From Prevotella sp. (GTDB lineage: Bacteria; Bacteroidota; Bacteroidia; Bacteroidales; Bacteroidaceae), in assembly GCA_017443345.1 (NCBI GenBank), contig JAFSNR010000027.1, forward strand, positions 1 through 64,000: 64,000 bases of DNA. Reading direction: 5' to 3'. This document shows positions 1 to 64,000 of this stretch, one piece after another. Both the position numbers and the translations under genes were made by a program. Every line of letters begins with the position of its first letter. The stretch's first letter is position 1. The notes under the pieces are model-generated. The model was not told the origin of the DNA. It did no database searches and saw only the letters and a program-made list of their open reading frames with translations.

Positions 1-9
1 ACATATTAT

Positions 10-45
10 ATGTCCTGCTTCAAATTGAACTATGAAGCAGGACAT
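10..45. repeat. 13-bp perfect inverted repeat at window edge
   Basis: ATGTCCTGCTTCA (10-22) is repeated in inverted form at 33-45 with a 10-base loop. No T-run follows on either strand, so it is not an obvious terminator. It may be an operator, an element end, or an artefact of a sequence end. Confidence 0.6.
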
Positions 46-147
46 GAAAGACATGTAGCAACAGTCAAAGAAGACCTCAATTGTTAAAATGTTCTATTTT
101 TCTTCCCTTTTGTTTGGAGATTAAAACAGAATCTGTCCCCATGACTA

Positions 148-227
148 TTACAAATATCCCCAGGAATCAAAAACCTGTCCTGGCAGTATGTATATGAGTC
201 GTTTCATGGTGTCTTCTTGCAAAGGTA
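148..227 (-). promoter_or_regulatory. Bacteroidales-type -7 box with a 19-codon reading frame
   Basis: Read on the minus strand, TACCTTTG (227-220) is a typical Bacteroidales -7 box. It is followed by an ATG at 207 that opens only 19 codons and ends at 148, so no sizeable gene follows it here. No clear -33 TTG is seen. The box suggests that this left edge is Bacteroidales DNA, unlike the UGA-rich frame next to it. Confidence 0.4.
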
Positions 228-296
228 CGACTTTTTCTTGAATTATGAAAATAACTTATTGATTATTAATAGCTTAATTTATAGAACACCCCTTAT

Positions 297-326
297 CTAA
301 AAAAAATCAGGAAAGTTTCCTGATTA
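297..326 (-). terminator. Rho-independent terminator of the UGA-rich frame
   Basis: AATCAGGAAA (305-314) pairs with TTTCCTGATT (316-325); on the minus strand the stem is followed by a run of eight T. It lies about 30 bases past the TAA stop of the frame at 357-1169, which supports that frame as a real transcribed gene. Confidence 0.7.
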
Positions 327-356
327 ATTATAGTTTCTTTTATTGATATTGTCAAA

Positions 357-1169
357 TTATTGAGTAATTTTTTCATATTCTTGAATTCGTTGTTTTCATT
401 TTTGACTTACAGGTTTTCAGAGCCTGTTGACTGTACTAATGTATAGTTCCATTCGAACTTGTGCTTCGTAGGAATATTTTAAGTCATCTATTGAATAAGT
501 ATTCATAATACATTCTTCAACTCATTTTATAAATTCTTCTGGTGGTAAGTCAGATAGTCAACAATTTTTTATTTTATTTAATGAAATTTCGGTTTTTTGG
601 TTGAGCTCTTTTATTTTTTTTCAAATTTCTCTTGCAGCCATTTTTCATACAACTCGTTTAGTGTCTTCTCAATATTCGTTGTCTGGGGTTTTAATTGATT
701 CATTATTTAAAAATCTTTTTTCATTAGTTAATCAATCTAGCGCATAAAGTGCTGTTGTAATAATTTCTTTTTCCGTCCTAATTTTTGGTTTAAATTCTGG
801 ATCGTTAATAGTTTCACCAAGAATAATATTGAAAATATTTTTAACACTATTACTTTTGAGCTGTTTTCCTAGTTTTACTAGTTTACTAAGGTAATCTCAA
901 TATTCTGGATAATAGACATTCCATTTTTGATCAATAAGTGTTAAGTAGTCAGTAATTTTTAGTTTTTCTACTTCCTCTATTGATAGACTATTTTCCATTC
1001 AATATGTGTTTTCGATATTTGTGGTGTTTATTTCGTTGTTAATTGGTTTATTTTCAGCAGCTTGTGTTCATAATGTTAATAATAAAGATCCTGCAATAAT
1101 TCAATTTCTTAATGTTTTTTTAGGAGATTTACTTTCTTTCTTAACAGAAGAATTTACATGATTATTCAT
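357..1169 (-). CDS. Hypothetical secreted protein, open only with UGA read as an amino acid (probably Gly)
   Basis: From ATG at 1169 to TAA at 357 the frame has 270 codons. Twelve are TGA (first bases at 1103, 1070, 1001, 899, 734, 671, 647, 623, 560, 524, 419, 398), and none is an internal TAA or TAG in spite of the AT-rich sequence. Read as glycine (code 25, used by Absconditabacteria/SR1 and Gracilibacteria) the protein has 15 Gly and one Trp (TGG at 923). Read as Trp (code 4) it would have 13 Trp, an unlikely share. Residues about 16-36 form a signal peptide (basic start, hydrophobic core, TQAA near the cleavage site), and Gly suits that core better than Trp. The rest is charged, helix-rich and unrecognised. 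A terminator follows. The segment may be foreign DNA or a mis-joined contig end. Under the standard code it would not be called. Confidence 0.6.
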
Positions 1170-1747
1170 GATTGTATTAACGAACCAAGGCAATGACAAA
1201 ACTCAGCAACCTCTTTGGCAGGGTGCTGACGAGTATATGATATGTGATGAATAATTACTGCCTAATGGCTTGCCTGTTCAATGCATATACTTATTCTGTT
1301 CGTTTTTATGGAGTGCCCAGACTTCACATGTTGACTGACTTCCGAAGGTGAGGAGTGAGGCCAATAGTGTGTGGGGAGACGACCGTTTACCATGTGCCTA
1401 TCTATGGGCGACAGCCATGCACACTTGCCTCCATATCCCTATGCAGCTTAATAGCACACGCTTTCTTCATCGGAACCACTTGAGGTGGCTCCTCGCCCTT
1501 GCACCGTCTCCCGCCTGCCTTTCCTTTGCTGGCGCACAGGGCTGTGAACGCAGATAAACGCTACCCCCTGCCGCGGCTTCTTTTGGTCTGTCAGCGAGTC
1601 AAAGAACTCGGTTAATACTTTTATTGTGGGCAAAGATAGGGAAAATTCCGCAAACTTCCAAATAATTTGGTGATTATTTGGTATATTCGTCCACGAAACG
1701 ACAAAAACGACGTCTCGCGGACAAATAAATGCCATTTTGTTTGGTGG
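1170..1747. other. Gene-free stretch between the UGA-rich frame and the ATPase
   Basis: No convincing gene is seen in 1170-1747. Base composition shifts from AT-rich near 1190 to balanced or GC-rich at 1350-1600. The short frames here (plus strand from 1348; minus strand from 1735) have no recognisable domain. Imperfect inverted copies of GTCCACGAAAC occur near 1690-1725. Where the recoded segment ends and host DNA starts cannot be fixed by eye. Confidence 0.4.
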
Positions 1748-1787
1748 TATTCGAAATTTGTTGTATATTTGCAGTGGATTTCGAATA
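1748..1787 (+). promoter_or_regulatory. Promoter of the ATPase gene inside a 10-bp inverted repeat
   Basis: TATTCGAAAT (1748-1757) and ATTTCGAATA (1778-1787) form a perfect inverted repeat with centres 30 bases apart. Between them lies the -7 box TATATTTG (1764-1771). The gene's ATG is at 1798. An inverted repeat flanking the core promoter is the usual layout of an operator for a dimeric repressor, so the gene is probably repressed, perhaps by its own product or an unseen regulator. Confidence 0.55.
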
Positions 1788-1797
1788 GAAGGCCGTT

Positions 1798-3066
1798 ATG
1801 GATGAATACGTAAAAAGGGATGTCTATCTCAATCGCCTGATTGTCAGAAGAGATAATAACCTGATTAAAGCAGTCACAGGACCGCGTCGTGCAGGTAAAT
1901 CTTTCCTTCTGAATCCTATATTCAAGGATTACCTTTTAGGACAAGGTGTCCCTGAAGACCATATCATCAGTATCTCATTCGATATTGAGGATGAGGACAC
2001 CCCACAGGAACTGCTCGATCGTGAAAAACTAAAGGAGTATCTTTATTCACGCATCACCTCCAAAACAGAACCTTATTATGTATTCCTCGATGAAATCCAG
2101 GAAGTAGATGACTTTGAACGCATTGTCAACGGACTGAATAACAAGTCCAATGTCGATGTATATATCACTGGCAGTAATTCCAAATTCCTCTCCAACGAAA
2201 TCAACACCATCTTCAGAGGACGCAGTGATGAAGTGAACATCATGCCATTCACTTTCAAGGAGTTCTGCCAGGGCAGGACAGAATCCGACAACGAATTGTG
2301 GAAAGAGTATTATACCTACGGCGGACTTCCGGCACTTCGCAGGATGCCGACTCCAGAGCAGAAGACCACCTATCTGCAACGTCTCTGGAAGAAGACTTAT
2401 CTCGACGATGTGGTAGAAAGGCATCATGTGGAAAACCGTGATGCATTGGAGGCTATTGCCGATGCCCTGTGCTCTTCTGTCGGCTCGCTCACCAACACAA
2501 CACGCATCACCAACACACTGGCAAGCGTCAGAAAGATTAAGATTACCGACGATACCGTCGCCAAGTATATCAGTTACCTTGAAGAAGCATTCCTGTTCAA
2601 CGAAGCCAGACGATTCAATATCAAAGGTAATAAGTATTACGAAAACATCAAGAAGTATTATTCGGTTGATGTCGGGCTGAGAAACGCTCGTCTGAATTAC
2701 AGGCAACTGGAACAAACTCACCTGATGGAGAATGTCATCTTCAACGAGTTGTTACATCGAGGCTACGCTGTTGATGTCGGTGTGATTGAGATAAGAGAAA
2801 TGAAAAACGGGAAATCGGAATACAAGCAGTATGAAGTGGATTTTGTAGCCGCTAACGGAAATGAGAAGTACTATATCCAATCAGCCTACGAACTCTCTAC
2901 TGAGACAAAGCGGGAACAGGAACTCAAATCCCTGAAGCGGATAGACGATTCTTTCCAAAAGATTGTAATCGTCAAGGATGACATCATGCCTTATCGTGAC
3001 GAAAAAGGAATCTACTATACGGGCTTATTCCAATTCCTTACCAACAATAATGACATGCGGGTGTAG
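1798..3066 (+). CDS. AAA-family ATPase with DUF4143-type C-terminal domain
   Basis: The 422-residue protein starts with an ATPase domain: Walker A GPRRAGKS near residue 28, Walker B YYVFLDEIQ near residue 93 and a sensor-like YITGSNS near residue 122. The C-terminal half fits the DUF4143/PD-(D/E)XK-like domain of this common family (EVDFVAANGNEKYYIQ near residue 350). Such ATPases are widespread in Bacteroidales, often in several copies and often near mobile or foreign DNA; their role is unknown. The last codons (CGG GTG TAG) lie inside the 5' end of the tRNA gene at 3057, a 10-base overlap, so the gene may have been inserted directly upstream of the tRNAs. Confidence 0.85.
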   Translation: MDEYVKRDVYLNRLIVRRDNNLIKAVTGPRRAGKSFLLNPIFKDYLLGQGVPEDHIISISFDIEDEDTPQELLDREKLKEYLYSRITSKTEPYYVFLDEIQEVDDFERIVNGLNNKSNVDVYITGSNSKFLSNEINTIFRGRSDEVNIMPFTFKEFCQGRTESDNELWKEYYTYGGLPALRRMPTPEQKTTYLQRLWKKTYLDDVVERHHVENRDALEAIADALCSSVGSLTNTTRITNTLASVRKIKITDDTVAKYISYLEEAFLFNEARRFNIKGNKYYENIKKYYSVDVGLRNARLNYRQLEQTHLMENVIFNELLHRGYAVDVGVIEIREMKNGKSEYKQYEVDFVAANGNEKYYIQSAYELSTETKREQELKSLKRIDDSFQKIVIVKDDIMPYRDEKGIYYTGLFQFLTNNNDMRV

Positions 3067-3149
3067 TGTAATGGCAGCACGCAAGACTTCAGATCTTGAT
3101 TCGGCGTACCTCCAGTGCGCAGGCGCGGGTTCGATTCCCGTCACCCGCT
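3057..3149 (+). tRNA. Unusual 93-nt tRNA: Gly-like body, two anticodon-like arms (UCA and UCC)
   Basis: Acceptor GCGGGTG/CACCCGC (3057-3063/3142-3148) with U73, a 4-bp D stem (3066-3080) and a 5-bp T arm (3125-3141, loop TTCGATT) match bacterial tRNA-Gly. Between D and T arms lie two 5-bp/7-nt hairpins. Arm 1 (3082-3098, loop CTTCAGA) gives anticodon UCA, which reads UGA. Arm 2 (3104-3120, loop CCTCCAG) contains UCC and is followed by a normal 4-nt variable loop. It can thus be read as a long-variable-arm tRNA for UGA, or as tRNA-Gly(UCC) with an extra arm between D and anticodon arms. Arm 1 keeps U33; arm 2 has C33. It is not a classic SelC: the D stem is 4 bp, not 6, and no sel genes are present. 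CCA is not encoded. Confidence 0.7.
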
Positions 3150-3167
3150 CGAAGAAAATTGAAATTT

Positions 3168-3258
3168 GCGGGCATAGTGTAAAGGTAGCACACAGGCTTT
3201 CGGGGCCTGAATGTCGGCTTCCAATCCGATAGTGGGGGTTCGAGTCCTCCTGCCCGTG
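3168..3258 (+). tRNA. Second unusual 91-nt tRNA: Gly-like body, two anticodon-like arms (UCG and UCC)
   Basis: It lies 18 bases after the first odd tRNA and has the same architecture with different arm sequences. Acceptor GCGGGCA/TGCCCGT (3168-3174/3251-3257, one G-U pair), D arm 3177-3191, T arm 3234-3250. Arm 1 (3193-3209, stem CAGGC/GCCTG, loop TTTCGGG) gives anticodon UCG, which would read CGA. Arm 2 (3213-3230, stem GTCGG/CCGAT) has an 8-nt loop CTTCCAAT containing UCC. The discriminator is G, unlike the U of tRNA-Gly. Arm stems differ from those of the first gene yet still pair, so both arms appear to be kept by selection. It could be a suppressor-type tRNA, a regulatory tRNA-like RNA or a decoy. 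Confidence 0.65.
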
Positions 3259-3268
3259 CAGACAAACG

Positions 3269-4270
3269 ATGGAAGAAGAGCAACTTCAGCAACAACAGCC
3301 TAAGGCGAAGGACAATTTCAGGCGGTGGGACGATCCGCTATTCGAGGACCTTCGCAGGATGTTCTCGCGTGCCAAACTGCGTGAGGTGTTGACGCACAGT
3401 TCCTTCTATGAACAGGAGGAACGGGGCAACAGCCGTTATGTGTTTGCAGGGATGTTTGTGTTCAAGGGGCAGGTGGCTGAGGTGCTGTTCCGCTATGCCG
3501 CAGGCGAGGGCACACGGCTGCAGCATATCCTGGGCAACCTGTTTCGCAACGAGCGATTGGAACGGCAATTCGATGAGTGGCGGCTGTGGCAGTTTGCCCG
3601 TGGCGGCGAGAAGTTCGACATCAAGTCGCACAAGCACATCTTCGTCTATGCCATCTACGGCTATGTATCGACCCTCGACGAGGACCTGCGCCAGTGGTTC
3701 ATCTCCAAATATATAATAGGTGAGGCCGAACACCTGCTGAGTCACCGCAGGCGCAACCGTAACCTGTTGGCACAGGCCGACGATATAGTCCGCAAGACCG
3801 ACGGCAGGCGACTGACGATGGAGATGGAGCAGACGGCAGAGGGGCTGCACTGCGCTAAAGCGATGCTATCTGACGGTACGCTGCTCTGTGAGGCAGAGAG
3901 CAAGAGCTGGCGCTACGCCCGTCAGAAGGTCATGAAACTGGCTCTCGACATTCTGGCTATGCCCTCGCGCAAATATATCCTCTCCAATCCGGAATATCAG
4001 GCCCGTGTGCTGGCACGTATGGAAGCAGAAAAGGCTAAGCGCAGGGCAGAGATAGAGGCGCGCGATGCAGCCAAGGAAGAGCAGCGTGCCCTGAAGAAGG
4101 AACAGCGCAAGGCCGAGGCGCGAGTCCGCGATGCCAAACGGCGCAAGAGTCAGGCCGAGGCGAAGATCCGCAAGGCAGAGAATGCCCGTCGTGCTGCCAT
4201 CAAGGCCGCCAAGGAGTCGCGCCCCATGAGTGCCAAGAAGCGCCGGTTCTTAGAAGACAAGAAGAAATAA
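3269..4270 (+). CDS. RNase III-like protein lacking catalytic residues, with dsRNA-binding domain and basic tail
   Basis: A 333-residue protein starting 10 bases after the second odd tRNA. Residues about 35-75 align with the RNase III signature: LREVLTHSS matches the start, but the NERLEFLGD core reads NSRYVFAGM, so both Glu and the Asp are lost. The second motif (GDTFEALIGAIYLD in the family) reads KHIFVYAIYGYVSTLD, losing the other Asp and Glu. Residues about 190-235 (LLCEAESKSWRYARQKVMKLAL) resemble the C-terminal half of a dsRNA-binding domain. The last 90 residues are a Lys/Arg/Glu/Ala-rich helix, likely a coiled coil or RNA-binding tail. It probably binds structured RNA without cutting it; the tRNAs next door are the obvious candidates. 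The RNase III assignment is by motif only. Confidence 0.6.
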   Translation: MEEEQLQQQQPKAKDNFRRWDDPLFEDLRRMFSRAKLREVLTHSSFYEQEERGNSRYVFAGMFVFKGQVAEVLFRYAAGEGTRLQHILGNLFRNERLERQFDEWRLWQFARGGEKFDIKSHKHIFVYAIYGYVSTLDEDLRQWFISKYIIGEAEHLLSHRRRNRNLLAQADDIVRKTDGRRLTMEMEQTAEGLHCAKAMLSDGTLLCEAESKSWRYARQKVMKLALDILAMPSRKYILSNPEYQARVLARMEAEKAKRRAEIEARDAAKEEQRALKKEQRKAEARVRDAKRRKSQAEAKIRKAENARRAAIKAAKESRPMSAKKRRFLEDKKK

Positions 4271-4303
4271 GATGCCAGCCATCCAAAATAAAAATCTCCC
4301 TTT

Positions 4304-4358
4304 ACTATCCTGCTTTTGTTTTTATACTATCCTGCTTTTGTTATTTTACTATCCAACC
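4304..4358 (+). repeat. Tandem repeat with 22-bp period
   Basis: ACTATCC starts copies at 4304, 4326 and 4348. The first two continue as ACTATCCTGCTTTTGTT and the third diverges after ACTATCCAACC. A stray TCCTGCTTTTGTTT occurs near 4396. The repeat sits downstream of the RNase III-like gene. A short open frame across it is not taken as a gene. Confidence 0.7.
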
Positions 4359-4451
4359 TTTAATCATTCGCTTCACCACTTTTCTTTCCGCTCAGTCCTG
4401 CTTTTGTTTCCAGACTGCGTTACAAAAGTTTATTTCCTTCGTCAGTTTTTT

Positions 4452-4533
4452 CATTTCACGTCCTGAAACGTACATTTCACGTCCTGAAACGTACATTTCA
4501 CGTCGAGAAATGTACGTTTCCCGTGCGGAAACG
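4452..4533 (+). repeat. Tandem repeat with 21-bp period
   Basis: Copies begin at 4452 and 4473 (identical, starting CATTTCACGTCCTGAAACG) and at 4494 (variant with GAGAAATG), followed by a decayed CGTTTCCCGTGCGGAAACG. Each unit holds a TTTC...GAAA dyad. Together with the repeat at 4304 it fills the gap between the RNase III-like gene and xerD (4271-4774), which otherwise shows no gene. Confidence 0.75.
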
Positions 4534-4774
4534 AAAAATATAACGAAGCATAATAACATTTTATCTTCGATGGCACCAAATTCATCAGCCTAAATTTTGT
4601 AAAAAACACTTAAGTTTCCTATTTTCAACCGTACAGGTCGAAAATCTTTTTTGTTATGATTGAGAAGTTTTCCAGTTAAGTCTTCGTGACATATACCCTG
4701 AGGGAAACTTTCTTGATAGCCTGAACACGAAGGCACTCGAGCATCGCTCGGGTGCTTTTGCTATACAATGGAAA

Positions 4775-5677
4775 CTATTTCCGTTGTGAGATATTGCGGG
4801 GATGGTGCTCGAGGATCTCGGTCCGGAGGGTGGAGGTGTCGATGTGGGTGTAGATCTCGGTGGTGCCGATGCGTTCGTGGCCGAGAAGGGCCTGGATGAT
4901 GCGGAGGTCGGCACCGCCTTCGAGCAGGGCTGTGGCAAAGGAGTGGCGCAGGGTGTGGGGTGAGATGGTCTTCTGGATGCCTGCCAACTCGGCCTGACGC
5001 TTGATCATGATGAGGATCATCACGCGTGTGAGATGGGCGCCTCGGCGATTGAGAAACACATAATCCTCCTCTCCGGGTTTGATTCTCATGTGGTTGCGAT
5101 CGTCGAACCACCAGCGCAGTTCCTGGATGGCGCGCTTGGAGATGGGTACGAGGCGCTCCTTGCTGCCCTTGCCCATGACGCGCACGAACTCCTCGTCGAG
5201 GTAGAGGTTGGAGAGCTTCAGGTTGACGAGCTCGCTGACGCGCAGGCCACAGGAGAAGAGGGTCTCGATGATGGCACGGTTGCGATGGCCTTCCCACTTG
5301 GAGAGGTCGATGGAGGCTTCGAGCTGATCGACCTCAGCGGTGGAGAGCACCTCGGGCAGGTGTTCGCCAATCTGGGGCGACTCGAGGAGTTCGGTGGGAT
5401 CGTCGTCGCGGTAGCCGTCGATGAGCAGAAAGTGGTAGAAGGAACGGATGCCACTGAGGATGCGACACTGGGAACGGGCGTGGATGCCGATGTCGTGGAG
5501 ACTGGCGGCAAAATGCTGCAGATCTTCCAGAGTGACGTCGAGCACATCTTTCTCCTCACTGGCGAGATAGTCGAGCAGTTTCTGAAGGTCGCGCTGATAG
5601 GCGTCGAGCGTATTGCCCGACATGCCGCGCTGGAGCTTCAGGTAGCGCATGTAGCCTTTATAGATGTCCTTTGCCAT
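4775..5677 (-). CDS. xerD: Site-specific tyrosine recombinase XerD
   Basis: Resolves chromosome dimers at dif, normally with XerC and FtsK. In the 300-residue protein the N-terminal SAM-like core-binding domain (to about residue 105) is followed by the catalytic domain with Arg in SCGLRVSEL, HTLRHSFAT, LLGHERIGTTEIYTH with the His and the nucleophilic Tyr. An upstream in-frame start at 5758 is possible, but the -7 box TAACTTTG (5697-5690) lies inside that extension, so ATG at 5677 is chosen. Divergent from aroQ. Confidence 0.93.
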   Translation of the reverse strand: MAKDIYKGYMRYLKLQRGMSGNTLDAYQRDLQKLLDYLASEEKDVLDVTLEDLQHFAASLHDIGIHARSQCRILSGIRSFYHFLLIDGYRDDDPTELLESPQIGEHLPEVLSTAEVDQLEASIDLSKWEGHRNRAIIETLFSCGLRVSELVNLKLSNLYLDEEFVRVMGKGSKERLVPISKRAIQELRWWFDDRNHMRIKPGEEDYVFLNRRGAHLTRVMILIMIKRQAELAGIQKTISPHTLRHSFATALLEGGADLRIIQALLGHERIGTTEIYTHIDTSTLRTEILEHHPRNISQRK

Positions 5678-5689
5678 ATATATTTTGCG

Positions 5690-5720
5690 CAAAGTTACGT
5701 CATTTTTTTTGAAATACCAA
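5690..5720 (-). promoter_or_regulatory. xerD promoter
   Basis: Minus strand: TAACTTTG (5697-5690) with TTG at 5720-5718, spacing 20 bases. It fixes the xerD start at 5677, only about 13 bases downstream. Confidence 0.65.
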
Positions 5721-5780
5721 AAAAAAGACGTACCTTTGGCTTCGCCGAAAGTACTCACGCTCGGAAAAACTCAAATAAAT

Positions 5781-5811
5781 TTGGTTTTTCGCTCACTTAT
5801 TCGTACCTTTG
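5781..5811 (+). promoter_or_regulatory. aroQ operon promoter
   Basis: TTG at 5781-5783 and TACCTTTG at 5804-5811, 20 bases apart, 26 bases before the aroQ ATG. It probably also serves the genes after aroQ, which follow on the same strand with short gaps. Confidence 0.65.
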
Positions 5812-5837
5812 TAGCCGTTATATAACAAATATAGGAT

Positions 5838-6260
5838 ATGAAAATCCAAATTATCAATGGCCCGAACCTCAATCTGCTGGGGCAGCGGGAGCCTGGTATC
5901 TACGGCTCAGAGTCGTTTGAGACTTGCCTGGCAGACTTACGTCAGCGCTATCCAGACGTACAGATAGACTACTATCAGAGCAACGTGGAGGGCGAGCTGA
6001 TCAACCAGATGCAGCGGGCAGGATTCTTCGAGGGTTACGATGGTATCGTGCTGAACGCGGGTGCCTATACGCACACGAGCATCGCGCTGCACGACTGTAT
6101 CCGCTCGCTGAAGTGTCCCGTCATCGAGGTCCACATCTCCAACGTGCACCGTCGCGAGGAGTTCCGTCACCACTCGATGATCTCAGCAGCCTGTCAGGGC
6201 GTGATCTGCGGCTTCGGACTGGACAGTTACCGACTGGCCATAGAGGCGCTGAAGAAGTGA
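5838..6260 (+). CDS. aroQ: 3-dehydroquinate dehydratase, type II
   Basis: Third step of the shikimate pathway: 3-dehydroquinate to 3-dehydroshikimate. The 140-residue length is typical of the type II family. Visible motifs are NGPNLNLLGQREPGIYG at the N terminus with the catalytic Tyr, LNAGAYTHTS with the Asn, and EVHISNVHRREEFRHHS with the catalytic His and substrate Arg. The gap to the methyltransferase gene is a G/A-rich simple sequence of about 10 bases. Confidence 0.95.
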   Translation: MKIQIINGPNLNLLGQREPGIYGSESFETCLADLRQRYPDVQIDYYQSNVEGELINQMQRAGFFEGYDGIVLNAGAYTHTSIALHDCIRSLKCPVIEVHISNVHRREEFRHHSMISAACQGVICGFGLDSYRLAIEALKK

Positions 6261-6270
6261 AAAGTGAGAG

Positions 6271-6906
6271 GTGAGAAGTGAAAAGTTAGAGGAGTATATC
6301 CTCGCGCATACGGAGGCGGAGCCAGAGTACTTGTACAGGCTGTGGCGGGCGACGAACGTGCACACCATCCACGGACGCATGGCGAGCGGACATCTGCAGG
6401 GCAGGCTGCTGAAGATGCTCGTGAAGATGATCAGGCCTCAGTACGTGCTCGAGATCGGAACCTTCAGCGGCTACAGCGCCATCTCGATGGCGGAGGGGCT
6501 GCCCGAGGGCGGACGTCTCTACACCTTCGAGATCAACGACGAGATGGAGGACTTCACACGGCCCTGGATAGAGGGTTCGGCGGTGGCTGACAAGATTGAA
6601 TTCATCATCGGCGACGCGCTGGTGGAGGCTCCGAAACTGGGCATCACGTTCGACCTGGCCTTTATGGACGGTGACAAGCGGACCTACCGCGACTGCTACG
6701 AGATGGTGATGAAGATCCTGCGCCCAGGTGGATTTATCCTCGCAGACAACACGCTCTGGGACGGTCATGTGGTGGACCACGCCTACGACAAGGACCGTCA
6801 GACGCAGGGCATTGAGACCTTCAACGACTACATCGCCCGCGATGAGCGCGTGGAGCAGGTAATCCTGCCGTTGAGAGATGGACTGACACTTATTAGAAAA
6901 AAGTAA
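6271..6906 (+). CDS. Class I SAM-dependent O-methyltransferase
   Basis: 211 residues of the caffeoyl-CoA O-methyltransferase-like family, which in bacteria includes the tRNA wobble-uridine methyltransferase TrmR. SAM-binding motif I is LEIGTFSGYSAISMAE near residue 60. LAFMDGDKRTY (metal and SAM contacts) and GGFILADNTLWDG follow, with the Asp and Asn metal ligands of the family. It lies between aroQ and rbfA in one orientation. A role in tRNA modification is possible but not shown by the sequence. Confidence 0.85.
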   Translation: MRSEKLEEYILAHTEAEPEYLYRLWRATNVHTIHGRMASGHLQGRLLKMLVKMIRPQYVLEIGTFSGYSAISMAEGLPEGGRLYTFEINDEMEDFTRPWIEGSAVADKIEFIIGDALVEAPKLGITFDLAFMDGDKRTYRDCYEMVMKILRPGGFILADNTLWDGHVVDHAYDKDRQTQGIETFNDYIARDERVEQVILPLRDGLTLIRKK

Positions 6907-6933
6907 AAAGTTAAAAAAGAAAAAAGGTAAAAC

Positions 6934-7269
6934 ATGCAAGAGACAAGACAGAACAAGATTGCGAGGTTGCTCCAGAAGGAGCTCTCGCTGATATTCCAAC
7001 AGCAGACACGTGCCACTCACGGTACGATGGTCAGCGTGACGCGTACGAAGATCTCCCCGGATCTGAGCATCTGTACGGCTTACCTGAGCATCTTCCCCAG
7101 CGAGAAGGGCGAGGAGATACTGGCCAATGTGAATGCGAACAACAAGTCTATTAGATATGAATTAGGTACGCGCGTGCGCAATCAGCTACGTATCGTGCCC
7201 GAGCTGAGATTCTTCATCGACGACTCGCTGGACTATATTGAGCACATTGATGAACTTTTAAAAAAGTGA
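6934..7269 (+). CDS. rbfA: Ribosome-binding factor A
   Basis: A 111-residue KH-fold protein needed for 16S rRNA 5'-end processing and 30S maturation. N-terminal ETRQNKIARLLQKELSLIF and VSVTRTKISPDLSICTAYLSIF match the family, as does the C-terminal RNQLRIVPELRFFIDDSLDY. The length is normal. It is followed after 36 bases by the permease gene; the gap is a TTTAGAG-type simple repeat. Confidence 0.92.
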   Translation: MQETRQNKIARLLQKELSLIFQQQTRATHGTMVSVTRTKISPDLSICTAYLSIFPSEKGEEILANVNANNKSIRYELGTRVRNQLRIVPELRFFIDDSLDYIEHIDELLKK

Positions 7270-7305
7270 TAGTTTAGAGTTTAAAGTTTATAGTTTAGAG
7301 ATGAT

Positions 7306-8535
7306 ATGAACTTCCCGTTCTTTATAGCCCGGAGGTATCTCTTCTCGAAGAAATCGACGCACGCCATTAACGTGATCAGCGGTATATCGGTGGTTGGAGT
7401 GGCTGTGGCTACCATGGCTCTGGTGGTGACGCTCAGCGTGTTTAATGGTTTCCACGACCTCGTGGCGACCTTCTTCACATCGTTTGACCCCCAGCTGAAA
7501 GTGACGCCCGCCCAGGGTAAGACGGTGGCCGCCGACGACCCCGTGCTGACGCAGATCAGACAGCTGCCGCAGATAGAGGTGGCCACAGAGAGCGTGGAGG
7601 ACATGGCGCTCGCCATGTACCGAGGCCGACAGGCGATGGTGGTCATCAAGGGTGTCGACGACAACTTCAAACAGCTCACCCATATCAATGAGATCCTGAT
7701 CGGCGAGGGCGACTTCAGCCTGCACGCTGCCGACATGGATTATGGCATCCCGGGTATCAGGCTGGCAGAGGTGCTCGGCACGGGCTACTACTTCGAAGAG
7801 CCGCTCCGCATCTACGCCCCGAGGCGCGAGGGACAGCTCGACATGACCGCCCCCGAGGAGGCCTTCGAGGAGGACGAGCTCTACTCGCCAGGCGTGCTCT
7901 TCAACGTGAAACAGTCGAAGTACGACAAGAACTATATACTCACCAGCATCGCCTTTGCCCGCAGACTGTTCGACCAGCAGGGCATGCTCTCGTCGCTGGA
8001 ACTGCGGTTGAAGCCAGGCAGCAACTTCGACGCCACCAAGGCGGAGATCAGTCAGCTGTGCGGTGACCGTTTCGTGGTGAAGGACCGCTACGAGCAGCAG
8101 GACGACACGTTTAAGATCATGAAGATCGAGAAGCTGATTGCCTACATCTTCCTGACGTTCATCCTGATGGTGGCCTGCTTCAACATCATCGGCTCGCTCT
8201 CGATGCTCATCATCGACAAGAAGGACGACGTGGTGACGCTGCGCAACCTCGGAGCCTCGGACCGTCAGATCGTGCGCATCTTCCTCTTCGAGGGTCGTAT
8301 GATCTCGGCCATCGGAGCTGTGATCGGCATCCTCATCGGACTGGGACTCTGCTGGGCTCAGCAGCAGTTCGGCCTCGTGGGTCTCGGATCATCGAGCGGC
8401 AACTTCGTGGTGAACGCCTATCCCGTCAGTGTCCATCCTGAGGACATCGTGCTGATTTTCGTCACCGTCCTCATCGTCGGCTTCCTGTCTGTATGGTATC
8501 CCGTTCATTATTTCTCCAAAAAATTTGTTTTTTAA
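7306..8535 (+). CDS. FtsX-like ABC permease of the LolC/LolE type
   Basis: A 409-residue inner-membrane protein with the MacB/LolC layout. One membrane helix at about residues 20-45 is followed by a large periplasmic domain (about 45-270) and three helices near the C terminus (ending before SVWYPVHYFSKKF). In Gram-negatives this family extracts lipoproteins from the inner membrane together with a LolD ATPase; no ATPase gene is adjacent here. The N-terminal start FFIARRYLFSKKSTHAINVI is typical for LolC/E. Confidence 0.85.
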   Translation: MNFPFFIARRYLFSKKSTHAINVISGISVVGVAVATMALVVTLSVFNGFHDLVATFFTSFDPQLKVTPAQGKTVAADDPVLTQIRQLPQIEVATESVEDMALAMYRGRQAMVVIKGVDDNFKQLTHINEILIGEGDFSLHAADMDYGIPGIRLAEVLGTGYYFEEPLRIYAPRREGQLDMTAPEEAFEEDELYSPGVLFNVKQSKYDKNYILTSIAFARRLFDQQGMLSSLELRLKPGSNFDATKAEISQLCGDRFVVKDRYEQQDDTFKIMKIEKLIAYIFLTFILMVACFNIIGSLSMLIIDKKDDVVTLRNLGASDRQIVRIFLFEGRMISAIGAVIGILIGLGLCWAQQQFGLVGLGSSSGNFVVNAYPVSVHPEDIVLIFVTVLIVGFLSVWYPVHYFSKKFVF

Positions 8536-8555
8536 CGTTTTTATCCGTACCTTTG
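8525..8555 (+). promoter_or_regulatory. metK promoter
   Basis: TTG at 8525-8527 and TACCTTTG at 8548-8555, 20 bases apart. It overlaps the end of the permease gene; the leader before the metK ATG is about 45 bases and shows no riboswitch-like fold. Confidence 0.65.
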
Positions 8556-8604
8556 CAGCCGATTTTCAAAGTATTTAAGTTCTAGAATTTATCGATTATA
8601 ACAG

Positions 8605-9861
8605 ATGAGTTATCTATTTTCATCAGAATCAGTATCTGAAGGACATCCCGACAAGGTGGCCGATCAGATTTCAGACGCCATACTAGACCAGTTCCTGGCT
8701 TACGACGACAAGGCCCGCGTGGCTTGTGAATCGTTCGTGACGACAGGACAGGTAGTGATTATGGGAGAGGTGAGCAGCGACGTGTATATCGACCTGCAGA
8801 CCATCGCCCGCAATACCATCAAGCGCATCGGCTACACGAAGGCCGAGTATCAGTTCGACGGTGACTCGTGTGGTATCCTGAGTGCCATTCACGAGCAGAG
8901 TGCCGACATTAACCGCGGTGTCGACAACGGCAACGAGGACGAGCAGGGTGCTGGTGACCAGGGCATGATGTTCGGCTACGCCACGAACGAGACGGAGAAC
9001 TTTATGCCCGTCAGCCTCGACCTGGCTCACCTGATCATGCGCACCCTGGCCGATATCCGCAAGGAGGGCAAGGAGATGACCTACCTGCGCCCCGATGCCA
9101 AGAGTCAGGTGACGGTGCAGTACTCTGACGAGGGCATCCCCGAGAGAATCGACACCATCGTGGTTTCGACCCAGCACGACGAATTCGACGAGGACGAGAA
9201 GATGCTCGCCCAGATCAAGGACGACGTGATCAATATCCTGATCCCCCGCGTGAAGCAGCAGATTCATTCGCAAAAGGTGCTCGACCTCTTCGGTCTGGAC
9301 ATCAAATACTACGTGAACCCCACAGGCAAGTTCGTGATTGGCGGTCCTCACGGTGACACCGGACTGACGGGTCGTAAGATCATCGTCGACACCTACGGCG
9401 GCAAGGGAGCCCACGGCGGCGGTGCCTTCTCGGGCAAGGACTCTTCGAAGGTGGACCGTTCGGCAGCCTATGCCGCGCGCCACATCGCGAAGAACATGGT
9501 GGCAGCAGGTGTGGCCGACGAGATGCTGGTACAGGTGAGCTACGCCATCGGCGTGGCCAAGCCCATGAACATCTACGTGAACACCTATGGCCGCAGCAAG
9601 GTACAGATGAGCGACGGCGAGATTGCCAAGAAGATCGAGCAGCTCTTCGACCTGCGTCCGAAGGCCATCGAGCGCACGCTGAAGCTGCGCCAGCCCATGT
9701 ATGTGGAGACAGCTGCCTACGGACACATGGGCCGCCAGTCGGAGATCGTGAAGAAGACCTTCACCAGCCATTACCATGAGACGAAGACCATCGACGTAGA
9801 ACTGTTCACGTGGGAGAAACTGGACCGCGTGGAGGATATCCGCGAGGCTTTCGGACTTTAA
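8605..9861 (+). CDS. metK: S-adenosylmethionine synthetase
   Basis: Makes SAM from methionine and ATP. The 418-residue protein carries [20 protein letters not shown] at the N terminus, [10 protein letters not shown], the phosphate-binding [15 protein letters not shown] and [13 protein letters not shown]. It is slightly longer than the E. coli enzyme, as is usual in Bacteroidetes. A separate promoter precedes it. Confidence 0.97.
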
Positions 9862-9867
9862 CAGACT

Positions 9868-10884
9868 ATGCTGCAGCAAGATAGCATCCCCATACCAAGT
9901 TTCCCGACGGTCAATGAGATCACGGGACTACAATCGGCAAAACCGCAGACACCCTACCAGGTGCTGCGGTTGTTGCCTAAAGATGCTACGCCTGCGCAGC
10001 AGGACTCAGCCATACAGGCCTGGTTCGGCCATGCCGAGATCCATTATAGTGAGCAGCCCGACACGTTGCACCTGCCTGGACACGAGGTGCCGCGCGACCT
10101 GAAGGAGGTGAACATCCCGCAGTACTACCGTGAGAACTTCTTCTCGACCAACTCGCTTTACCACGAAGAGGTGACGGGAGGGCACCACGGTGTCGCTGGC
10201 GACCCAGTACCCTACGCCCTGCACAACGACGACATCATCACCGGACTGTTGCTGATGTGCTTCCTCTTCATCATGTTCGTCTTGTCGCGCATCTCGGAGT
10301 TCATGATCCATCAGGCCAAGGATTTCTTCTACCCCTCGAAGTCCAATAACATGCTGATAGAGACGGGTCTGGAAATCAGGATGCAGATCGTATTCGGAGT
10401 GGTGACCTGTCTGCAACTGGCACTGATCTACTATTTCTACGTGATCGGCTACGTGAGCAACAGCTTCATACTCGACTCGGAATATGCTCTGCTGGGTATC
10501 TATATGTCGACCTTCATCGTCTATTTCTGCGTGAAGACATTACTCTACACGATGGCGGACAGAGTGTTCTTCGGACGTAGAAAAAATTTACAATTCCTGG
10601 GGTCGCTCCTCTTCATCACCGCCATCGAAGGCGTCATGCTCTTCCCATTGGTATTGTTGCTCACTTACTTCCAGATTTCTGTCCAAATTGCCGTATATTA
10701 TTTCATTTTCGTGCTCGCATTCGTTAAAATACTGACATTTTACAAGTCGTATGTCATCTTTTTTAAACAAAAAGACTTTTTTCTGCAAATTATTTTGTAC
10801 TTTTGCACCCTCGAAATGATACCTTTGTCGGTTCTTTGGACTGCACTTGCGGTAATCACGAATAGTTTGAAAGTAAATTATTAA
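9868..10884 (+). CDS. DUF4271 membrane protein
   Basis: 338 residues with a soluble N-terminal 120 residues and about seven hydrophobic helices after it (from IITGLLLMCFLFIMFVL near residue 118 to the C terminus). This matches DUF4271, a Bacteroidetes-specific membrane family. It is regularly found just before the uroporphyrinogen-III synthase gene, as here (7-base gap). Function unknown. The gene begins 6 bases after metK, so it may be read from the metK promoter. Confidence 0.8.
   Translation: MLQQDSIPIPSFPTVNEITGLQSAKPQTPYQVLRLLPKDATPAQQDSAIQAWFGHAEIHYSEQPDTLHLPGHEVPRDLKEVNIPQYYRENFFSTNSLYHEEVTGGHHGVAGDPVPYALHNDDIITGLLLMCFLFIMFVLSRISEFMIHQAKDFFYPSKSNNMLIETGLEIRMQIVFGVVTCLQLALIYYFYVIGYVSNSFILDSEYALLGIYMSTFIVYFCVKTLLYTMADRVFFGRRKNLQFLGSLLFITAIEGVMLFPLVLLLTYFQISVQIAVYYFIFVLAFVKILTFYKSYVIFFKQKDFFLQIILYFCTLEMIPLSVLWTALAVITNSLKVNY
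10798..10827 (+). promoter_or_regulatory. Two -7 boxes inside the DUF4271 gene, likely for hemD
   Basis: TACTTTTG (10798-10805) and TACCTTTG (10820-10827) lie 65-95 bases before the hemD start. They could allow hemD, rnpA, yidD and tyrS to be transcribed separately from metK. Confidence 0.45.
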
Positions 10885-10891
10885 GACATAG

Positions 10892-11641
10892 ATGATCAAG
10901 AAGATTCTGGTTTCACAACCAAAGCCTGCCAGTGAGAGGTCGCCTTACTTCGACATTGCGAGCAAGTTTGACCTAGAGTTGGTGTTCCGTCCTTTCATCA
11001 AGGTGGAAGCCATCACCTCCAAGGAGTTCCGTGCTCAGAAAGTGAGCATCCTGGACTATACAGCTATCGTGTTCACCTCGCGTCATGCCATCGATCACTT
11101 CTTCAACATGGCCAAAGAACTGAGAGTCAACATCCCCGAGGACATGAAATACTTCTGCGTGACAGAAACCATCGCACTCTATATACAGAAATACGTGCAG
11201 TATCGCAAGCGCAAGGTGTTCTTCGGCGAAACAGGTCGTGTAGACGATCTCGTGCCCATGATGGTGAAGCATAAGACAGAGAAATATCTCGTGCCTATGA
11301 GCGACGTGCACAACGACAGTCTGTCGAATCTGCTCGACGCTAAGAAGCTGCAGCACAAGGAGTGTATCATGTACAAGACCGTCAGCAACGACTTTACGCC
11401 CGAGGAGGTGAAGAACTTCGACTACGACATGCTGATCTTCTTCAGTCCTGCAGGAATCGAGTCGCTGACGAAGAATTTCCCCAACTTCAAGCAGGGTAAG
11501 ATTGCCATCGCCACCTTCGGTCCGACAACTGCCAAGGTAGCCAAAGACGCAGGACTCCGTCTGGACATCGAAGCCCCCTCGGAGAAATATCCCTCAATGA
11601 CTGGTGCCCTGCTGCACTATCTGCTGGAGACACAAGGCTAA
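10892..11641 (+). CDS. hemD: Uroporphyrinogen-III synthase family protein
   Basis: 249 residues. The two-lobed HemD fold is suggested by KKILVSQPKPASERSPYFDIA at the start, VFTSRHAIDHFFN in the first lobe and MLIFFSPAGIESL and IATFGPTTAKVAKDAGL in the second. HemD closes the tetrapyrrole ring in heme synthesis. Many Bacteroidales lack early heme genes yet keep this protein beside DUF4271, so the role may differ. Followed by rnpA after 8 bases. Confidence 0.8.
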   Translation: MIKKILVSQPKPASERSPYFDIASKFDLELVFRPFIKVEAITSKEFRAQKVSILDYTAIVFTSRHAIDHFFNMAKELRVNIPEDMKYFCVTETIALYIQKYVQYRKRKVFFGETGRVDDLVPMMVKHKTEKYLVPMSDVHNDSLSNLLDAKKLQHKECIMYKTVSNDFTPEEVKNFDYDMLIFFSPAGIESLTKNFPNFKQGKIAIATFGPTTAKVAKDAGLRLDIEAPSEKYPSMTGALLHYLLETQG

Positions 11642-11649
11642 GACGCAGG

Positions 11650-12039
11650 ATGGTGGCTCCTATGACATTAAGAAAACAGGAGCGCATCGTCAGCAGACAG
11701 CTGATAGAAACGCTCTTCGAGAAAGGTGACAGTCAGTCGCTGGCAGCCTATCCTTTGAGAGCCATCTATACCCAGACAGAGCGACGGCCTGAATGTGCGG
11801 AAACGCAGATTCTGATCAGTGTCCCCAAGAAGCGCTTCAAGCACGCTGTCGACAGGAACAAAGTCAAGCGCCAAGTACGTGAGGCCTATCGTAAGAACAG
11901 ACATCTGCTGAGCGGACATATCGGCGAAGGCAAGCAACTGCTTATCGCGTTCGTATGGCTCTCAGACAAGCACAGCACTACTACCGAGGTGGAAAAACGG
12001 GTTGTCAGTCTGCTGCATAAAATAGCATCAAAGGTATGA
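11650..12039 (+). CDS. rnpA: Ribonuclease P protein component
   Basis: Small basic subunit that helps RNase P RNA remove the 5' leader from tRNA precursors. 129 residues with [19 protein letters not shown] at the start and the RNR-type signature [22 protein letters not shown] near residue 75. A second ATG at 11662 (MTLRKQER) is also possible. The last 4 bases overlap yidD. Confidence 0.92.
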
Positions 12040-12266
12040 AGTGGCTTTCCAACATCATCGCCCGACTGCTGATACTACCCATCCGTTTCTACCAGTTGTG
12101 CATCTCTCCCCTACTCGGGCCTTCCTGTCGCTTTCAGCCCACCTGTAGCGAATATGCCCGACAAGCCATTCTGAAGCATGGACCCATCAAGGGATTGGGA
12201 CTTGCCATCTGGCGAATATTAAGATGTAACCCTTGGGGTGGCTCGGGCTATGACCCCGTCCCCTGA
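12036..12266 (+). CDS. yidD: Membrane protein insertion efficiency factor YidD
   Basis: 76 residues of the YidD family, which assists YidC-dependent membrane insertion. Hallmarks are [24 protein letters not shown] with two Cys and [21 protein letters not shown]-like ending (here [14 protein letters not shown]). An ATGA overlap with rnpA points to coupled translation; the rnpA-yidD pair is widely conserved. Confidence 0.95.
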
Positions 12267-12269
12267 AAG

Positions 12270-12305
12270 CTAGAAATACTAGAAGTACTAGAAATACTAG
12301 AAAAT
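12270..12305 (+). repeat. Four tandem 9-bp units
   Basis: CTAGAAATA, CTAGAAGTA, CTAGAAATA and CTAGAAAAT follow each other from 12270 in the yidD-tyrS gap. This is the same kind of simple-sequence spacer seen in other gaps of this region. Confidence 0.75.
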
Positions 12306-12312
12306 AAAATAT

Positions 12313-13611
12313 ATGAAGAAGAACTTTGTTGAAGAACTGAAATGGCGCGGCATGCTGGCACAGATGATGCCTGGCACAGAGGAGCTGCTCCAGAAAGAAA
12401 TGGTAACAGCCTATTTAGGAACTGATCCTACAGCCGATTCTCTGCATATCGGCCACCTGTGTGGTATCATGATGCTTCGTCACCTGCAGCGTTGCGGACA
12501 CCGTCCCATCATCCTGGTAGGTGGTGCCACTGGTATGATTGGCGACCCCTCAGGCAAGAGTCAGGAGCGCAATCTGCTCAACGATGAGACCTTGCGTCAC
12601 AATCAGGAGTGCATCAAGAAGCAGGTAGCCAAGTTCCTCGATTTCGAGTCGAAGGAAGCTAATGCTGCTATCATGGTCAACAACTACGACTGGATGAAGG
12701 ACTTCACGTTCCTCGATTTTGCCCGTGAGGTGGGTAAGCACATCACCGTTAACTATATGATGGCCAAGGAGAGCGTACAGCAGCGTTTGAACGGAACAGC
12801 CCGCGACGGTCTCTCATTCACTGAGTTCACCTATCAGCTGTTGCAGGGCTACGACTTCCTGTATCTCTACCAGCACTATGGCGTGAAGCTGCAGCTGGGT
12901 GGTAATGACCAGTGGGGTAACATGACCACAGGTACGGAGCTCATTCGTCGCACCCTTGGCAACGAGGTTGAGACCTTCGCCTTGACTTGTCCGCTGATCA
13001 CCAAGAGCGATGGCAAGAAGTTCGGCAAGACCGAGAGCGGCAACATCTGGCTCGACCCTGCCCGCACCACACCTTATAAGTTCTACCAGTTCTGGCTGAA
13101 CGTCAGCGATGACGATGCTGAGCGCTATATCAAGATCTTCACCTCGCTGGAGAAGGATGTGATCGATGCACTCGTAGAGGAGCACAAGCAGGATCCTGGT
13201 CGTCGTGTACTGCAGAAGCGTCTGGCAGAGGAGGTAACCGTGATGGTACACTCTCGCGAGGCACTCGATGCTGCTATCGAAGCGAGCAACCTGCTCTTTG
13301 GCAAGTCGACCAAGGAAGGTCTTGAGAAGCTCGACGAACAGACGTTCCTCGATGTGTTCGACGGTGTCCCCCAGTTCGAGATCGGTAAGGACCAGTTAGG
13401 TCAGCCTGCTATCGAGCTGTTCACGACGGTGGCTCCCGTCTTCCCCTCAAAGGGTGAGATGCGTAAGATGGTACAGGGCGGTGGCGTCAGCCTGAACAAG
13501 GAGAAGCTGACTGACCAGAATCGTGCCATTACGGCTGAAGATCTCATCGACGGCAAGTATCTTTTGGCCCAGAAAGGCAAGAAGAACTACTATTTGCTGA
13601 TCGTAAAATAA
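12313..13611 (+). CDS. tyrS: Tyrosyl-tRNA synthetase
   Basis: Charges tRNA-Tyr. The 432-residue class I synthetase has the HIGH motif in [24 protein letters not shown], the tRNA/Tyr-pocket region [11 protein letters not shown] and a KMSKS-loop variant KFGKTESG. The C-terminal 70 residues ([16 protein letters not shown]) form an S4 RNA-binding domain. Length and order are normal for the family. Confidence 0.96.
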
Positions 13612-13628
13612 GATAAGGTAGTAAAAAT

Positions 13629-13659
13629 TTGGCCGTATGGCATTTTTTTACTACCTTTG
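13629..13659 (+). promoter_or_regulatory. tRNA-Gln promoter
   Basis: TTG at 13629-13631 and TACCTTTG at 13652-13659 with 20-base spacing, 12 bases upstream of the tRNA. Confidence 0.65.
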
Positions 13660-13671
13660 CACCCGCAATCC

Positions 13672-13742
13672 TGGACGATGGTGTAATGGTAACACTACAG
13701 GTTTTGGTTCTGTCATTCCCGGTTCGAATCCGAGTCGTCCAA
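13672..13742 (+). tRNA. tRNA-Gln(UUG)
   Basis: Normal cloverleaf: acceptor TGGACGA/TCGTCCA, D arm GTGT...ACAC, anticodon stem ACAGG/TCTGT with loop TTTTGGT (anticodon TTG), T loop TTCGAAT. CCA is not encoded. It has its own promoter and a terminator close behind. Confidence 0.93.
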
Positions 13743-13751
13743 CAGAAAGTA

Positions 13752-13790
13752 AACAGAGACTTAGGTTTTCCCCAAGTCTCTGTTTTTATT
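13752..13790 (+). terminator. Terminator after tRNA-Gln
   Basis: AACAGAGACTT (13752-13762) pairs with AAGTCTCTGTT (13774-13784), followed by a T-rich run. The MATE gene ends at 13796 on the other strand, so the stem may also act in that direction. Confidence 0.75.
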
Positions 13791-13795
13791 TTTCT

Positions 13796-15118
13796 CTACT
13801 CTTGTTTTAATGCAAACTTTACATGTGTTAGTCTGTGTAGTACTACAATAGTGACTGCCTCGATGATATATGCGATGAGATAACTGTACCAGAGAGCACT
13901 GGGTGCAAAACGGGAGACGATCCAAAGCACGGGGATAACGGTCAGTGAGAGGGCTAAGGAGATGAATAACGCCATTCTGTGGTGGCCGTAAAGCTTGTAG
14001 ACAATCATAATGGCGTAGATATAACAGAACGGGATGAAACTGAATGCAAAGACGCGCAATGCATGGTTGCTCTCCACAAGAATCTCAGGCGTTATGGCTC
14101 CGAAGAGTTCAGCTACAAACTGCGGAAACATCCAAACCACGATGCAGGTGACAATCATCGAGACAGTGATAAACCCGAAGGAGTTGCGCAATACCATCCG
14201 GAATGCCTCTTCGCTCCCCTTACCCACCTGTATGGCACCCAACGACTGCAGTGTTCGACAAGTACCTGCCAGATAGAGGTTGTAAATCTGCAACAGGTTC
14301 ATGCAGACGGCAAAGATAAAGATACCATTGCGTCCTGCCGTAGAGAGCACAATGTTGTTGGCTGAGAACAGCAACAACGTGAGACAGACCGAAGCAACCG
14401 CCATCGGTGCTCCTTGCGAGAGGATGTTCACCCATTCTGGTTTCTCGTGCTTGAAGGAGAAGCGCAGATGATTCGTCTTATAGTGGAAGTGCCAGCACAT
14501 CAAGACGATACCGACCACATGACCAACAATCGTGGCAATAGATGATCCGGCGATACCCCAGTCGAGGAACTTGATAAAAACGATGTCGAGCATGAGGTTC
14601 ACCGCATTGTCTATCAATATGGCTATCGACACTAAACGTGGACTACCATCGACCCCCACCATCGTACTGACTGCCCACATCATCAGATAGGCTGGGCCAC
14701 CTAGAAGCATGGGGCGCAGATACTCCATTGTAGGCTGGAACAAGTGCTCGTTGTCGCAAAGTAAGGCTGTGGCTCCCTCTGTCCAGCAGATGCCCACCAT
14801 CGTGAACGCTAATCCGATAAGCATACAACCCAACATCGACTGCGTATAGAGGTATCGCAGTCGCACCATATCTTTCTTGCCCAGGGCAAAGCCCACCAGC
14901 ATGCCTGCACCTGTCTCCACCAGAATGCTCAGCGTGAACATGAGCTGCACAACCGGCTTCGACAGGTTGATGGCGCTAACCCCGTCCTCACCTATCAGGT
15001 TACCAACGATGATACCATCCACCACATTTCCCAAGCATCCGGAAAGCGCAATCAGGATCGATGACCACAGATAGCGCCAGAACTCCTTACTGAAGGCTGT
15101 CTTTTCTTCTTGATTCAT
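13796..15118 (-). CDS. MATE family efflux transporter
   Basis: 440 residues with about twelve membrane helices in two similar halves (for example LWSSILIALSGCLGNVVDGIIVG near residue 15 and ILSQGAPMAVASVCLTLLLF at the start of the second half), as in Na+- or H+-driven multidrug exporters of the MATE family. ATG at 15118 is chosen; an in-frame TTG at 15163 would overlap the NRPS stop at 15156. Being directly downstream of the NRPS in the same orientation, it probably exports the peptide product. Confidence 0.88.
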   Translation of the reverse strand: MNQEEKTAFSKEFWRYLWSSILIALSGCLGNVVDGIIVGNLIGEDGVSAINLSKPVVQLMFTLSILVETGAGMLVGFALGKKDMVRLRYLYTQSMLGCMLIGLAFTMVGICWTEGATALLCDNEHLFQPTMEYLRPMLLGGPAYLMMWAVSTMVGVDGSPRLVSIAILIDNAVNLMLDIVFIKFLDWGIAGSSIATIVGHVVGIVLMCWHFHYKTNHLRFSFKHEKPEWVNILSQGAPMAVASVCLTLLLFSANNIVLSTAGRNGIFIFAVCMNLLQIYNLYLAGTCRTLQSLGAIQVGKGSEEAFRMVLRNSFGFITVSMIVTCIVVWMFPQFVAELFGAITPEILVESNHALRVFAFSFIPFCYIYAIMIVYKLYGHHRMALFISLALSLTVIPVLWIVSRFAPSALWYSYLIAYIIEAVTIVVLHRLTHVKFALKQE

Positions 15119-15155
15119 GATCTTTGCGTTTATTCGAAGATTGCAACGCCACACT

Positions 15156-18100
15156 TTAGTCAAAGAATCCGAAGCCGGCTATAGCCTGGAGCATCTGCTG
15201 GTCGTAATCCCAAGAGGTTGTCGACCAGTAGAAACCTAAGCGGTGAAGCACTTGCGACGTGTAACTGTTCCGACGTCCCACACTTGCCGACTTCTGTCCA
15301 TGGGCCATATCCTTATAGGCCAACAAGGCAGACAGTTGCTTAGCCTTCTGCGGATCGTTCTGAGCCTCTGCCATCACAGCCTCAAACTCATCGGACTCCA
15401 CAAAGCGCACGCCACCCGTAATGTCGCCCAACTGCGTCAGGATGTCACCCATCAGCTGGATGTGGTTATTGTAAGGATGGAACACGGTACAGTCTTTCGG
15501 CGTGGATGCCAGCAGGACAATGGCACGAGCCGTCTCGTTGATGGGCGAGAACTCTGCTGGTGCATCGTACATGGCGTATGGACAGCATCCCAGCATATTA
15601 TAGACCTTGATACGGCCCATATAGCTGTTTGACTGGAAGTTAACCTGGAACTCACCATCTGTGCTACGGGCAGCCAGGTTACCCACACGCATCACCTTCG
15701 CGTTGAGTCCATGCAGAGCCACAGCATCGAGAATAATCCTGTCGGCCATGAACTTGGAGTAGATGTACTGGTTGCTGAGAGTCTGGCCGAAGTAAAGGTT
15801 CTGTTCTGTGAGAACCACATCAGGCGCAGGCACGCCGTTGACGGAAAGACCACCCACACTGGTCGTTGACACATGAACCAGACGGGCACCCGTCTTCAGG
15901 CAGAAATCTACGCAGTACTTGGCACCACCTATGTTGACGTCCTCGATATCCGTACCCTTGGAGAAGTGCTTCACGTTGGCGGCACAGTTAAAGACGGTAT
16001 CGATAGAGTGGTTAGGAGTTAGGGGCAAGAGGTTAGAGAAGTCCTTCGTCACGTCACCAAGAACGATGTGCAGGCGCTTGCCAAAGAGATCCTTGAAAGC
16101 ATTGGCGAAGTAATAGTATAATAATGTACGCAGACGACTCTCGGCAGCCTCAGTTGTCTCGCCACGTACCATACAGTAGATATTTTCGGCATCTGAATCG
16201 ATGAGTTCACGCAATACATGAATGCCCAGATATCCAGTGGGACCTGTCAGCAGAACATTGCCCAACTTTTGGCGTTCACCCTTCTGGAATGCACGAAGCG
16301 TGTTACGTTGCAACATGTTGTTGATGGCAGTATAGTCGAAGCCGCTCACCTCATCGTTGCCCGACTGAGCACCATCACTAGCAGTGGCTCCACCATTGAT
16401 GAAATTAGCCAACAGTTGTGGAGTCGGATTAGCAAAGACATCGCCATAAGCCACATGCACGCCAGCCTTATCGGCTTCGATAATCACACGAGTCACCATC
16501 AGCGACGAGCCGCCCAATTCAAAGAAATTATCGGTAGCACTGATCTTGTCCATCGTCAGGACATCGCCGAAAATCTTGGCAAACAGGCGTTCCTGGTCGT
16601 TCTTTGGCTCCACATATTCGCGGTCGGCTACCTGAATGACAGGTGCTGGCAGCGCCTTGCGGTTCACCTTCTGATTCTGGTTCAGCGGAATAGCGTCTAT
16701 CTGCATCGTGGCGGCAGGAACCATGTAAGGCGGTTTCTGCTGGGCGATAAAGCTATTGAGTTCCTTGATGTCGACCTGCTGATCGCTGACGATATAAGCA
16801 GCAATGAACTTACCACCGTTCTCGTAGTCGAAAGCCTGTACGGTAGCGTCCTTGATGCCAGGATACTGACGGATAACGGCCTCAACTTCTTTCAACTCAA
16901 TGCGGAAACCACGAATCTTCACCTGCCCGTCGCGACGACCTACGAACTGGATATTTCCGTCAGGCAGATAGCGCACGATATCGCCAGTACGATAGCAGCG
17001 GGCATATTTAGTGGTTAGTGGTTGGGGGTTAGTGGTTAGAGAAATGAAAGGATTCGGGAGATAGACCTCTGCCGTCTTATCAGGACGGTTCAGGTAGCCG
17101 CGGCTTACCTGAGGACCGCTCACCCATAGTTCGCCGACGGCACCAATAGGCAAGCGATTCAGTTGCTTATCGACGATATAAAGTCGGATGTTGTCGAGCG
17201 GTTTGCCAATAGGTGCATTCTGCTCGAACTCCTTCATGGGATAGGTGGTGGTGAAGATAGTGCACTCCGTAGGACCATAGCCGTTATGAAGCTGGTAGTT
17301 GGTGGGAGGTGTAAGCGGCAACACTTTTTCGCCACCCACCGACAGATGAAGCAACGAATGGTTATCGAAGTTCATCGCGAACTGGCATCCCACCTGTGTG
17401 GTCATAAACGAATGCGTGATGCCCTCACGATTGAAGTAGTCGTTCAGGTCGGGCAGGTTCAGACGGATGTCCTCGCCGATGATATAGACGGCAGCACCAC
17501 AGGTCAGAGCCGAGTACATATCCATCATACAAGCATCGAAACCATACGAAGCGTAGGCTGCCACCTTGTGCTCAGGCTTCAAATCGTAGTAGCGATGATA
17601 CCAGTGGCAGAAAGCCACGAGATTGCCATGCTCCAGCTGACATCCCTTTGGCGTACCCGTAGAACCAGAGGTGTAAAGCAGGATAAAGAGACTGCTGGGC
17701 TTGATGTCGGCCACAACAGGAGTCTCTGCTGCAGGTAACGCAGCGATATCCTTTGTGAGCAGCACCTTACCCTGATAGTCATTTACGATGGGGCGTAGCT
17801 CCTCGTCGGAAATGAGCAGTTTGGCGCTGGCATCCTGCATCATGAAGTTCAGTCGCTCGGCGGGATAGCTCGGATCCAGAGGCTGGTAGGCACATCCGGC
17901 CTTCAGCACACCCAGTGAGGCAATCACCATCCATTCACTTCGTGGAATCAGTACGGAAACCACATCCTCGTTGCCAAGTCCCTGCGACTGTACATACTGG
18001 GCTATGCGCTCCGACTGCTCGTCTACCTGCTTATAGGTCAGACGCAGATCGTGATAAACCATAGCGATGTTGTCGGGATGCTGTGCCACCTGCTGACGGA

Positions 18101-21100
18101 ACAACGAGATGACGGTCTGAGCGGCGTCGTAATCTACATCGTTCTGGTTGAAGTCGTCGAGCACGCTGAGTTGCTTGGAGTCAATCAGGGAGACACCAGT
18201 CAGCAACGCCTTGGGATTGCGGATAAATGCCTGCACAGCCAGACTCACGCTGTCGGCCAGACTCTGCATCAGTCCCTGCGAATAGCGTCCGTTGTCGTAC
18301 TCAATCCAGACAGAAGGTACACCCTGATATTCCTTAATATAGAAGGCCACACGGAACTTGGGAACATTCAGTTCCAGGTTCTCCAACTCCAGTTCTTTGC
18401 CCTGACAGGTATATTGACTGACGACACCCATTTGGTAGGCAAACATGATTTCGGCCGAAAGGTCGTAGTCGGCGGCAATCTTTGCAAACGGATAGTTCTC
18501 GTGGGCGAGGGTCTTGTCGAAGTTCTCGCTCACTTCCTGCAGGAATTCCTGCACAGTCTGATGACCAATCTGTGCACTCAGAGCCAACGTGTTGACAAAC
18601 ATACCAATGGTATTGTGGATGCGCAGGTTAGAACGGCCATTGCTGATGGTTGTTATGCAGAGCCGCTCGTTGTTGGAGAAACGAGATAGCGTATAGAACA
18701 CGGCAGCCAATGTGAGGTGGGCAGGTGTGATGTGGTTGGCGCGACAGAAACTGTCGACGGCAGCCATATCAAAAGGCGAGGTTGCCAGACTGACAGTACC
18801 CTGTTCAATAGGATTGGTCAGGTCGGCAGGAATCTCTGTGACGCCTTCCAGCGTGCCCAGACTCTCTTGGAACCAGGCACTGGCAGCGGCAAAGGCTTCA
18901 CCGCTTTCGGCCTTTTTCTCTTCCATCACGAAGTTGGCGTAGCTGAGATCCTCAGCATCGAGGGCTTCGCCGTTGAGTTTTGCGCACAACTGACTCAGGA
19001 AGAGGTCCATTGATGCACCGTCGAACACCAGATGATGAACGTCCATCAGCAGATAAACCTGCTGTTCTGTGGTAACAATCTCAAAGTGATAAAGAGGTCC
19101 TCTGTTCAGATTGAACGGTCTTACAAACTCATGCTTGTAGTGTTCCAATTCTGCTTCCGAGAGGTTCGAGATGGCTATCTCCACTTTCTGATCTGTGTCG
19201 ACTATCTGTACGGTTTCCGAGCCCTCGTTGCCGAAATGTACCGTCAGTTGCGGATGCAGTTTGACGAGTGAACGCAGCGCATCGGCCATGTCCTGTGTGT
19301 CAGTGGTCTTTGGGAATGCCACCTTGACAGGGATATTATAAACCGTAGACGTAGGATTCTTCATGCACTCCACATAGACTCCCATCTGGGCGTAAGACAG
19401 GGGACATTGAGAGAATGAGACATTGAGAGACTGAGACATTGACTGCGCATGATCATTTCTCATTTCCTCATTTTCTCCATTTCTCATTTTCATCATCGAA
19501 GCGATGATCTCATTCTCGATGCTCTGCAATGTGCCCGTCTTTACGAGCGACTTCGAGTCGAGGGTAACGCCGTAACGCTTGTTGACTTGTACAGCCAGTT
19601 TGATGGCCGAAATAGACGTCAGACCAGCATAGCCCAGTACGGTGGTGATGCCAAATTCCGTGTTGTTCACGATGCCGGCTATCATCTCGTGCAGTTCCTG
19701 TTCCAGCACGTTCATCGGCACATTCGACTCCTCCACCACTGCGGCTTTCTTCTCGGGTTTCGGCAACGCCTTCTTGTTCACCTTTTGATTCTGATTCAGC
19801 GGAATGGCGTCAATCTGCATCGTCACAGCAGGCACCATATAAGGCGGCTTCTGATCGAGAATAAAGTTGTTGAGAGCCTCGATGTCCACCTGTTCGTCAC
19901 TGACGATATAGGCAGCAATGAATTTGCCGTTGCCACCTTCCTCATCGAAGGCCTGTACCGTAGCGTCCTTGATACCAGGGAACTCGCGAATAACGCCTTC
20001 AATCTCTTTCAGCTCGATGCGGAAACCACGTATTTTCACCTGACCATCGCGACGACCAACAAACGAGATATTGCCGTCGGGCAGATAGCGTACGATGTCA
20101 CCCGTGCGATAGACACGAGCATATTTCTCATCAGTAGTGAAGGGATTACCGATATACACTTCTGCCGTCTTCTCAGGACGGTTCAGATAGCCACGACTAA
20201 CCTGTGGTCCACTGATCCACAACTCTCCAGCCGCACCTATAGGCAGACGATGTCCCTGAGGATCAACGATATAGAGATGCATGTTGTCGATGGCTTTTCC
20301 GATGGGTATATTCTGCTGCTTATGCTCTACAGGATAGAAGGTAACAAGCACCGTCGTCTCTGTAGGACCATAGACATTCACGAGTTTATAACTCTTTGGC
20401 GGAGTAAGACCGGCTAATTTCTCACCTCCAGTAGAGAGATAATTCAGCGAGTGACTTTCGATATTGGTAGCAAATTGATAGGCCACCTGTGTTGTCATAA
20501 ACGAATTGGTGATGTGTTCACGCTCAAAATACTCGTTCAGCGCCACGAGGTCCAGACGCAGCTCCTCGGGGACGATGTGAAGCGTAGCGCCACAGGTCAG
20601 GGCAGGGTACATATCCATCATGCAGGCATCGAAGCCATAGCTGGCGTAGGCTGCCACTTTATGTTCAGCCTTCAGATCGTAATAGCGGTGGTACCAATGG
20701 ATGAAAGCCACCATGTTGCGGTGTATCAGCTGGCAACCCTTGGGCACGCCCGTCGATCCTGAGGTATAAAGCATGATGTACATGTTGTCAGGCTTCGGTT
20801 CTGCAGGCAGCTGGGGTACAGCAGGCAGTCCCATCAGTTCCTTGGTCAGCAGCACGTCGCCTTGGTATTCATCGACGATGGGGCGCAGCTCCTCGTCGGC
20901 TATCAGCAGCTTGGCACTGGCATCCTGCATCATGAAGTTCAGACGCTCCTTCGGATAGGAGGGGTCCAGCGGCTGATAGGCACAACCTGCCTTCATCACA
21001 CCCAGCGAGGCGATAGGCATCCACTCCGAGCGGGGTATCAGCACCGATACGACATCTTCCAAGCCCAGTCCTTTAGCTGCAATGTATCCAGCTATGCGAT

Positions 21101-22514
21101 CGCTGATGTCATCCACCTCGGCATACGTAAACCGCTTGTCCTGATAGACCACAGCAATGTTCTCAGGGGTAGCTTTTGCCTGACGACGGAACAGCGACAC
21201 AATGGTCTGCGTGTCGTCATAATCTACATCGTTCTGATTGAAGCTGTCGAGTACTTCTATCTGGTTTTCCGTAGTGATATTGACATCTCTCAGATACTCC
21301 TCCTTGAGGAATCCTTTCACCACCGCCTCATAACTTTCCAGATACTGGCTGATGAGCTGCTGCGAGTATTCATTGGAGTTATATTCGGCTTTTACCTGAT
21401 ACTTGCCATTCAGGATAAACGCTTTCAGATAGAGCGAAGCCTCTAATGTACTGTTACACAGACGGATGGTCTTCATGGGCTTGCCACACAGCTGTTCGTC
21501 GGCGAACATCATGCCGTGCCAGGCGAACATCGAGTTGCTCTGTAATCCCAGGTCATTGAGGGCATCGCTGAAAGCGTAGGCTTCATGCTGGCGAACGCCA
21601 CTCATCTGGTCTTGTCCTGCTTTCAGGTAATCGAGCACTTTCGTCTCGTTGTCAAACTTGGCATAGACAGGCAACGTCTTGACCGTCATACCTACGGAAT
21701 GCAGGAAACGCTTATCGGTACGCCCGTTGTAGATGGTCGTGAACAGCGACTCCTGTTCATTATTATACTTAGCCAGCAGGAAGCTATAGACCGTTGTGAA
21801 GAAATTGCTCTTGAAGATGCCCTTCTCCTTGCAGAAGGCATCCACCTCAGCCATCTCTACGTCGAGTGTTCTCACCATTGACGCCTCGCTATGCTCAGGT
21901 TCCTCCAGATCGGGCATCAACTGCGTGAAACAGTCGCCACAGTCGAAGTTCTGGGCATACCACTGTTTCCCCTCCTCGAAGGCCGATGTCTTGCGCAGCT
22001 CGGCCTCAGCGATAGCCACTTCAGCCATCGTCATGGCCTCAGGCTCCAGCGTACCGCCACCATAAACCTTGTCCACATCGCTCAGCATCACCTTCAAGGT
22101 GGTACCGTCACCGATAATATGGTGGATGTCGAGGAAGAAGTAGAAATGGTCGGCATCCTTGAGCAGACGGATATGGAACAGACGGTCGTTGTAGATATCA
22201 AACGGAACGATGAGCGACTGATCATTAAAAGTTCCGTTTTCAATGTTCAATGTTCCATGTTCGATGTTCAGCGTAAACGTCTCTGTATCATCGATGGTCT
22301 GCAAAGGGTCGCCCTGCTCATTCAGTTCGATACGTGTGAAAAGCGTCGGATGGGCCTTGACGGCTGTCTCAATCGCCGTCTTGAGCTTTTCCTCATCGAG
22401 ACTGCCATCGAGCACATATAGATAGGGTAAGTTGTAACATGCCTCTCCTTGATGTGCTACACACTCTACATAAAGGCCAAATTGTACTTTGGATAATGGT
22501 GACATCGTTTTCAT
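15156..22514 (-). CDS. Two-module nonribosomal peptide synthetase with terminal thioester reductase (C-A-T-C-A-T-R)
   Basis: A 2452-residue synthetase. Domains: C1 about 1-430 (HHIIGDG near 135); A1 about 445-945 (LYTSGSTGVPKGC near 585, YGPTETT); T1 near 960 (atypical core AGLTSISA); C2 about 1050-1475 (HHLVFDG near 1158); A2 about 1495-1990 (LYTSGSTGTPKGC near 1620); T2 near 1998 (FFELGGSSLM); R about 2085-2452 (NAD(P) motif LLTGPTGYLG, catalytic YIYSK). Such enzymes release a dipeptide aldehyde, which can cyclise to a pyrazinone. By-eye pocket codes aligned to GrsA are DAMFSGVVLK (A1) and DAMFSGGIFK (A2); the Asp indicates alpha-amino acids, but the residue is not predictable from this. 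An N-terminal C domain suggests N-acylation or an upstream partner. No PPTase is nearby. Several linkers contain simple-repeat insertions. Confidence 0.93.
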   Translation of the reverse strand: MKTMSPLSKVQFGLYVECVAHQGEACYNLPYLYVLDGSLDEEKLKTAIETAVKAHPTLFTRIELNEQGDPLQTIDDTETFTLNIEHGTLNIENGTFNDQSLIVPFDIYNDRLFHIRLLKDADHFYFFLDIHHIIGDGTTLKVMLSDVDKVYGGGTLEPEAMTMAEVAIAEAELRKTSAFEEGKQWYAQNFDCGDCFTQLMPDLEEPEHSEASMVRTLDVEMAEVDAFCKEKGIFKSNFFTTVYSFLLAKYNNEQESLFTTIYNGRTDKRFLHSVGMTVKTLPVYAKFDNETKVLDYLKAGQDQMSGVRQHEAYAFSDALNDLGLQSNSMFAWHGMMFADEQLCGKPMKTIRLCNSTLEASLYLKAFILNGKYQVKAEYNSNEYSQQLISQYLESYEAVVKGFLKEEYLRDVNITTENQIEVLDSFNQNDVDYDDTQTIVSLFRRQAKATPENIAVVYQDKRFTYAEVDDISDRIAGYIAAKGLGLEDVVSVLIPRSEWMPIASLGVMKAGCAYQPLDPSYPKERLNFMMQDASAKLLIADEELRPIVDEYQGDVLLTKELMGLPAVPQLPAEPKPDNMYIMLYTSGSTGVPKGCQLIHRNMVAFIHWYHRYYDLKAEHKVAAYASYGFDACMMDMYPALTCGATLHIVPEELRLDLVALNEYFEREHITNSFMTTQVAYQFATNIESHSLNYLSTGGEKLAGLTPPKSYKLVNVYGPTETTVLVTFYPVEHKQQNIPIGKAIDNMHLYIVDPQGHRLPIGAAGELWISGPQVSRGYLNRPEKTAEVYIGNPFTTDEKYARVYRTGDIVRYLPDGNISFVGRRDGQVKIRGFRIELKEIEGVIREFPGIKDATVQAFDEEGGNGKFIAAYIVSDEQVDIEALNNFILDQKPPYMVPAVTMQIDAIPLNQNQKVNKKALPKPEKKAAVVEESNVPMNVLEQELHEMIAGIVNNTEFGITTVLGYAGLTSISAIKLAVQVNKRYGVTLDSKSLVKTGTLQSIENEIIASMMKMRNGENEEMRNDHAQSMSQSLNVSFSQCPLSYAQMGVYVECMKNPTSTVYNIPVKVAFPKTTDTQDMADALRSLVKLHPQLTVHFGNEGSETVQIVDTDQKVEIAISNLSEAELEHYKHEFVRPFNLNRGPLYHFEIVTTEQQVYLLMDVHHLVFDGASMDLFLSQLCAKLNGEALDAEDLSYANFVMEEKKAESGEAFAAASAWFQESLGTLEGVTEIPADLTNPIEQGTVSLATSPFDMAAVDSFCRANHITPAHLTLAAVFYTLSRFSNNERLCITTISNGRSNLRIHNTIGMFVNTLALSAQIGHQTVQEFLQEVSENFDKTLAHENYPFAKIAADYDLSAEIMFAYQMGVVSQYTCQGKELELENLELNVPKFRVAFYIKEYQGVPSVWIEYDNGRYSQGLMQSLADSVSLAVQAFIRNPKALLTGVSLIDSKQLSVLDDFNQNDVDYDAAQTVISLFRQQVAQHPDNIAMVYHDLRLTYKQVDEQSERIAQYVQSQGLGNEDVVSVLIPRSEWMVIASLGVLKAGCAYQPLDPSYPAERLNFMMQDASAKLLISDEELRPIVNDYQGKVLLTKDIAALPAAETPVVADIKPSSLFILLYTSGSTGTPKGCQLEHGNLVAFCHWYHRYYDLKPEHKVAAYASYGFDACMMDMYSALTCGAAVYIIGEDIRLNLPDLNDYFNREGITHSFMTTQVGCQFAMNFDNHSLLHLSVGGEKVLPLTPPTNYQLHNGYGPTECTIFTTTYPMKEFEQNAPIGKPLDNIRLYIVDKQLNRLPIGAVGELWVSGPQVSRGYLNRPDKTAEVYLPNPFISLTTNPQPLTTKYARCYRTGDIVRYLPDGNIQFVGRRDGQVKIRGFRIELKEVEAVIRQYPGIKDATVQAFDYENGGKFIAAYIVSDQQVDIKELNSFIAQQKPPYMVPAATMQIDAIPLNQNQKVNRKALPAPVIQVADREYVEPKNDQERLFAKIFGDVLTMDKISATDNFFELGGSSLMVTRVIIEADKAGVHVAYGDVFANPTPQLLANFINGGATASDGAQSGNDEVSGFDYTAINNMLQRNTLRAFQKGERQKLGNVLLTGPTGYLGIHVLRELIDSDAENIYCMVRGETTEAAESRLRTLLYYYFANAFKDLFGKRLHIVLGDVTKDFSNLLPLTPNHSIDTVFNCAANVKHFSKGTDIEDVNIGGAKYCVDFCLKTGARLVHVSTTSVGGLSVNGVPAPDVVLTEQNLYFGQTLSNQYIYSKFMADRIILDAVALHGLNAKVMRVGNLAARSTDGEFQVNFQSNSYMGRIKVYNMLGCCPYAMYDAPAEFSPINETARAIVLLASTPKDCTVFHPYNNHIQLMGDILTQLGDITGGVRFVESDEFEAVMAEAQNDPQKAKQLSALLAYKDMAHGQKSASVGRRNSYTSQVLHRLGFYWSTTSWDYDQQMLQAIAGFGFFD

Positions 22515-22556
22515 ATTGGATAGTATTTATAATCGTTCAATTCTAAGATGATGTTG

Positions 22557-22979
22557 TTAATTCAGTTTTTTAATAAGCGTCAGAACGTTATGTCCACTAT
22601 CATCAGACCCTACACGCTCATAATTGATGGTGTCCATCAATTCACGAACCAACAGGATACCCAGTCCGCCTATCGGACGGTCTTCGGCAGACAGTGTCGT
22701 GTCAGGACGATCATTCAACGTAGGGTCAAAGGCTACACCTGAGTCGATGATTATCGCCTTCAGGGTCATTCCATCCGACATGATCTGCACCTCAACAGTA
22801 CCCTCTTGTCCGGCAGGGTAGGCATAGTCTATTACGTTGACAACAGCCTCCTCGACAGCCAATCGCAACTGACGTGCCAGCGACTTCTCGATGTTCAGTT
22901 TCTCCAAAACAGACTTCATGAAAGCACTGAACCTGGCTACCTCCTTCACATCATTCTTCAGTACAAGCGTTTCCGACAT
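22557..22979 (-). CDS. RsbW-like ATP-binding protein (anti-sigma factor / serine kinase family)
   Basis: 140 residues with the HATPase_c fold of RsbW/SpoIIAB-type regulators: N box RLAVEEAVVNVIDYAY, G1-like IIDSGVAFDP and G2-like PIGGLGILLVRELMD. These proteins bind a sigma factor or phosphorylate a STAS partner; neither is visible here. The start ATG at 22979 is preferred over 22997. It lies 42 bases before the NRPS in the same orientation, so it is likely co-transcribed and may regulate the peptide pathway. Confidence 0.82.
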   Translation of the reverse strand: MSETLVLKNDVKEVARFSAFMKSVLEKLNIEKSLARQLRLAVEEAVVNVIDYAYPAGQEGTVEVQIMSDGMTLKAIIIDSGVAFDPTLNDRPDTTLSAEDRPIGGLGILLVRELMDTINYERVGSDDSGHNVLTLIKKLN

Positions 22980-22997
22980 ATTATTGCTTCCTTGCAT

Positions 22998-23377
22998 TTA
23001 AAATACAATAATTTACGCCAGCAGACGGTCATTGCGACTTTTCCTTCTAACGCTGCAAAGATAGTCGTTTTTTCTTAATAACACAAACCTGGGTGACACA
23101 AACTTGTGTTTTACAGGTCTGTACAATGCACTATTATCGTTTTTTAACACACTATCAGACATAATACCCGCGTCAATGCGCTGCATTTTTCCTCGAACTA
23201 TGATTTGTGACATAACTTTAAACTTTTAATTGTTGAACAAAAAATGAATTTCGCTGCAAAGGTAAGCAGCGAACAAGGCATTTTCCAAAACTTAATGGCG
23301 ATAAATTATCTTTTTCACATATTTTATGGCAAAAAATTACCAAAAATAATTTTAAGTTAAGTATAAAAAGTATTTTT
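22998..23377. promoter_or_regulatory. Gene-free stretch with two minus-strand -7 boxes
   Basis: On the minus strand TATCTTTG (23063-23056) is the likely promoter of the RsbW-NRPS-MATE operon, about 80 bases before the RsbW start. A second box TACCTTTG (23264-23257) lies 45 bases before a 66-codon frame (23213-23013) with no recognisable domain; it may be a leader or a longer transcript of the same operon. Confidence 0.5.
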
Positions 23378-23430
23378 AGTTAAGAGTTTTTGAACTTTTA
23401 GTTAAGAGTTTTTTGATTTCTAGTTAAGAG
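23378..23430 (+). repeat. Three AGTTAAGAG copies with 22-bp period
   Basis: AGTTAAGAG starts at 23378, 23400 and 23422, each followed by T-rich sequence. The exact 22-base spacing puts the copies on nearly the same face of the helix. Confidence 0.75.
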
Positions 23431-23502
23431 ATTCTGTAAATATAGTGTAGCAAAACATTGCCGTAAGGCTAGCTCCTCACATTTTTCAGCAAAGCATTGA
23501 GC

Positions 23503-23657
23503 GTCTCACGCGTCTCAAATGTCTCACGTCTTTTTCGTCTCACGATCGTGCGAAAAAAAAATTCCATTATTAAAAATTAAAGAGGTATACGAACTTCAAT
23601 ACCGAATTTTTTTTCGTGAGACGCGTGAGACGTGAGACATGTGAGACATGTGAGACG
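23503..23657. repeat. GTCTCACG repeat arrays in inverted orientation
   Basis: Forward 9-bp units GTCTCACGC, GTCTCAAAT, GTCTCACGT at 23503-23529, then CTTTTTC and GTCTCACG (23537-23544). A reverse array of CGTGAGACG and TGAGACATG units fills 23614-23657. The two arms can form a large imperfect cruciform upstream of the helicase promoter. The forward arm recurs after the NUDIX gene at 27271. Confidence 0.85.
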
Positions 23658-23684
23658 GTATGTTTTCCTGAAGTTTTTCGGATT

Positions 23685-23719
23685 TTGTTAATAATTCCAG
23701 ATTATTCTTTGTATCTTTG
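23685..23719 (+). promoter_or_regulatory. Promoter of the helicase-NUDIX operon
   Basis: TATCTTTG at 23712-23719, with a TTG at 23685-23687 (24-base spacing, longer than usual). It overlaps the in-frame TTG at 23717, so translation more likely begins at ATG 23747. Confidence 0.55.
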
Positions 23720-23746
23720 CAGCTGTTATTAGTAAAACCAGACTAT

Positions 23747-26700
23747 ATGATAGAGCTTGGACTATACGAACAGATTATTAACCAACTATTTGAAGTAAAG
23801 CTTGGTGAACTGAATCATCAAGAGTTCTATATTGGTAAACAAGCTATAACTAAAGATAATGTTGCCAAGTATTTGTCTCGGTATTTGTACGGTCTTTTTG
23901 AAGATGTTTTTTCTCAGATAAGTCAGGATGAGGATAGCGTAGATAAGGCAATAAAACTTGCAAATGATATCATTAAGATACTGGCTCAAGATTTATATAT
24001 TGATGATAATAATCTGGTATCTACAAAATCCGAGATATTGACAGCAGTTGTAGACAAAACCAAGAGCGAATTCCCTGATATTGCTGAGCGAATAAAAGAG
24101 ATAACACCTATTACTTCGCTTATACGAAGCACACTCTTTACAGGTTCTAATAGGCAGGTGTCAATGGAGAGTGAGCTCAAACGCGAAATTTTATCTGCTG
24201 ATGAAATATGTCTTTTGGTTTCCTTTATTCGAAGTACTGGTGTTAACTTGATCTATAATCAGTTGAAAAAATATGCCCAAGGTGGCAAACGACTCCGTAT
24301 TATTACAACAACTTATATAGGTGCAACAGATTTCTACGCTGTCATGAAACTTGCTTCATTACCAAATACAGAAATCAAAATATCATACAATTCTTCTATC
24401 GATAGACTTCATGCCAAGTCATATCTCTTTCTAAGAAAGACAGGATTCCATACAGCCTATGTCGGCTCGTCAAATCTTTCTGAAGCGGCACTTACTGAAG
24501 GTCTGGAATGGAATGTTAAAGTCACTCAAAAGGAGCTACCTCACATCATTAAGGAGATACGGCATGCATTTGAATCGTATTGGGAGAATCCACTTTTTGA
24601 GACCTTCGTATCTGGTAGAGACGATGAACAACTCAAGGAAGCATTGTCAGGCGTAAAGAGTGAGAGTATTGATTACAATGTACTAGACCTGATAAAAGCC
24701 CATGACTATCAAGATGCTGTTTTGGAAAAGCTCAAATTGGAACGTGAGGTATTTGGCCATTATAAGAACCTTGTGGTTGCTGCAACAGGTACAGGTAAAA
24801 CGGTTATTGCTGCATTTGACTACAAAAATTTCTGCCAACATAACCCTAGGGCCAATTTCTTGTTTATTGCCCATAGAGAAGAAATTCTAAAGCAATCCTG
24901 TCGCACGTTTAGAACCGTGTTACAAGATGAGAATTTTGGAGATTTGTGGTATGGAGGAGTGGACCCCAAATCAATGACACATTTATTCGCATCAAAGGAT
25001 TTGCTGAATAACAGACTTGACGAGTTAGATCTTGCAGAAGACTTCTTTGATTATATCATCTTCGACGAGGTGCACCATATCGCTGCCGATTCATATCGTA
25101 AGATTCTAAGCAGATTCAAACCCAAAATACTCTTAGGCCTTACAGCTACACCTGAGCGTATGGATGGTGAAGATATTACGAAAGATTTTGACGGTAAGAT
25201 ATCAGCAGAGATTCGTCTCGACGATGCTTTGAATAATCGGCTGTTGGCACCATTCTATTATTTCGGAATAACTGATAGTGTTGATTTGGCAGACATCCCG
25301 TGGAGAGCAGGAAAGTATGTTATTTCAGAGTTGTCAAAGGTCTACACTTTTAACGACCAGCGCACAGGATTGATCTTGAGAAAGATAGAAGAATACATTC
25401 CCAACTGTCATGAAGTGAGAGCGCTTTGTTTCTGTGTTGATGTTGACCATGCTAAAAATATGGCAGCGAAATTCCAATTGGCCGGTTTAAAATCTGCATA
25501 TTTGGTGAGTGATAATGGGGCTGATCGTGTAAAATGGAGTAAGCAGTTAAAGGAAAGGAAAATTAACTATCTCTTTGTCGTTGATATGTTCAATGAGGGT
25601 GTGGACATTCCATCTGTTGATACGATATTGTTCTTACGACCAACTGAAAGTCTCACGGTATTTCTTCAGCAGTTTGGTCGTGGTCTTCGAAAAGCAGAAG
25701 GTAAAGATCATGTAACGATACTTGATTTTGTTGGTCATTGCAATAAGGAATTTAATTATACAGATCGTTTTCGTAGACTCATCGGACGTACCTCTATGAG
25801 CGTCGCAGAAGAGTTGGAAAAAGATTTTCCACATCTTCCTCTAGGTTGTCATATCACACTTGAAACAAAGGCCAAAGAGTATATACTTGAGAATATTAGG
25901 GCTGCTATTAATTCTTTCCGAAAGAACAGGCTGATTATGTGGGTTCAGTCTTATCATGGTGAGACTACGCAGTCGCTAACGCTGACCAATTTCCTGAAGA
26001 TACATCAGGTGCCATTGGAGAAATTATACAAGAATTTCACTTGGAAATCGCTATTGCAACTAGCTGGAAAGATCCATCAGGTATCACGATTTGAGAAAGA
26101 ACTTAAACGTGCTGTATATAAGAAATGGCTATCAACGGACTCCTATTCGTATTTCTTATTTATAGAACAATTGGCTATCAAACGTTTTAAAGTCAGTGTT
26201 CAAAGTATGAATATGATAGAACAGCAGATGGCTCTGATGTTTTATTACGATTTGTTCCAAGAAGCTGGTCGTTATACAAGTTTACAAGGTATGTTTAATG
26301 ATCTCTCAACAGACGAACTGTTCTGTAATGAAATGTCAGAACTCATTGTTCTATTAAAGAACAGGTGTGAGGCCTATGAGATGACAGACAATTCTTCAAT
26401 AATGAATATGCCAATCAAACTACATGGCACGTATACGAAGGACCAGATTTTCGTGGCTATAGGTACATCAACTATAGATACAAAATCTTCTTGTCGTGAA
26501 GGAGTTGAAAGAAATAAGCGTCTCAACGTAGAAGCTATGTTTGTTGATATCATTAAAGATCGAGAAGAAGGTTCAAACACCAATTACAACGATTTCGCTA
26601 TCAATGAATCGTTGTTTAATTGGGAAACGCAAAATAAAGTAAGTTCCTCTTCACAAGCAGGTAAGAATTATATTAATGAAACTCAAACTATGCTTCTCTT

Positions 26701-26878
26701 TGTTCGCCAGCAAGATAGCTTCCCGGAAGATAAAGGTAGGACGATGGGATTTACATATCTTGGCGAAGTTAAGTTGGTAAAATGGCAAGGAGCAAAGCCA
26801 ATGGAGATTGTCTGGAAGTTGAAAACTCCAATGCCAGCATCAATGTTGAAAATAGCAAAACATAGATTAGTAGGATGA
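23747..26878 (+). CDS. PLD-domain DEAD/DEAH helicase with DUF3427
   Basis: 1043 residues. Residues about 145-265 form a phospholipase D-like domain with one HxK motif (LHAKSYLF) followed by GSSNLSEAAL. The superfamily 2 helicase core follows: Walker A VAATGTGKTVIA near 340, Walker B DEVHH near 435, LGLTATPERMDG, and motif VI FGRGLRKAEGKDH. The last 350 residues match the DUF3427 region common in this family. The joined PLD nuclease-like and helicase domains suggest a DNA-processing enzyme, and such genes are often found in defence islands. It is followed by a NUDIX gene with a 4-base overlap. Lower GC than the neighbouring operons and flanking repeats point to acquisition. Confidence 0.87.
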   Translation: MIELGLYEQIINQLFEVKLGELNHQEFYIGKQAITKDNVAKYLSRYLYGLFEDVFSQISQDEDSVDKAIKLANDIIKILAQDLYIDDNNLVSTKSEILTAVVDKTKSEFPDIAERIKEITPITSLIRSTLFTGSNRQVSMESELKREILSADEICLLVSFIRSTGVNLIYNQLKKYAQGGKRLRIITTTYIGATDFYAVMKLASLPNTEIKISYNSSIDRLHAKSYLFLRKTGFHTAYVGSSNLSEAALTEGLEWNVKVTQKELPHIIKEIRHAFESYWENPLFETFVSGRDDEQLKEALSGVKSESIDYNVLDLIKAHDYQDAVLEKLKLEREVFGHYKNLVVAATGTGKTVIAAFDYKNFCQHNPRANFLFIAHREEILKQSCRTFRTVLQDENFGDLWYGGVDPKSMTHLFASKDLLNNRLDELDLAEDFFDYIIFDEVHHIAADSYRKILSRFKPKILLGLTATPERMDGEDITKDFDGKISAEIRLDDALNNRLLAPFYYFGITDSVDLADIPWRAGKYVISELSKVYTFNDQRTGLILRKIEEYIPNCHEVRALCFCVDVDHAKNMAAKFQLAGLKSAYLVSDNGADRVKWSKQLKERKINYLFVVDMFNEGVDIPSVDTILFLRPTESLTVFLQQFGRGLRKAEGKDHVTILDFVGHCNKEFNYTDRFRRLIGRTSMSVAEELEKDFPHLPLGCHITLETKAKEYILENIRAAINSFRKNRLIMWVQSYHGETTQSLTLTNFLKIHQVPLEKLYKNFTWKSLLQLAGKIHQVSRFEKELKRAVYKKWLSTDSYSYFLFIEQLAIKRFKVSVQSMNMIEQQMALMFYYDLFQEAGRYTSLQGMFNDLSTDELFCNEMSELIVLLKNRCEAYEMTDNSSIMNMPIKLHGTYTKDQIFVAIGTSTIDTKSSCREGVERNKRLNVEAMFVDIIKDREEGSNTNYNDFAINESLFNWETQNKVSSSSQAGKNYINETQTMLLFVRQQDSFPEDKGRTMGFTYLGEVKLVKWQGAKPMEIVWKLKTPMPASMLKIAKHRLVG

Positions 26879-27255
26879 AACAGATAGAAGTGGTAGCAGC
26901 GATTATTCGCAAAGGAGATAAGTTATTCGCCACTCAAAGAGGGTATGGCGATTTCAAAGACTGGTGGGAATTTCCTGGCGGAAAGATGGAGCTAGGGGAA
27001 ACACCAGAAGAGGCGCTCGTGAGAGAAATTCGCGAGGAGCTGTCGACTGAGATCAATGTGGATAAGTTTCTGTGTACGGTGGAGCATGATTATCCAAAGT
27101 TTCATCTCACCATGCACTGCTATCTCTGCTCACTACTGACTGAGGCGCTGCATCTGAATGAGCACGAAGCAGCTCGATGGCTCACAAAAAATGAGATGGA
27201 CAGCGTGAAGTGGTTGCCAGCGGATCTGGAAGTAATTCAGAAACTCTTCGAATAA
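26875..27255 (+). CDS. NUDIX hydrolase, MutT-like
   Basis: 126 residues with a complete Nudix box (GGKMELGETPEEALVREI then REEL, with all conserved Glu). MutT-type enzymes hydrolyse 8-oxo-dGTP or related nucleotides. The ATGA overlap with the helicase gene indicates coupled translation, so its role is probably part of the helicase system, for example nucleotide sanitation or degradation of a nucleotide signal, rather than general housekeeping. Confidence 0.88.
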   Translation: MKQIEVVAAIIRKGDKLFATQRGYGDFKDWWEFPGGKMELGETPEEALVREIREELSTEINVDKFLCTVEHDYPKFHLTMHCYLCSLLTEALHLNEHEAARWLTKNEMDSVKWLPADLEVIQKLFE

Positions 27256-27270
27256 AAAATAGGCTTTTGC

Positions 27271-27313
27271 GTCTCACGCGTCTCACGTGTCTCACGTCTT
27301 TTTTGTCTCACGT
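27271..27313 (+). repeat. GTCTCACG repeat array after the NUDIX gene
   Basis: Units GTCTCACGC, GTCTCACGT, GTCTCACGT, then CTTTTTT and GTCTCACGT. Over 42 bases it matches the array at 23503-23544 in 39 positions, in direct orientation, so the two copies bracket the helicase-NUDIX operon. Confidence 0.85.
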
Positions 27314-27388
27314 TCATTCTTCATATATAAAATAATGTACGCGCGAAAACGTTTACAACGATTTTTGTCATTTTTAAGTTTTCTAATT

Positions 27389-27418
27389 TTGTCATCCGTA
27401 CATTATTTCGTATCTTTG
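27389..27418 (+). promoter_or_regulatory. kduID promoter
   Basis: TTG at 27389-27391 and TATCTTTG at 27411-27418, 19 bases apart, 22 bases before the kduI ATG. Confidence 0.65.
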
Positions 27419-27440
27419 CACACGGCTAACGAAAAAAGGA

Positions 27441-28283
27441 ATGAAGACAAACTACGAAATACGATATGCGACCCATCCGGAGGACGCCAAGCATTACGAC
27501 ACAACCCGCATCCGCAGGGAATTTCTCATTGAGCGACTATTCGCCAACGACGAGGTGAACATGGTCTATTCAATGTATGACCGTATGGTGGTAGGTGGTG
27601 TCATGCCCGTGAACGAAGCACTGAAGCTGGAGGCTATCGACCCGTTGAAGGCCGATTTCTTTACGACGCGTCGCGAGATTGGCATATACAACGTAGGCGG
27701 AGCTGGCAAAGTGAAGGTTGGCGATGAGACTTTCGAGTTGGATTACAAAGAGGCGCTCTACATCGGAAGAGGCGAGCGCGATGTGATTTTCAACAGCAAT
27801 GATGCTTCCCAACCAGCCAAGTTCTACTTCAACTCCACCAATGCCCACACGGCCTATCCCTGCAGGATAATCACAAAGCAGGATGCCGTAGTGGCTCACA
27901 TGGGATCGTTGGAGATGTCGAATGAGCGCAATATCAACAAAATGATCGTGAATCAGGTGCTGCCTACCTGTCAGTTACAGATGGGTATGACGGAACTGGC
28001 GCCTGGCTCTGTGTGGAACACAATGCCTGCGCACGTGCACTCGCGCCGTATGGAAGCCTACTTCTATTTCGAGTTGCCCGAGGATCAGTCCATCTGCCAC
28101 TTCATGGGCGAGCCACAGGAGACACGTCATCTCTGGATGCGTGGCGAGCAGGCCGTGCTCTCGCCAGAATGGAGCATCCACTCGGCAGCTGCCACTCACA
28201 ACTACACTTTCATCTGGGGCATGGGTGGAGAGAACCTCGACTACGGGGACCAAGACTTTTACAAAATCACTGATTTAAAATAA
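27441..28283 (+). CDS. kduI: 5-dehydro-4-deoxy-D-glucuronate isomerase
   Basis: Converts the unsaturated-uronate product 5-keto-4-deoxyuronate to 3-deoxy-D-glycero-2,5-hexodiulosonate in pectin/uronate breakdown. The 280-residue cupin protein has MKTNYEIRYATHPEDAKHYDT at its start region and the metal-binding set in MPAHVHSRRMEAYFYFE (two His, Glu). It sits 19 bases upstream of kduD and shares its promoter. Confidence 0.94.
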   Translation: MKTNYEIRYATHPEDAKHYDTTRIRREFLIERLFANDEVNMVYSMYDRMVVGGVMPVNEALKLEAIDPLKADFFTTRREIGIYNVGGAGKVKVGDETFELDYKEALYIGRGERDVIFNSNDASQPAKFYFNSTNAHTAYPCRIITKQDAVVAHMGSLEMSNERNINKMIVNQVLPTCQLQMGMTELAPGSVWNTMPAHVHSRRMEAYFYFELPEDQSICHFMGEPQETRHLWMRGEQAVLSPEWSIHSAAATHNYTFIWGMGGENLDYGDQDFYKITDLK

Positions 28284-28302
28284 ACTTCTAAAACAAACAA
28301 TT

Positions 28303-29106
28303 ATGGCAAATCTATTTTCACTCGAAGGTAAGAATGCATGGATCACAGGTGCTTCTTACGGAATCGGTTTCAACATTGCCAAGGCTTTCGTAGCTGCAGG
28401 CATCAAGACCATCATCTTCAACGACATCAACGACGCTGCCTTGGAGCGCGGTCTGGCTAACTACAAGGAGGCTGGTATCGAGAACGTGAAGGGTTATGTA
28501 TGCGACGTGACTGACGAGAACGCTGTAAAGGCTCTCGTAGAGAAGATCCACGCTGAGGTTGGTAACATCGACATCCTCGTGAACAACGCTGGTATCATCA
28601 AGCGTATCCCCATGCACGAGATGAAGCGTGCTGAATTCCAGCAGGTGATCGACATCGACCTCGTTGGTCCGTTCATCTGTGCTTCTGCCGTTATCCCCGA
28701 GATGATGGAGCGCAAGGAGGGTAAGATTATCAACATCTGCTCCATGATGTCTGAGCTCGGTCGTGAGACTGTTTCTGCATACGCAGCCGCCAAGGGTGGT
28801 CTGAAGATGCTGACCCGCAACATCTGCTCTGAGTATGGTGAGTACAACATCCAGTGTAACGGTATTGGCCCGGGCTACATCGCTACACCTCAGACTGCTC
28901 CTCTGCGTGAGCGTCAGCCAGACGGAAGCCGTCATCCATTTGATTCATTCATCTGCGCCAAGACTCCTGCTGGTCGCTGGCTCGATCCTTCTGAGCTCGG
29001 AGGCCCCGCTGTGTTCCTGGCTTCTCATGCTTCAGACGCCGTTAACGGTCATGTGCTTTACGTCGATGGCGGTATTCTCGCCTACATCGGCAAGCAGCCG
29101 AAATAA
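28303..29106 (+). CDS. kduD: 2-dehydro-3-deoxy-D-gluconate 5-dehydrogenase (SDR family)
   Basis: Next step after KduI: reduces 2,5-diketo-3-deoxygluconate to KDG with NAD(P)H. 267 residues with the Rossmann motif TGASYGIGFNIAKAF, NNAGI, and the catalytic Ser in NICSMMS and Tyr/Lys in YAAAKGG. Transcription ends at a strong terminator shared with the HU gene on the other strand. Confidence 0.93.
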   Translation: MANLFSLEGKNAWITGASYGIGFNIAKAFVAAGIKTIIFNDINDAALERGLANYKEAGIENVKGYVCDVTDENAVKALVEKIHAEVGNIDILVNNAGIIKRIPMHEMKRAEFQQVIDIDLVGPFICASAVIPEMMERKEGKIINICSMMSELGRETVSAYAAAKGGLKMLTRNICSEYGEYNIQCNGIGPGYIATPQTAPLRERQPDGSRHPFDSFICAKTPAGRWLDPSELGGPAVFLASHASDAVNGHVLYVDGGILAYIGKQPK

Positions 29107-29119
29107 AGGAAAATCAAAA

Positions 29120-29151
29120 AAGGGGTTCCGATTGGGACCCCTTAATTTTTA
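29120..29151. terminator. Terminator between kduD and the HU gene
   Basis: AAGGGGTTCC (29120-29129) pairs with GGGACCCCTT (29134-29143) over a 4-base loop. A T-run follows on the plus strand and an A-run precedes it, so it can act in both directions. Confidence 0.85.
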
Positions 29152-29165
29152 TTTACAAAATTAAT

Positions 29166-29435
29166 TTAGAGAGCGTCAGCAAGCTCGGCACCTGGCTTGA
29201 ACTTAGCGACCTTCTTAGCAGCAATCTTAATCTTCTGCTTTGTAGCGGGGTTGATACCCTCACGAGCGGGGCGCTCGTTTACGCTGAATGTACCAAAACC
29301 AACGAGAGCTACCTTGTCACCAGCAACGAGAGCATCCTTAATAGCTGCAACTGTTGCGTCGAGAGCCTTCTTTGCGTCTGCCTTTGAGAGACCAGCACCT
29401 GCTGCAATCTTCTCTACCAATTCTGATTTGTTCAT
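29166..29435 (-). CDS. HU family DNA-binding protein
   Basis: A 90-residue-class nucleoid protein (89 residues) starting [20 protein letters not shown] with the DNA-binding arm [19 protein letters not shown]. It matches the canonical HU rather than the longer Bacteroidales HU-like proteins. It is monocistronic between its own promoter and a shared terminator. Confidence 0.95.
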
Positions 29436-29496
29436 AATTTAATTTTTTTTAATGAATTATTAATAGTAATAACTAATGTTTGATTGAATTCTTTGG

Positions 29497-29504
29497 CAAA
29501 TATA
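29497..29504 (-). promoter_or_regulatory. HU gene -7 box
   Basis: TATATTTG read on the minus strand, about 62 bases before the HU ATG. The leader is A/T-rich with no clear structure. Confidence 0.5.
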
Positions 29505-29684
29505 GTGTAAAGTATTTAAAGAAACAACAAAAAAACGGAAAAAATAACATTTTTCATGAAAAATAGTTGTATTCGAGCCTTTTTCGGCATGAAAAACAGA
29601 TATTTTTAGTAATTTTGCGCACAAAATAAGAAAACTGCGATAGTATCGCGAACAGTAATTCAAAAATATTCAAACAGTTATCAC

Positions 29685-30638
29685 ATGATGTTCCGTATAC
29701 CACCCATCACCAAGAATCTGCTGATTATTAATCTGCTGGCATTCTTAGCTACGTTCGTTCTCCAGATGCGAGGCATCGACCTGGCTGACATAGGAGGTCT
29801 GCACTTCTTCATGGCAAGCAACTTCCATCTATATCAGCTGGTGACCTATCTTTTCCTTCATGCCAGCTTCATGCACATCCTGAGTAATATGTTCGGTTTG
29901 TGGATGTTTGGCTGTGTCATAGAAAATGTATGGGGTCCGAAGAAGTTCCTTTTTTATTACATTTCTTGTGGAATCGGCGCAGGATTATTACAGGAGCTCG
30001 CTCAGCTTGGTTCGTTCTATATGACGGTAGCAGAATCTGTACCAGGGGCTGGTTTGGGAACCGTCTTTGAATACGGGCGCCACTATGCCAGTGCCCTGAA
30101 TGCGTGGACCACTATTGGTGCTTCGGGTGCTGTCTATGCCGTCATCCTTGCATTTGGTATGACCTTCCCCAACGAGCGGCTGTTCATCATCCCCATCCCC
30201 TTCCCTATCAAGGCAAAATGGTTTGTGATGGGTTATGTGGCCATCGAGTTCTTCTCTGCCTTAGGTTCTTCTGGCGACGGTGTGGCCCATACGGCTCACC
30301 TCGGAGGAATGCTTTTCGGCTATCTGATGATACGTTACTGGAACCATCATCCCGACTCAGGCTATGACCGCAGTCGTGGACAGCAGTTCTTCGACAACCT
30401 GAAGCGTAACTTCGAGCAGCGGCGTCAGAATCAGGGAAACACTGGCAGTGGCCGATATGATAACAGTCATATGCACGCTGAACACGGATCGAAGCAGGAC
30501 GACATGGAATACAATGCCCGCAAGAAGCAGAATCAGGATGAGATCGATGCCATCCTCGATAAAATCCGTAAGAGCGGCTACGACAGTCTGACGAAAGAAG
30601 AGAAGAAAAAACTCTTCGATGCAAGTAACCAGCGATGA
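29685..30638 (+). CDS. Rhomboid family intramembrane serine protease
   Basis: 317 residues, six or more membrane helices, with the catalytic Ser in TIGASGAVYAVIL near residue 150 and His in VAHTAHLGGMLFGYL near residue 205. HASFMHILSNMFGLWMFG is the usual first conserved region. A hydrophilic C-terminal 90 residues (Gln/Asn-rich, then charged) lies outside the membrane. It cuts membrane proteins within or near the bilayer; substrate unknown. The stop overlaps the next gene by 4 bases. Confidence 0.92.
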   Translation: MMFRIPPITKNLLIINLLAFLATFVLQMRGIDLADIGGLHFFMASNFHLYQLVTYLFLHASFMHILSNMFGLWMFGCVIENVWGPKKFLFYYISCGIGAGLLQELAQLGSFYMTVAESVPGAGLGTVFEYGRHYASALNAWTTIGASGAVYAVILAFGMTFPNERLFIIPIPFPIKAKWFVMGYVAIEFFSALGSSGDGVAHTAHLGGMLFGYLMIRYWNHHPDSGYDRSRGQQFFDNLKRNFEQRRQNQGNTGSGRYDNSHMHAEHGSKQDDMEYNARKKQNQDEIDAILDKIRKSGYDSLTKEEKKKLFDASNQR

Positions 30639-31729
30639 TCAACGGACTGAAGACCCTCACGGTAAACCTCGTAGCCGGAGCCAATGTTGCCACCGTGCTG
30701 CTATTGGTTCTGGCAGGCTATGCCGACTATATCAATCCCGAAAGGTTCCCCATGCTGTCAAACATGGGCATGACCTTTCCCGTGTTCCTCATAGCCAATC
30801 TGCTCTTCCTTTTCTTCTGGCTCACGTTCAAGTGGAAGAAACTCTGGATTCCCATCCTCGGCTATGCGATCGTCTATCCCCCACTGGCGGCCTACATGCC
30901 TATTCATAAGACCCAACAGGTGCCTGACAATACGATTAAGCTGATTTCCTATAACGTCTGCCAATACGGAGGCAACTATAAGTACGAATTCGGCTTTGAG
31001 ACCGTCTATAAGTACCTGAAGGAACAAGATGCCGACATCGTCTGTATCCAGGAGGACGTAGACAGTTGGCGTCGCTTCGTCTTCCAGTGGTATGAGAAGA
31101 TCTATCCATATAACGACACAACGTTATTCAGCAAACTGCCCACCTCGATGAACGGTGTGGGTATCCACTCGAAATTCCCCATTATCAGGAAGGAACGTAT
31201 ACCCTATAAGTCGGAGGCTAATGGTTCTGTCGCTTACTTCCTCAAGGTCAAGGACGACACTCTGCTCGTCATCAACAACCATCTGGAGACCACTCACCTC
31301 TCAACAGAAGACCGTACACACTACAAAGAGATCCTGAAGGGCGAGATGAAACGCGACACCATCAAGGAAGAGTCGATCCAGCTGCTGAGCAAGCTGGGAC
31401 ATTCCTCAGCCATTCGCGCCAAACAAGCTGATGCTGTCCACGAATACATCGAGGGACATCGTCAGTACCCCATCATCGTCTGCGGCGACTTCAACGACAA
31501 CCCCATTTCCTACTCCCGACGGACTATCGCCAAGGGACTCACAGACTGCTTCATAGAGACTGGGCAAGGCATCGGTTTGTCATATAATCAGAAAGGATTT
31601 TTCTTCCGCATCGATCACATCATGTGTTCGAAAGATATCCAACCCTACAATTGCCAAATCGACAACAAAATGGACGCAAGTGACCATTATCCCATCATTT
31701 GTTGGCTAAAAATGGCTGATAAACCTTAA
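30635..31729 (+). CDS. Membrane-anchored endonuclease/exonuclease/phosphatase family protein
   Basis: 364 residues. About three N-terminal hydrophobic helices (residues 10-90) precede an EEP domain: ISYNVCQYG, IVCIQEDVDSW with the metal-binding Glu, NNHLETTH, CGDFNDNPIS and SDHYPIICWL. The ATGA overlap with the rhomboid gene, an arrangement common in Bacteroidetes, suggests coupled translation. The substrate (DNA, lipid head group or other phosphodiester) is not evident. Confidence 0.88.
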   Translation: MINGLKTLTVNLVAGANVATVLLLVLAGYADYINPERFPMLSNMGMTFPVFLIANLLFLFFWLTFKWKKLWIPILGYAIVYPPLAAYMPIHKTQQVPDNTIKLISYNVCQYGGNYKYEFGFETVYKYLKEQDADIVCIQEDVDSWRRFVFQWYEKIYPYNDTTLFSKLPTSMNGVGIHSKFPIIRKERIPYKSEANGSVAYFLKVKDDTLLVINNHLETTHLSTEDRTHYKEILKGEMKRDTIKEESIQLLSKLGHSSAIRAKQADAVHEYIEGHRQYPIIVCGDFNDNPISYSRRTIAKGLTDCFIETGQGIGLSYNQKGFFFRIDHIMCSKDIQPYNCQIDNKMDASDHYPIICWLKMADKP

Positions 31730-31778
31730 AAAAATGACGAAAATCGCCAAGAAATTTTCCCACTTCGGGAAAAATGTC

Positions 31779-31786
31779 TATATTTG
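31779..31786 (+). promoter_or_regulatory. secDF -7 box
   Basis: TATATTTG, about 58 bases before the secDF ATG. A leader with AATAAATAACA-like repeats follows. Confidence 0.5.
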
Positions 31787-31843
31787 CACGCTCAAATATG
31801 CGCGAACAGAATTAAATAACAATAAATAACATCAAAAATCAAA

Positions 31844-34800
31844 ATGCAAAACAAAGGAATTGTAAAATTTATCGCAGTGCTTCTGATTCTCGTGTGCTGC
31901 TTCTACCTTTCCTTCTCATTCGTGACACGCCACTTCGAAAGTAAGGCTGCCGCTATGGGTGAGGAGGCAGGTGCGGAGTACCTCGATTCAATCAAAAACG
32001 AGAAGGTGTATATGGGCATCTATTCTCTGAAGCAGTGCCGTGAGATGGAGATTGGCCTGGGTCTTGACCTGAAAGGCGGTATGAACGTAATCCTCGAGGT
32101 ATCTGTACCCGATGTAGTCGACGTGCTCGCCGACCACAAGACCGACGCTACCTACAAGAAGGCTATGGAACTAGCCAAGAAGGAAGAGGAGACCAGCCAG
32201 AACGATTTCATCTCTCTGTTCGTGAAGTATTGGAAACAAGAGGCAGGCGGACGTCCACTCGCTGCTATCTTTGCTACTCAGCAAATGAAGGGCAAGGTAA
32301 GCACACAGTCGACAGACTCTGAGGTAGAGAGCGCTCTTCGCGCTGAGGTTCAGAGTGCCGTCGACAACTCATTCAATGTAGTCCGTAACCGTATTGATAA
32401 GTTTGGTGTTGCACAGCCGAACATCCAGAAGCTCGAAGGCCAGAGCGGCCGTATCATGGTCGAGATGCCTGGTATCAAGGAGCCCGAGCGTGTTCGTAAG
32501 CTGCTCCAGGGTTCAGCCAACCTCGAGTTCTGGGAGACCTATAACAGCCAGGAGATTACTCCGCTGCTGGCTCAGCTGAACCAGCGCTATGCCATTCAAG
32601 GTGGTGAGGCTACTGCCGACACTGCTTTCGTAGAGCCCGCAGCAGAGGCTGTTGCCGACTCAGCTGCCGCAACCTCTGGTGACCTCGCAGCCAAACTGGC
32701 TAAGAAGGACAATAAGGCTGACAACAAGGCCCTCGAGACTGCCAAGAAGCAGAACCCGCTGTTCTCTCTCTTCCAGCCCACACAGGGTAACGCCCTCGCC
32801 GTTGTTGGTTATGCCAATGCTCGCGATACCGCTGAGATCAACAAGATTATCTTCTCTGACCTCGCCCGTCAGATTCTGCCCGCAGAGCTGAAACTCCGTT
32901 GGGGTGCCAAGGCTGAGAACTTCGGAGGCCAGAACACCAAGGGTGACATCTTCGAGCTCTATGCGCTGAAGATCACTGAGCCTTCAGGTCGCGCTCCGCT
33001 GGAGGGTGATGTCATCACCAATGCCAAGGACGACTTCGACCAGATGGGTCATCCCTCAGTATCTATGCAGATGAACTCTGACGGTGCTCGCCGCTGGAGC
33101 CAGATTACCAAGCAGAACATCGGTAAGGCCGTTGCCATCGTGCTCGACGATGCTGTTTACTCTGCTCCCCGTATCCTGACTCAGATTGACGGTGGTAACT
33201 CTCAGATCACTGGTAACTTCACCATCGAGGACACCAAGGACTTGGCAAACACACTGAACTCTGGTAAGATGCCGGCTCCTACCCGTATCGTACAGGAAGA
33301 GGTTGTTGGTCCTTCACTGGGTGCTCAGTCTATCCAGCAGGGTATCATGTCGTTCATCGTAGCATTTATCTTGCTGATGATCTACATGATTCTGCTCTAC
33401 GGCTTTATCCCTGGTATTCTCTCAGATATCGCTCTGCTGTTCAACCTGTTCTTCACACTGGGTATCCTCACATCGTTCCAGGCTGCCCTGACGATGCCTG
33501 GTATCGCCGGTATCGTACTGACACTGGGTACTGCTGTGGATGCTAACGTGCTTATCTACGAGCGTATCAAGGAAGAGCTGAAGAAGGGTCTCAGCGTAAA
33601 GGAGGCTCTGAACAAGGGTTACTCTAACGCTTTCAGCGCTATCTTCGACTCGAACTTCACATCACTGATCACAGGTATCATCCTGCTCTACTTCGGTACA
33701 GGTCCTGTGAAGGGCTTCGCCACCACTTGGATCATCGGTATCTGTGTCAGCTTCTTCACCGCTGTGTTCATGACACGTATCGTTTACGACTACATGCTGA
33801 GCAAGGACAAGTGGACTAACCTCACCTTCGTGACAGGTTACTCTAAGAACCTCATGCAGAATGCCAAGTACAACTTCATGGGTATGTACAAGAAGACCTT
33901 CACCATCTGGGGTGTAGCTGCCATCCTGTTCTGCATCTCGTTCGCTGTTCGTGGTCTGAGCCAGAGTATCGACTTCACTGGAGGTCGCAACTACGTAGTT
34001 GTACTCGACAAGGTTACTCCTGTAGAGGATGTACGTAAGGCTATGGCTGGCGCATTCATCAACACGATGGGTGAGAAGGCTAATCAGGAGGCCAACACAT
34101 CTGTCATTGCCCTCGGTGCCGACGGTAAGACTGTCCGTATCTCAACAAACTGGGATATCGAGTCAAATAATCCTGAGGTTGACGACCAGGCAGAGACCAT
34201 CCTCTTCAACACACTGAAGAAGGCTGAGCTCGTTAGCCAGTCTGATGTTGAGGCATTCAAGAACCCCGATGTTCGTGAGGGTGGCTCTATCATCAGTTCT
34301 GCAAAGGTTGGTCCTTCTGTAGCTAAGGACATCACTTACGGCGCTATCATCTCTGTGATCATCGCCCTGATCGCCATCTTCCTCTACATCCTGCTCCGCT
34401 TCCGCAACCTCGCCTTCTCTGTAGGTGCTACCGTTGCTCTGGCGCTCGATGCATTGGTTGTTATCGGCTTCTACTCAGTACTCTGGGGATGGGTACCCAT
34501 GTCACTCGAGATCGACCAGGTATTCATTGGTGCTATCCTGACGGTGATTGGTTACTCTATCAACGATAAGGTGGTAGTATTCGACCGTATCCGTGAGAAT
34601 ATCGGCCTCTATGGCAAGCGTGATCGTCAGCAGCTGTTCAATGATTCACTGAACCAGACGCTGGCACGTACCATCAACACCTCAGTGACGACTCTGATCG
34701 TGCTGCTCGCTATCTTCATCCTCGGTGGTGATAGCATCCGCTCGTTCTCATTCGCCATGATTCTTGGTGTAATCTTCGGTACACTTTCTTCACTCTTCAT

Positions 34801-34879
34801 CGCTGCTCCTACGGCTTATCTGACCTTGGGTCGCGCCATCAAGGAAGAGAATGTAGAAACTGCACCTGCCAAGAAGTAA
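31844..34879 (+). CDS. secDF: Fused protein translocase subunit SecDF
   Basis: 1011 residues joining SecD and SecF, which use the proton gradient to pull secreted proteins out of SecYEG. The SecD part starts with one helix and LGLDLKGGMNVILEV, a large periplasmic domain and five helices (GTAVDANVLIYERIKEEL). The SecF part begins near residue 700 (QSIDFTGGRNYVV) and has GYSINDKVVVFDRIRENI. The periplasmic region contains an Ala/Asp/Lys-rich insertion (about residues 260-310). A terminator follows. Confidence 0.95.
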   Translation: MQNKGIVKFIAVLLILVCCFYLSFSFVTRHFESKAAAMGEEAGAEYLDSIKNEKVYMGIYSLKQCREMEIGLGLDLKGGMNVILEVSVPDVVDVLADHKTDATYKKAMELAKKEEETSQNDFISLFVKYWKQEAGGRPLAAIFATQQMKGKVSTQSTDSEVESALRAEVQSAVDNSFNVVRNRIDKFGVAQPNIQKLEGQSGRIMVEMPGIKEPERVRKLLQGSANLEFWETYNSQEITPLLAQLNQRYAIQGGEATADTAFVEPAAEAVADSAAATSGDLAAKLAKKDNKADNKALETAKKQNPLFSLFQPTQGNALAVVGYANARDTAEINKIIFSDLARQILPAELKLRWGAKAENFGGQNTKGDIFELYALKITEPSGRAPLEGDVITNAKDDFDQMGHPSVSMQMNSDGARRWSQITKQNIGKAVAIVLDDAVYSAPRILTQIDGGNSQITGNFTIEDTKDLANTLNSGKMPAPTRIVQEEVVGPSLGAQSIQQGIMSFIVAFILLMIYMILLYGFIPGILSDIALLFNLFFTLGILTSFQAALTMPGIAGIVLTLGTAVDANVLIYERIKEELKKGLSVKEALNKGYSNAFSAIFDSNFTSLITGIILLYFGTGPVKGFATTWIIGICVSFFTAVFMTRIVYDYMLSKDKWTNLTFVTGYSKNLMQNAKYNFMGMYKKTFTIWGVAAILFCISFAVRGLSQSIDFTGGRNYVVVLDKVTPVEDVRKAMAGAFINTMGEKANQEANTSVIALGADGKTVRISTNWDIESNNPEVDDQAETILFNTLKKAELVSQSDVEAFKNPDVREGGSIISSAKVGPSVAKDITYGAIISVIIALIAIFLYILLRFRNLAFSVGATVALALDALVVIGFYSVLWGWVPMSLEIDQVFIGAILTVIGYSINDKVVVFDRIRENIGLYGKRDRQQLFNDSLNQTLARTINTSVTTLIVLLAIFILGGDSIRSFSFAMILGVIFGTLSSLFIAAPTAYLTLGRAIKEENVETAPAKK

Positions 34880-34910
34880 GAAATAAGGCTTACACCTTAT
34901 TAATATATAA

Positions 34911-34945
34911 AGGCTGCACTCTTTTCGGAGTGCAGCCTGTTTTTT
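34911..34945 (+). terminator. secDF terminator
   Basis: AGGCTGCACTC (34911-34921) pairs with GAGTGCAGCCT (34928-34938) over a TTTTCG loop and is followed by six T. Confidence 0.9.
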
Positions 34946-34965
34946 GTGTATCGAGTAAGACTTCT

Positions 34966-35430
34966 TTATTTCTTTTCGCGATGCTCGCGACGCTTCTTCA
35001 TGTCTGCCTGATAGCTTTTGAACTGTTCGGCTGTCATAATCTTCTGCAGCTCGGCATCGTAGGCCTTCATGGTCTCCTCCATCTTCTGATGATGCTCATG
35101 GTGTTTACCATGCTGACCATCCTTGGGAGGCTCAGGACGCTGACCCTTGGCATCTTTGTTATCCTTTGGAGGACGACCAGGACCACCTTTATGGCCATGA
35201 TGCGGAGGGCGAGGCCCCATCTTGTCAGCATACTTGTTGTTCAATTCGAGTAACTGCTTAGCCTGTTTGTCGTTCAGATTATAACGCTTTACAGCCTCAT
35301 CTGTGCGATGCTTGACCATCTCAGTCTTGTCAAACTTCTGGTCTGGACACTGGCACTCTTTCTTTTCCTGTGCGAAGGCTGTCGTACCAACCACTGCGGC
35401 AGCCATCAAAGTTAAAATCATTCTTTTCAT
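34966..35430 (-). CDS. DUF4890 / Spy-like periplasmic protein
   Basis: 154 residues with a signal peptide (MKRMILTLMAAAVVGTTAFA). The mature part is helix-rich, with YNLNDKQAKQLLELNNKY and a second such helix (IMTAEQFKSYQADMKKR) that resemble the LTxxQ motifs of Spy/CpxP, separated by a His/Gly/Pro/Lys-rich linker (about residues 72-110). The linker could bind metal. It is probably a periplasmic chaperone-like stress protein. It stands alone, convergent with secDF. Confidence 0.75.
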   Translation of the reverse strand: MKRMILTLMAAAVVGTTAFAQEKKECQCPDQKFDKTEMVKHRTDEAVKRYNLNDKQAKQLLELNNKYADKMGPRPPHHGHKGGPGRPPKDNKDAKGQRPEPPKDGQHGKHHEHHQKMEETMKAYDAELQKIMTAEQFKSYQADMKKRREHREKK

Positions 35431-35677
35431 ATTCTTTCCTTCTTTAATTAGTTATACTTTGATTCTTCTCTCAGTTGCAACTATAATTTTGACGCGCAGG
35501 CCATCAGAAAGTTTAACCTCAGCCCTACCCCTTCAGCCAACCACCCAAAAGATTCAGCGAATAACTCGTTATCTTCAACAAATCTTCCTGGCATCTAACA
35601 TCTTTTAACTTTTCATCATGCAGTATTTTTGCTTTTCTCAGTTTATTCCATAGAAATCAATTATTTTTGCATCTGAT
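35431..35677. other. Divergent intergenic region without a gene
   Basis: AT-rich sequence between the DUF4890 gene and the serpin gene. TATTTTTG-like sequence before 35678 may be the serpin promoter. No other structure is seen. Confidence 0.4.
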
Positions 35678-36970
35678 ATGAAGAAATATGTAATGTGGGT
35701 AGCCATCGCCCTGATGATGACAACAGTTATAGCAAGCTGTACGTTGGATTCTGAAACGTCAGAGCCAGTGTTAGTGATTTGTCCTGTTGATTCTGATTCT
35801 ATTCTGACGAACGAGGACAATGAGCTTAAGTACATCTCTTTGACTCGCACTGAGCAGGAATTGGTGAACAACAACAATGAGTTCGCCTTTAACCTGTTTC
35901 GTGAGATGATAAAAAGTCAGACTCGTGAACAGAGTGAGATTGTTTCACCCATTAGTATCACCTATGCCCTCGGCATGCTGAACAATGGCGCCGCAGGCGA
36001 CACACAGAAACAGATTAATAAGGTGCTGGGATTTGGCGAGGCAGGTATCGATGGAATCAACGATTTTTGCAAGAAAATGCTTACTGAAGCGCCGAGTCTC
36101 GACAAGCTGACAAAGGTGATGATTGCCAACACGATCTACATGAACCAAGGATTCGAACTGAAGAAGGATTTCATCAGCAAGGCCAAGACCTTCTACGACG
36201 CTGAACCTGAGACGCGCAACTTTGCTGACGGCAAGACGCGTGAGGTGATCAACAAGTGGGGTAACGACCACACGGAGGGTATGATACCCGAGGTGCTGAA
36301 TGAGGATGATTTCGATCCGACATCCGTCAGTTATCTGCTGAACGCCATCTATTTCAAAGGTGCCTGGGCCAATAAGTTCGACAAGGAAAACACGAAAGAC
36401 GAGACTTTCAAAGGCTACAGCACAAATAAACAAGTGCCCATGATGCATCAGGAGCACGAATTCAACTATACGGAGAATGAACTCTGCCAGGCTCTATGCC
36501 TGCCATACGGCAACAATGCTTATCGCATGACCATCTTGTTGCCGAAGGAGGGAAAGACCATCAATGAGGTATTGAAGACCCTGACAGCTGAGACATGGCA
36601 GAGCTACCAGTGGATGGGTAGTGCCATCGTGGATGTAAAATTGCCTCGTTTAGAGTCACAATCGGAAATCCAGCTGGAGAAGATGATGTCGACTCTGGGC
36701 ATGCCGAATGCCTTTGACTCCAATCTTGCAGATTTCTCGAACTTCTGCAATATTCCTACCTATATTGGCATGATGAAGCAGGTGGCGAAAATCAAACTTA
36801 ACGAAGAAGGCACGGAGGCTGCGGCTATTACCGTCATCGGCATGAAAAACTCAGCCATTCCTTCTGAACCTCAGCATGTTAGCTTCTATGCCACGCGCCC
36901 GTTCCTCTACGTCATCAGCGAGCAGTCCACAGGCGCCATCTTCTTCATCGGGAAGTATGTAGGCGACTGA
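35678..36970 (+). CDS. Serpin family lipoprotein (serine protease inhibitor)
   Basis: 430 residues. A lipoprotein signal peptide ends in the lipobox VIASC (Cys about 21), so it should sit on the envelope. The serpin fold follows: NTIYMNQGF, VSYLLNAIYFKGAWANKF and the hinge EEGTEAAAITV before the reactive loop. Aligned with antitrypsin, the loop reads GMKNS-AIPSEP with Ser at P1 and Ala at P1'. The small-residue hinge suits an inhibitory serpin, perhaps against elastase-like or subtilisin-like proteases. It heads a run with a DUF4840 lipoprotein, a sigma factor and an anti-sigma protein. Confidence 0.93.
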   Translation: MKKYVMWVAIALMMTTVIASCTLDSETSEPVLVICPVDSDSILTNEDNELKYISLTRTEQELVNNNNEFAFNLFREMIKSQTREQSEIVSPISITYALGMLNNGAAGDTQKQINKVLGFGEAGIDGINDFCKKMLTEAPSLDKLTKVMIANTIYMNQGFELKKDFISKAKTFYDAEPETRNFADGKTREVINKWGNDHTEGMIPEVLNEDDFDPTSVSYLLNAIYFKGAWANKFDKENTKDETFKGYSTNKQVPMMHQEHEFNYTENELCQALCLPYGNNAYRMTILLPKEGKTINEVLKTLTAETWQSYQWMGSAIVDVKLPRLESQSEIQLEKMMSTLGMPNAFDSNLADFSNFCNIPTYIGMMKQVAKIKLNEEGTEAAAITVIGMKNSAIPSEPQHVSFYATRPFLYVISEQSTGAIFFIGKYVGD

Positions 36971-37019
36971 CACTGACAATAAGCGACAAAAGCACAGCAA
37001 GCAAAGTTTGATAACCGAT

Positions 37020-37778
37020 ATGAGAACTCAAGGATTATTCATGGCGTCAATGCTGCTCCTGACAGTGGCGGCGGGCTGCTCAAAGGGTGAGGATGGGAAC
37101 GAGCCTATTATAATGTCAGATATGAAAAATGTCTATACATCCTCAACGAATTCTGTCACCCCCCCGTCGATGGAGTGCAATTTCAGAGGCGTCTGGACGG
37201 TGGACGACGTGTCTGCCGATACGGTGGACGTCAATGTCAGGACTGGCGTTAACATCATTGACTATGGTGTCATCAACACTGTGGCTTTCTACGGATTCCC
37301 CTATCGCGCGATGACCAAGAAGATACTCCCGGAAGTGAATATCGCCAAGATTACCACCGATATGATTGTTGGAGGGCCTCTGCCTGCTGACGAGGCCGTG
37401 CTGCTGGATGCCATCATTGCCCACGGTGACAACTATAACTGCATCGGGAACTATGTGTCGGAGGAATACCGTTGCATCGGACTTTCCGAGAATGCCATCT
37501 ATCTCGAGCTGAAGCCTGGCCAAGACTATGCCGTGCAGTTCCTTCCTTGGGTCGTAACCACAGCCCAAGGGGATACGTTCCCCATGGTGGCTACCATAGT
37601 GCCTGACAAGAGTACGGCCACCCTTGACACCAAAGGTGAGACATTCTCGAGTACCCTCACGGTGTCGCAGGTGGAATATAAGGTAAGCGGCGAGACCGTG
37701 ATTAAAAAACTGAATCCGGAGATAAAACTGAAATATACAAGTATCGAGAAAATAGCGCTCGCAACCCTTGGAAACTGA
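37020..37778 (+). CDS. DUF4840-type lipoprotein
   Basis: 252 residues with a lipoprotein signal (LLLTVAAGC). The rest is predicted beta-rich and resembles DUF4840, a Bacteroidales surface/periplasmic family of unknown function. ATG at 37020 is preferred over an in-frame TTG at 37008. Its last 11 bases overlap the sigma factor start, so the two are translated together. Confidence 0.7.
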   Translation: MRTQGLFMASMLLLTVAAGCSKGEDGNEPIIMSDMKNVYTSSTNSVTPPSMECNFRGVWTVDDVSADTVDVNVRTGVNIIDYGVINTVAFYGFPYRAMTKKILPEVNIAKITTDMIVGGPLPADEAVLLDAIIAHGDNYNCIGNYVSEEYRCIGLSENAIYLELKPGQDYAVQFLPWVVTTAQGDTFPMVATIVPDKSTATLDTKGETFSSTLTVSQVEYKVSGETVIKKLNPEIKLKYTSIEKIALATLGN

Positions 37779-38307
37779 GCAGCAACTGCAGGAAGCCGTG
37801 AAAGCCGGAGACCGCCAGGCCATGAGGCGGCTCTATGAGCGATATAAGGGATATGCCATGTCGATAGGACTGAGGTATATCCCTGACGACGAGGACGTAG
37901 AGGATGTAGTACAAGACAGCTTCGTCAAGATCCTGACTTCCTTTAAGCAGTTTGACTATCGAGGTGACGGCTCGCTGGCGGCTTGGATAGGGAAGATTGT
38001 CGCCAACAAGGCTATAGACTTCGTGAGGAAACATGAGCATATCAGCTTCACAGGCACCATCCCGGATGTGGCCGATGAAGAGCCTGAGCTGGAAAGTATA
38101 CCTCAAGACGTGCTTACAAAGATGATTGCACGACTGCCCGCAGGCTACAGACTGGTGCTCAACCTCTATGTATTCGAGCACTGCTCGCACAGCGAAATAG
38201 CCCATAGGCTGGGTATTCAGGAGAAGTCTTCCTCCTCGCAGCTGGCAAGAGCCAGACAGATGATGACAAAGATGATGGCAGACTATATCAAACAACACGA
38301 GACATGA
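37768..38307 (+). CDS. ECF-type RNA polymerase sigma factor
   Basis: 179 residues. Region 2 (AMRRLYERYKGYAMSIGLRY, VEDVVQDSFVKILTSF) and region 4 (LPAGYRLVLNLYVFEHCSHS, EIAHRLGIQEKSSSSQLARA) are clear. The apparent start is TTG at 37768 (LETEQQL); the paralogue at 56140 has a TTG at the same place and starts LETERQL. It precedes and overlaps (4 bases) a membrane anti-sigma protein, its likely partner. Confidence 0.9.
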   Translation: METEQQLQEAVKAGDRQAMRRLYERYKGYAMSIGLRYIPDDEDVEDVVQDSFVKILTSFKQFDYRGDGSLAAWIGKIVANKAIDFVRKHEHISFTGTIPDVADEEPELESIPQDVLTKMIARLPAGYRLVLNLYVFEHCSHSEIAHRLGIQEKSSSSQLARARQMMTKMMADYIKQHET

Positions 38308-39488
38308 AGCAGAAAGACTGGGCCGAAAGGCTGGAATCACACTTGAAAGGCTACCGCAAGTCACCCTCACGCGACTTGTGGGAGGGCATCGAGGCTTCGT
38401 TCGAGAGACAGGAGCGTCAGTCTCGCGTTGTATCCATCCGTCGCTGGATGGCAGCCGCCGTCTTACTGGGTGCATTGTTCGGAGGAGGCTATCTGCTTTG
38501 GAAGCCTGTCTCGCCTATTGTAGTGGCTGAGCTTACCCAACCATCAGAAAAGATACCACATTCAAATGAGGAGGAACTGATTGCTCAGGATATTCTGCCT
38601 GCTGCCAAAGCTACATCTGCGAGAGAGACCAAGCACTCAACGAATCATTCCGAAGAACCTGAGACATCAGAGGAAATCATGCCCTCAGAAGAAAGCCTGT
38701 CTTCAGAAGGAATCCTGTCCTCGGAAGAGGCTCAAACATCTCAGGAAATCTCTGAAGATCAGCCTTCCAGTCAGGATCATCCTCGTCAGACGGCTTTTCC
38801 TCCTACAGCCCAGGAACCCTATCCGCAGCAGAAGCGTCAGCATCAACATGTTGAAATGGGACTATACGCCTCTGCTGGAGCAGGAGACTTTCAGAACCGC
38901 AACGGCGTGATGATGAATCCGGCCTTGCAAAGCCAGTTTGCAGCCACTCGAGCAGACCAGGCTTATCTCGTTGGCTACGAAGAACGTCAGAATCACGACC
39001 AACCAATATCCTTTGGACTCTCGCTCAGCTATCCTCTCACCAGCAGACTATCTCTGAGCACAGGCGTGGTCTATACAAAACTGAACTCTGACTTCGTCAC
39101 CATCATGCCTACCAGCCAGATTCATCGCCACCAGTCGCTCCACTATATGGGCATCCCACTTACCCTGCACTTCAGACTATGGCAGTGGCGAGGCCTGAGT
39201 GCCTATCTCTCTGCTGGCGCACAGGCTGAATGGAACATCAAGGCCAAGTCCAATACAGACGGTGTAGATCAGACGATGACGAAAGACCGCATGCAGTGGT
39301 CGGCAGGAGGCAGTCTGGGTCTGCAATACAATCCCCTGTCGCAACTCGGCATCTACGCAGAGCCAGGCATCCGCCACTACTTCGACAATGGCAGCACCGT
39401 CAGCAATTTCTTCAAGGATAAACCTACGAGTTTCAATCTCCAGATAGGCCTGCGGGTAACATTAAGCAAAAAGCATCGCCCCCAATGA
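38304..39488 (+). CDS. Envelope-spanning anti-sigma protein with C-terminal outer-membrane barrel (Dma-like)
   Basis: 394 residues. A cytoplasmic N-terminal 50 residues (WAERLESHLKGYRKSPSRDL) look like a short anti-sigma region. A membrane helix (about 52-70) follows, then a Ser/Glu/Gln-rich linker (about 75-180), then about 200 residues of alternating beta strands ending in FNLQIGLRVTL, typical of an 8-strand barrel. The layout matches the dual membrane-spanning anti-sigma (Dma) proteins described in Bacteroides thetaiotaomicron, which link an outer-membrane barrel to a cytoplasmic sigma factor. The paralogue is at 54310-55596. A bidirectional terminator overlaps its end. Confidence 0.82.
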   Translation: MKQKDWAERLESHLKGYRKSPSRDLWEGIEASFERQERQSRVVSIRRWMAAAVLLGALFGGGYLLWKPVSPIVVAELTQPSEKIPHSNEEELIAQDILPAAKATSARETKHSTNHSEEPETSEEIMPSEESLSSEGILSSEEAQTSQEISEDQPSSQDHPRQTAFPPTAQEPYPQQKRQHQHVEMGLYASAGAGDFQNRNGVMMNPALQSQFAATRADQAYLVGYEERQNHDQPISFGLSLSYPLTSRLSLSTGVVYTKLNSDFVTIMPTSQIHRHQSLHYMGIPLTLHFRLWQWRGLSAYLSAGAQAEWNIKAKSNTDGVDQTMTKDRMQWSAGGSLGLQYNPLSQLGIYAEPGIRHYFDNGSTVSNFFKDKPTSFNLQIGLRVTLSKKHRPQ

Positions 39489-39497
39489 GCGATGCTT
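39471..39497. terminator. Bidirectional terminator
   Basis: AAGCATCGC (39471-39479) pairs with GCGATGCTT (39489-39497). T-rich sequence follows on the plus strand and five T on the minus strand, so it can end both the anti-sigma gene and the minus-strand RNA candidate next to it. Confidence 0.8.
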
Positions 39498-39642
39498 TCT
39501 TTATCGAAGTACCCCTAACGCAACTTTTCTCGAACTCTTTCCTAAGAGACCTCGATAAGATTTGGGCTTTACGTGAGGACATTCCAGACCCAACAAAGCC
39601 ACAATACTCCGTGAGGTAGTAGAGTTCTTGTTGAACAATTTG
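39498..39642 (-). ncRNA. Candidate small RNA with one long interrupted stem
   Basis: On the minus strand a -7 box TACCTTTG (39654-39647) is followed by about 150-170 bases up to the terminator at 39471. The transcript folds into a long stem: GAACTCT/AGAGTTC (39532-39538 with 39621-39627), ACCTC/GAGGT (39549-39553 with 39613-39617) and GGCTTT/AAAGCC (39565-39570 with 39595-39600). Size and shape are like 6S RNA, but no diagnostic sequence was recognised. The overlapping 71-codon frame has no usual start after the promoter. Confidence 0.4.
39508..39515. other. Candidate left attachment site (attL) of the integrated element
   Basis: AGTACCCC also occurs at 46259-46266, where it covers the 3' end of tRNA-Arg. 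It lies just beyond the terminator of the last host gene on the left. Further shared blocks (TCGAACTC, CTAAG) follow on both sides. The match is short, as is usual for serine integrases. Confidence 0.4.
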
Positions 39643-39654
39643 GACGCAAAGGTA

Positions 39655-39927
39655 CGAGTTTTTTCTGATAATCCAAGCCTTATCACTCTTTTTAACGTAA
39701 CAAATCCAACACGCATTCTAAAACGTAAATCGGTATCAATCGCAGGAATGCCCCTACGGTAGTAGGGATAAGTCTTTCTTTGTCCCCTTGCTTGTGTCTA
39801 TTTTTCTTTCTTGAAAGTAGGCATACAACGGTTTTTTCTTTAAAATCTGCCAGCCCAATGGAACAATTTATGCTCTACTATACCAACTTTTTCTAACTTA
39901 CGTGATATTTATATTAAAACAACTATT
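39655..39927. other. Intergenic sequence at the left end of the element
   Basis: AT-rich with no recognised gene. It may hold an origin or promoter for the small gene at 39928 and the Rep-like gene, but no iteron array or clear -7 box was found. Confidence 0.3.
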
Positions 39928-40119
39928 ATGAAAAGACAATTTAGAGACCTAAGAGACGATACCAAAAAGCGTATCGCACAGAGCCTAAGAGGTCGCACGT
40001 TTAGCGACTCGCACAAACAGGCTATCAGTGACGCAATGCGTCAGTATTGGGCTACTATACCATATCGCCCAACCGAAAATAACGAGAGTAATAACCAAAA
40101 CAATGAAACGAATATGTAA
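39928..40119 (+). CDS. Small NUMOD3-like protein
   Basis: 63 residues. KKRIAQSLRGRTFSDSHKQA followed by ISDAMRQYW resembles the NUMOD3 DNA-binding helix motif found next to homing nucleases and in mobile elements. The last 17 bases overlap the Rep-like gene. It is probably a small DNA-binding regulator or partner of Rep. Confidence 0.5.
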   Translation: MKRQFRDLRDDTKKRIAQSLRGRTFSDSHKQAISDAMRQYWATIPYRPTENNESNNQNNETNM

Positions 40120-40993
40120 ACGACCAATCCAAATCGATGCTTTGACTATCTGCTACGAGGTCATGCATTCTTACTACTATGAACAACTCAGTAACCTTGA
40201 CTATGGCGAGTGCCTTGATATGTACGAGTTCAGACTATACCGCACAGATGGACGCTACTTTGATAACGTCTATTCCATCAGACTATGGAACGGCACACGA
40301 GACATCGAATGGGGCTATCTGAAATTCAATCTTGCAAGAGGTGATAAGGAGAGCAATACCCATACAAACGGAAAACGTAAAGTGTGGATGAGCCTCAACA
40401 ATGAAACGCTCTATACAGATGATTTCCACTTTCTAACCTACATAGAACAGAGGTTAGGGCTGGAGTTCCACAATGTGACGAGCCTTGACCTTTGCCTTGA
40501 CACGCCTTTTAGCATCAGTCCATTGATTAAGGTGTACCTACACAAAAAGGACGTGACAACCATCTTGAATGGCAAGCGTATCATAGACAGAGACGAAGAC
40601 AGAGCAGAAATATCCTATACGACAAGTGGAAGCCTCAACAAGCAAGACAAGTACAAGACGGTGAACATCAAGCAACGCAATGCCATCAAAGATAAGACCA
40701 AAGGCGTAACCGTTCAGACCTACGACAAGGCGGCTGAGATTAGCAATGCCTCAGATAAACAATACATTCTTGAACACTACGGCAACCCTAACCGTCTCTA
40801 TCGTACAGAGGTACATCTAAACGCAGAAGATGTCAAAGCCTACGTTGAACGTAAGGGCATCGAATACACGCCCCTCTTGCTCACTGATGAGGCTACCCTC
40901 GAAGATATGTTTTTCCATTTCTTAGGTAGTGTGATACGTTTTCAGTGCGGAACATCAGATACCAGTTGGGGGCATATCCTCGGACGTTGGTAG
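40103..40993 (+). CDS. Putative replication initiation protein
   Basis: 296 residues from ATG at 40103, overlapping the small upstream gene. It resembles phage/plasmid Rep proteins of Bacteroidales elements: IDALTICYEVMHSYYYEQL near the start, VTSLDLCLDTPFS, VQTYDKAAEISN and LYRTEVHLNAEDV. The YDK...E and RTEVHL blocks are reminiscent of Rep_trans or filamentous-phage Rep folds. The C terminus ends at GHILGRW and may be somewhat short. It suggests the element can replicate after excision. Confidence 0.5.
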   Translation: MKRICKRPIQIDALTICYEVMHSYYYEQLSNLDYGECLDMYEFRLYRTDGRYFDNVYSIRLWNGTRDIEWGYLKFNLARGDKESNTHTNGKRKVWMSLNNETLYTDDFHFLTYIEQRLGLEFHNVTSLDLCLDTPFSISPLIKVYLHKKDVTTILNGKRIIDRDEDRAEISYTTSGSLNKQDKYKTVNIKQRNAIKDKTKGVTVQTYDKAAEISNASDKQYILEHYGNPNRLYRTEVHLNAEDVKAYVERKGIEYTPLLLTDEATLEDMFFHFLGSVIRFQCGTSDTSWGHILGRW

Positions 40994-41075
40994 GATTATA
41001 ACAACCCCCTCTATCAGATATAACCCAACGGTTATATTCCTTATTATATATAGGGGATGCGTATCAAATTAAAAA

Positions 41076-41121
41076 TGTATCAATGAAATCAATAAATCGA
41101 AATCATTGATACATCTTTTTT
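41076..41121 (+). terminator. Terminator after the Rep-like gene
   Basis: TGTATCAATGA (41076-41086) pairs perfectly with TCATTGATACA (41104-41114) and is followed by CTTTTTTG. Confidence 0.8.
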
Positions 41122-41245
41122 GTATCAGTCTAACTTAAAAGATTAATATAAACATTCCATTTGGTCGTAGAAAGGCATTATTTCCTTAAATAATGCAAAA
41201 AAATCTCCTTATGATAACAATCTATTCTAATAATTTGTATCTTTG

Positions 41246-41510
41246 TGGTGCAGTTCCGAAAGGGATTGTGACATATTGAGAAAGCGCATTTCGCTTATTC
41301 TGACAGCGTGAACTTGGACACTTCACAGTTGGCTCACAAGCCGATGTAATATCAGAATAATGGGAAGGACGCTCTTCTTGGTTTGTATTCCGTACACACG
41401 AAATACATCCAAGTGGGGCTTGTTCATTTTCCTTATCTGTATTACAAGGGAGTCCAAGCCCTACGCTGAGGATAAGGTAGGATGGAGGCTCCACTTTCTT
41501 TTTATGCCTT
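41246..41510 (+). ncRNA. Candidate structured RNA with a pseudoknot
   Basis: Follows a -7 box TATCTTTG (41238-41245) and contains no plausible plus-strand frame. Predicted elements: hairpin AAGCG/CGCTT (41282-41296); stem TTATTCTGA/TCAGAATAA (41295-41303 with 41352-41360) enclosing GTGAA/TTCAC (41308-41326) and GGCT/AGCC (41331-41342); a long hairpin CTTGG-TGTATT-CGT (41377-41413); an H-type pseudoknot of GGGCTTG/CAAGCCC (41416-41422 with 41455-41461) interleaved with CCTTATC/GATAAGG (41431-41437 with 41471-41477); and a small hairpin at 41483-41493. It is not tmRNA, RNase P, SRP or a recognised riboswitch. It precedes a small gene at 41562, so it could also be that gene's leader. Confidence 0.6.
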
Positions 41511-41561
41511 ACGATAACTATTAGCCGCACCCATAGAGCCATAAGTGCATTGTTTGATATA

Positions 41562-41816
41562 ATGGGAAAGTATATCCATTTCAATGAGGATGTAAGAAAG
41601 GAATTATTAGAAGTATTGGAAAATCTAAAGGACGAATATGTCCCTGATTCTGCTGACAACGTTCTTGCATTATTGGACATCAAAGACGCAATAATGAACG
41701 ACTCATTAACTTCTGACCATCTTTTAAAAGTTCAGAACTGTGAGAAATATGAGCAAATAATGAACATTATTAGAACTGCAAGATTAAATTTTGACCTAAC
41801 GAAATATTCAGATTAG
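41562..41816 (+). CDS. Small hypothetical protein
   Basis: 84 residues, acidic and helix-rich (KYIHFNEDVRKELLEVLENL), no recognised domain. ATG at 41562 is preferred over TTG at 41550. It lies directly after the structured RNA candidate and 33 bases before the zinc-ribbon gene, so the three may be one transcript. Confidence 0.5.
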   Translation: MGKYIHFNEDVRKELLEVLENLKDEYVPDSADNVLALLDIKDAIMNDSLTSDHLLKVQNCEKYEQIMNIIRTARLNFDLTKYSD

Positions 41817-41849
41817 TCACATATTTTTTAACACTTAAAAATTCCAATT

Positions 41850-42500
41850 ATGAAGTATTGTGAATCTTGCGGCAATCAATTAACTGACAATGCCGTTTTT
41901 TGTCCTAAATGTGGGACTCGTGTAGGAGGCAATAGCGAAACTCCTCAACCAGTTGAGAACAACAATCAAAACCAAGTAGAAGGTTTAACTACTGCACAAA
42001 AAATCACTCTTGGGGTTGTTGCCTTCATTGCTTTTTCAGGTCTCTTTAGTGGAGAGTGGATACCAGCAATAATATGCGTTTGCGTATTGGCTGCCGTAGT
42101 AGCTATTTTTATGGGTGCTATTGACACGAAATACACATGGAAAGCTACTATTTGCTGCGCAATTGCTGTAATGATTGCCGCTGTAACAACAGCAGATAAA
42201 GAGGAAAGTAATCAAAGCCAGAATCAAACAGAACAAAAGCAAGAATCTCCAGCAGAAAAGGCTGCACGAGAGAAGAGAGAAAAGCAAGAAAAGATTGACC
42301 GAATGATGAAGGAAGCATTTGCTCGTGGAAAAGACCAAGCAATGAATTATACATATTATCAGAAATGCGACCAGTGGTTTAATGCTTACTATTTTACACC
42401 TGAAACAGATGAAGAAATAGAACTGTTTAAGAGATACAGAACTGAGTATGATAAGGGATGGGATGAAGGAAAGAGAATTAAAGCAAAGATAAATAACTGA
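41850..42500 (+). CDS. Zinc-ribbon membrane protein
   Basis: 216 residues. The N terminus is a zinc ribbon with two CxxC pairs (CESCGNQL, CPKCGTRV). Two or three hydrophobic helices follow (about residues 48-115), then a charged coiled coil (EKAAREKREKQEKIDRMMKE) and a Tyr/Glu-rich end. Such zinc-ribbon plus membrane proteins are common in Bacteroidales and their role is unknown. Part of the integrated element. Confidence 0.65.
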   Translation: MKYCESCGNQLTDNAVFCPKCGTRVGGNSETPQPVENNNQNQVEGLTTAQKITLGVVAFIAFSGLFSGEWIPAIICVCVLAAVVAIFMGAIDTKYTWKATICCAIAVMIAAVTTADKEESNQSQNQTEQKQESPAEKAAREKREKQEKIDRMMKEAFARGKDQAMNYTYYQKCDQWFNAYYFTPETDEEIELFKRYRTEYDKGWDEGKRIKAKINN

Positions 42501-42660
42501 GTATAAGAAAATGGAATTAAAAGAGTCAGACAAGTTTAGTCAAGCATTGACTAATCAGAATTAGAGTTGTCGAAGTTTACCAGACGAAGAACGTGTAAAC
42601 GTTTCCGCTATGTCATGTTAATTATGTTGTCTAAGATTGGATAGCACCATTTACAAAAAA

Positions 42661-42698
42661 ACTGAGGTTGCCCGAAGGGCTACCCCAGTTTTTTTTCG
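42661..42698. terminator. Terminator overlapping the end of the 147-residue gene
   Basis: ACTGAGGTTGCCC (42661-42673) pairs with GGGCTACCCCAGT (42677-42689). T-runs follow on both strands. The stop codon of the minus-strand gene (42680-42682) lies inside the stem. Confidence 0.8.
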
Positions 42699-43123
42699 AG
42701 GTCAGAGATTTCCTTATCATACCTTGCTTGTTCAGCCTCGTACTCCTTTCGGCGTTGGTCTCGTTGGAGTTTCAGACGTTCAAGGTGATTGCGGTTGTTC
42801 TCGTCAACAAGTTCAACACACTTGTCGCAATAGGCATCTAATAAGTTACTAAAAGCCTTGATTTTGTTCTCATCAGTCCAACGCTTGTTGTCGATACAGT
42901 CCAGCCCTTCAAGGATTTCGGCATACCGTTTGTAATACTCTAAGGCTTTGAGGCGTTCACCCTTCTTACCCTCATTAAGTTCACGCATGTAGCGTTGAGC
43001 GCACTTGTAGCGAGCATCAATGTTAGTAACACCCTCAAGGTGTTCAACTTGTTCCTTACTAAAACTCTTGTACATGATTTTCATGGATTGGAGTTTTTCA
43101 TCTTTTGTCAATTTCGCATTCAT
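42680..43123 (-). CDS. Hypothetical coiled-coil protein
   Basis: 147 residues, highly charged and almost entirely helical, with a C-terminal coiled coil (HLERLKLQRDQRRKEYEAEQ). No domain is recognised. It is the only gene on this strand in the left half of the element apart from the XRE regulator. Confidence 0.55.
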   Translation of the reverse strand: MNAKLTKDEKLQSMKIMYKSFSKEQVEHLEGVTNIDARYKCAQRYMRELNEGKKGERLKALEYYKRYAEILEGLDCIDNKRWTDENKIKAFSNLLDAYCDKCVELVDENNRNHLERLKLQRDQRRKEYEAEQARYDKEISDLEKKLG

Positions 43124-43374
43124 AATACTGTATTTAAAGAAAAATAATAAAACAAAAAGTTAATAACATTTCAAAGAACGCATGTAAACCGCATGTTTAC
43201 ATGTGCAGAGATATAGATAAAATTATTAATTTCCAAATTCTCTAACATGTTTTAACAAGTTTAGCCCACATTTCCGCTGAAACATGGACTTGTTCATCTA
43301 TAGAGCCTCAACAAGTTAAGATAATAAGGTCACGTCAAGTCTTTATCAGTTCACGCAGATAGCAAAGCAGCGGC
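43124..43374. other. Intergenic sequence in the element
   Basis: AT-rich. Short inverted sequence around CATGTAAACC/GGTTTACATG-like bases near 43180-43205 (ATGTAAAC...GTTTACAT) may be an operator for the adjacent minus-strand genes. No gene is seen. Confidence 0.35.
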
Positions 43375-43659
43375 TTAACTTGTTCCCAAAATTTGCTCCA
43401 ATTCTCTTCTGTTGTTGAACTGATACACTTTACCTTTTATGCGGATGAAGCCCTCAACATCGTCCAATGGCTCAAATAAAGACTTCATCGACACCCCCAA
43501 AGCATTAGCAATCTTTTCAATCGTGTCGAGGCGTGCGTTACCATTCAGTGCCCTCGTCAACGATGCAGGGTCTATACCCATATCCGCTGCAAGGTCTTTC
43601 ATTTGCTTTCCTTGTTCCTTGCATAGTCGCCTCACATTATCTGCTAATATCTTACTCAT
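43375..43659 (-). CDS. XRE-family HTH transcriptional regulator
   Basis: 94 residues with a Cro/C1-type helix-turn-helix (VRRLCKEQGKQMKDLAADMG then IDPASLTRALNG) and a short C-terminal beta region. ATG at 43659 is chosen since the -7-like TACATTTG lies just upstream within the longer frame. Divergent from the resolvase gene, so it probably controls element genes. Confidence 0.82.
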   Translation of the reverse strand: MSKILADNVRRLCKEQGKQMKDLAADMGIDPASLTRALNGNARLDTIEKIANALGVSMKSLFEPLDDVEGFIRIKGKVYQFNNRRELEQILGTS

Positions 43660-43804
43660 AAGTGTTTTTTCGGCAAATGTAGATATAATTGTCGTATAAT
43701 ACAAATTATTTAATGTTTATTAGTAAAATAAATCAATTATTCTTTGGTCGTTTCTTGACTTTTTTGTACCTTTGCAACATAATAAATTAACGTATATATC
43801 AAAT

Positions 43805-44425
43805 ATGGATAAAATTTGCATCTTTGCCAGAGTTTCAACCAGCGTTCAAGACTATGACCGCCAAGTAAACGAACTTACCGCCCTCGCTCAGCGTAACGGT
43901 TGGAGCGTTGAGGCTGTCTTCTCAGAGAAGATAAGCGGAGCCAAGAAGAACAGCGAGCGCAAAGAACTAAACCGTATGGTCGAGTTTGTTCAAGTCAATA
44001 ATATTAATAAGGTGGCAGTAACCGAACTCTCACGTCTTGGACGTGACACTCTGCAAGTCCTCGAAGTAATCGAGCAGTTCAACAAGTTGGGCATTAGCCT
44101 CTACATCCAAAACTACGGTATCGAGACGCTGACCGTAAACGGTGAGGTCAACCCTATGTCTCAGTTCCTCATCACTATCTTGGCAGAGGTGGCACGTATG
44201 GAACGTAAGACCATCCGTGAACGTGTTGAGAGCGGTTACAAGAACTATCGAGCCAATGGCGGCAAGGTAGGACGCAAAGAGGGCTACCGCAAAAGCGAGG
44301 CAGATATGAGAGAGCAATATGCCGAGGAAATACGCCTACTGCGTAAGGGCATCAGCCTACGCAACATCAGCAAGATTACAGGGGTGAGCATCAATACTAT
44401 ACGCAAGTGTCAGAGCCTTATCTGA
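43805..44425 (+). CDS. Serine recombinase, resolvase/invertase type
   Basis: 206 residues. The catalytic domain starts ICIFARVSTSVQDYDRQ with the nucleophilic Ser, and continues with VTELSRLGRDTLQVLEVI. The C-terminal HTH is of the Hin type (KGISLRNISKITGVSINTIR). ATG at 43805 is chosen because a TACCTTTG box (about 43767-43774) lies in the longer frame. It could resolve element dimers or invert a segment; no inverted target was found. Confidence 0.88.
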   Translation: MDKICIFARVSTSVQDYDRQVNELTALAQRNGWSVEAVFSEKISGAKKNSERKELNRMVEFVQVNNINKVAVTELSRLGRDTLQVLEVIEQFNKLGISLYIQNYGIETLTVNGEVNPMSQFLITILAEVARMERKTIRERVESGYKNYRANGGKVGRKEGYRKSEADMREQYAEEIRLLRKGISLRNISKITGVSINTIRKCQSLI

Positions 44426-44466
44426 AAAAAGTTGTCTCAAAATTTGGAATTGTGAAAAATTATTTA

Positions 44467-44590
44467 TATCTTTGCACTGAACGTTCAATTCAGCTGAATT
44501 TCAAAAATAGAGGAGGTGAAAGCCCTCCGAGCCAGAACTATGGCTTGAAAATAAGTGTCAATTTTAGACACAAATTAAATCTAATACATA
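44467..44590 (+). promoter_or_regulatory. Promoter and structured leader before the small ORF and integrase
   Basis: -7 box TATCTTTG (44467-44474), a 14-bp palindrome AATTCAGCTGAATT (44487-44500), then three small hairpins: GGAGG/CCTCC (44512-44528), AGCC/GGCT (44530-44545), GTGTC/GACAC (44555-44571). The palindrome may be a regulator or resolvase site. Confidence 0.5.
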
Positions 44591-44722
44591 GTGATAACTT
44601 TAGAAAATTGCGAGAAAATCTTAAACAAAGGAGCAAGAAAGTATAACAAGGAAGAGATTAGCCAAATTAGAGATTACCTATACTTCATAGGTCAAATACA
44701 AATAGAGAATAACGAAAACTAA
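44591..44722 (+). CDS. Small 43-residue protein upstream of the integrase
   Basis: GTG start at 44591, stop TAA at 44720-44722. The sequence MITLENCEKILNKGARKYNK followed by EEISQIRDYLYFIG is a helical small protein of a kind often seen just before recombinase genes in Bacteroidales elements. It is 13 bases from the integrase ATG, so the two are likely co-translated. It may regulate integration or excision. Confidence 0.5.
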   Translation: MITLENCEKILNKGARKYNKEEISQIRDYLYFIGQIQIENNEN

Positions 44723-44735
44723 TTTTACAAAAGAA

Positions 44736-46298
44736 ATGGCAAACGTGATTTTATACTGCCGTGTTAGCACGGACGAACAAGCGGATGGATGCTCACTCGA
44801 TATGCAAGAGAGATACCTAAGAGCATACTGCAACAACCACCACTATATTATAATAGGTGAGGAACAGCCTTATAAGGAAGACTACTCTGCCAAGCACTAC
44901 GACTTGCGCAGACCCAAACTGAAACAAATCTACGACTACTGTAGGAAGCATAGGCACGAGGTTGACAAGATTCTTTTCCTACGTTGGGATAGGTTCACAC
45001 GAAACCTTGAGTTTGCCTTAACCTATAAACGCAAGTTCTATGATGAATTAGGCATCGAGATTAACGCCATAGAATCGCCCATTGATTTCAAGGGAGCAGA
45101 GTGGTCTATGATGTTGGGTATGTACTGCGGTGTGGCACACACTGAGGATGAAAAGATATCACGAAGAACGAGAGATGGCATACACGGCACTTTGCTCAAA
45201 GGTAGATGCCCTAACAAAGCACCAAGAGGCTATATCAACAAGAGAACTGAGAGTGGAGAGCCATACGTTGACATCGACGAGACCCAAGCAAAAACCATAA
45301 GCCAAGCGTTCAAAGAGGTTGCCAAGGGTGTCGAAACTGCCAACTGCATAAGGCGTAGGTTATACCCTTCTATTCCAAGAGAGACTTTCTTTAGGATGCT
45401 GCACAACATCTTCTACACAGGTCAAATCAGAGTACCAGCGTACAATGATGAGCCAGAACAGATTGTCAAAGGACTACATAATGCCATCATTGACACAGAG
45501 ACATTCAACAAGGTTCAAGACATTATTAGTGGCAAACGCAAAAGCGAGCCCAAACTGAGCAAGGCAATTGACCCAGACCTATTCCTACGCAAGTACATAG
45601 TGTGCCCCATCTGTGGGCACTCTATCACAGGTGCTACAAGTACAGGCAAAGGCGGCAAATACAAGTACTATAATTGCTGTCACGATGGTAAGCACCTACG
45701 TAAACCAGCAGGTTACGTCAACGACACGTTCGCCAATTGGGTGGGCGGTTTAAGACCCAATCAAGAGGTTTTAGACCTTTATACTGAGGTACTTCAAGAC
45801 CTACGAGGCGAGCATAAACAAGATGTTCAAAAGGAGGTTGACAAGTTGCGCAAAGAGGTTGAACATGTTGAGGCTCTTCGTAACGGAGCAGATGACAAGT
45901 TCTGTGAGGGAACTCTATCAAGTGATGCACATGTTCGAATCACAGAGAGGTACGAGAGGCAAATCCAAGACCTTCAAGGGCGCATAGAACTCCTACAGGC
46001 TGACACCAAGCAGCTGAAAGAGAAGATAGACTACTCAGTGAATATCATAGCAAATTTAAGAAACTTTATGATAGACGCGCCAGTTAAGGTCAAATGCAAA
46101 GTGCTGAGTTCGATGTTTCCGCAGAAAATTGAGTTTGACGGAGAAAAATATCGAACTCACGATTACAACAAGGTGCTCGACCTTATATTCCAAGAAACCA
46201 ACAAGTTACGAGGGTACGGAGAAAAAGAAAGTGAGAAATCTGAGGCAGTTTCTCACTCAGTACCCCGACCGAGAATCGAACTCGGAACTAAGCTTTAG
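44736..46298 (+). CDS. Large serine recombinase (integrase)
   Basis: 520 residues. The N-terminal catalytic domain has the nucleophilic Ser in LYCRVSTDEQ and FLRWDRFTRN. A recombinase domain (PRGYINKR) and a zinc domain (CPICGHS ... YNCCHDGKH) follow, with a coiled coil (about residues 365-435) that in such integrases controls direction. The last 13 residues (HSVPRPRIELGTK) are encoded by the antisense of tRNA-Arg, so the coding end reaches into the attachment site. It probably catalyses insertion at the tRNA. Confidence 0.93.
   Translation: MANVILYCRVSTDEQADGCSLDMQERYLRAYCNNHHYIIIGEEQPYKEDYSAKHYDLRRPKLKQIYDYCRKHRHEVDKILFLRWDRFTRNLEFALTYKRKFYDELGIEINAIESPIDFKGAEWSMMLGMYCGVAHTEDEKISRRTRDGIHGTLLKGRCPNKAPRGYINKRTESGEPYVDIDETQAKTISQAFKEVAKGVETANCIRRRLYPSIPRETFFRMLHNIFYTGQIRVPAYNDEPEQIVKGLHNAIIDTETFNKVQDIISGKRKSEPKLSKAIDPDLFLRKYIVCPICGHSITGATSTGKGGKYKYYNCCHDGKHLRKPAGYVNDTFANWVGGLRPNQEVLDLYTEVLQDLRGEHKQDVQKEVDKLRKEVEHVEALRNGADDKFCEGTLSSDAHVRITERYERQIQDLQGRIELLQADTKQLKEKIDYSVNIIANLRNFMIDAPVKVKCKVLSSMFPQKIEFDGEKYRTHDYNKVLDLIFQETNKLRGYGEKESEKSEAVSHSVPRPRIELGTKL
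46259..46266. other. Candidate right attachment site (attR) at the tRNA-Arg 3' end
   Basis: AGTACCCC includes the discriminator base and last acceptor bases of tRNA-Arg and matches 39508-39515. Insertion here leaves the tRNA intact. Confidence 0.45.
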
Positions 46299-46332
46299 GA
46301 GAGCCTTGTTATATCCATTTAACTATCAGGGC
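46261..46332 (-). tRNA. tRNA-Arg(CCU)
   Basis: Minus strand: acceptor GCCCTGA/TCGGGGT with two G-U pairs, discriminator A, D arm with AAATGGATA loop, anticodon stem AGGCT/AGCTT with loop CTCCTAA (anticodon CCT), T arm CCGAG/CTCGG with loop TTCGATT. A -7 box TACCTTTG lies upstream near 46355. Its 3' end is shared with the integrase gene of the element. Confidence 0.88.
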
Positions 46333-46409
46333 CTGTCGTAAAGACGGCACAAAGGTACGGAGAAAAGACGGAATTACAAAATTATCGAGCGAGTATTTTC
46401 AATAAGTGC

Positions 46410-46480
46410 CACTTATTTTGAAATAACCCTGCCTTATTTGAGAATAAGCGTCCCTTATTTTGAAATAAGCGCCCCTTATT
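46410..46480 (-). repeat. Tandem repeat with 21-22-bp period at the end of the GH43 gene
   Basis: Units containing CTTATTTTGAAATAA start at 46410, 46432, 46453 and 46474; each is itself a small hairpin. The last, partial unit contains the stop codon of the GH43 gene. It may help end transcription. Confidence 0.75.
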
Positions 46481-47951
46481 TCTGCACGTTCTGACGGAAG
46501 CTGTCAAACTGCGCCATTCCATCGTTGCCGTAGCAGAAAAGTCCCACGCGGATGCCCTTCCAATAACCTCCCCGCATGGGGAATGGTTCGCCTGCAGGGA
46601 TGAAGTGATCACCATCCAGACTGTAGAAAAACTGATGACTATTCTGCTCACTATTATTCAAGACACGCAGATAGATTTCTGAGAACTGGCCCTGCCTGAG
46701 GATGGAGCGCACACCGCCAACTTCCACGAAGATACCCTCCTGACAAATACCAACGCTCCTGAACTGCTTGCCAGAGCAAAAGAGGCCTGCATAACAATCG
46801 CCAGTGGCAGAGATTTTCGTTGTACTCTCGCTGACGTAGCCCACAACTTTCTGCGTCAGCATATTGCGGCAGGCTTTCAGACTGTCTGCTGGCATTGCAT
46901 GAAGCGTGAGCCATCCCCTGCGTTCTGTCAGATTCCAATGATCATCCTGCGGATTATGGTTCCATTGCCATTGCAAGCCAAGAGTATCAGAGAAGTCATC
47001 ATCAGTTTGGAGAGGCTGCATTTTCTCCGATGAAATGGGCTTTTTCCATGAAGACACAGGCTCGCCAATGCCATTTCCATCGTAGTCGACTCCCATCAAC
47101 GGCCAATCATCTTGCCAACGAGCTGGCTGCAGATGAACCACACGCCCCAAGACAGGCGTCTCCTGAAAATGATAGAACCACCAACTGCCATCTGGCGCAT
47201 CAACGAGGGCTCCCTGATGAGGGCCATTCACTTCGGTAGAACCCTGCTCGAGCACGATGCGACGCTCATAAGGCCCATAGATGCTGCGTGAACGAAGCAC
47301 CGTCTGCCAACCTTGCCCTACTCCTCCTTCTGGGATAATCAGGTAATACCAACCATTGCGCTTGAGGAACTTCGTGCCCTCAGCCACTGGACCTTCATAG
47401 ACTGTTGTGCCTTCATCAAGCAGTTGCTTGCCATCAGGCGACATGCGATGCACGATGATAGGCCCAGCCCCATGGCGACTGCGCCCCAGATAAGCCTGCC
47501 CGTCGTCGTCCCAGAATGGGCAGGGATCTTCCCATTTCTCTACCCTACGCACCAGATGAAGAGGTGCCCAAGGACCACGGGGATCACTGGCTGTACTCAT
47601 ATAAAGTCCTTCCTCAGGGGTACAGAAGAATACATAGAAAAGTCCGTCGTGATAACGGATGGCAGGAGCCCACGAACCTCCTGCATAGTGGAGGTTTGCA
47701 TCCCACCCAGGCTCATCGAAACGACGGTATATCTGACTGATATACTGCCAGTTGACCATATCTGTGCTTTCAAGAACCTGCATACCAAGGAAATGGAAGT
47801 CGGAGGCCACCATATAGTATCTCTCGCCCACGCGGATAAAATCAGGGTCGGAGAAGTCGGCATTCAACACTGGATTGCGATAAGTTCCGTCGCCCTGATC
47901 ACCCCACGAGAGGGCTGACATGAGACATAATGAAAGGAGCAAACATTTCAT
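46476..47951 (-). CDS. Glycoside hydrolase family 43 protein
   Basis: 491 residues with a signal peptide (MKCLLLSLCLMSALSWG). The five-bladed propeller shows the GH43 acids: Asp in LNADFSDPDFIRVG, Asp in KWEDPCPFWDDDG and Glu in STEVNGPHQGALV. The C-terminal 190 residues form a beta-sandwich like the DUF1349/GH43_C2 domain of beta-xylosidases. It probably removes xylose or arabinose from hemicellulose side chains outside the cell or in the periplasm. No PUL partners (SusC/SusD) are seen next to it. Confidence 0.9.
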   Translation of the reverse strand: MKCLLLSLCLMSALSWGDQGDGTYRNPVLNADFSDPDFIRVGERYYMVASDFHFLGMQVLESTDMVNWQYISQIYRRFDEPGWDANLHYAGGSWAPAIRYHDGLFYVFFCTPEEGLYMSTASDPRGPWAPLHLVRRVEKWEDPCPFWDDDGQAYLGRSRHGAGPIIVHRMSPDGKQLLDEGTTVYEGPVAEGTKFLKRNGWYYLIIPEGGVGQGWQTVLRSRSIYGPYERRIVLEQGSTEVNGPHQGALVDAPDGSWWFYHFQETPVLGRVVHLQPARWQDDWPLMGVDYDGNGIGEPVSSWKKPISSEKMQPLQTDDDFSDTLGLQWQWNHNPQDDHWNLTERRGWLTLHAMPADSLKACRNMLTQKVVGYVSESTTKISATGDCYAGLFCSGKQFRSVGICQEGIFVEVGGVRSILRQGQFSEIYLRVLNNSEQNSHQFFYSLDGDHFIPAGEPFPMRGGYWKGIRVGLFCYGNDGMAQFDSFRQNVQK

Positions 47952-48071
47952 AAGTTACAAATATTTTCTTTGATGTTGCAAAGATACATTTTTTCACCTT
48001 AATAATAAAGCACTTATGGATTTTTTTACTATCTTTGCGAAAGAATAAATTATCAACTAAAAACTATTGAG

Positions 48072-49559
48072 ATGAAAAAATTTCTTTTAATGCTGCCATT
48101 ATTGGCACTTTTCGGTTGTACTGCCCCTGAAGCAGAAGCACCCGTATTGAAAATCGACGGTGGTCTGATTCAAGGTGTTGCAGCCGAAAATCCAGGCGTG
48201 TTTGTCTACAAGGGTATCCCCTACGCAGCTCCTCCTATTGGAGATCTGCGTTGGAAAGAGCCACAGCCCGTCATTGCCTGGGACAGTATCCGCATCTGTG
48301 ACCGTTTCGGCCATCCAGGCTATCAGGCTGTTCACTATCCTGGCTTCTACGCTTCAGAGTGGGGCTACGGCGACGAATCTCCTTACAGCGAAGACTGTCT
48401 TTATCTGAACGTCTACACCAAGGCTCCTGGCGATGTGAACAAGAAACTGCCAGTAGCCCTTTGGATCCATGGAGGCGGCTATCGCGAAGGTTGGGGCACA
48501 GAGCCAGAGTTCGACGGACAGGAATGGGCATCGAAGGATGTCGTGCTCGTTACCATTAACTATCGTCTGGGCATCTTCGGCTTCATGCCTTATGGTGAGC
48601 TGTCAGAGGAGAGCCCCCATGGTGTTTCTGGCAACTACGGTATTCTGGACCAGATTCAGTCGTTGAAATGGATCAAACAGAACATCGCCCAGTTTGGTGG
48701 CGATCCTGATAATGTGACCATCTTTGGGCAAAGCGCAGGAGCAGGTAGTGTCCGCACCATCTGTGAGAGTCCTTTGGCTCGTGGTCTGTTCCACAAGGCA
48801 GTCATCATGAGTGGCGGTGGTCTGAACGTGCCACCAAAAGATGGCGAAGAAGCTAAGCCTGCGACGCCAATGGCTAAGTTTTTCACCTACAACCCCACGC
48901 TGAAAGAGGCTGAGGCAGAGACCAAGAAGGTGATGGACTGGGCAGGACTGACAGATCTTGAGAAGCTGCGCAAGGCATCGACAGAGATTCTCTACACCGT
49001 TACCAGCATCTACAACATGGTTAACAAGAGCGATGTCTACGTGATGGAGCGTCCCATCGTCGATGGCTATGTATCGAAGAAGAGTTTTGACGAGGCCGCC
49101 CGTGAAGGTTCGATTGCAGATGTGCCCTACATGATTGGTTACACGCTGAACGATATGGGCTCGATGGGTCCTGGTATTGCAGAATTCTGTAAGGTTCGAG
49201 AGTCTCAGGGTGGCAAAGCCTGGGCTTACGAATTCGCACGTCCATTGCCAGATGACGGCAAGCATCCTGACATCACTAACCGTCTGAAAGGTGCCTTCCA
49301 CTCCAGCGACCTTTGGTTTGTATTCAAGAGCCTGAAGCATTGCTGGCGTCCTTGGACTAAGGGTGACTGGGATCTTTCTGAAAAGATGCTCACCGCCTGG
49401 ACAAACTTCGCCAAATACAGCGATCCTAACGGTGCTGAGGGTGCAGAAGGCATGAACTGGACTCCCTGCACGGCAGAAAGTCCGAAGTTTATGCTCTTCA
49501 AGCTTAATGATCAGGACGCAGAAGCTTCAGAGATGGGAGAACCTATCCTTCCTGAATAA
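48072..49559 (+). CDS. Type-B carboxylesterase lipoprotein
   Basis: 495 residues. Lipoprotein signal with LLALFGC. The alpha/beta-hydrolase core has the oxyanion region WIHGGGYREGWG, the catalytic Ser in FGQSAGAGS and His in GAFHSSDLW. GIPYAAPPIGDLRWKEPQP and SEDCLYLNVY are family hallmarks. It could hydrolyse acetyl or feruloyl esters on plant polysaccharides, in keeping with the GH43 gene, but substrate is not readable. A TATCTTTG box lies near 48030. Its 3' end overlaps the MalY-type gene by 17 bases. Confidence 0.9.
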   Translation: MKKFLLMLPLLALFGCTAPEAEAPVLKIDGGLIQGVAAENPGVFVYKGIPYAAPPIGDLRWKEPQPVIAWDSIRICDRFGHPGYQAVHYPGFYASEWGYGDESPYSEDCLYLNVYTKAPGDVNKKLPVALWIHGGGYREGWGTEPEFDGQEWASKDVVLVTINYRLGIFGFMPYGELSEESPHGVSGNYGILDQIQSLKWIKQNIAQFGGDPDNVTIFGQSAGAGSVRTICESPLARGLFHKAVIMSGGGLNVPPKDGEEAKPATPMAKFFTYNPTLKEAEAETKKVMDWAGLTDLEKLRKASTEILYTVTSIYNMVNKSDVYVMERPIVDGYVSKKSFDEAAREGSIADVPYMIGYTLNDMGSMGPGIAEFCKVRESQGGKAWAYEFARPLPDDGKHPDITNRLKGAFHSSDLWFVFKSLKHCWRPWTKGDWDLSEKMLTAWTNFAKYSDPNGAEGAEGMNWTPCTAESPKFMLFKLNDQDAEASEMGEPILPE

Positions 49560-50727
49560 CCTTCGCGATACGTTCAAGCGCTTCTTTTAGACGACTACGA
49601 GGGCAGGCTATGTTGAAACGGACATAGCCTGCTCCTGTTTCCAGGCCATACATAGTACCAGGATTAATCCACACACTGGCCTCTTTGAGCAGACGCTCAC
49701 AAAGCTGTTGGACAGGTATTCCCATCGCTGAGACATCAACCCAAGGAAGATAGGTTCCCTCAAGACGGCAAACCTGCCATTGAGGTATGTTTTTACCGAT
49801 GAAATCGCACAAAAACGTATAATTTCCCCATAGATACTGGTTGAGTTCATCAATCCAATCCTCACTCTCGTTATAAGCCGCCTTCAGAGCAACAGGTCCG
49901 AATGGATTCAGGTCGCACACCTCATTAATATTGATAGCACGATCGAGCCGATGGCGCCATTCTGGTTGTGAGCAGATGATATTTGCTGCCTGCAGACCAG
50001 CGATATTAAACGACTTAGAGGGCGAATTGAGAATGACACTATTCTGACGGCACTCTTCGCTGACAGCTGCAAAAGGTTGGAAATGGTAACCAGGCATGAT
50101 GAGCTCGCAGTGGATTTCATCGCTCACAACCTTCACGTTGTATTTCAGACAAATATCATTCATGCGCCCCAATTCCTCACGAGTCCAGACACGGCCCGTG
50201 GGATTATGAGGATTACAAAGAAGGAAGACGGTGGTCTTATCGTCAGCACATTTTTCCTCAAAATCTTCCCATTCCACCGCAAAAGTATCACCCTCACGCT
50301 TTAAGCCCGTCTCAAGCACCTCACAGCCATTATTACGAATTGACGAGAAGAAACAATTATAGTCTGGCGAGAGAATAAGCACCTTCTCACCAGGCATCGT
50401 GAGCGCCTTGATGGCTACAGACATCGCTGGCACGACACCAGTTGTATAGAGGATTTCCTCGCGATGGATGGTCCAATGATGGCGTCGCTGGAACCAGGAG
50501 ATAATGGCATCATAATAATCCTCCTCAACAACAGTATAGCCAAATACACCATGCTCAGCACGTTTACGGACAGCCTCAAGGATGGCAGGAGCAGCCTTAA
50601 AGTCCATATCAGCTACCCAAAGAGGAATCAAATCCAATGAAGGATTGACACCTGCCTCAGGCATTTCGTCCCATTTCACGCAGCTGGTTCCACTACGGTC
50701 AATCAATTCATCAAAATCGTATTTCAT
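49543..50727 (-). CDS. MalY/PatB-type PLP-dependent cystathionine beta-lyase
   Basis: 394 residues of fold-type I. The N-terminal FDELIDRSGTSCVKWDEMPE and LWVADMDFKAAPAI are typical of the MalY/PatB group. The PLP Lys is in NSPSKSFNIAGLQ, with CNPHNPTGRVW and the Arg in GYVRFNIACPRSRL. It cleaves C-S bonds of cystathionine or cysteine. ATG at 50727 overlaps the DUF3737 stop (ATGA), so the two are co-translated. Confidence 0.92.
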   Translation of the reverse strand: MKYDFDELIDRSGTSCVKWDEMPEAGVNPSLDLIPLWVADMDFKAAPAILEAVRKRAEHGVFGYTVVEEDYYDAIISWFQRRHHWTIHREEILYTTGVVPAMSVAIKALTMPGEKVLILSPDYNCFFSSIRNNGCEVLETGLKREGDTFAVEWEDFEEKCADDKTTVFLLCNPHNPTGRVWTREELGRMNDICLKYNVKVVSDEIHCELIMPGYHFQPFAAVSEECRQNSVILNSPSKSFNIAGLQAANIICSQPEWRHRLDRAININEVCDLNPFGPVALKAAYNESEDWIDELNQYLWGNYTFLCDFIGKNIPQWQVCRLEGTYLPWVDVSAMGIPVQQLCERLLKEASVWINPGTMYGLETGAGYVRFNIACPRSRLKEALERIAKVIQEG

Positions 50728-51569
50728 TTTCTGGTCTCTATGATACAATTATTGGGTTTACGAACATTCTCATCAATGGTAATACTACCGATGGAATCGG
50801 CAATAATGTGTCCGCTTGTAGGATTCTTGATGTTCTCGATATGGCCCTTGACATCAGCCTCAACAGTAGTGTACTCAAAGATTCTATCGCAGGCAGCATC
50901 GAAGGTGCAGTTCTCGAGCACGAGGTTATCCACATAGCACAGAAGCTGTTCGCCAGCGAGGTGACAATTCACCAATCGCACATTTTTAGAATGCCAGGCA
51001 AGATACTCTCCATCGAGCACGGAATCATAGACCGTCACGTTCTCACACTCCCAGAATGAGTCCTTTGTGACAATCTTAGCATTGTGAATCTCCACGTTCT
51101 TACAATACTGGAACACATACTTCGAGTCGCTCTCAAGACCATCCACATAGATGTCCTCAGAGAACATAAACGGATAAGTTCCTTCATGGAGTTTCACATT
51201 CTTCAGCTTCAAGTCCTTAACCTTCCAGAATGTTTCATCGGCATCAGTAATATTGACATCCTCGAGTTCCACATGATTCATCTCACGGAAGAACTTAGGA
51301 CCATCAATCGTGCAATGCTTCATTACAAGATCGTTAGTATACCAGATGGCAGAGCGCGAGCCTGGTGCGAAATAACAGTTCTCGATATAGGCTCCATCAA
51401 CATGCCACCAAGGGTATTTACCATAAAACTTACTATCATAGCAAGCCATATTCTGACATTGCTTGATGCCAGACTCTCCATCGACGATCGTGATATTCTC
51501 AAGTCTCAAATCGTGGGTGGCAAAAAGCGGGCGCTCGCCGCCAAATTCCTTGTTCTTAATCAGTTCCAT
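50724..51569 (-). CDS. DUF3737 family protein (right-handed beta-helix-like)
   Basis: 281 residues with repeating strands such as LRLENITIVDGESGIKQCQN, NCYFAPGSRSAIWYTN and LKLKNVKLHEGTYPF, a parallel beta-helix pattern. It matches DUF3737, which is often next to MalY-type genes. A TATCTTTG box on the minus strand (about 51597-51590) places the start at ATG 51569. Function is unknown; a surface or sugar-related role is only a guess. Confidence 0.8.
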   Translation of the reverse strand: MELIKNKEFGGERPLFATHDLRLENITIVDGESGIKQCQNMACYDSKFYGKYPWWHVDGAYIENCYFAPGSRSAIWYTNDLVMKHCTIDGPKFFREMNHVELEDVNITDADETFWKVKDLKLKNVKLHEGTYPFMFSEDIYVDGLESDSKYVFQYCKNVEIHNAKIVTKDSFWECENVTVYDSVLDGEYLAWHSKNVRLVNCHLAGEQLLCYVDNLVLENCTFDAACDRIFEYTTVEADVKGHIENIKNPTSGHIIADSIGSITIDENVRKPNNCIIETRK

Positions 51570-51690
51570 TGTTTTTGTATTCTTATCGGCCACAAAGATA
51601 CAAAGAAAAATCCGTAATCAGCTTATACCAATTACGGATTATTCTACCCATTTAAGGGTTTTTATATATTTTAGAGAGAAATCAACCAAA

Positions 51691-52176
51691 TCAGATGGCA
51701 GCGAGCAGGCGGCTGTCGATAGATTCCATCACGATCATGCGGTTTGCAAGATACATGTTGTCCTGAGTATCGTTCATGCGATAGGTCTTTACAGAGGTCA
51801 TGTTAGGACCTGCTGAACGATAGAGCGTCACCTCTGAAGGGAGATCGTAAGCCTGCTTGTCAGCATTCCACGTGCTAACCTCTACATTATAGCCGTTCTT
51901 ATAGTACTTGTAAACGAGGCGACTGCTCTTGGTCCACTGCTGTTTGGCTTCGTCCCAGCTCAGCATCTCCTTGTTAACCAGACGTCCCTGCTCATCATAC
52001 TCATAGGTGTATTCCATCTTCTGAGCCATCTGCTGGTTTGCATTCTTCTCGTAAACCTCGATCTTGTTAACTACGTTGTCCTCCATATCTGCGTTGTACA
52101 GATAGTTAACCTCGTTGCTGTTGATTGCGTTGAAGTACATCGTCAGTACTGTTGCTGCTGTAATGATTGACTCCAT
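51691..52176 (-). CDS. DUF3836-type protein
   Basis: 161 residues with a short N-terminal hydrophobic segment (possible signal) and repeated beta hairpins (YTYEYDEQGRLVNKEML, SRLVYKYYKNGYNVEVST) like those of DUF3836, a Bacteroidales family of unknown role. It has a TACCTTTG box (52239-52232, minus strand) and is divergent from the histidine kinase gene. Confidence 0.7.
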   Translation of the reverse strand: MESIITAATVLTMYFNAINSNEVNYLYNADMEDNVVNKIEVYEKNANQQMAQKMEYTYEYDEQGRLVNKEMLSWDEAKQQWTKSSRLVYKYYKNGYNVEVSTWNADKQAYDLPSEVTLYRSAGPNMTSVKTYRMNDTQDNMYLANRMIVMESIDSRLLAAI

Positions 52177-52333
52177 ATCTCTTAATCTTTTAAATTGTTA
52201 CTATTATTGTTCTTTTGTCCTTTAGACGGTGCAAAGGTACGATAAGTTGCAGTAACGTTGTGTTATCCGAATGTTATTTTTAGGTTAAATCTTTTTGTCT
52301 TGTCATTTTTTTACCTTAACTTTGCGCTCAAAT

Positions 52334-53629
52334 ATGCATCCTACTAAATATAAATATGTGTCTTTGGCCGCAATGATAGCGGTGATGTTGCTCTTAGGAC
52401 TCTATATGTGGATGACCTATCACTCTGCTGTTAAAGATATCAGCGAGAGAGCGGGCAACCAACTGCCATGGGCCATGTTCTACGAGAGTTACAACCGTGC
52501 AGAGATTCTGTCTAAGGGTGATACACTCAGTCTGCCCCAATTGCGAGGCGACATGTCGCTCGTATCCTCCGTTGAAGGCATGAACGATGTACTGAGTCGC
52601 AAATATCACTCGGAGATCTCGCTCGACACACTATCAGCTTTCGTAGATAGTCTGCTCAGCGTCGTAAACCTGAATCGCGATTTCACGATTCTCGAGGTCG
52701 ACCATCGAGGAAACATCCTGCGTCGCAGCAATAACCAAGAGACAAGCAGCTCGCTAAAAACACGAGTATTCAGTGTCCGTCGCGACCAATCCAAGGGTAT
52801 CCAATTAGCGCTCAACAATCCCTATCCAGAATTGGCAAGGAGGCTCAGTCCACTCTTCCTGGCAAGTGCCATCATCTTGATTCTTTTTGGTGTAATCCTA
52901 CTCAGACTGTTACATTATCTGGACGAGCAACAGGCAATAGCCGATTTGCGTAACGATTTCTCGTATGCTATGGTGCACGACATGAAGTCACCCTTGTCGA
53001 GCATTATCATGGGTGCCCATTTCCTGCATTCAGGCAAGTTGGACGACAAGCCAGAAATCAAAGAGAAATACTACAATATCATCGAAAGCGAAGCAGAGCA
53101 TCTGCTAACACTCGTAAACAAGTTGCTGACCATCTCAAAACTGGAGAACAAAAAGCTTATACTCAACAAAAACGAGGTTAATCTGGAGCCCATCATCAAC
53201 GACCTGATTGAGAAAGCCAAGGCTAAGGTTGAGAAGCCCATAAACATCATCACCGATCTTAAGACGAAGATAGTCCTGGCTGACGAACAGTATATGACGG
53301 AGGCCATTGCCAACCTGATTGACAATGCCATCAAGTACTCCAAAGATGAGATAGAAATCAGAATTACAACTTCTGAAAACGACAAGAACGTCCTATTAAA
53401 AATCTACGACAACGGTATCGGCATTTCAAAGGAAGACCAACGTATTATCTTTGATAAGTTCGGCCGTGCTGCCATCCATGAACAGAATCGCAAGGGTGGT
53501 GTCTCTGGTTTTGGACTAGGGCTCAACTATGTTGATCAAGTGATGCAGGCCCATGGCGGCAAGGTCACTGTTACTAGCGAAAAAGACAAATATTCAGAAT
53601 TTACTCTTTATATTCCTAAAAGTGTATGA
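52334..53629 (+). CDS. Sensor histidine kinase
   Basis: 431 residues. Two membrane helices (about 8-28 and 173-195) enclose a periplasmic sensor region. The cytoplasmic part has the H box YAMVHDMKSPLSSIIMG, N box IANLIDNAIKYSKDE, and G boxes IYDNGIGIS and GFGLGLNYV. ATG at 52334 is supported by the -7 box TAACTTTG (52317-52324). Coupled to the response regulator by an ATGA overlap. Confidence 0.93.
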   Translation: MHPTKYKYVSLAAMIAVMLLLGLYMWMTYHSAVKDISERAGNQLPWAMFYESYNRAEILSKGDTLSLPQLRGDMSLVSSVEGMNDVLSRKYHSEISLDTLSAFVDSLLSVVNLNRDFTILEVDHRGNILRRSNNQETSSSLKTRVFSVRRDQSKGIQLALNNPYPELARRLSPLFLASAIILILFGVILLRLLHYLDEQQAIADLRNDFSYAMVHDMKSPLSSIIMGAHFLHSGKLDDKPEIKEKYYNIIESEAEHLLTLVNKLLTISKLENKKLILNKNEVNLEPIINDLIEKAKAKVEKPINIITDLKTKIVLADEQYMTEAIANLIDNAIKYSKDEIEIRITTSENDKNVLLKIYDNGIGISKEDQRIIFDKFGRAAIHEQNRKGGVSGFGLGLNYVDQVMQAHGGKVTVTSEKDKYSEFTLYIPKSV

Positions 53630-54324
53630 TTAAGTTATTGATAGTTGAAGACGACGCATCACTGGCCTATATTGAGAAAACAGGTCTGGAAGACATTATC
53701 GGCGGTTATGAAGTCACCACAGCCTCTAATGGTAAGGAAGGACTGAAGGCGTGGGAGGAATCACGCCCTGATGTGATCATCTCAGATATCGACATGCCTG
53801 TGATGAACGGATTTGAAATGGTAGAACGCATCCGTGAGACTGACGGTGAAGTAATCATTATCTTCACTTCTGCCCTTACATCGCCAAACGACGTAAAGGC
53901 AGGCTATCGACTCGGCATCAACAATTACGTGAAGAAACCTTTCGTACCAGAAGAACTCGATGCTCACATCCAGGCACTGATGAAGATGCGTGGCGGAGCA
54001 AAAACTCAGAAAGAGATCAATCACTATAAGCTGGGCAAGTACACGCTCGACGCGGAACATGCCACCCTACGTAACGATGAAAACGGCCTGTCGCAGACGA
54101 TTACCCAACGCGAAGCACAAATCCTTCAGCTGTTGGCAGAGAATAAGAATAATGTAGTTCGTAGAGAAGCCATCCTCAGTCGTTTCTGGAATACTGAGGA
54201 TGACTACTTTGCATCACGCAGCCTTGATGTTTTTGTGAACAAACTTCGTAAACTGCTAGCCGACGAACCGAATATCACGCTCAAAACCGTTCGCGGCGTC
54301 GGCCTACAATTACTGGTTTCCTAA
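53626..54324 (+). CDS. OmpR-family response regulator
   Basis: 232 residues. Receiver domain with the phosphorylated Asp in VIISDIDMPVMNGFE and Lys in YVKKPF; C-terminal winged helix (ITQREAQILQLLAEN, SRSLDVFVNKLRKLLADE). It acts with the preceding kinase. Targets may include the divergent DUF3836 gene. Its end overlaps the convergent anti-sigma gene by 15 bases. Confidence 0.94.
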   Translation: MIKLLIVEDDASLAYIEKTGLEDIIGGYEVTTASNGKEGLKAWEESRPDVIISDIDMPVMNGFEMVERIRETDGEVIIIFTSALTSPNDVKAGYRLGINNYVKKPFVPEELDAHIQALMKMRGGAKTQKEINHYKLGKYTLDAEHATLRNDENGLSQTITQREAQILQLLAENKNNVVRREAILSRFWNTEDDYFASRSLDVFVNKLRKLLADEPNITLKTVRGVGLQLLVS

Positions 54325-55596
54325 GTTCAGGCGCAAACCTACCTGCAGGTTGAAGTTCGTCGGCTTATCCTTGAAATAATTACGAACATCACTGCCGTTA
54401 TTGAAATAGTATTTGACACCTGGTTCGATATAGAGACCTATCAACGGGATGATATCGCACTGGACACCTACCGCTCCCTGCATTGAGAATTGTAGGCGAT
54501 CTCGTCCATCACTACTGGTCTGAGAGTTGAAAGATTGCTTCTGCTGGTTCTTGATATTATAGTCAACTTGTCCACCAGCAGAGGCATATATCTTCAAGAA
54601 ACGATAATTCCAAATCTGATATTGCAGGCTCACGGGGATACCTATATAATGGAGAGTCTGTTCTGTCTTAAATTCAGAATCAGACATCTTTCTTATAAAG
54701 TCAGAACGCAGACGGGTATAAACAAGACCTGTAGCAATAGAGAATCGTGGTGCAACCGGGATATTGGTAGTCAAACCAAACGAAATGGGCTGATAATGCT
54801 TCTCCTCTTCTGCCAGATTAGCCACATAAATCACTTCGCCATCACCACGTGTTCCCGAGGATCTGTAATTATCCATACTGTAATTGGCAGCCATTGCAGG
54901 GTTCATGACAACACCATTAGAACTCATCTGGTTCCCAAAGCCGTTAGAAGCATAGAGTCCAAAAGCTGCCTGAGACTGGCTTTGATTAGAAACTTCGGCG
55001 ATTTTCCGATCAAGTTCACGGATAACATCGTCTTCAGAAGGCAATTGCTTTTTAGCGGCAGGCTGTTTATCAGAAGATGGCTGCTTTGAAGGCTGCTCTT
55101 CAACAGGTTGCTGCTCCACTGGCTGTTCTATCGTTTTCTGTTCAACCAATTCAGCCAACTGCTTTTCTGTAGGTTGCTCCTGATTAGCAGCTACAGACTG
55201 ATCGTCTGGAGTTGTCACAACAGATGACATCACCTGCTTTAATTGAGCAACAAACTGCTGTGATTTCATGACGATACTGCTCTCTGTAGCCTCAGCTTCA
55301 GAAGTGGTCTGAGTTTCGTTAACTTTCTGCACTTCCGCCATCTGACTTGCGCCATTTGATACAGCTATCTGCCCATTGTCTGATAGATGCATCAGGTAAT
55401 CACCTCCCAGGATGACACCTGCAAGAATGGCTGCCGCTGCTGCCCATCTGCCCCATAAAGGAACAATACGTGGACGTTTCGGAGCAGCCTGCTGAGCAAG
55501 TTTTGCCTCGATACCAGCCCACAAGTCTGCTGGCGCAGCCTCTTCGTGGTCTGCCAGCCGATCGCGTAACTGTTTAATCCATGCTTCCTGTTTCAT
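54310..55596 (-). CDS. Second envelope-spanning anti-sigma protein with outer-membrane barrel (Dma-like)
   Basis: 428 residues, paralogue of 38304-39488. N-terminal cytoplasmic part (EAWIKQLRDRLADHEEAAPA, DLWAGIEAKL), membrane helix (about 50-68), a Glu/Gln/Pro-rich linker (about 75-200; repeats of PVEQQPVEEQPSKQP type), then a barrel with ISFGLTTNIPVAPRFSIATG and the terminal FNLQVGLRLNLG. The Phe/Leu ending suits BAM recognition. The long charged linker fits spanning of the periplasm. It overlaps its sigma factor gene by 23 bases. Confidence 0.82.
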   Translation of the reverse strand: MKQEAWIKQLRDRLADHEEAAPADLWAGIEAKLAQQAAPKRPRIVPLWGRWAAAAAILAGVILGGDYLMHLSDNGQIAVSNGASQMAEVQKVNETQTTSEAEATESSIVMKSQQFVAQLKQVMSSVVTTPDDQSVAANQEQPTEKQLAELVEQKTIEQPVEQQPVEEQPSKQPSSDKQPAAKKQLPSEDDVIRELDRKIAEVSNQSQSQAAFGLYASNGFGNQMSSNGVVMNPAMAANYSMDNYRSSGTRGDGEVIYVANLAEEEKHYQPISFGLTTNIPVAPRFSIATGLVYTRLRSDFIRKMSDSEFKTEQTLHYIGIPVSLQYQIWNYRFLKIYASAGGQVDYNIKNQQKQSFNSQTSSDGRDRLQFSMQGAVGVQCDIIPLIGLYIEPGVKYYFNNGSDVRNYFKDKPTNFNLQVGLRLNLGNQ

Positions 55597-56140
55597 TTCC
55601 TTTATGAGTTAAATAATCATTTATCATTCCTGTCAATAGTTTCTTTGCGTAAAAGAACTGCGAGGCTGACGATGCCTCTTTAATTCCCAGCCGACGGGCG
55701 ATCTCCTTGTGCGAGAGTTGCTCGAAAACATGGAGGTTTAACACCAGTCGGCAACCTGCAGGCAATCGCCCTATCATCTGATTGAGGATGTCGGGGGGAA
55801 TCAACTCCACCTGTGGATCTTCCTCATCTGCAATATCTTCTTTTGGCATCACGTCTGTGGTCTTCACCAGATCATGTTCGTTGAGCCAATCGAGAGCTCT
55901 ATTCGTAACGATCTTCGACACCCAAGCCTTCAGAGAACCTTCACCTCGGTATTCGAATTCGCCTATGGAGGTCAGTATACTGACGAAACTGTCTTGCAGC
56001 ACATCCCTAACATCGTCATGCCCTGAGATATACCTTAGGCCTATCGCCATAGCATATCCTGAAAAGCGGTCGTACAGACGTCGCATCGCCTGGGAGTCAC
56101 CGCCACGTATTGCATCGAGCAGCTGCCTTTCAGTCTCCAA
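55574..56140 (-). CDS. ECF-type sigma factor, paralogue
   Basis: 188 residues, similar along its length to the protein at 37768 (AMRRLYDRFSGYAMAIGLRY, VRDVLQDSFVSILTSI, LPAGCRLVLNLHVFEQLSHK). It too starts with TTG (56140) and reads LETERQL. It lies 11 bases after a lipoprotein gene and overlaps the barrel-bearing anti-sigma gene, repeating the lipoprotein-sigma-anti-sigma order of the first module. Confidence 0.9.
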   Translation of the reverse strand: METERQLLDAIRGGDSQAMRRLYDRFSGYAMAIGLRYISGHDDVRDVLQDSFVSILTSIGEFEYRGEGSLKAWVSKIVTNRALDWLNEHDLVKTTDVMPKEDIADEEDPQVELIPPDILNQMIGRLPAGCRLVLNLHVFEQLSHKEIARRLGIKEASSASQFFYAKKLLTGMINDYLTHKGNETGSMD

Positions 56141-56151
56141 ACCGTCTCTCC

Positions 56152-57435
56152 CTATTTGATCTTTTTAGTCGTGCTAAATACTATCTTTAATGGTGACGAC
56201 GGGGACATCACATATTTCTCTGTCCAGGGAGGGGGTATCATGTATGCCTCACAGAGATCCACCTGCTTGACCGTAATAACACCCAACCATTGCTTTGCCT
56301 TTGTATCGTATGTCATTGATGACTTTTCATAATCAGGAATTGGCGTAAACTGATAGAACTCATTATCAATCTTAGCTATAGCCGCATACTGCCAATTTTT
56401 GATGTTATAATAATATGCATCAGAAGAATAGCCGACAAAACCATACTCCAAATATGCATTATATGTCGCACCGTCTTTTTCAAAGGTTACCTTTTGCGGT
56501 TCCATAGTTTTGAATTCCTTCTTAAAAAGTGAGTCAACAAAGAACTTTGTCATATTGTTCTCAGCATCCATGAAGAGACCAAACGTTGACGTATTATTCA
56601 ACTCCGCATGAAGGATTCCCTTACCAACTTCTTTCCCATTGGCACTCCATACCATTTCAAAATCACCATACTGTGAATCGTTAACAGAAGGAGAATTATC
56701 TGAATTGATGCCTGAAGCATCTGCATAAACAATGCTGTCTTTCTCAATTACCGATTTCCTGACAAGCTGAACTAAACGAATGCGCTGTTGCTTACCCTCG
56801 TATATTGGTTTCTCGGAAGGAGTGATACTGGCAATGATACGCAAACGATACAAGTTATCCTTACCATAGAACTCCTTATAATTAAGTCCATTGATTTCGC
56901 CCATCATCATATCGATCTTCTCATCTGTGCCCACAATCTGGCCGCAGAGAGTCTCATAGCTCCAAGTCTCCTCACTATTCTTCGGAAGGACACGGATTGG
57001 AAATACATCCATCACCACCTCCTTCATATTGGCCTTCTTAATACCCACATAGGTCATGTCCTCAATCTTCATCGAGGTGAAAGTATAAGCAGAACTACCC
57101 AAATCATCAACACTCAAGTTAGCAGCAATCTTAAGTTTGTATCTCCAACCTTCCTTGAGAACAACATTGTTGACTGCCATACTATCAAAAGTGGCAATGC
57201 GTTCACCCTTATCATCGATAGCCTCCTTTACTGGAGCCACACGATGAGCAGCCTTATCAGCATCAGTTAAAACGAATTCTGGTTCAATGGTCACCATCCA
57301 GGTCTCTGTTCGGGCAGATGGAGTGATATCAATATTAGCTCCGGAATTATCAGAACTATCATTGGAGCATGCTACAAACAGTATCACACTCCAAACCATT
57401 ATACCTATTTTATATATAAGCTTTTTCAATTCCAT
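56152..57435 (-). CDS. Uncharacterised lipoprotein
   Basis: 427 residues from ATG at 57435, with lipobox ILFVAC and a Ser/Asp/Asn-rich start of the mature protein. The rest is mostly beta strands and was not matched to a family. Position directly before the sigma factor suggests it may be the surface or periplasmic signal partner or a target of the regulon. A TTTGC box near 57473 is the likely promoter. Confidence 0.65.
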   Translation of the reverse strand: MELKKLIYKIGIMVWSVILFVACSNDSSDNSGANIDITPSARTETWMVTIEPEFVLTDADKAAHRVAPVKEAIDDKGERIATFDSMAVNNVVLKEGWRYKLKIAANLSVDDLGSSAYTFTSMKIEDMTYVGIKKANMKEVVMDVFPIRVLPKNSEETWSYETLCGQIVGTDEKIDMMMGEINGLNYKEFYGKDNLYRLRIIASITPSEKPIYEGKQQRIRLVQLVRKSVIEKDSIVYADASGINSDNSPSVNDSQYGDFEMVWSANGKEVGKGILHAELNNTSTFGLFMDAENNMTKFFVDSLFKKEFKTMEPQKVTFEKDGATYNAYLEYGFVGYSSDAYYYNIKNWQYAAIAKIDNEFYQFTPIPDYEKSSMTYDTKAKQWLGVITVKQVDLCEAYMIPPPWTEKYVMSPSSPLKIVFSTTKKIK

Positions 57436-57608
57436 TCTCGCAAATTCTGATTGCTTGTCTGTATATATAACTGCAAATTCAAAAAACCTTGCACAAAATG
57501 TCCGTAAATTAACCATTTTAAACATTATTTAAGAAACGAACTTCCCTTGAAGGCTGACACCTTGCCGTGCCAACAACTAACAAAAAAGAAATAATCATAA
57601 GCGTAACT

Positions 57609-58598
57609 CTATTTTTCCTTATAAATAACCTTATTAGCTCCACTAGTAATTTTCAATGCCTCAGGGTGTTCCTTAATAAAGGAATCGATGTGTCGAACAC
57701 GCTTCTCTGTGAGTATTTCGTCAACAGCTATCAGAATTCCAGTTTCTTCCACATCACCAAAACCATAATTGATAGCAGTACCAAATAGTCGCATCGTTGG
57801 AGAAAGGTTCATATAAGCATTCACCAATGGAGGTATATTATAACCCAACTTACGGATCTCTGTATTTAATATTCGATAATCTTCCCTGAAGTCGTCCTTA
57901 CAGAAGAGAGCAGCCAAGACCTGCGGATCTTCTTCCATTTCCAACGGTTTCATCGGCAATATGAGCTTATCTTTGTCATCAAAATGTTTTTTCAGGAAGT
58001 ACAAAATCATATCGCGTCCCTTACGGATATAAGAGGGATACATCGTCATCTTACCAAAGAAATAACGCACATTAGGCATGATGACCGTCAGCGCGCCCAA
58101 ACCATCCCAAAGATTATCGAGAGCAAAAAGACTCTTTGCGCCCATGCGGGAACTCTGATAAGGTAAAGAAACAAAAGAACGTCCCAACTCTATGGTATAA
58201 GGCATATATTCCTTAATGAATTTATCGGAGAAATGGAACATGTGACTGGTAGCGAGCTTGGGCTGTCCTTTCTCATCCATTTCCCAACAAGTTCCCTCCA
58301 AATACCGATACCCTCCAATAATCTCTTTTGCCTCAGGATTCCAGACAATTAGCTGCTTATAACAATTCTCACAGGTATCGAACTCGTCAATATCCATTTC
58401 CTTACCTGTTCCGCCTCCTGCTTCACGAAAAGCAATCTCACGCAAACGACCAATTTCCTTCATGACATTCGGTGCATTATGAGCTGTAATGACATAAATC
58501 TCATTATGACTCTTGTTTGTCATACGAAGCTGAAGCGTGGGAGTCAGTTCACTCTTGAGTACTTCTTTGTCTATTGGTTGGATAATCTCCTGTTCCAT
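57609..58598 (-). CDS. glsB: GNAT-type N-acyltransferase, GlsB/OlsB-like
   Basis: 329 residues similar to the hemolysin-like/ornithine-lipid N-acyltransferases: REIAFREAGGGTGKEMDIDE, EIIGGYRYLEG, ELGRSFVSLPYQ. In Bacteroides thetaiotaomicron the GlsB-GlsA pair makes glycine lipids by N- and then O-acylation. The adjacent PlsC-like gene at 58610 fits this. The lipids act in envelope stability and stress tolerance. Confidence 0.8.
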   Translation of the reverse strand: MEQEIIQPIDKEVLKSELTPTLQLRMTNKSHNEIYVITAHNAPNVMKEIGRLREIAFREAGGGTGKEMDIDEFDTCENCYKQLIVWNPEAKEIIGGYRYLEGTCWEMDEKGQPKLATSHMFHFSDKFIKEYMPYTIELGRSFVSLPYQSSRMGAKSLFALDNLWDGLGALTVIMPNVRYFFGKMTMYPSYIRKGRDMILYFLKKHFDDKDKLILPMKPLEMEEDPQVLAALFCKDDFREDYRILNTEIRKLGYNIPPLVNAYMNLSPTMRLFGTAINYGFGDVEETGILIAVDEILTEKRVRHIDSFIKEHPEALKITSGANKVIYKEK

Positions 58599-58609
58599 CT
58601 CTTATATAT

Positions 58610-59434
58610 TTATAGATTGTAGACTTGTTCTCTTACAAATTGAGCCCATTCCATCGGGGATTTGCTCTTATCGAAAGTTTGCCAGGGAATAGGTTTCCCG
58701 ATCTTTACAACGAAGGTCTTGTGAACATTCTTATACATTTCATCGGCCAAAAAGAGCATAGCAAGATTGAAGGGCAGGCATCTGTCGCTGAAGTTGGCCA
58801 AACGATAGAAGAAATTAGAGTTCTGCCCCCCGAAGTGGATGGGCACCACGTCGCGCTGATATTCCACACTCTTCGAGATAAATGTCTTAGTCCATGGTAT
58901 GTCGCAAATCACACCATTTCGCTTGCGCGAACAAAGCCCTGCAGGAAACATCAGGATGTGGTTCCCGCTCTCGAAACCAGCCTTCACCATCGCAGGGAAA
59001 TTGCGACTCTGACTTCCCGTCTTGTTGATGGGAATACATAGGGGAGCCAGTCCTGGTAAATTCATCAGCAAATCATTGACCAGGTAACGAAAACGCGCAT
59101 CGTAATGACGCCCGATAATGGCTCCCAAAGCGATGCCGTCAGCTCCTCCAAGAGGATGATTACTAACAAAAGTATAACGTTTGCCATCGTTAGGATCCGG
59201 AAGATTCTCCTTTCCAACGATGTCTAGCGTCATATCCAGATATTTAGCAACGGCCTCCAGCCAATCGACGCCAGTCTTGTCGCGATTATCCCAAATAAAA
59301 GCATTTATCTGATCCTGGTGGACGATACGCTTCAACCATCCCACCAAGAAACCTGGCACGAATTTCGCCTTCGTGCCCATCTTACTTTTTAGGATTTCAT
59401 CAATGTTGATTGTCTTCTCTGTTACAGTTGCCAT
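58610..59434 (-). CDS. glsA: PlsC-type O-acyltransferase, GlsA-like
   Basis: 274 residues. The acyltransferase signature HPLGGADGIALG replaces the usual HxxxxD block (His and Asp kept), followed by IPINKTGSQSRN and FPAGLCSRK. ATG at 59434 is chosen because a TATTTTTG box on the minus strand (about 59470-59460) lies in the longer frame. It is the first gene of the pair with glsB (11-base gap). Confidence 0.8.
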   Translation of the reverse strand: MATVTEKTINIDEILKSKMGTKAKFVPGFLVGWLKRIVHQDQINAFIWDNRDKTGVDWLEAVAKYLDMTLDIVGKENLPDPNDGKRYTFVSNHPLGGADGIALGAIIGRHYDARFRYLVNDLLMNLPGLAPLCIPINKTGSQSRNFPAMVKAGFESGNHILMFPAGLCSRKRNGVICDIPWTKTFISKSVEYQRDVVPIHFGGQNSNFFYRLANFSDRCLPFNLAMLFLADEMYKNVHKTFVVKIGKPIPWQTFDKSKSPMEWAQFVREQVYNL

Positions 59435-59576
59435 TTGCACATTATCGTTAACAAGCTGCAAAAATAGCACATTTCTTTCAATTCTGAGCAAAAAAAGAAG
59501 AAAAATGTATCTTTTTAAATGTATTTAGTACACAAAAAGGAGGCAAATCAATAAAATAAAGTTAAAATTTAAAAAA

Positions 59577-59620
59577 AGTGGGGAAAAGTGGTGTAAAGTG
59601 GGGAAAATTTCCTACCTTTG
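59577..59620 (+). promoter_or_regulatory. dcw promoter with MraZ operator (three 10-bp repeats)
   Basis: AGTGGGGAAA, AGTGGTGTAA and AGTGGGGAAA stand head to tail at 59577-59606, one helical turn apart, and are followed by the -7 box TACCTTTG (59613-59620). MraZ is known to bind such GTGG repeats in its own promoter, so the operon is probably autoregulated. Confidence 0.85.
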
Positions 59621-59648
59621 TAACCGAAATCTATTTAAATAGGTACAT

Positions 59649-60104
59649 ATGCGCTTTTTAGGGAATATAGACGCTAAGACTGATGCGAAGGGAAGAGCCT
59701 TTCTGCCAGCAGTTTTCCGCAAGGTGCTACAAGCATCTGGCGAAGAATGTCTGGTATTGAGGAAGGACGTTTTCCAGAAGTGTCTTGTACTCTATCCCGA
59801 AAGCGTATGGAATGAGCGGCTTGACCTATTAAAGGCCCAATTGAAACCATGGAAACAGGCACATCAGCAGATATTCCGGCAATTTGTGTCTGAAGCCGAA
59901 GTGGTAGTGCTTGATGGCAATGGCCGATTCCTCATCTCAAGGCGTCTGCAGAAAATTGCGGAGATTAATCAAGACATCCAGTTTATCGGCATGGATAACA
60001 CTATTGAGATCTGGTCACCCGAGAATCTGCAGAATACACTCAAACCTGAAGAAGAGTTTGGAATAGAATTCGAAAACATCATGAACGCTGACGATGCCTT
60101 ATGA
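59649..60104 (+). CDS. mraZ: Transcriptional regulator MraZ
   Basis: 151 residues with two SpoVT/AbrB-like halves (DAKTDAKGRAFLPAVFRKVL and VLDGNGRFLISRRLQKIAEI). It binds direct repeats in the dcw promoter, seen here at 59577-59606. The stop overlaps rsmH by 4 bases. Confidence 0.94.
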   Translation: MRFLGNIDAKTDAKGRAFLPAVFRKVLQASGEECLVLRKDVFQKCLVLYPESVWNERLDLLKAQLKPWKQAHQQIFRQFVSEAEVVVLDGNGRFLISRRLQKIAEINQDIQFIGMDNTIEIWSPENLQNTLKPEEEFGIEFENIMNADDAL

Positions 60105-61015
60105 TGAATACTGCCGAGACATATCACGTTCCGGTACTCCTTCAGGAGAGCATAGACGGGCTGAACATCAAGCCTGACGGTATCTATATAGACGTCACCT
60201 TCGGCGGAGGAGGCCATAGCAGGGAGATTTTGAACCGTTTGGGGAAAAACGGTCATCTCTATAGTTTCGATCAAGACGAGGATGCTGAGAAGAACATCCT
60301 TGATGACGACAGATTTACGTTCGTAAGAAGCAATTTCAGATATATCCACAACTGGATGCGCTATTATAACGTTGCACACATTGACGGCCTGCTGGCAGAC
60401 CTTGGTGTTTCCAGTCATCATTTCGATGATGAAACTCGCGGATTCTCTTTCCGTTTCGACGCGCCATTGGACATGCGAATGAACAATAGATCGGGAGTGA
60501 CGGCAGCAGAGATCCTTAACACGTACAGCGAAGAGATGCTGGCCGACATATTCTACATCTACGGAGAATTAAAAAATGCCCGCAAGATAGCAGCAGCTAT
60601 CGTAAAGGCAAGGAGCTACAAAAATATTGAAAAGACTGGTGACCTCATGCAGGAAACAGAGAAACTGTTCCTACGTGAACGCGAAAAGAAAGAAATAGCA
60701 AAATTGTTCCAAGCGCTGCGCATTGAGGTTAACCATGAGATGGATGCCCTGAAGGAAATGCTGAATGGTGCCAAAGAGATCCTTAACGAAGGAGGCCGGC
60801 TTTCAGTCATTACCTATCATTCGCTAGAAGATCGCATCGTAAAGAACATGATGAAAGCGGGAAACGTCGAGGGTAAGATGACTCAGGACTTTTACGGTCG
60901 TACAGAGGCACCATTCCGACTGATAAGCAATAGGGTGATTACACCAAGTGAAGAGGAACAAGAGCGCAATCCTCGTAGCAGAAGCGCAAAATTGAGAATA
61001 GCAGAAAAAGTATAA
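60101..61015 (+). CDS. rsmH: 16S rRNA (cytosine1402-N4)-methyltransferase
   Basis: 304 residues, second dcw gene. YHVPVLLQESIDGL at the start, SAM motif VTFGGGGHSREIL, LADLGVSSHHFDDETRGFSF, RIEVNHEMDAL and YHSLEDRIVKNMM are diagnostic. It methylates C1402 in the ribosomal P site. Confidence 0.96.
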   Translation: MMNTAETYHVPVLLQESIDGLNIKPDGIYIDVTFGGGGHSREILNRLGKNGHLYSFDQDEDAEKNILDDDRFTFVRSNFRYIHNWMRYYNVAHIDGLLADLGVSSHHFDDETRGFSFRFDAPLDMRMNNRSGVTAAEILNTYSEEMLADIFYIYGELKNARKIAAAIVKARSYKNIEKTGDLMQETEKLFLREREKKEIAKLFQALRIEVNHEMDALKEMLNGAKEILNEGGRLSVITYHSLEDRIVKNMMKAGNVEGKMTQDFYGRTEAPFRLISNRVITPSEEEQERNPRSRSAKLRIAEKV

Positions 61016-61017
61016 AT

Positions 61018-61512
61018 ATGGCCAAAAAAGAAGACATAGAACTAGAGATCCAACAGCCCGTAGTAGCAGACGATCCCATCATAGACGAGGAGAAGCTCGT
61101 TGAAGAGGAAGCTGCCGAGATGAAGGAGCAAGCCAAGAAGACGATCCAGATGATCAAGGAGAAGGCTAAGGAAGAGGATCCCAAGCCTAGCTCCGCGATG
61201 ACGCTGAGGACGATTCTGGGCGGCGACTTCTTGACGGCGGAGATGGTTCGTCGTCAAATCTGGCTTTTTGTGCTCATGGTTATCTTCTGTATTGTCTATG
61301 TAGCCATTCGCTATCAGTGTCAGCAGGACATGATTGCCATCGACAAATTAGAAAAGCAATTACTTGACGCCAAATACAAGGCCCTATCCAGTTCAAGCAC
61401 TCTGACAGAGAAGTGTCGCGAGAGTCATGTTCTGGATGCTTTAAAGCAAAACAAGGACAGTCTGTTGCATATATCAGACCAGCCACCATATATAATAAAT
61501 GTACCAGAATAA
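61018..61512 (+). CDS. FtsL-like cell division protein
   Basis: 164 residues: a charged cytoplasmic N-terminal part (about 75 residues), one membrane helix (QIWLFVLMVIFCIVYVAIRY, about 81-100) and a coiled-coil periplasmic part. The position between rsmH and ftsI and this layout identify the Bacteroidetes FtsL-like protein, which joins FtsB/FtsQ at the septum. The cytoplasmic part is longer than in E. coli FtsL. Confidence 0.8.
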   Translation: MAKKEDIELEIQQPVVADDPIIDEEKLVEEEAAEMKEQAKKTIQMIKEKAKEEDPKPSSAMTLRTILGGDFLTAEMVRRQIWLFVLMVIFCIVYVAIRYQCQQDMIAIDKLEKQLLDAKYKALSSSSTLTEKCRESHVLDALKQNKDSLLHISDQPPYIINVPE

Positions 61513-61521
61513 GAAGACGGA

Positions 61522-63639
61522 ATGAGTAAGTTCAAAAGCGATAAGGTAATGCCCCGCTACTTCGCCATTGCAGTAGTCCTGACATTAATTGGTTTTGCCG
61601 TTGTGGGCAAGGCCATGTATATCATGACTGCCAAGAAAGACTACTGGACACAGGTGGCAGACCGTCTGAAACGTGATAGTGTTAGCGTCAAGCCTAGCCG
61701 TGGTAACATCCTTAGTTGCGATGGTCAGCTGATGGCCAGTAGCATACCTGAGTATAAAGTCTACATGGACTTCCAGGCAGGAAGAGACGACTCGGTACAT
61801 GCCCACAAGCAAGATTCCATTTGGGAAGAAAAAATTGACACCATCTGTGAAGGGCTGAGTCAAATTTTCCCCTCAAAGACGGCAGCAGAATTCAAGAGCC
61901 ATTTGTTGGAGGGCAAAAAGCGTGTACTAAAGAATGGCAAAGAAGGTGCTCGTCACTACCCCATTTGGCCGCGACGCATCGACTACAACACATTCTGCGA
62001 AGTGCGCAAGCTTCCTATTTTCAAAGAGCCCAACTACAAGGGAGGCTTCCACTGGGAAGAATTCAATGCCCGTCGACGTCCGTTCGGGTCACTGGCACAA
62101 CGTACTGTTGGTGACATGTTTGGCGCCAAGGATAGCGCAAAATATGGTCTGGAACTATCTTACGACTCCATACTTAGAGGGAAAAACGGTCTGATGCATC
62201 GTCGTAAGATTCTTAGCAAATATCTGGACATTCCAGTCCTGTTACCTGAAGACGGTGCAGATATCGTTACAACCATCGACGTCAGCATGCAGGACTTAGC
62301 TGAGCGCGCCATGATTGAAGAACTAAAGGAAATCAATGGCGAGATGGGAGTAGCAATCCTGATGGAAGTTAAGACTGGAGACATCAAAGCCATTGTTAAC
62401 ATGACGCGCGGCGCTGACGGAGAGTATCACGAAGCGGTCAACAACGCTATCAGCTACCGTTGTGAGCCAGGATCGGTATTTAAGACAGCCTCATTCCTGG
62501 TTGCACTCGACGACGGGGTAGTGGACACCAGTTTTGTCATACATACTGGAAGTGGCGTCATGAACATGCATGGTCGTGACATGAAGGATCATAACTGGCG
62601 TCGTGGTGGTTATCAAGATATCAATGTTGCCCGTGCACTGGAGGTCAGCTCGAATATTGGTGTCAGCTATGTCATTGATAAATTTTACGGTAGTAACCCA
62701 AAGAAATATGTAGAAGGTCTATATCGTGTTGGTATCCATGAAGACCTGAAAATTCCATTGGTTGGCTATCACACTCCAATGATCAGAATACCTGACACAA
62801 AGACTACCGATCGCGCTAAATATTGGAGTAAGACGACGCTTCCATGGATGAGTATCGGTTATGAAACACAGATTGCGCCCATCAATACCGTTGCCTTCTA
62901 CAATGCTATCGCCAACAATGGCAAGATGATGCAGCCAAGGTTCGTCAAGCAGATTGTCAAAAACGGTGAGGTCATTAAGGAGTTTGAGCCCGTAGTTCTT
63001 AAGGAACGTATCGCCAAACCACAAGCCATTAAGACGATGCAGACGATCTTGGAGCATGTTGTCAGTCAAGGATTAGGGAAAAGAGCAGGCTCGAAGTCAT
63101 TTAAAGTCGCAGGAAAGACTGGTACAGCCCAGATTGCTGACCAATATGGTGGTTATCACTCGGGGATCACACGTTATTGGCTGTCATTTGCTGGCTACTT
63201 CCCTGCCGACAATCCCCGATACACCTGCATCGTCTGTCTGAAGAAATCAGGACTGCCTGCCTCGGGTGGTGGTATGAGTGGACTTGTCTTCCACCATATC
63301 TCTGAAGGTGTAATGGCCCAAAGTCTTAAGCTCGACGTCAATGATGCTCGCGACACCTTATCGATTATGGTCCCCGATGTCAAAGGCGGCGACCTGGTGG
63401 CAGCCAATTACGTGCTCGACCATTTGGGAGTTAAAGCAAACAATAACCGAAGCAACATCAGTACGCAGAAGGAAATAATCCCTGATGTAATAGGGATGGG
63501 TGCCCGTGATGCAGTCTATCAATTGGAAAGCAGAGGAGTCAAAGTCAAACTCAGAGGTAGAGGCAAAGTCAAATCACAGAGCATCTATGCTGGCACATTA
63601 GTCAAACAAGGCATGGTGTGTGAACTGAATATGGAATAA
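61522..63639 (+). CDS. ftsI: Septal peptidoglycan transpeptidase (FtsI/PBP3) with C-terminal PASTA domain
   Basis: 705 residues. One N-terminal membrane helix (about 15-33), a pedestal domain, and the transpeptidase with SxxK in EPGSVFKTASF, SxN in EVSSNIGVSY and KTG in VAGKTGTAQ. One PASTA-like domain ends the protein (IIPDVIGMGARDAVYQLESR). It cross-links septal wall; PASTA domains at the end are usual in Bacteroidetes PBPs of this type. Confidence 0.94.
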   Translation: MSKFKSDKVMPRYFAIAVVLTLIGFAVVGKAMYIMTAKKDYWTQVADRLKRDSVSVKPSRGNILSCDGQLMASSIPEYKVYMDFQAGRDDSVHAHKQDSIWEEKIDTICEGLSQIFPSKTAAEFKSHLLEGKKRVLKNGKEGARHYPIWPRRIDYNTFCEVRKLPIFKEPNYKGGFHWEEFNARRRPFGSLAQRTVGDMFGAKDSAKYGLELSYDSILRGKNGLMHRRKILSKYLDIPVLLPEDGADIVTTIDVSMQDLAERAMIEELKEINGEMGVAILMEVKTGDIKAIVNMTRGADGEYHEAVNNAISYRCEPGSVFKTASFLVALDDGVVDTSFVIHTGSGVMNMHGRDMKDHNWRRGGYQDINVARALEVSSNIGVSYVIDKFYGSNPKKYVEGLYRVGIHEDLKIPLVGYHTPMIRIPDTKTTDRAKYWSKTTLPWMSIGYETQIAPINTVAFYNAIANNGKMMQPRFVKQIVKNGEVIKEFEPVVLKERIAKPQAIKTMQTILEHVVSQGLGKRAGSKSFKVAGKTGTAQIADQYGGYHSGITRYWLSFAGYFPADNPRYTCIVCLKKSGLPASGGGMSGLVFHHISEGVMAQSLKLDVNDARDTLSIMVPDVKGGDLVAANYVLDHLGVKANNNRSNISTQKEIIPDVIGMGARDAVYQLESRGVKVKLRGRGKVKSQSIYAGTLVKQGMVCELNME

Positions 63640-63657
63640 ACAAAGAACAACAATGAT

Positions 63658-64000
63658 ATGAAGCTGAATGAACTACTCAAAAATGTGGAGGTCCTCAACA
63701 TTCTCGGTAATGAAGATGTTGAAATAACTGGCGTAAATATCGACTCCCGCCGCGTCGAGGCCGGACATCTTTTCGTGGCCATTCCTGGCACGCAGACTGA
63801 TGGTCATAAGTTTATCCCCAAGGCTATTGAACAAGGGGCTGTAGCCGTCTTGTGCGAATACTTTCCCAACAAACGTGAGCCAGGAGTAACCTACATCGCA
63901 GTGGAAGCTACTGAAGACTGTGTAGGGGAAGCTGCCACGCAGTTCTATGGCGAGCCTTCAAAGAAACTGAAACTGGTTGGTGTTACGGGTACAAATGGAA
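63658..64000 (+). CDS. murE: UDP-N-acetylmuramyl-tripeptide synthetase MurE, 5' part
   Basis: First 114 codons only; the window ends inside the gene. The N-terminal domain reads [20 protein letters not shown] and the ATP loop GVTGTNG is reached at the edge. MurE adds the third residue (normally meso-diaminopimelate) to the peptidoglycan precursor. It follows ftsI after 18 bases. Confidence 0.93.

What the first reader, a model, noticed from the sequence alone, without database searches (positions are those of the whole stretch)
3057..3258. Tandem tRNA genes, each with two anticodon-like arms
Seen: both genes have Gly-like acceptor, D and T arms, but two 5-bp hairpins in place of one anticodon arm. 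First arms carry UCA and UCG; second arms both carry UCC. Stems differ between the genes yet all pair, which argues for selection on both arms. One reading gives long-variable-arm tRNAs that decode UGA and CGA; the other gives tRNA-Gly(UCC) with an inserted arm. The second gene also has an 8-nt loop in its second arm. I know of no described tRNA family with this layout. It could be a suppressor, a switchable tRNA, or a regulatory decoy.
Basis: partly seen in the sequence, partly recalled or inferred. Interest (0 to 1): 0.93.

Follow-up and report, generated by a model that had tools for sequence, protein, structure and literature searches.

The report
Second genetic code for marked genes
Some rumen and related bacteria appear to carry a small module, made of odd tRNAs, a disabled RNase III-like protein and a structured mRNA leader, that lets marked genes be read in a different genetic code from the rest of the genome.

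Summary
The two odd tRNAs are real, and they look like the decoding half of a gene-restricted second genetic code. A scan with the neighbouring RNase III-like protein (window 3269-4270, catalytic residues replaced) gave 29 further loci, titled mostly Bacteroidales or Prevotella; each has such tRNAs beside it. First arms read UCA, UCG or, in four loci, CCG. The second arm is a covarying long variable arm whose loop holds UCCA. Acceptors split cleanly: UCA has Gly identity, UCG/CCG Trp identity. Genes near the tRNAs carry in-frame TGA where homologues mostly have Gly, and CGA often where they have Trp. The RNase III-like gene uses CGA as Arg and stops at TGA in 8 of 28 intact copies, so two codes sit in one locus. 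Recoded genes of unrelated families share a new ~300-nt structured leader and a UGA at codon 3-5 (25 of 25). UGA=Gly and CGA=Trp equal the Absconditabacteria code; CGG=Trp is unproven here. Assignments and association are well supported; that leader, protein and UCCA arm confine the code to marked mRNAs is inferred. Seven literature searches listed nothing like it.

The parts
3057..3149 (+). tRNA with long variable arm, anticodon UCA (3089-3091), Gly-type acceptor (G1:C72, C2:G71, G3:C70, U73); variable arm 3104-3120 with loop holding UCCA; proposed to read UGA as Gly
   Evidence: codon use of recoded genes
3168..3258 (+). tRNA with long variable arm, anticodon UCG (3200-3202), Trp-type acceptor (G1:U72, C2:G71, G3:C70, G73); variable arm 3212-3231 with loop CUUCCAAU; proposed to read CGA as Trp
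   Evidence: codon use
3269..4270 (+). RNase III-like protein with catalytic residues replaced (motif recalled), weak dsRNA-binding-like region and basic tail (..SAKKRRFLEDKKK); such tRNAs lie beside it in 30 of 30 loci (in L078 only a cut copy)
   Evidence: Pfam Ribonucleas_3_3 E 1.6e-4, below cut-off; alignment of 26; PDB profile hit RNase III 3n3w E 0.017; loci
1287..1630 (-). conserved structured leader RNA upstream of the recoded gene; core 1545-1563
   Evidence: one exact copy of the core in the genome
1631..1662 (-). promoter-like TTTG ... TATCTTTG (Bacteroidetes type, consensus recalled)
   Evidence: sequence; a box of the loose form T...TTTG was found before 19 of 20 leaders, not before L098, whose contig ends there
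357..1286 (-). recoded secreted-type gene, 309 codons, ATG 1286-1284, gate TGA 1280-1278 (codon 3), 14 TGA, 3 CGA, stop TAA 359-357
   Evidence: weak homologue start in L087
1798..3066 (+). neighbour, probably not part of the system: AAA_14/DUF4143 ATPase whose stop overlaps the first tRNA by 10 bases

Best explanation
The tRNA pair belongs to a portable module that gives certain genes their own genetic code inside a standard-code bacterium. tRNA(UCA), with Gly identity, reads UGA as Gly. tRNA(UCG), with Trp identity, reads CGA as Trp; some loci add tRNA(CCG), presumably for CGG. The first recoded gene of a locus is transcribed behind a ~300-nt structured leader and has a UGA within its first five codons, so ordinary ribosomes would stop at once. 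Proposed mechanism: the dead RNase III-like protein binds the leader and the variable arms (constant UCCA loop, perhaps kissing the constant GGGA loop of the leader) and concentrates these charged tRNAs on leader-bearing mRNAs. They then outcompete RF2 and tRNA-Arg there and not elsewhere. Shown by sequence: UGA at Gly sites and CGA at Trp sites, linkage, leader structure, gate UGA, ordinary code in neighbouring genes. Inferred: charging by GlyRS and TrpRS, protein-RNA contacts, selective delivery.
For: tRNA(UCA) in 29 of 30 loci with the RNase III-like gene (the other is cut by its contig end), tRNA(UCG) in 25, tRNA(CCG) in 4. Masked-codon test on 24 recoded ORFs from 18 loci: TGA falls in 230 conserved columns, 150 Gly, 22 Ser, 58 other; CGA in 18, 7 Trp, 1 Arg, 10 other; controls TGG 92 of 108 Trp, CGT 20 of 36 Arg. 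In 32 homologue pairs (genes recur among pairs), codons facing TGA: TGA 418 (each such pair counted from both sides), Gly 246 of which GGA 128, against AGA 1, CGA 2, TTA 2, TGC 1, TGT 0, TGG 8, TCA 12; facing CGA: Trp 24, CGA 12, Leu 9, Arg 5. 16 CGA codons sit in five columns where Trp is the commonest sense residue, 15 of them in loci with tRNA(UCG). A profile search that reads through every stop lists 470 TGA, 1 TAG, 1 TAA in 38 matches (summed by hand). Same loci, companion gene: CGA 58 Arg and 14 Lys of 81, Trp not among the four commonest; CGG 123 Arg of 155; TGA ends 8 of 28 intact copies. 129 other genes: 37 TGA stops; CGA not avoided in the companion gene, 104 seen, 107.7 expected. 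RF2 over cut-off in 24 of 30 genomes. Leader: 61 pairs, 33 with double changes, 0 of 500 shuffles reach it, before proteins without detectable similarity. Early UGA 25 of 25.
Against: No expression, charging or protein data. 80 of 230 conserved TGA columns are not Gly. Only 7 of 18 conserved CGA columns are Trp. CGG is unresolved: of 10 codons two fall in Arg columns, both in L092, which shows no tRNA(CCG); one in L093, which has it, falls in a Tyr column. Five loci (L081, L087, L088, L091, L092) show no tRNA(UCG) in the fetched stretch, yet L081 has one CGA at a Trp column. The leader core was not found within one mismatch in G086, G416, G419, G433 and G435; the G374 hit is not a leader. Downstream recoded genes of L076, L080, L091 and L100 lack a leader of their own, and alternatively coded genes in L095 and L101 lie outside any leader transcript that I can draw. 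Leader-tRNA pairing would be three bases and both sides are constant, so covariation cannot test it. GC3 correlates with TGA share (rho -0.76), so foreign origin or plain base bias could shape TGA use.
Confidence: 0.78

Rival explanations
1. Conditional whole-cell code switch: the tRNAs are made only in some cells or moments, then change the code everywhere; the leader is only an expression switch for the cargo.
For: Leaders follow promoter-like boxes; an early UGA in 25 of 25 genes would gate expression on tRNA supply. Needs no selective delivery.
Against: The companion gene, which should be expressed with the tRNAs, uses CGA as Arg at the normal rate and stops at TGA in 8 of 28 intact copies. 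Up to 35 in-frame TGA per gene (L093) would need efficient reading, hence strong damage to other proteins.
Confidence: 0.25
2. Landing site for foreign DNA: the module lets Bacteroidales express genes captured from Absconditabacteria, which use the same code; recoded genes are imports that drift to the standard code.
For: Same code, UGA=Gly and CGA/CGG=Trp (PMC8629427 passages). AT-rich cargo holds most TGA, GC3 correlation -0.76; window gene GC 0.29 beside RNase III-like 0.57. Alternatively coded peptidyl-tRNA hydrolase, IF-2 fragment, UDG-, GNAT-, DUF3800-type genes at L101 and L095; that hydrolase is only 32-42% identical to other copies in five Bacteroidales genomes.
Against: Main cargo has Bacteroidetes-style lipoprotein starts (my reading). 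No Absconditabacteria genome could be searched; the cargo family gave one 26-bit match in 393 Bacteroidales genomes and none in phages, plasmids or viral contigs. Compatible with the main explanation as its evolutionary purpose.
Confidence: 0.4
3. Assembly chimera or misbinned Absconditabacteria contigs.
For: Most loci are metagenome-assembled; L101 and L095 carry housekeeping-like genes in the other code.
Against: 30 loci with shared parts; window contig of 111 kb with TGA stops in 9 of 36 long genes of the window; the record titled Prevotella sp. tf2-5 (L087), not marked as a MAG, has tRNA, RNase III-like gene, leader and a start MY-UGA-K.
Confidence: 0.03
4. Decayed genes and decoy tRNAs without translation function.
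For: A third, degenerate tRNA copy in L043; frame breaks in the RNase III-like gene of L074/L102, L097 and L098.
Against: TGA to GGA exchange at aligned sites, near absence of TAA and TAG, clean acceptor identities, covarying arms.
Confidence: 0.05

Closest known systems
Absconditabacteria/Gracilibacteria genetic code (NCBI table 25; CGA/CGG=Trp in Absconditabacteria)
   Same: UGA=Gly and CGA=Trp; same acceptor identity rules for tRNA(UCA) and tRNA(UCG/CCG) (PMC8629427 passages)
   Different: There the code is genome-wide; here it is limited to a few genes in standard-code Bacteroidales, the tRNAs have long variable arms, and a protein and leader RNA accompany them
Selenocysteine system (tRNA-Sec, SelB, SECIS; SECIS recalled)
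   Same: Special tRNA with long variable arm reads UGA in genes marked by an RNA structure, with a dedicated protein
   Different: Standard amino acids, two or three codons including a sense codon, up to 35 UGA per gene, leader at the 5' end, RNase III-like partner in place of SelB
Phage code-switching with suppressor tRNAs
   Same: Host keeps the standard code while some genes use stop codons as sense (PMC10746230 passages)
   Different: Not found in the phage or viral sets searched; gene marked by leader; sense codon reassigned
allo-tRNA and selC* tRNA-Cys
   Same: Bacterial tRNAs with longer variable arm, some selC* with UCA anticodon (PMC7609411 passages)
   Different: Those have a longer acceptor stem; these are 7+5 bp with Gly or Trp acceptors
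nematode nev-tRNAs (recalled, no call)
   Same: tRNA-Gly-like genes with a long variable arm
   Different: Eukaryotic, charged with Leu, no codon reassignment shown

Membership tests
tRNA | Covariance match and paired acceptor, D, anticodon and T arms | tested here: met
   62.0 and 52.6 bits against cut-off 29; acceptor 99.7%, D 99.4%, anticodon 98.3%, T 98.7% of cells paired
Absconditabacteria-type tRNA-Gly(UCA) | G1:C72, C2:G71, G3:C70, U73 with UCA | tested here: met
   G1:C72 and U73 in 19 of 19 distinct UCA genes; C2:G71 and G3:C70 read by eye from the alignment; rule
Absconditabacteria-type tRNA-Trp(UCG/CCG) | G73, no A20, A/G1:U72 as support | tested here: met
   G73 in 24 of 24 distinct UCG/CCG genes, A/G1:U72 in 23 (L078 is cut); base 20 read by eye as C or U, but A in the CCG gene of L093, and D-loop insertions in L074 and L101 make numbering uncertain
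Absconditabacteria code | CGG read as Trp | tested here: inconclusive
   10 codons only
tRNA-Sec | Acceptor plus T arm of 13 bp and G73 | tested here: not met
   7+5 bp, U73 in the UCA class; 13 bp and G73 from PMC7609411 passages
tRNA-Gly(UCC) with inserted arm | Gly acceptor whenever the UCC arm is present | tested here: not met
   UCG/CCG genes have the UCC loop with G73 and R1:U72
RNase III | Catalytic acidic residues (motif recalled) | tested here: not met
   ERLEFLGD region reads SRYVFAGM in the window
RNase III fold | Profile similarity | tested here: inconclusive
   Pfam 22-29 bits under cut-off 35; PDB E 0.017; structure prediction was off
Sec-type recoding | selA, selB, selD, SECIS | not tested
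   no search run
Known RNA family for the leader | Rfam match | tested here: not met
   window 1200-1800: two matches only up to E 10, best E 0.78 and far below cut-off

The most novel reading that the evidence does not exclude
A natural, mobile orthogonal translation module: cis-marked mRNAs are read in the Absconditabacteria code (UGA=Gly, CGA and CGG=Trp) inside standard-code Bacteroidales, with dedicated tRNAs delivered by a pseudo-RNase III and a leader RNA through the UCCA arm, so one cell runs two genetic codes at once.
Probability: 0.55. Interest if true: 0.98.

Novelty: categorically new. Interest (0 to 1): 0.95.

Why it matters
Genetic codes are thought to belong to genomes, apart from single-codon exceptions such as selenocysteine. 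Here at least one stop and one sense codon seem reassigned together in marked genes only, while neighbouring genes keep the normal meaning. That would make it testable how a cell can run two codes, would offer a natural blueprint for mRNA-specific recoding, and may explain how genes pass between Absconditabacteria and other bacteria. It also means that gene finding by the standard code misses or fragments these genes.

Tried and rejected
Sec-like or allo-tRNA: rejected on acceptor/T length and acceptor identity. Phage or plasmid origin: no match for the cargo in phages, plasmids and viral contigs, none for the companion protein in viral contigs, none for the leader in plasmids; the leader was not searched in phages. 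Four viral pattern hits of the leader core carried no leader features, tRNA, companion gene or cargo; phage and plasmid matches cover 2-4% of the query, all at the tRNA. Local sequence context as a UGA signal: single-base frequencies around 382 TGA codons show only A/T-rich third positions. DNA search with one tRNA in 40 relatives found the gene itself in the window's genome and partial matches in three others. Genome results are samples: 295, 393, 393 and 395 genomes; the weaker matches are tRNA-Leu and tRNA-Gly in the five loci that I looked at (L044-L048).

Limits of counting: L104 (49 residues, no tRNA) was dropped, so 29 of 30 scan loci plus the window make the 30 loci. L043/L099 and L074/L102 have identical tRNAs and seem to be the same loci in two sources; both were counted in the 64 tRNA matches (44 distinct), and their genomes twice among the 31. 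In one search columns with fewer than four unmasked residues were dropped. Recoded ORFs were delimited by TAA/TAG, so their lack of TAA/TAG is by construction; and the Markov test are the checks. The start codon was picked by a pattern that asks for an early TGA; the alignment then shows ATG and TGA constant in 20 of 20. L149 and L155 pattern hits had no leader features and were dropped; most two-mismatch hits were not examined. One search counted reading frames of L097 and L098 that are broken, and its figure of nine TGA ends includes L097. The structure counted was derived from the same alignment. Literature listings were capped (20 of 48 papers, 10 of 486).

Full report
What is there. ARAGORN and Rfam find two tRNAs at 3057-3149 and 3168-3258. 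Each has an extra hairpin between anticodon and T arms. Ten bases after the second lies a gene (3269-4270) that resembles RNase III weakly (Pfam 22 bits, under its cut-off).

A conserved locus. A covariance model of the two genes and a search with the protein found the same arrangement in two other Bacteroidales families. A scan of the genome collection by protein gave 30 loci; one, L104, is a 49-residue fragment and was dropped. In the remaining 29 plus the window, tRNA(UCA) is present in 29 of 30 (L078 is cut by its contig end), tRNA(UCG) in 25 and tRNA(CCG) in 4. The module is sparse: the protein is in 3 of 393 genomes of the order and 1 of 395 of the phylum, the window's own.

The tRNAs. 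Of 64 matches 44 are distinct: 19 UCA, 20 UCG, 4 CCG and one degenerate copy. All UCA genes have G1:C72 and U73; all UCG and CCG genes have G73 and, where not cut, G or A1:U72. The ordinary tRNA-Gly(UCC) and tRNA-Trp of L041 have acceptor ends of the same kind. The rules used in print for Gly-type tRNA(UCA) and Trp-type tRNA(UCG/CCG) are met, with one A20 exception in L093 (PMC8629427, passages). Second-arm stems covary, while the loop always holds UCCA. Since Trp-type genes carry it too, it is not simply a Gly anticodon.

Recoded genes. Neighbouring genes in many loci make sense only if TGA is read through. With TGA, CGA and CGG masked, 24 such ORFs from 18 loci were aligned. TGA falls in 230 conserved columns, of which 150 are Gly, 22 Ser and 58 other. 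CGA falls in 18, of which 7 are Trp, 1 Arg and 10 other. CGG has 10 codons and stays unresolved. Among 32 homologue pairs the codon facing TGA is TGA 418 times (such pairs counted from both sides) and a Gly codon 246 times. The one-base neighbour GGA occurs 128 times, AGA 1, CGA 2, TTA 2, TGC 1, TGT 0, TGG 8, TCA 12. CGA faces Trp 24 times, CGA 12, Leu 9, Arg 5; genes recur among the pairs. Sixteen CGA codons lie in five columns where Trp is the commonest sense residue; 15 are in loci with tRNA(UCG), one in L081 without it in the fetched stretch. In L092, without tRNA(CCG), two of three CGG codons fall in Arg columns. A profile search of 31 genomes that reads through all stops gave matches in 20; the 38 listed matches hold 470 TGA, 1 TAG and 1 TAA (my sum). 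The other 11 genomes, and the window's, lack this cargo family.

Two codes in one locus. In 30 companion genes, CGA is Arg in 58 and Lys in 14 of 81 conserved columns, Trp not among the four commonest; CGG is Arg in 123 of 155. Of 28 copies with an intact end 8 stop at TGA; L097 and L098 have broken frames. Among 129 other long genes in the loci 37 end in TGA, and CGA is not avoided in the companion gene (104 seen, 107.7 expected). In the window 9 of 36 long genes end in TGA. RF2 is over its cut-off in 24 of 30 genomes, the window's included.

The window's own recoded gene. On the minus strand, 1286 to 357, 309 codons hold 14 TGA, 6 GGN, 3 CGA and 2 TGG, with no TAA or TAG before the final TAA; its G+C is 0.29 against 0.57 in the companion gene. 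In 5000 Markov sequences of the same composition none lacks TAA and TAG. It has a signal-like start and a weak homologue start in L087 (E 1.4e-4 over 98 residues). For this gene the meaning of TGA rests on the leader and on the evidence from other loci, not on its own alignment.

The leader. Upstream regions of recoded genes whose proteins show no similarity are 75-79% identical over about 320 bases (window against L098, L100 and L077). Twenty leaders align. RNAalifold predicts 61 pairs, 33 with compensatory changes; no shuffle of 500 reaches any of five measures and slid versions fall far below, though the structure comes from the same alignment. No Rfam family matches. A hairpin with loop GGGA is constant in 20 of 20 and kept, with another stem, in the divergent L101 leader. 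After the leader, 25 of 25 genes have an ATG followed by TGA at codon 3 (19), 4 (4) or 5 (2). The leader core occurs once without mismatch in the window's genome, in the window. It was not found within one mismatch in five of 30 genomes, and the G374 and one G442 hit are not leaders.

Mechanism. Assignments and linkage are shown by comparison. I infer that the leader marks mRNAs, that the dead RNase III-like protein binds leader and variable arms, and that this concentrates the tRNAs where wanted. UCC of the arm can pair with GGA of the leader's GGGA loop, but only three bases are involved and both sides are constant. A transient whole-cell switch is the main rival; normal CGA and TGA use in the co-located companion gene speaks against it.

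Origin. The code equals that of Absconditabacteria for UGA and CGA. AT-rich recoded genes hold most TGA (Spearman -0.76 over 35 genes). L101 and L095 hold further alternatively coded genes, among them a peptidyl-tRNA hydrolase (Pfam E 2e-60), an IF-2 piece, UDG-, GNAT- and DUF3800-type genes. The hydrolase is 32-42% identical to other copies in five Bacteroidales genomes. Capture from Absconditabacteria is plausible, but I could not search their genomes. The cargo family gave one match, of 26 bits, in 393 Bacteroidales genomes.

Literature. Searches listed no report of such tRNAs, leader or two-code loci; only open-licence papers are held and listings were capped. I saw passages of PMC7609411 (with its outline), PMC8629427 and PMC10746230, and other papers only in search listings.

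Noticed in passing
L084 2600-3043 and 7342-7785: The island is flanked by a partial copy of release factor 1 (148 aa) and a second copy, 94% identical and on the same strand, as if it had inserted at prfA.
   Followed up: partly
L101 4034-4561 and 4648-5337 (minus): Peptidyl-tRNA hydrolase with 8 in-frame TGA and an IF-2 C-terminal piece with 2, on a contig with uvrC- and tsaE-like genes (my naming) almost free of in-frame TGA.
   Followed up: partly
L095 185-2854: UDG-, GNAT-, DUF3800- and weakly M16-like genes with TGA as Gly, one on the strand opposite to the leader transcript.
   Followed up: partly
L074/L102, L097 and L098, RNase III-like gene: The reading frame breaks at a run of six A near the N terminus (L074), near the C terminus (L097) and after 120 codons (L098); error or decay cannot be told apart.
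   Followed up: partly
L043 416-506: Third, degenerate copy of the odd tRNA with broken pairs.
   Followed up: no
L040 1501-1541: A lone 41-base match (88%) to the 5' half of tRNA(UCA) in another genome of the order, without a full tRNA.
   Followed up: no
L091, L092: Loci without tRNA(UCG) or tRNA(CCG) in the fetched stretch: one of five CGA codons of L091 and two of three CGG codons of L092 fall in Arg columns and none in a Trp column, as if tRNA content and codon meaning vary together.
   Followed up: partly
window 13672-13742: The window's tRNA-Gln has nearly the same D arm as the odd tRNAs.
   Followed up: no
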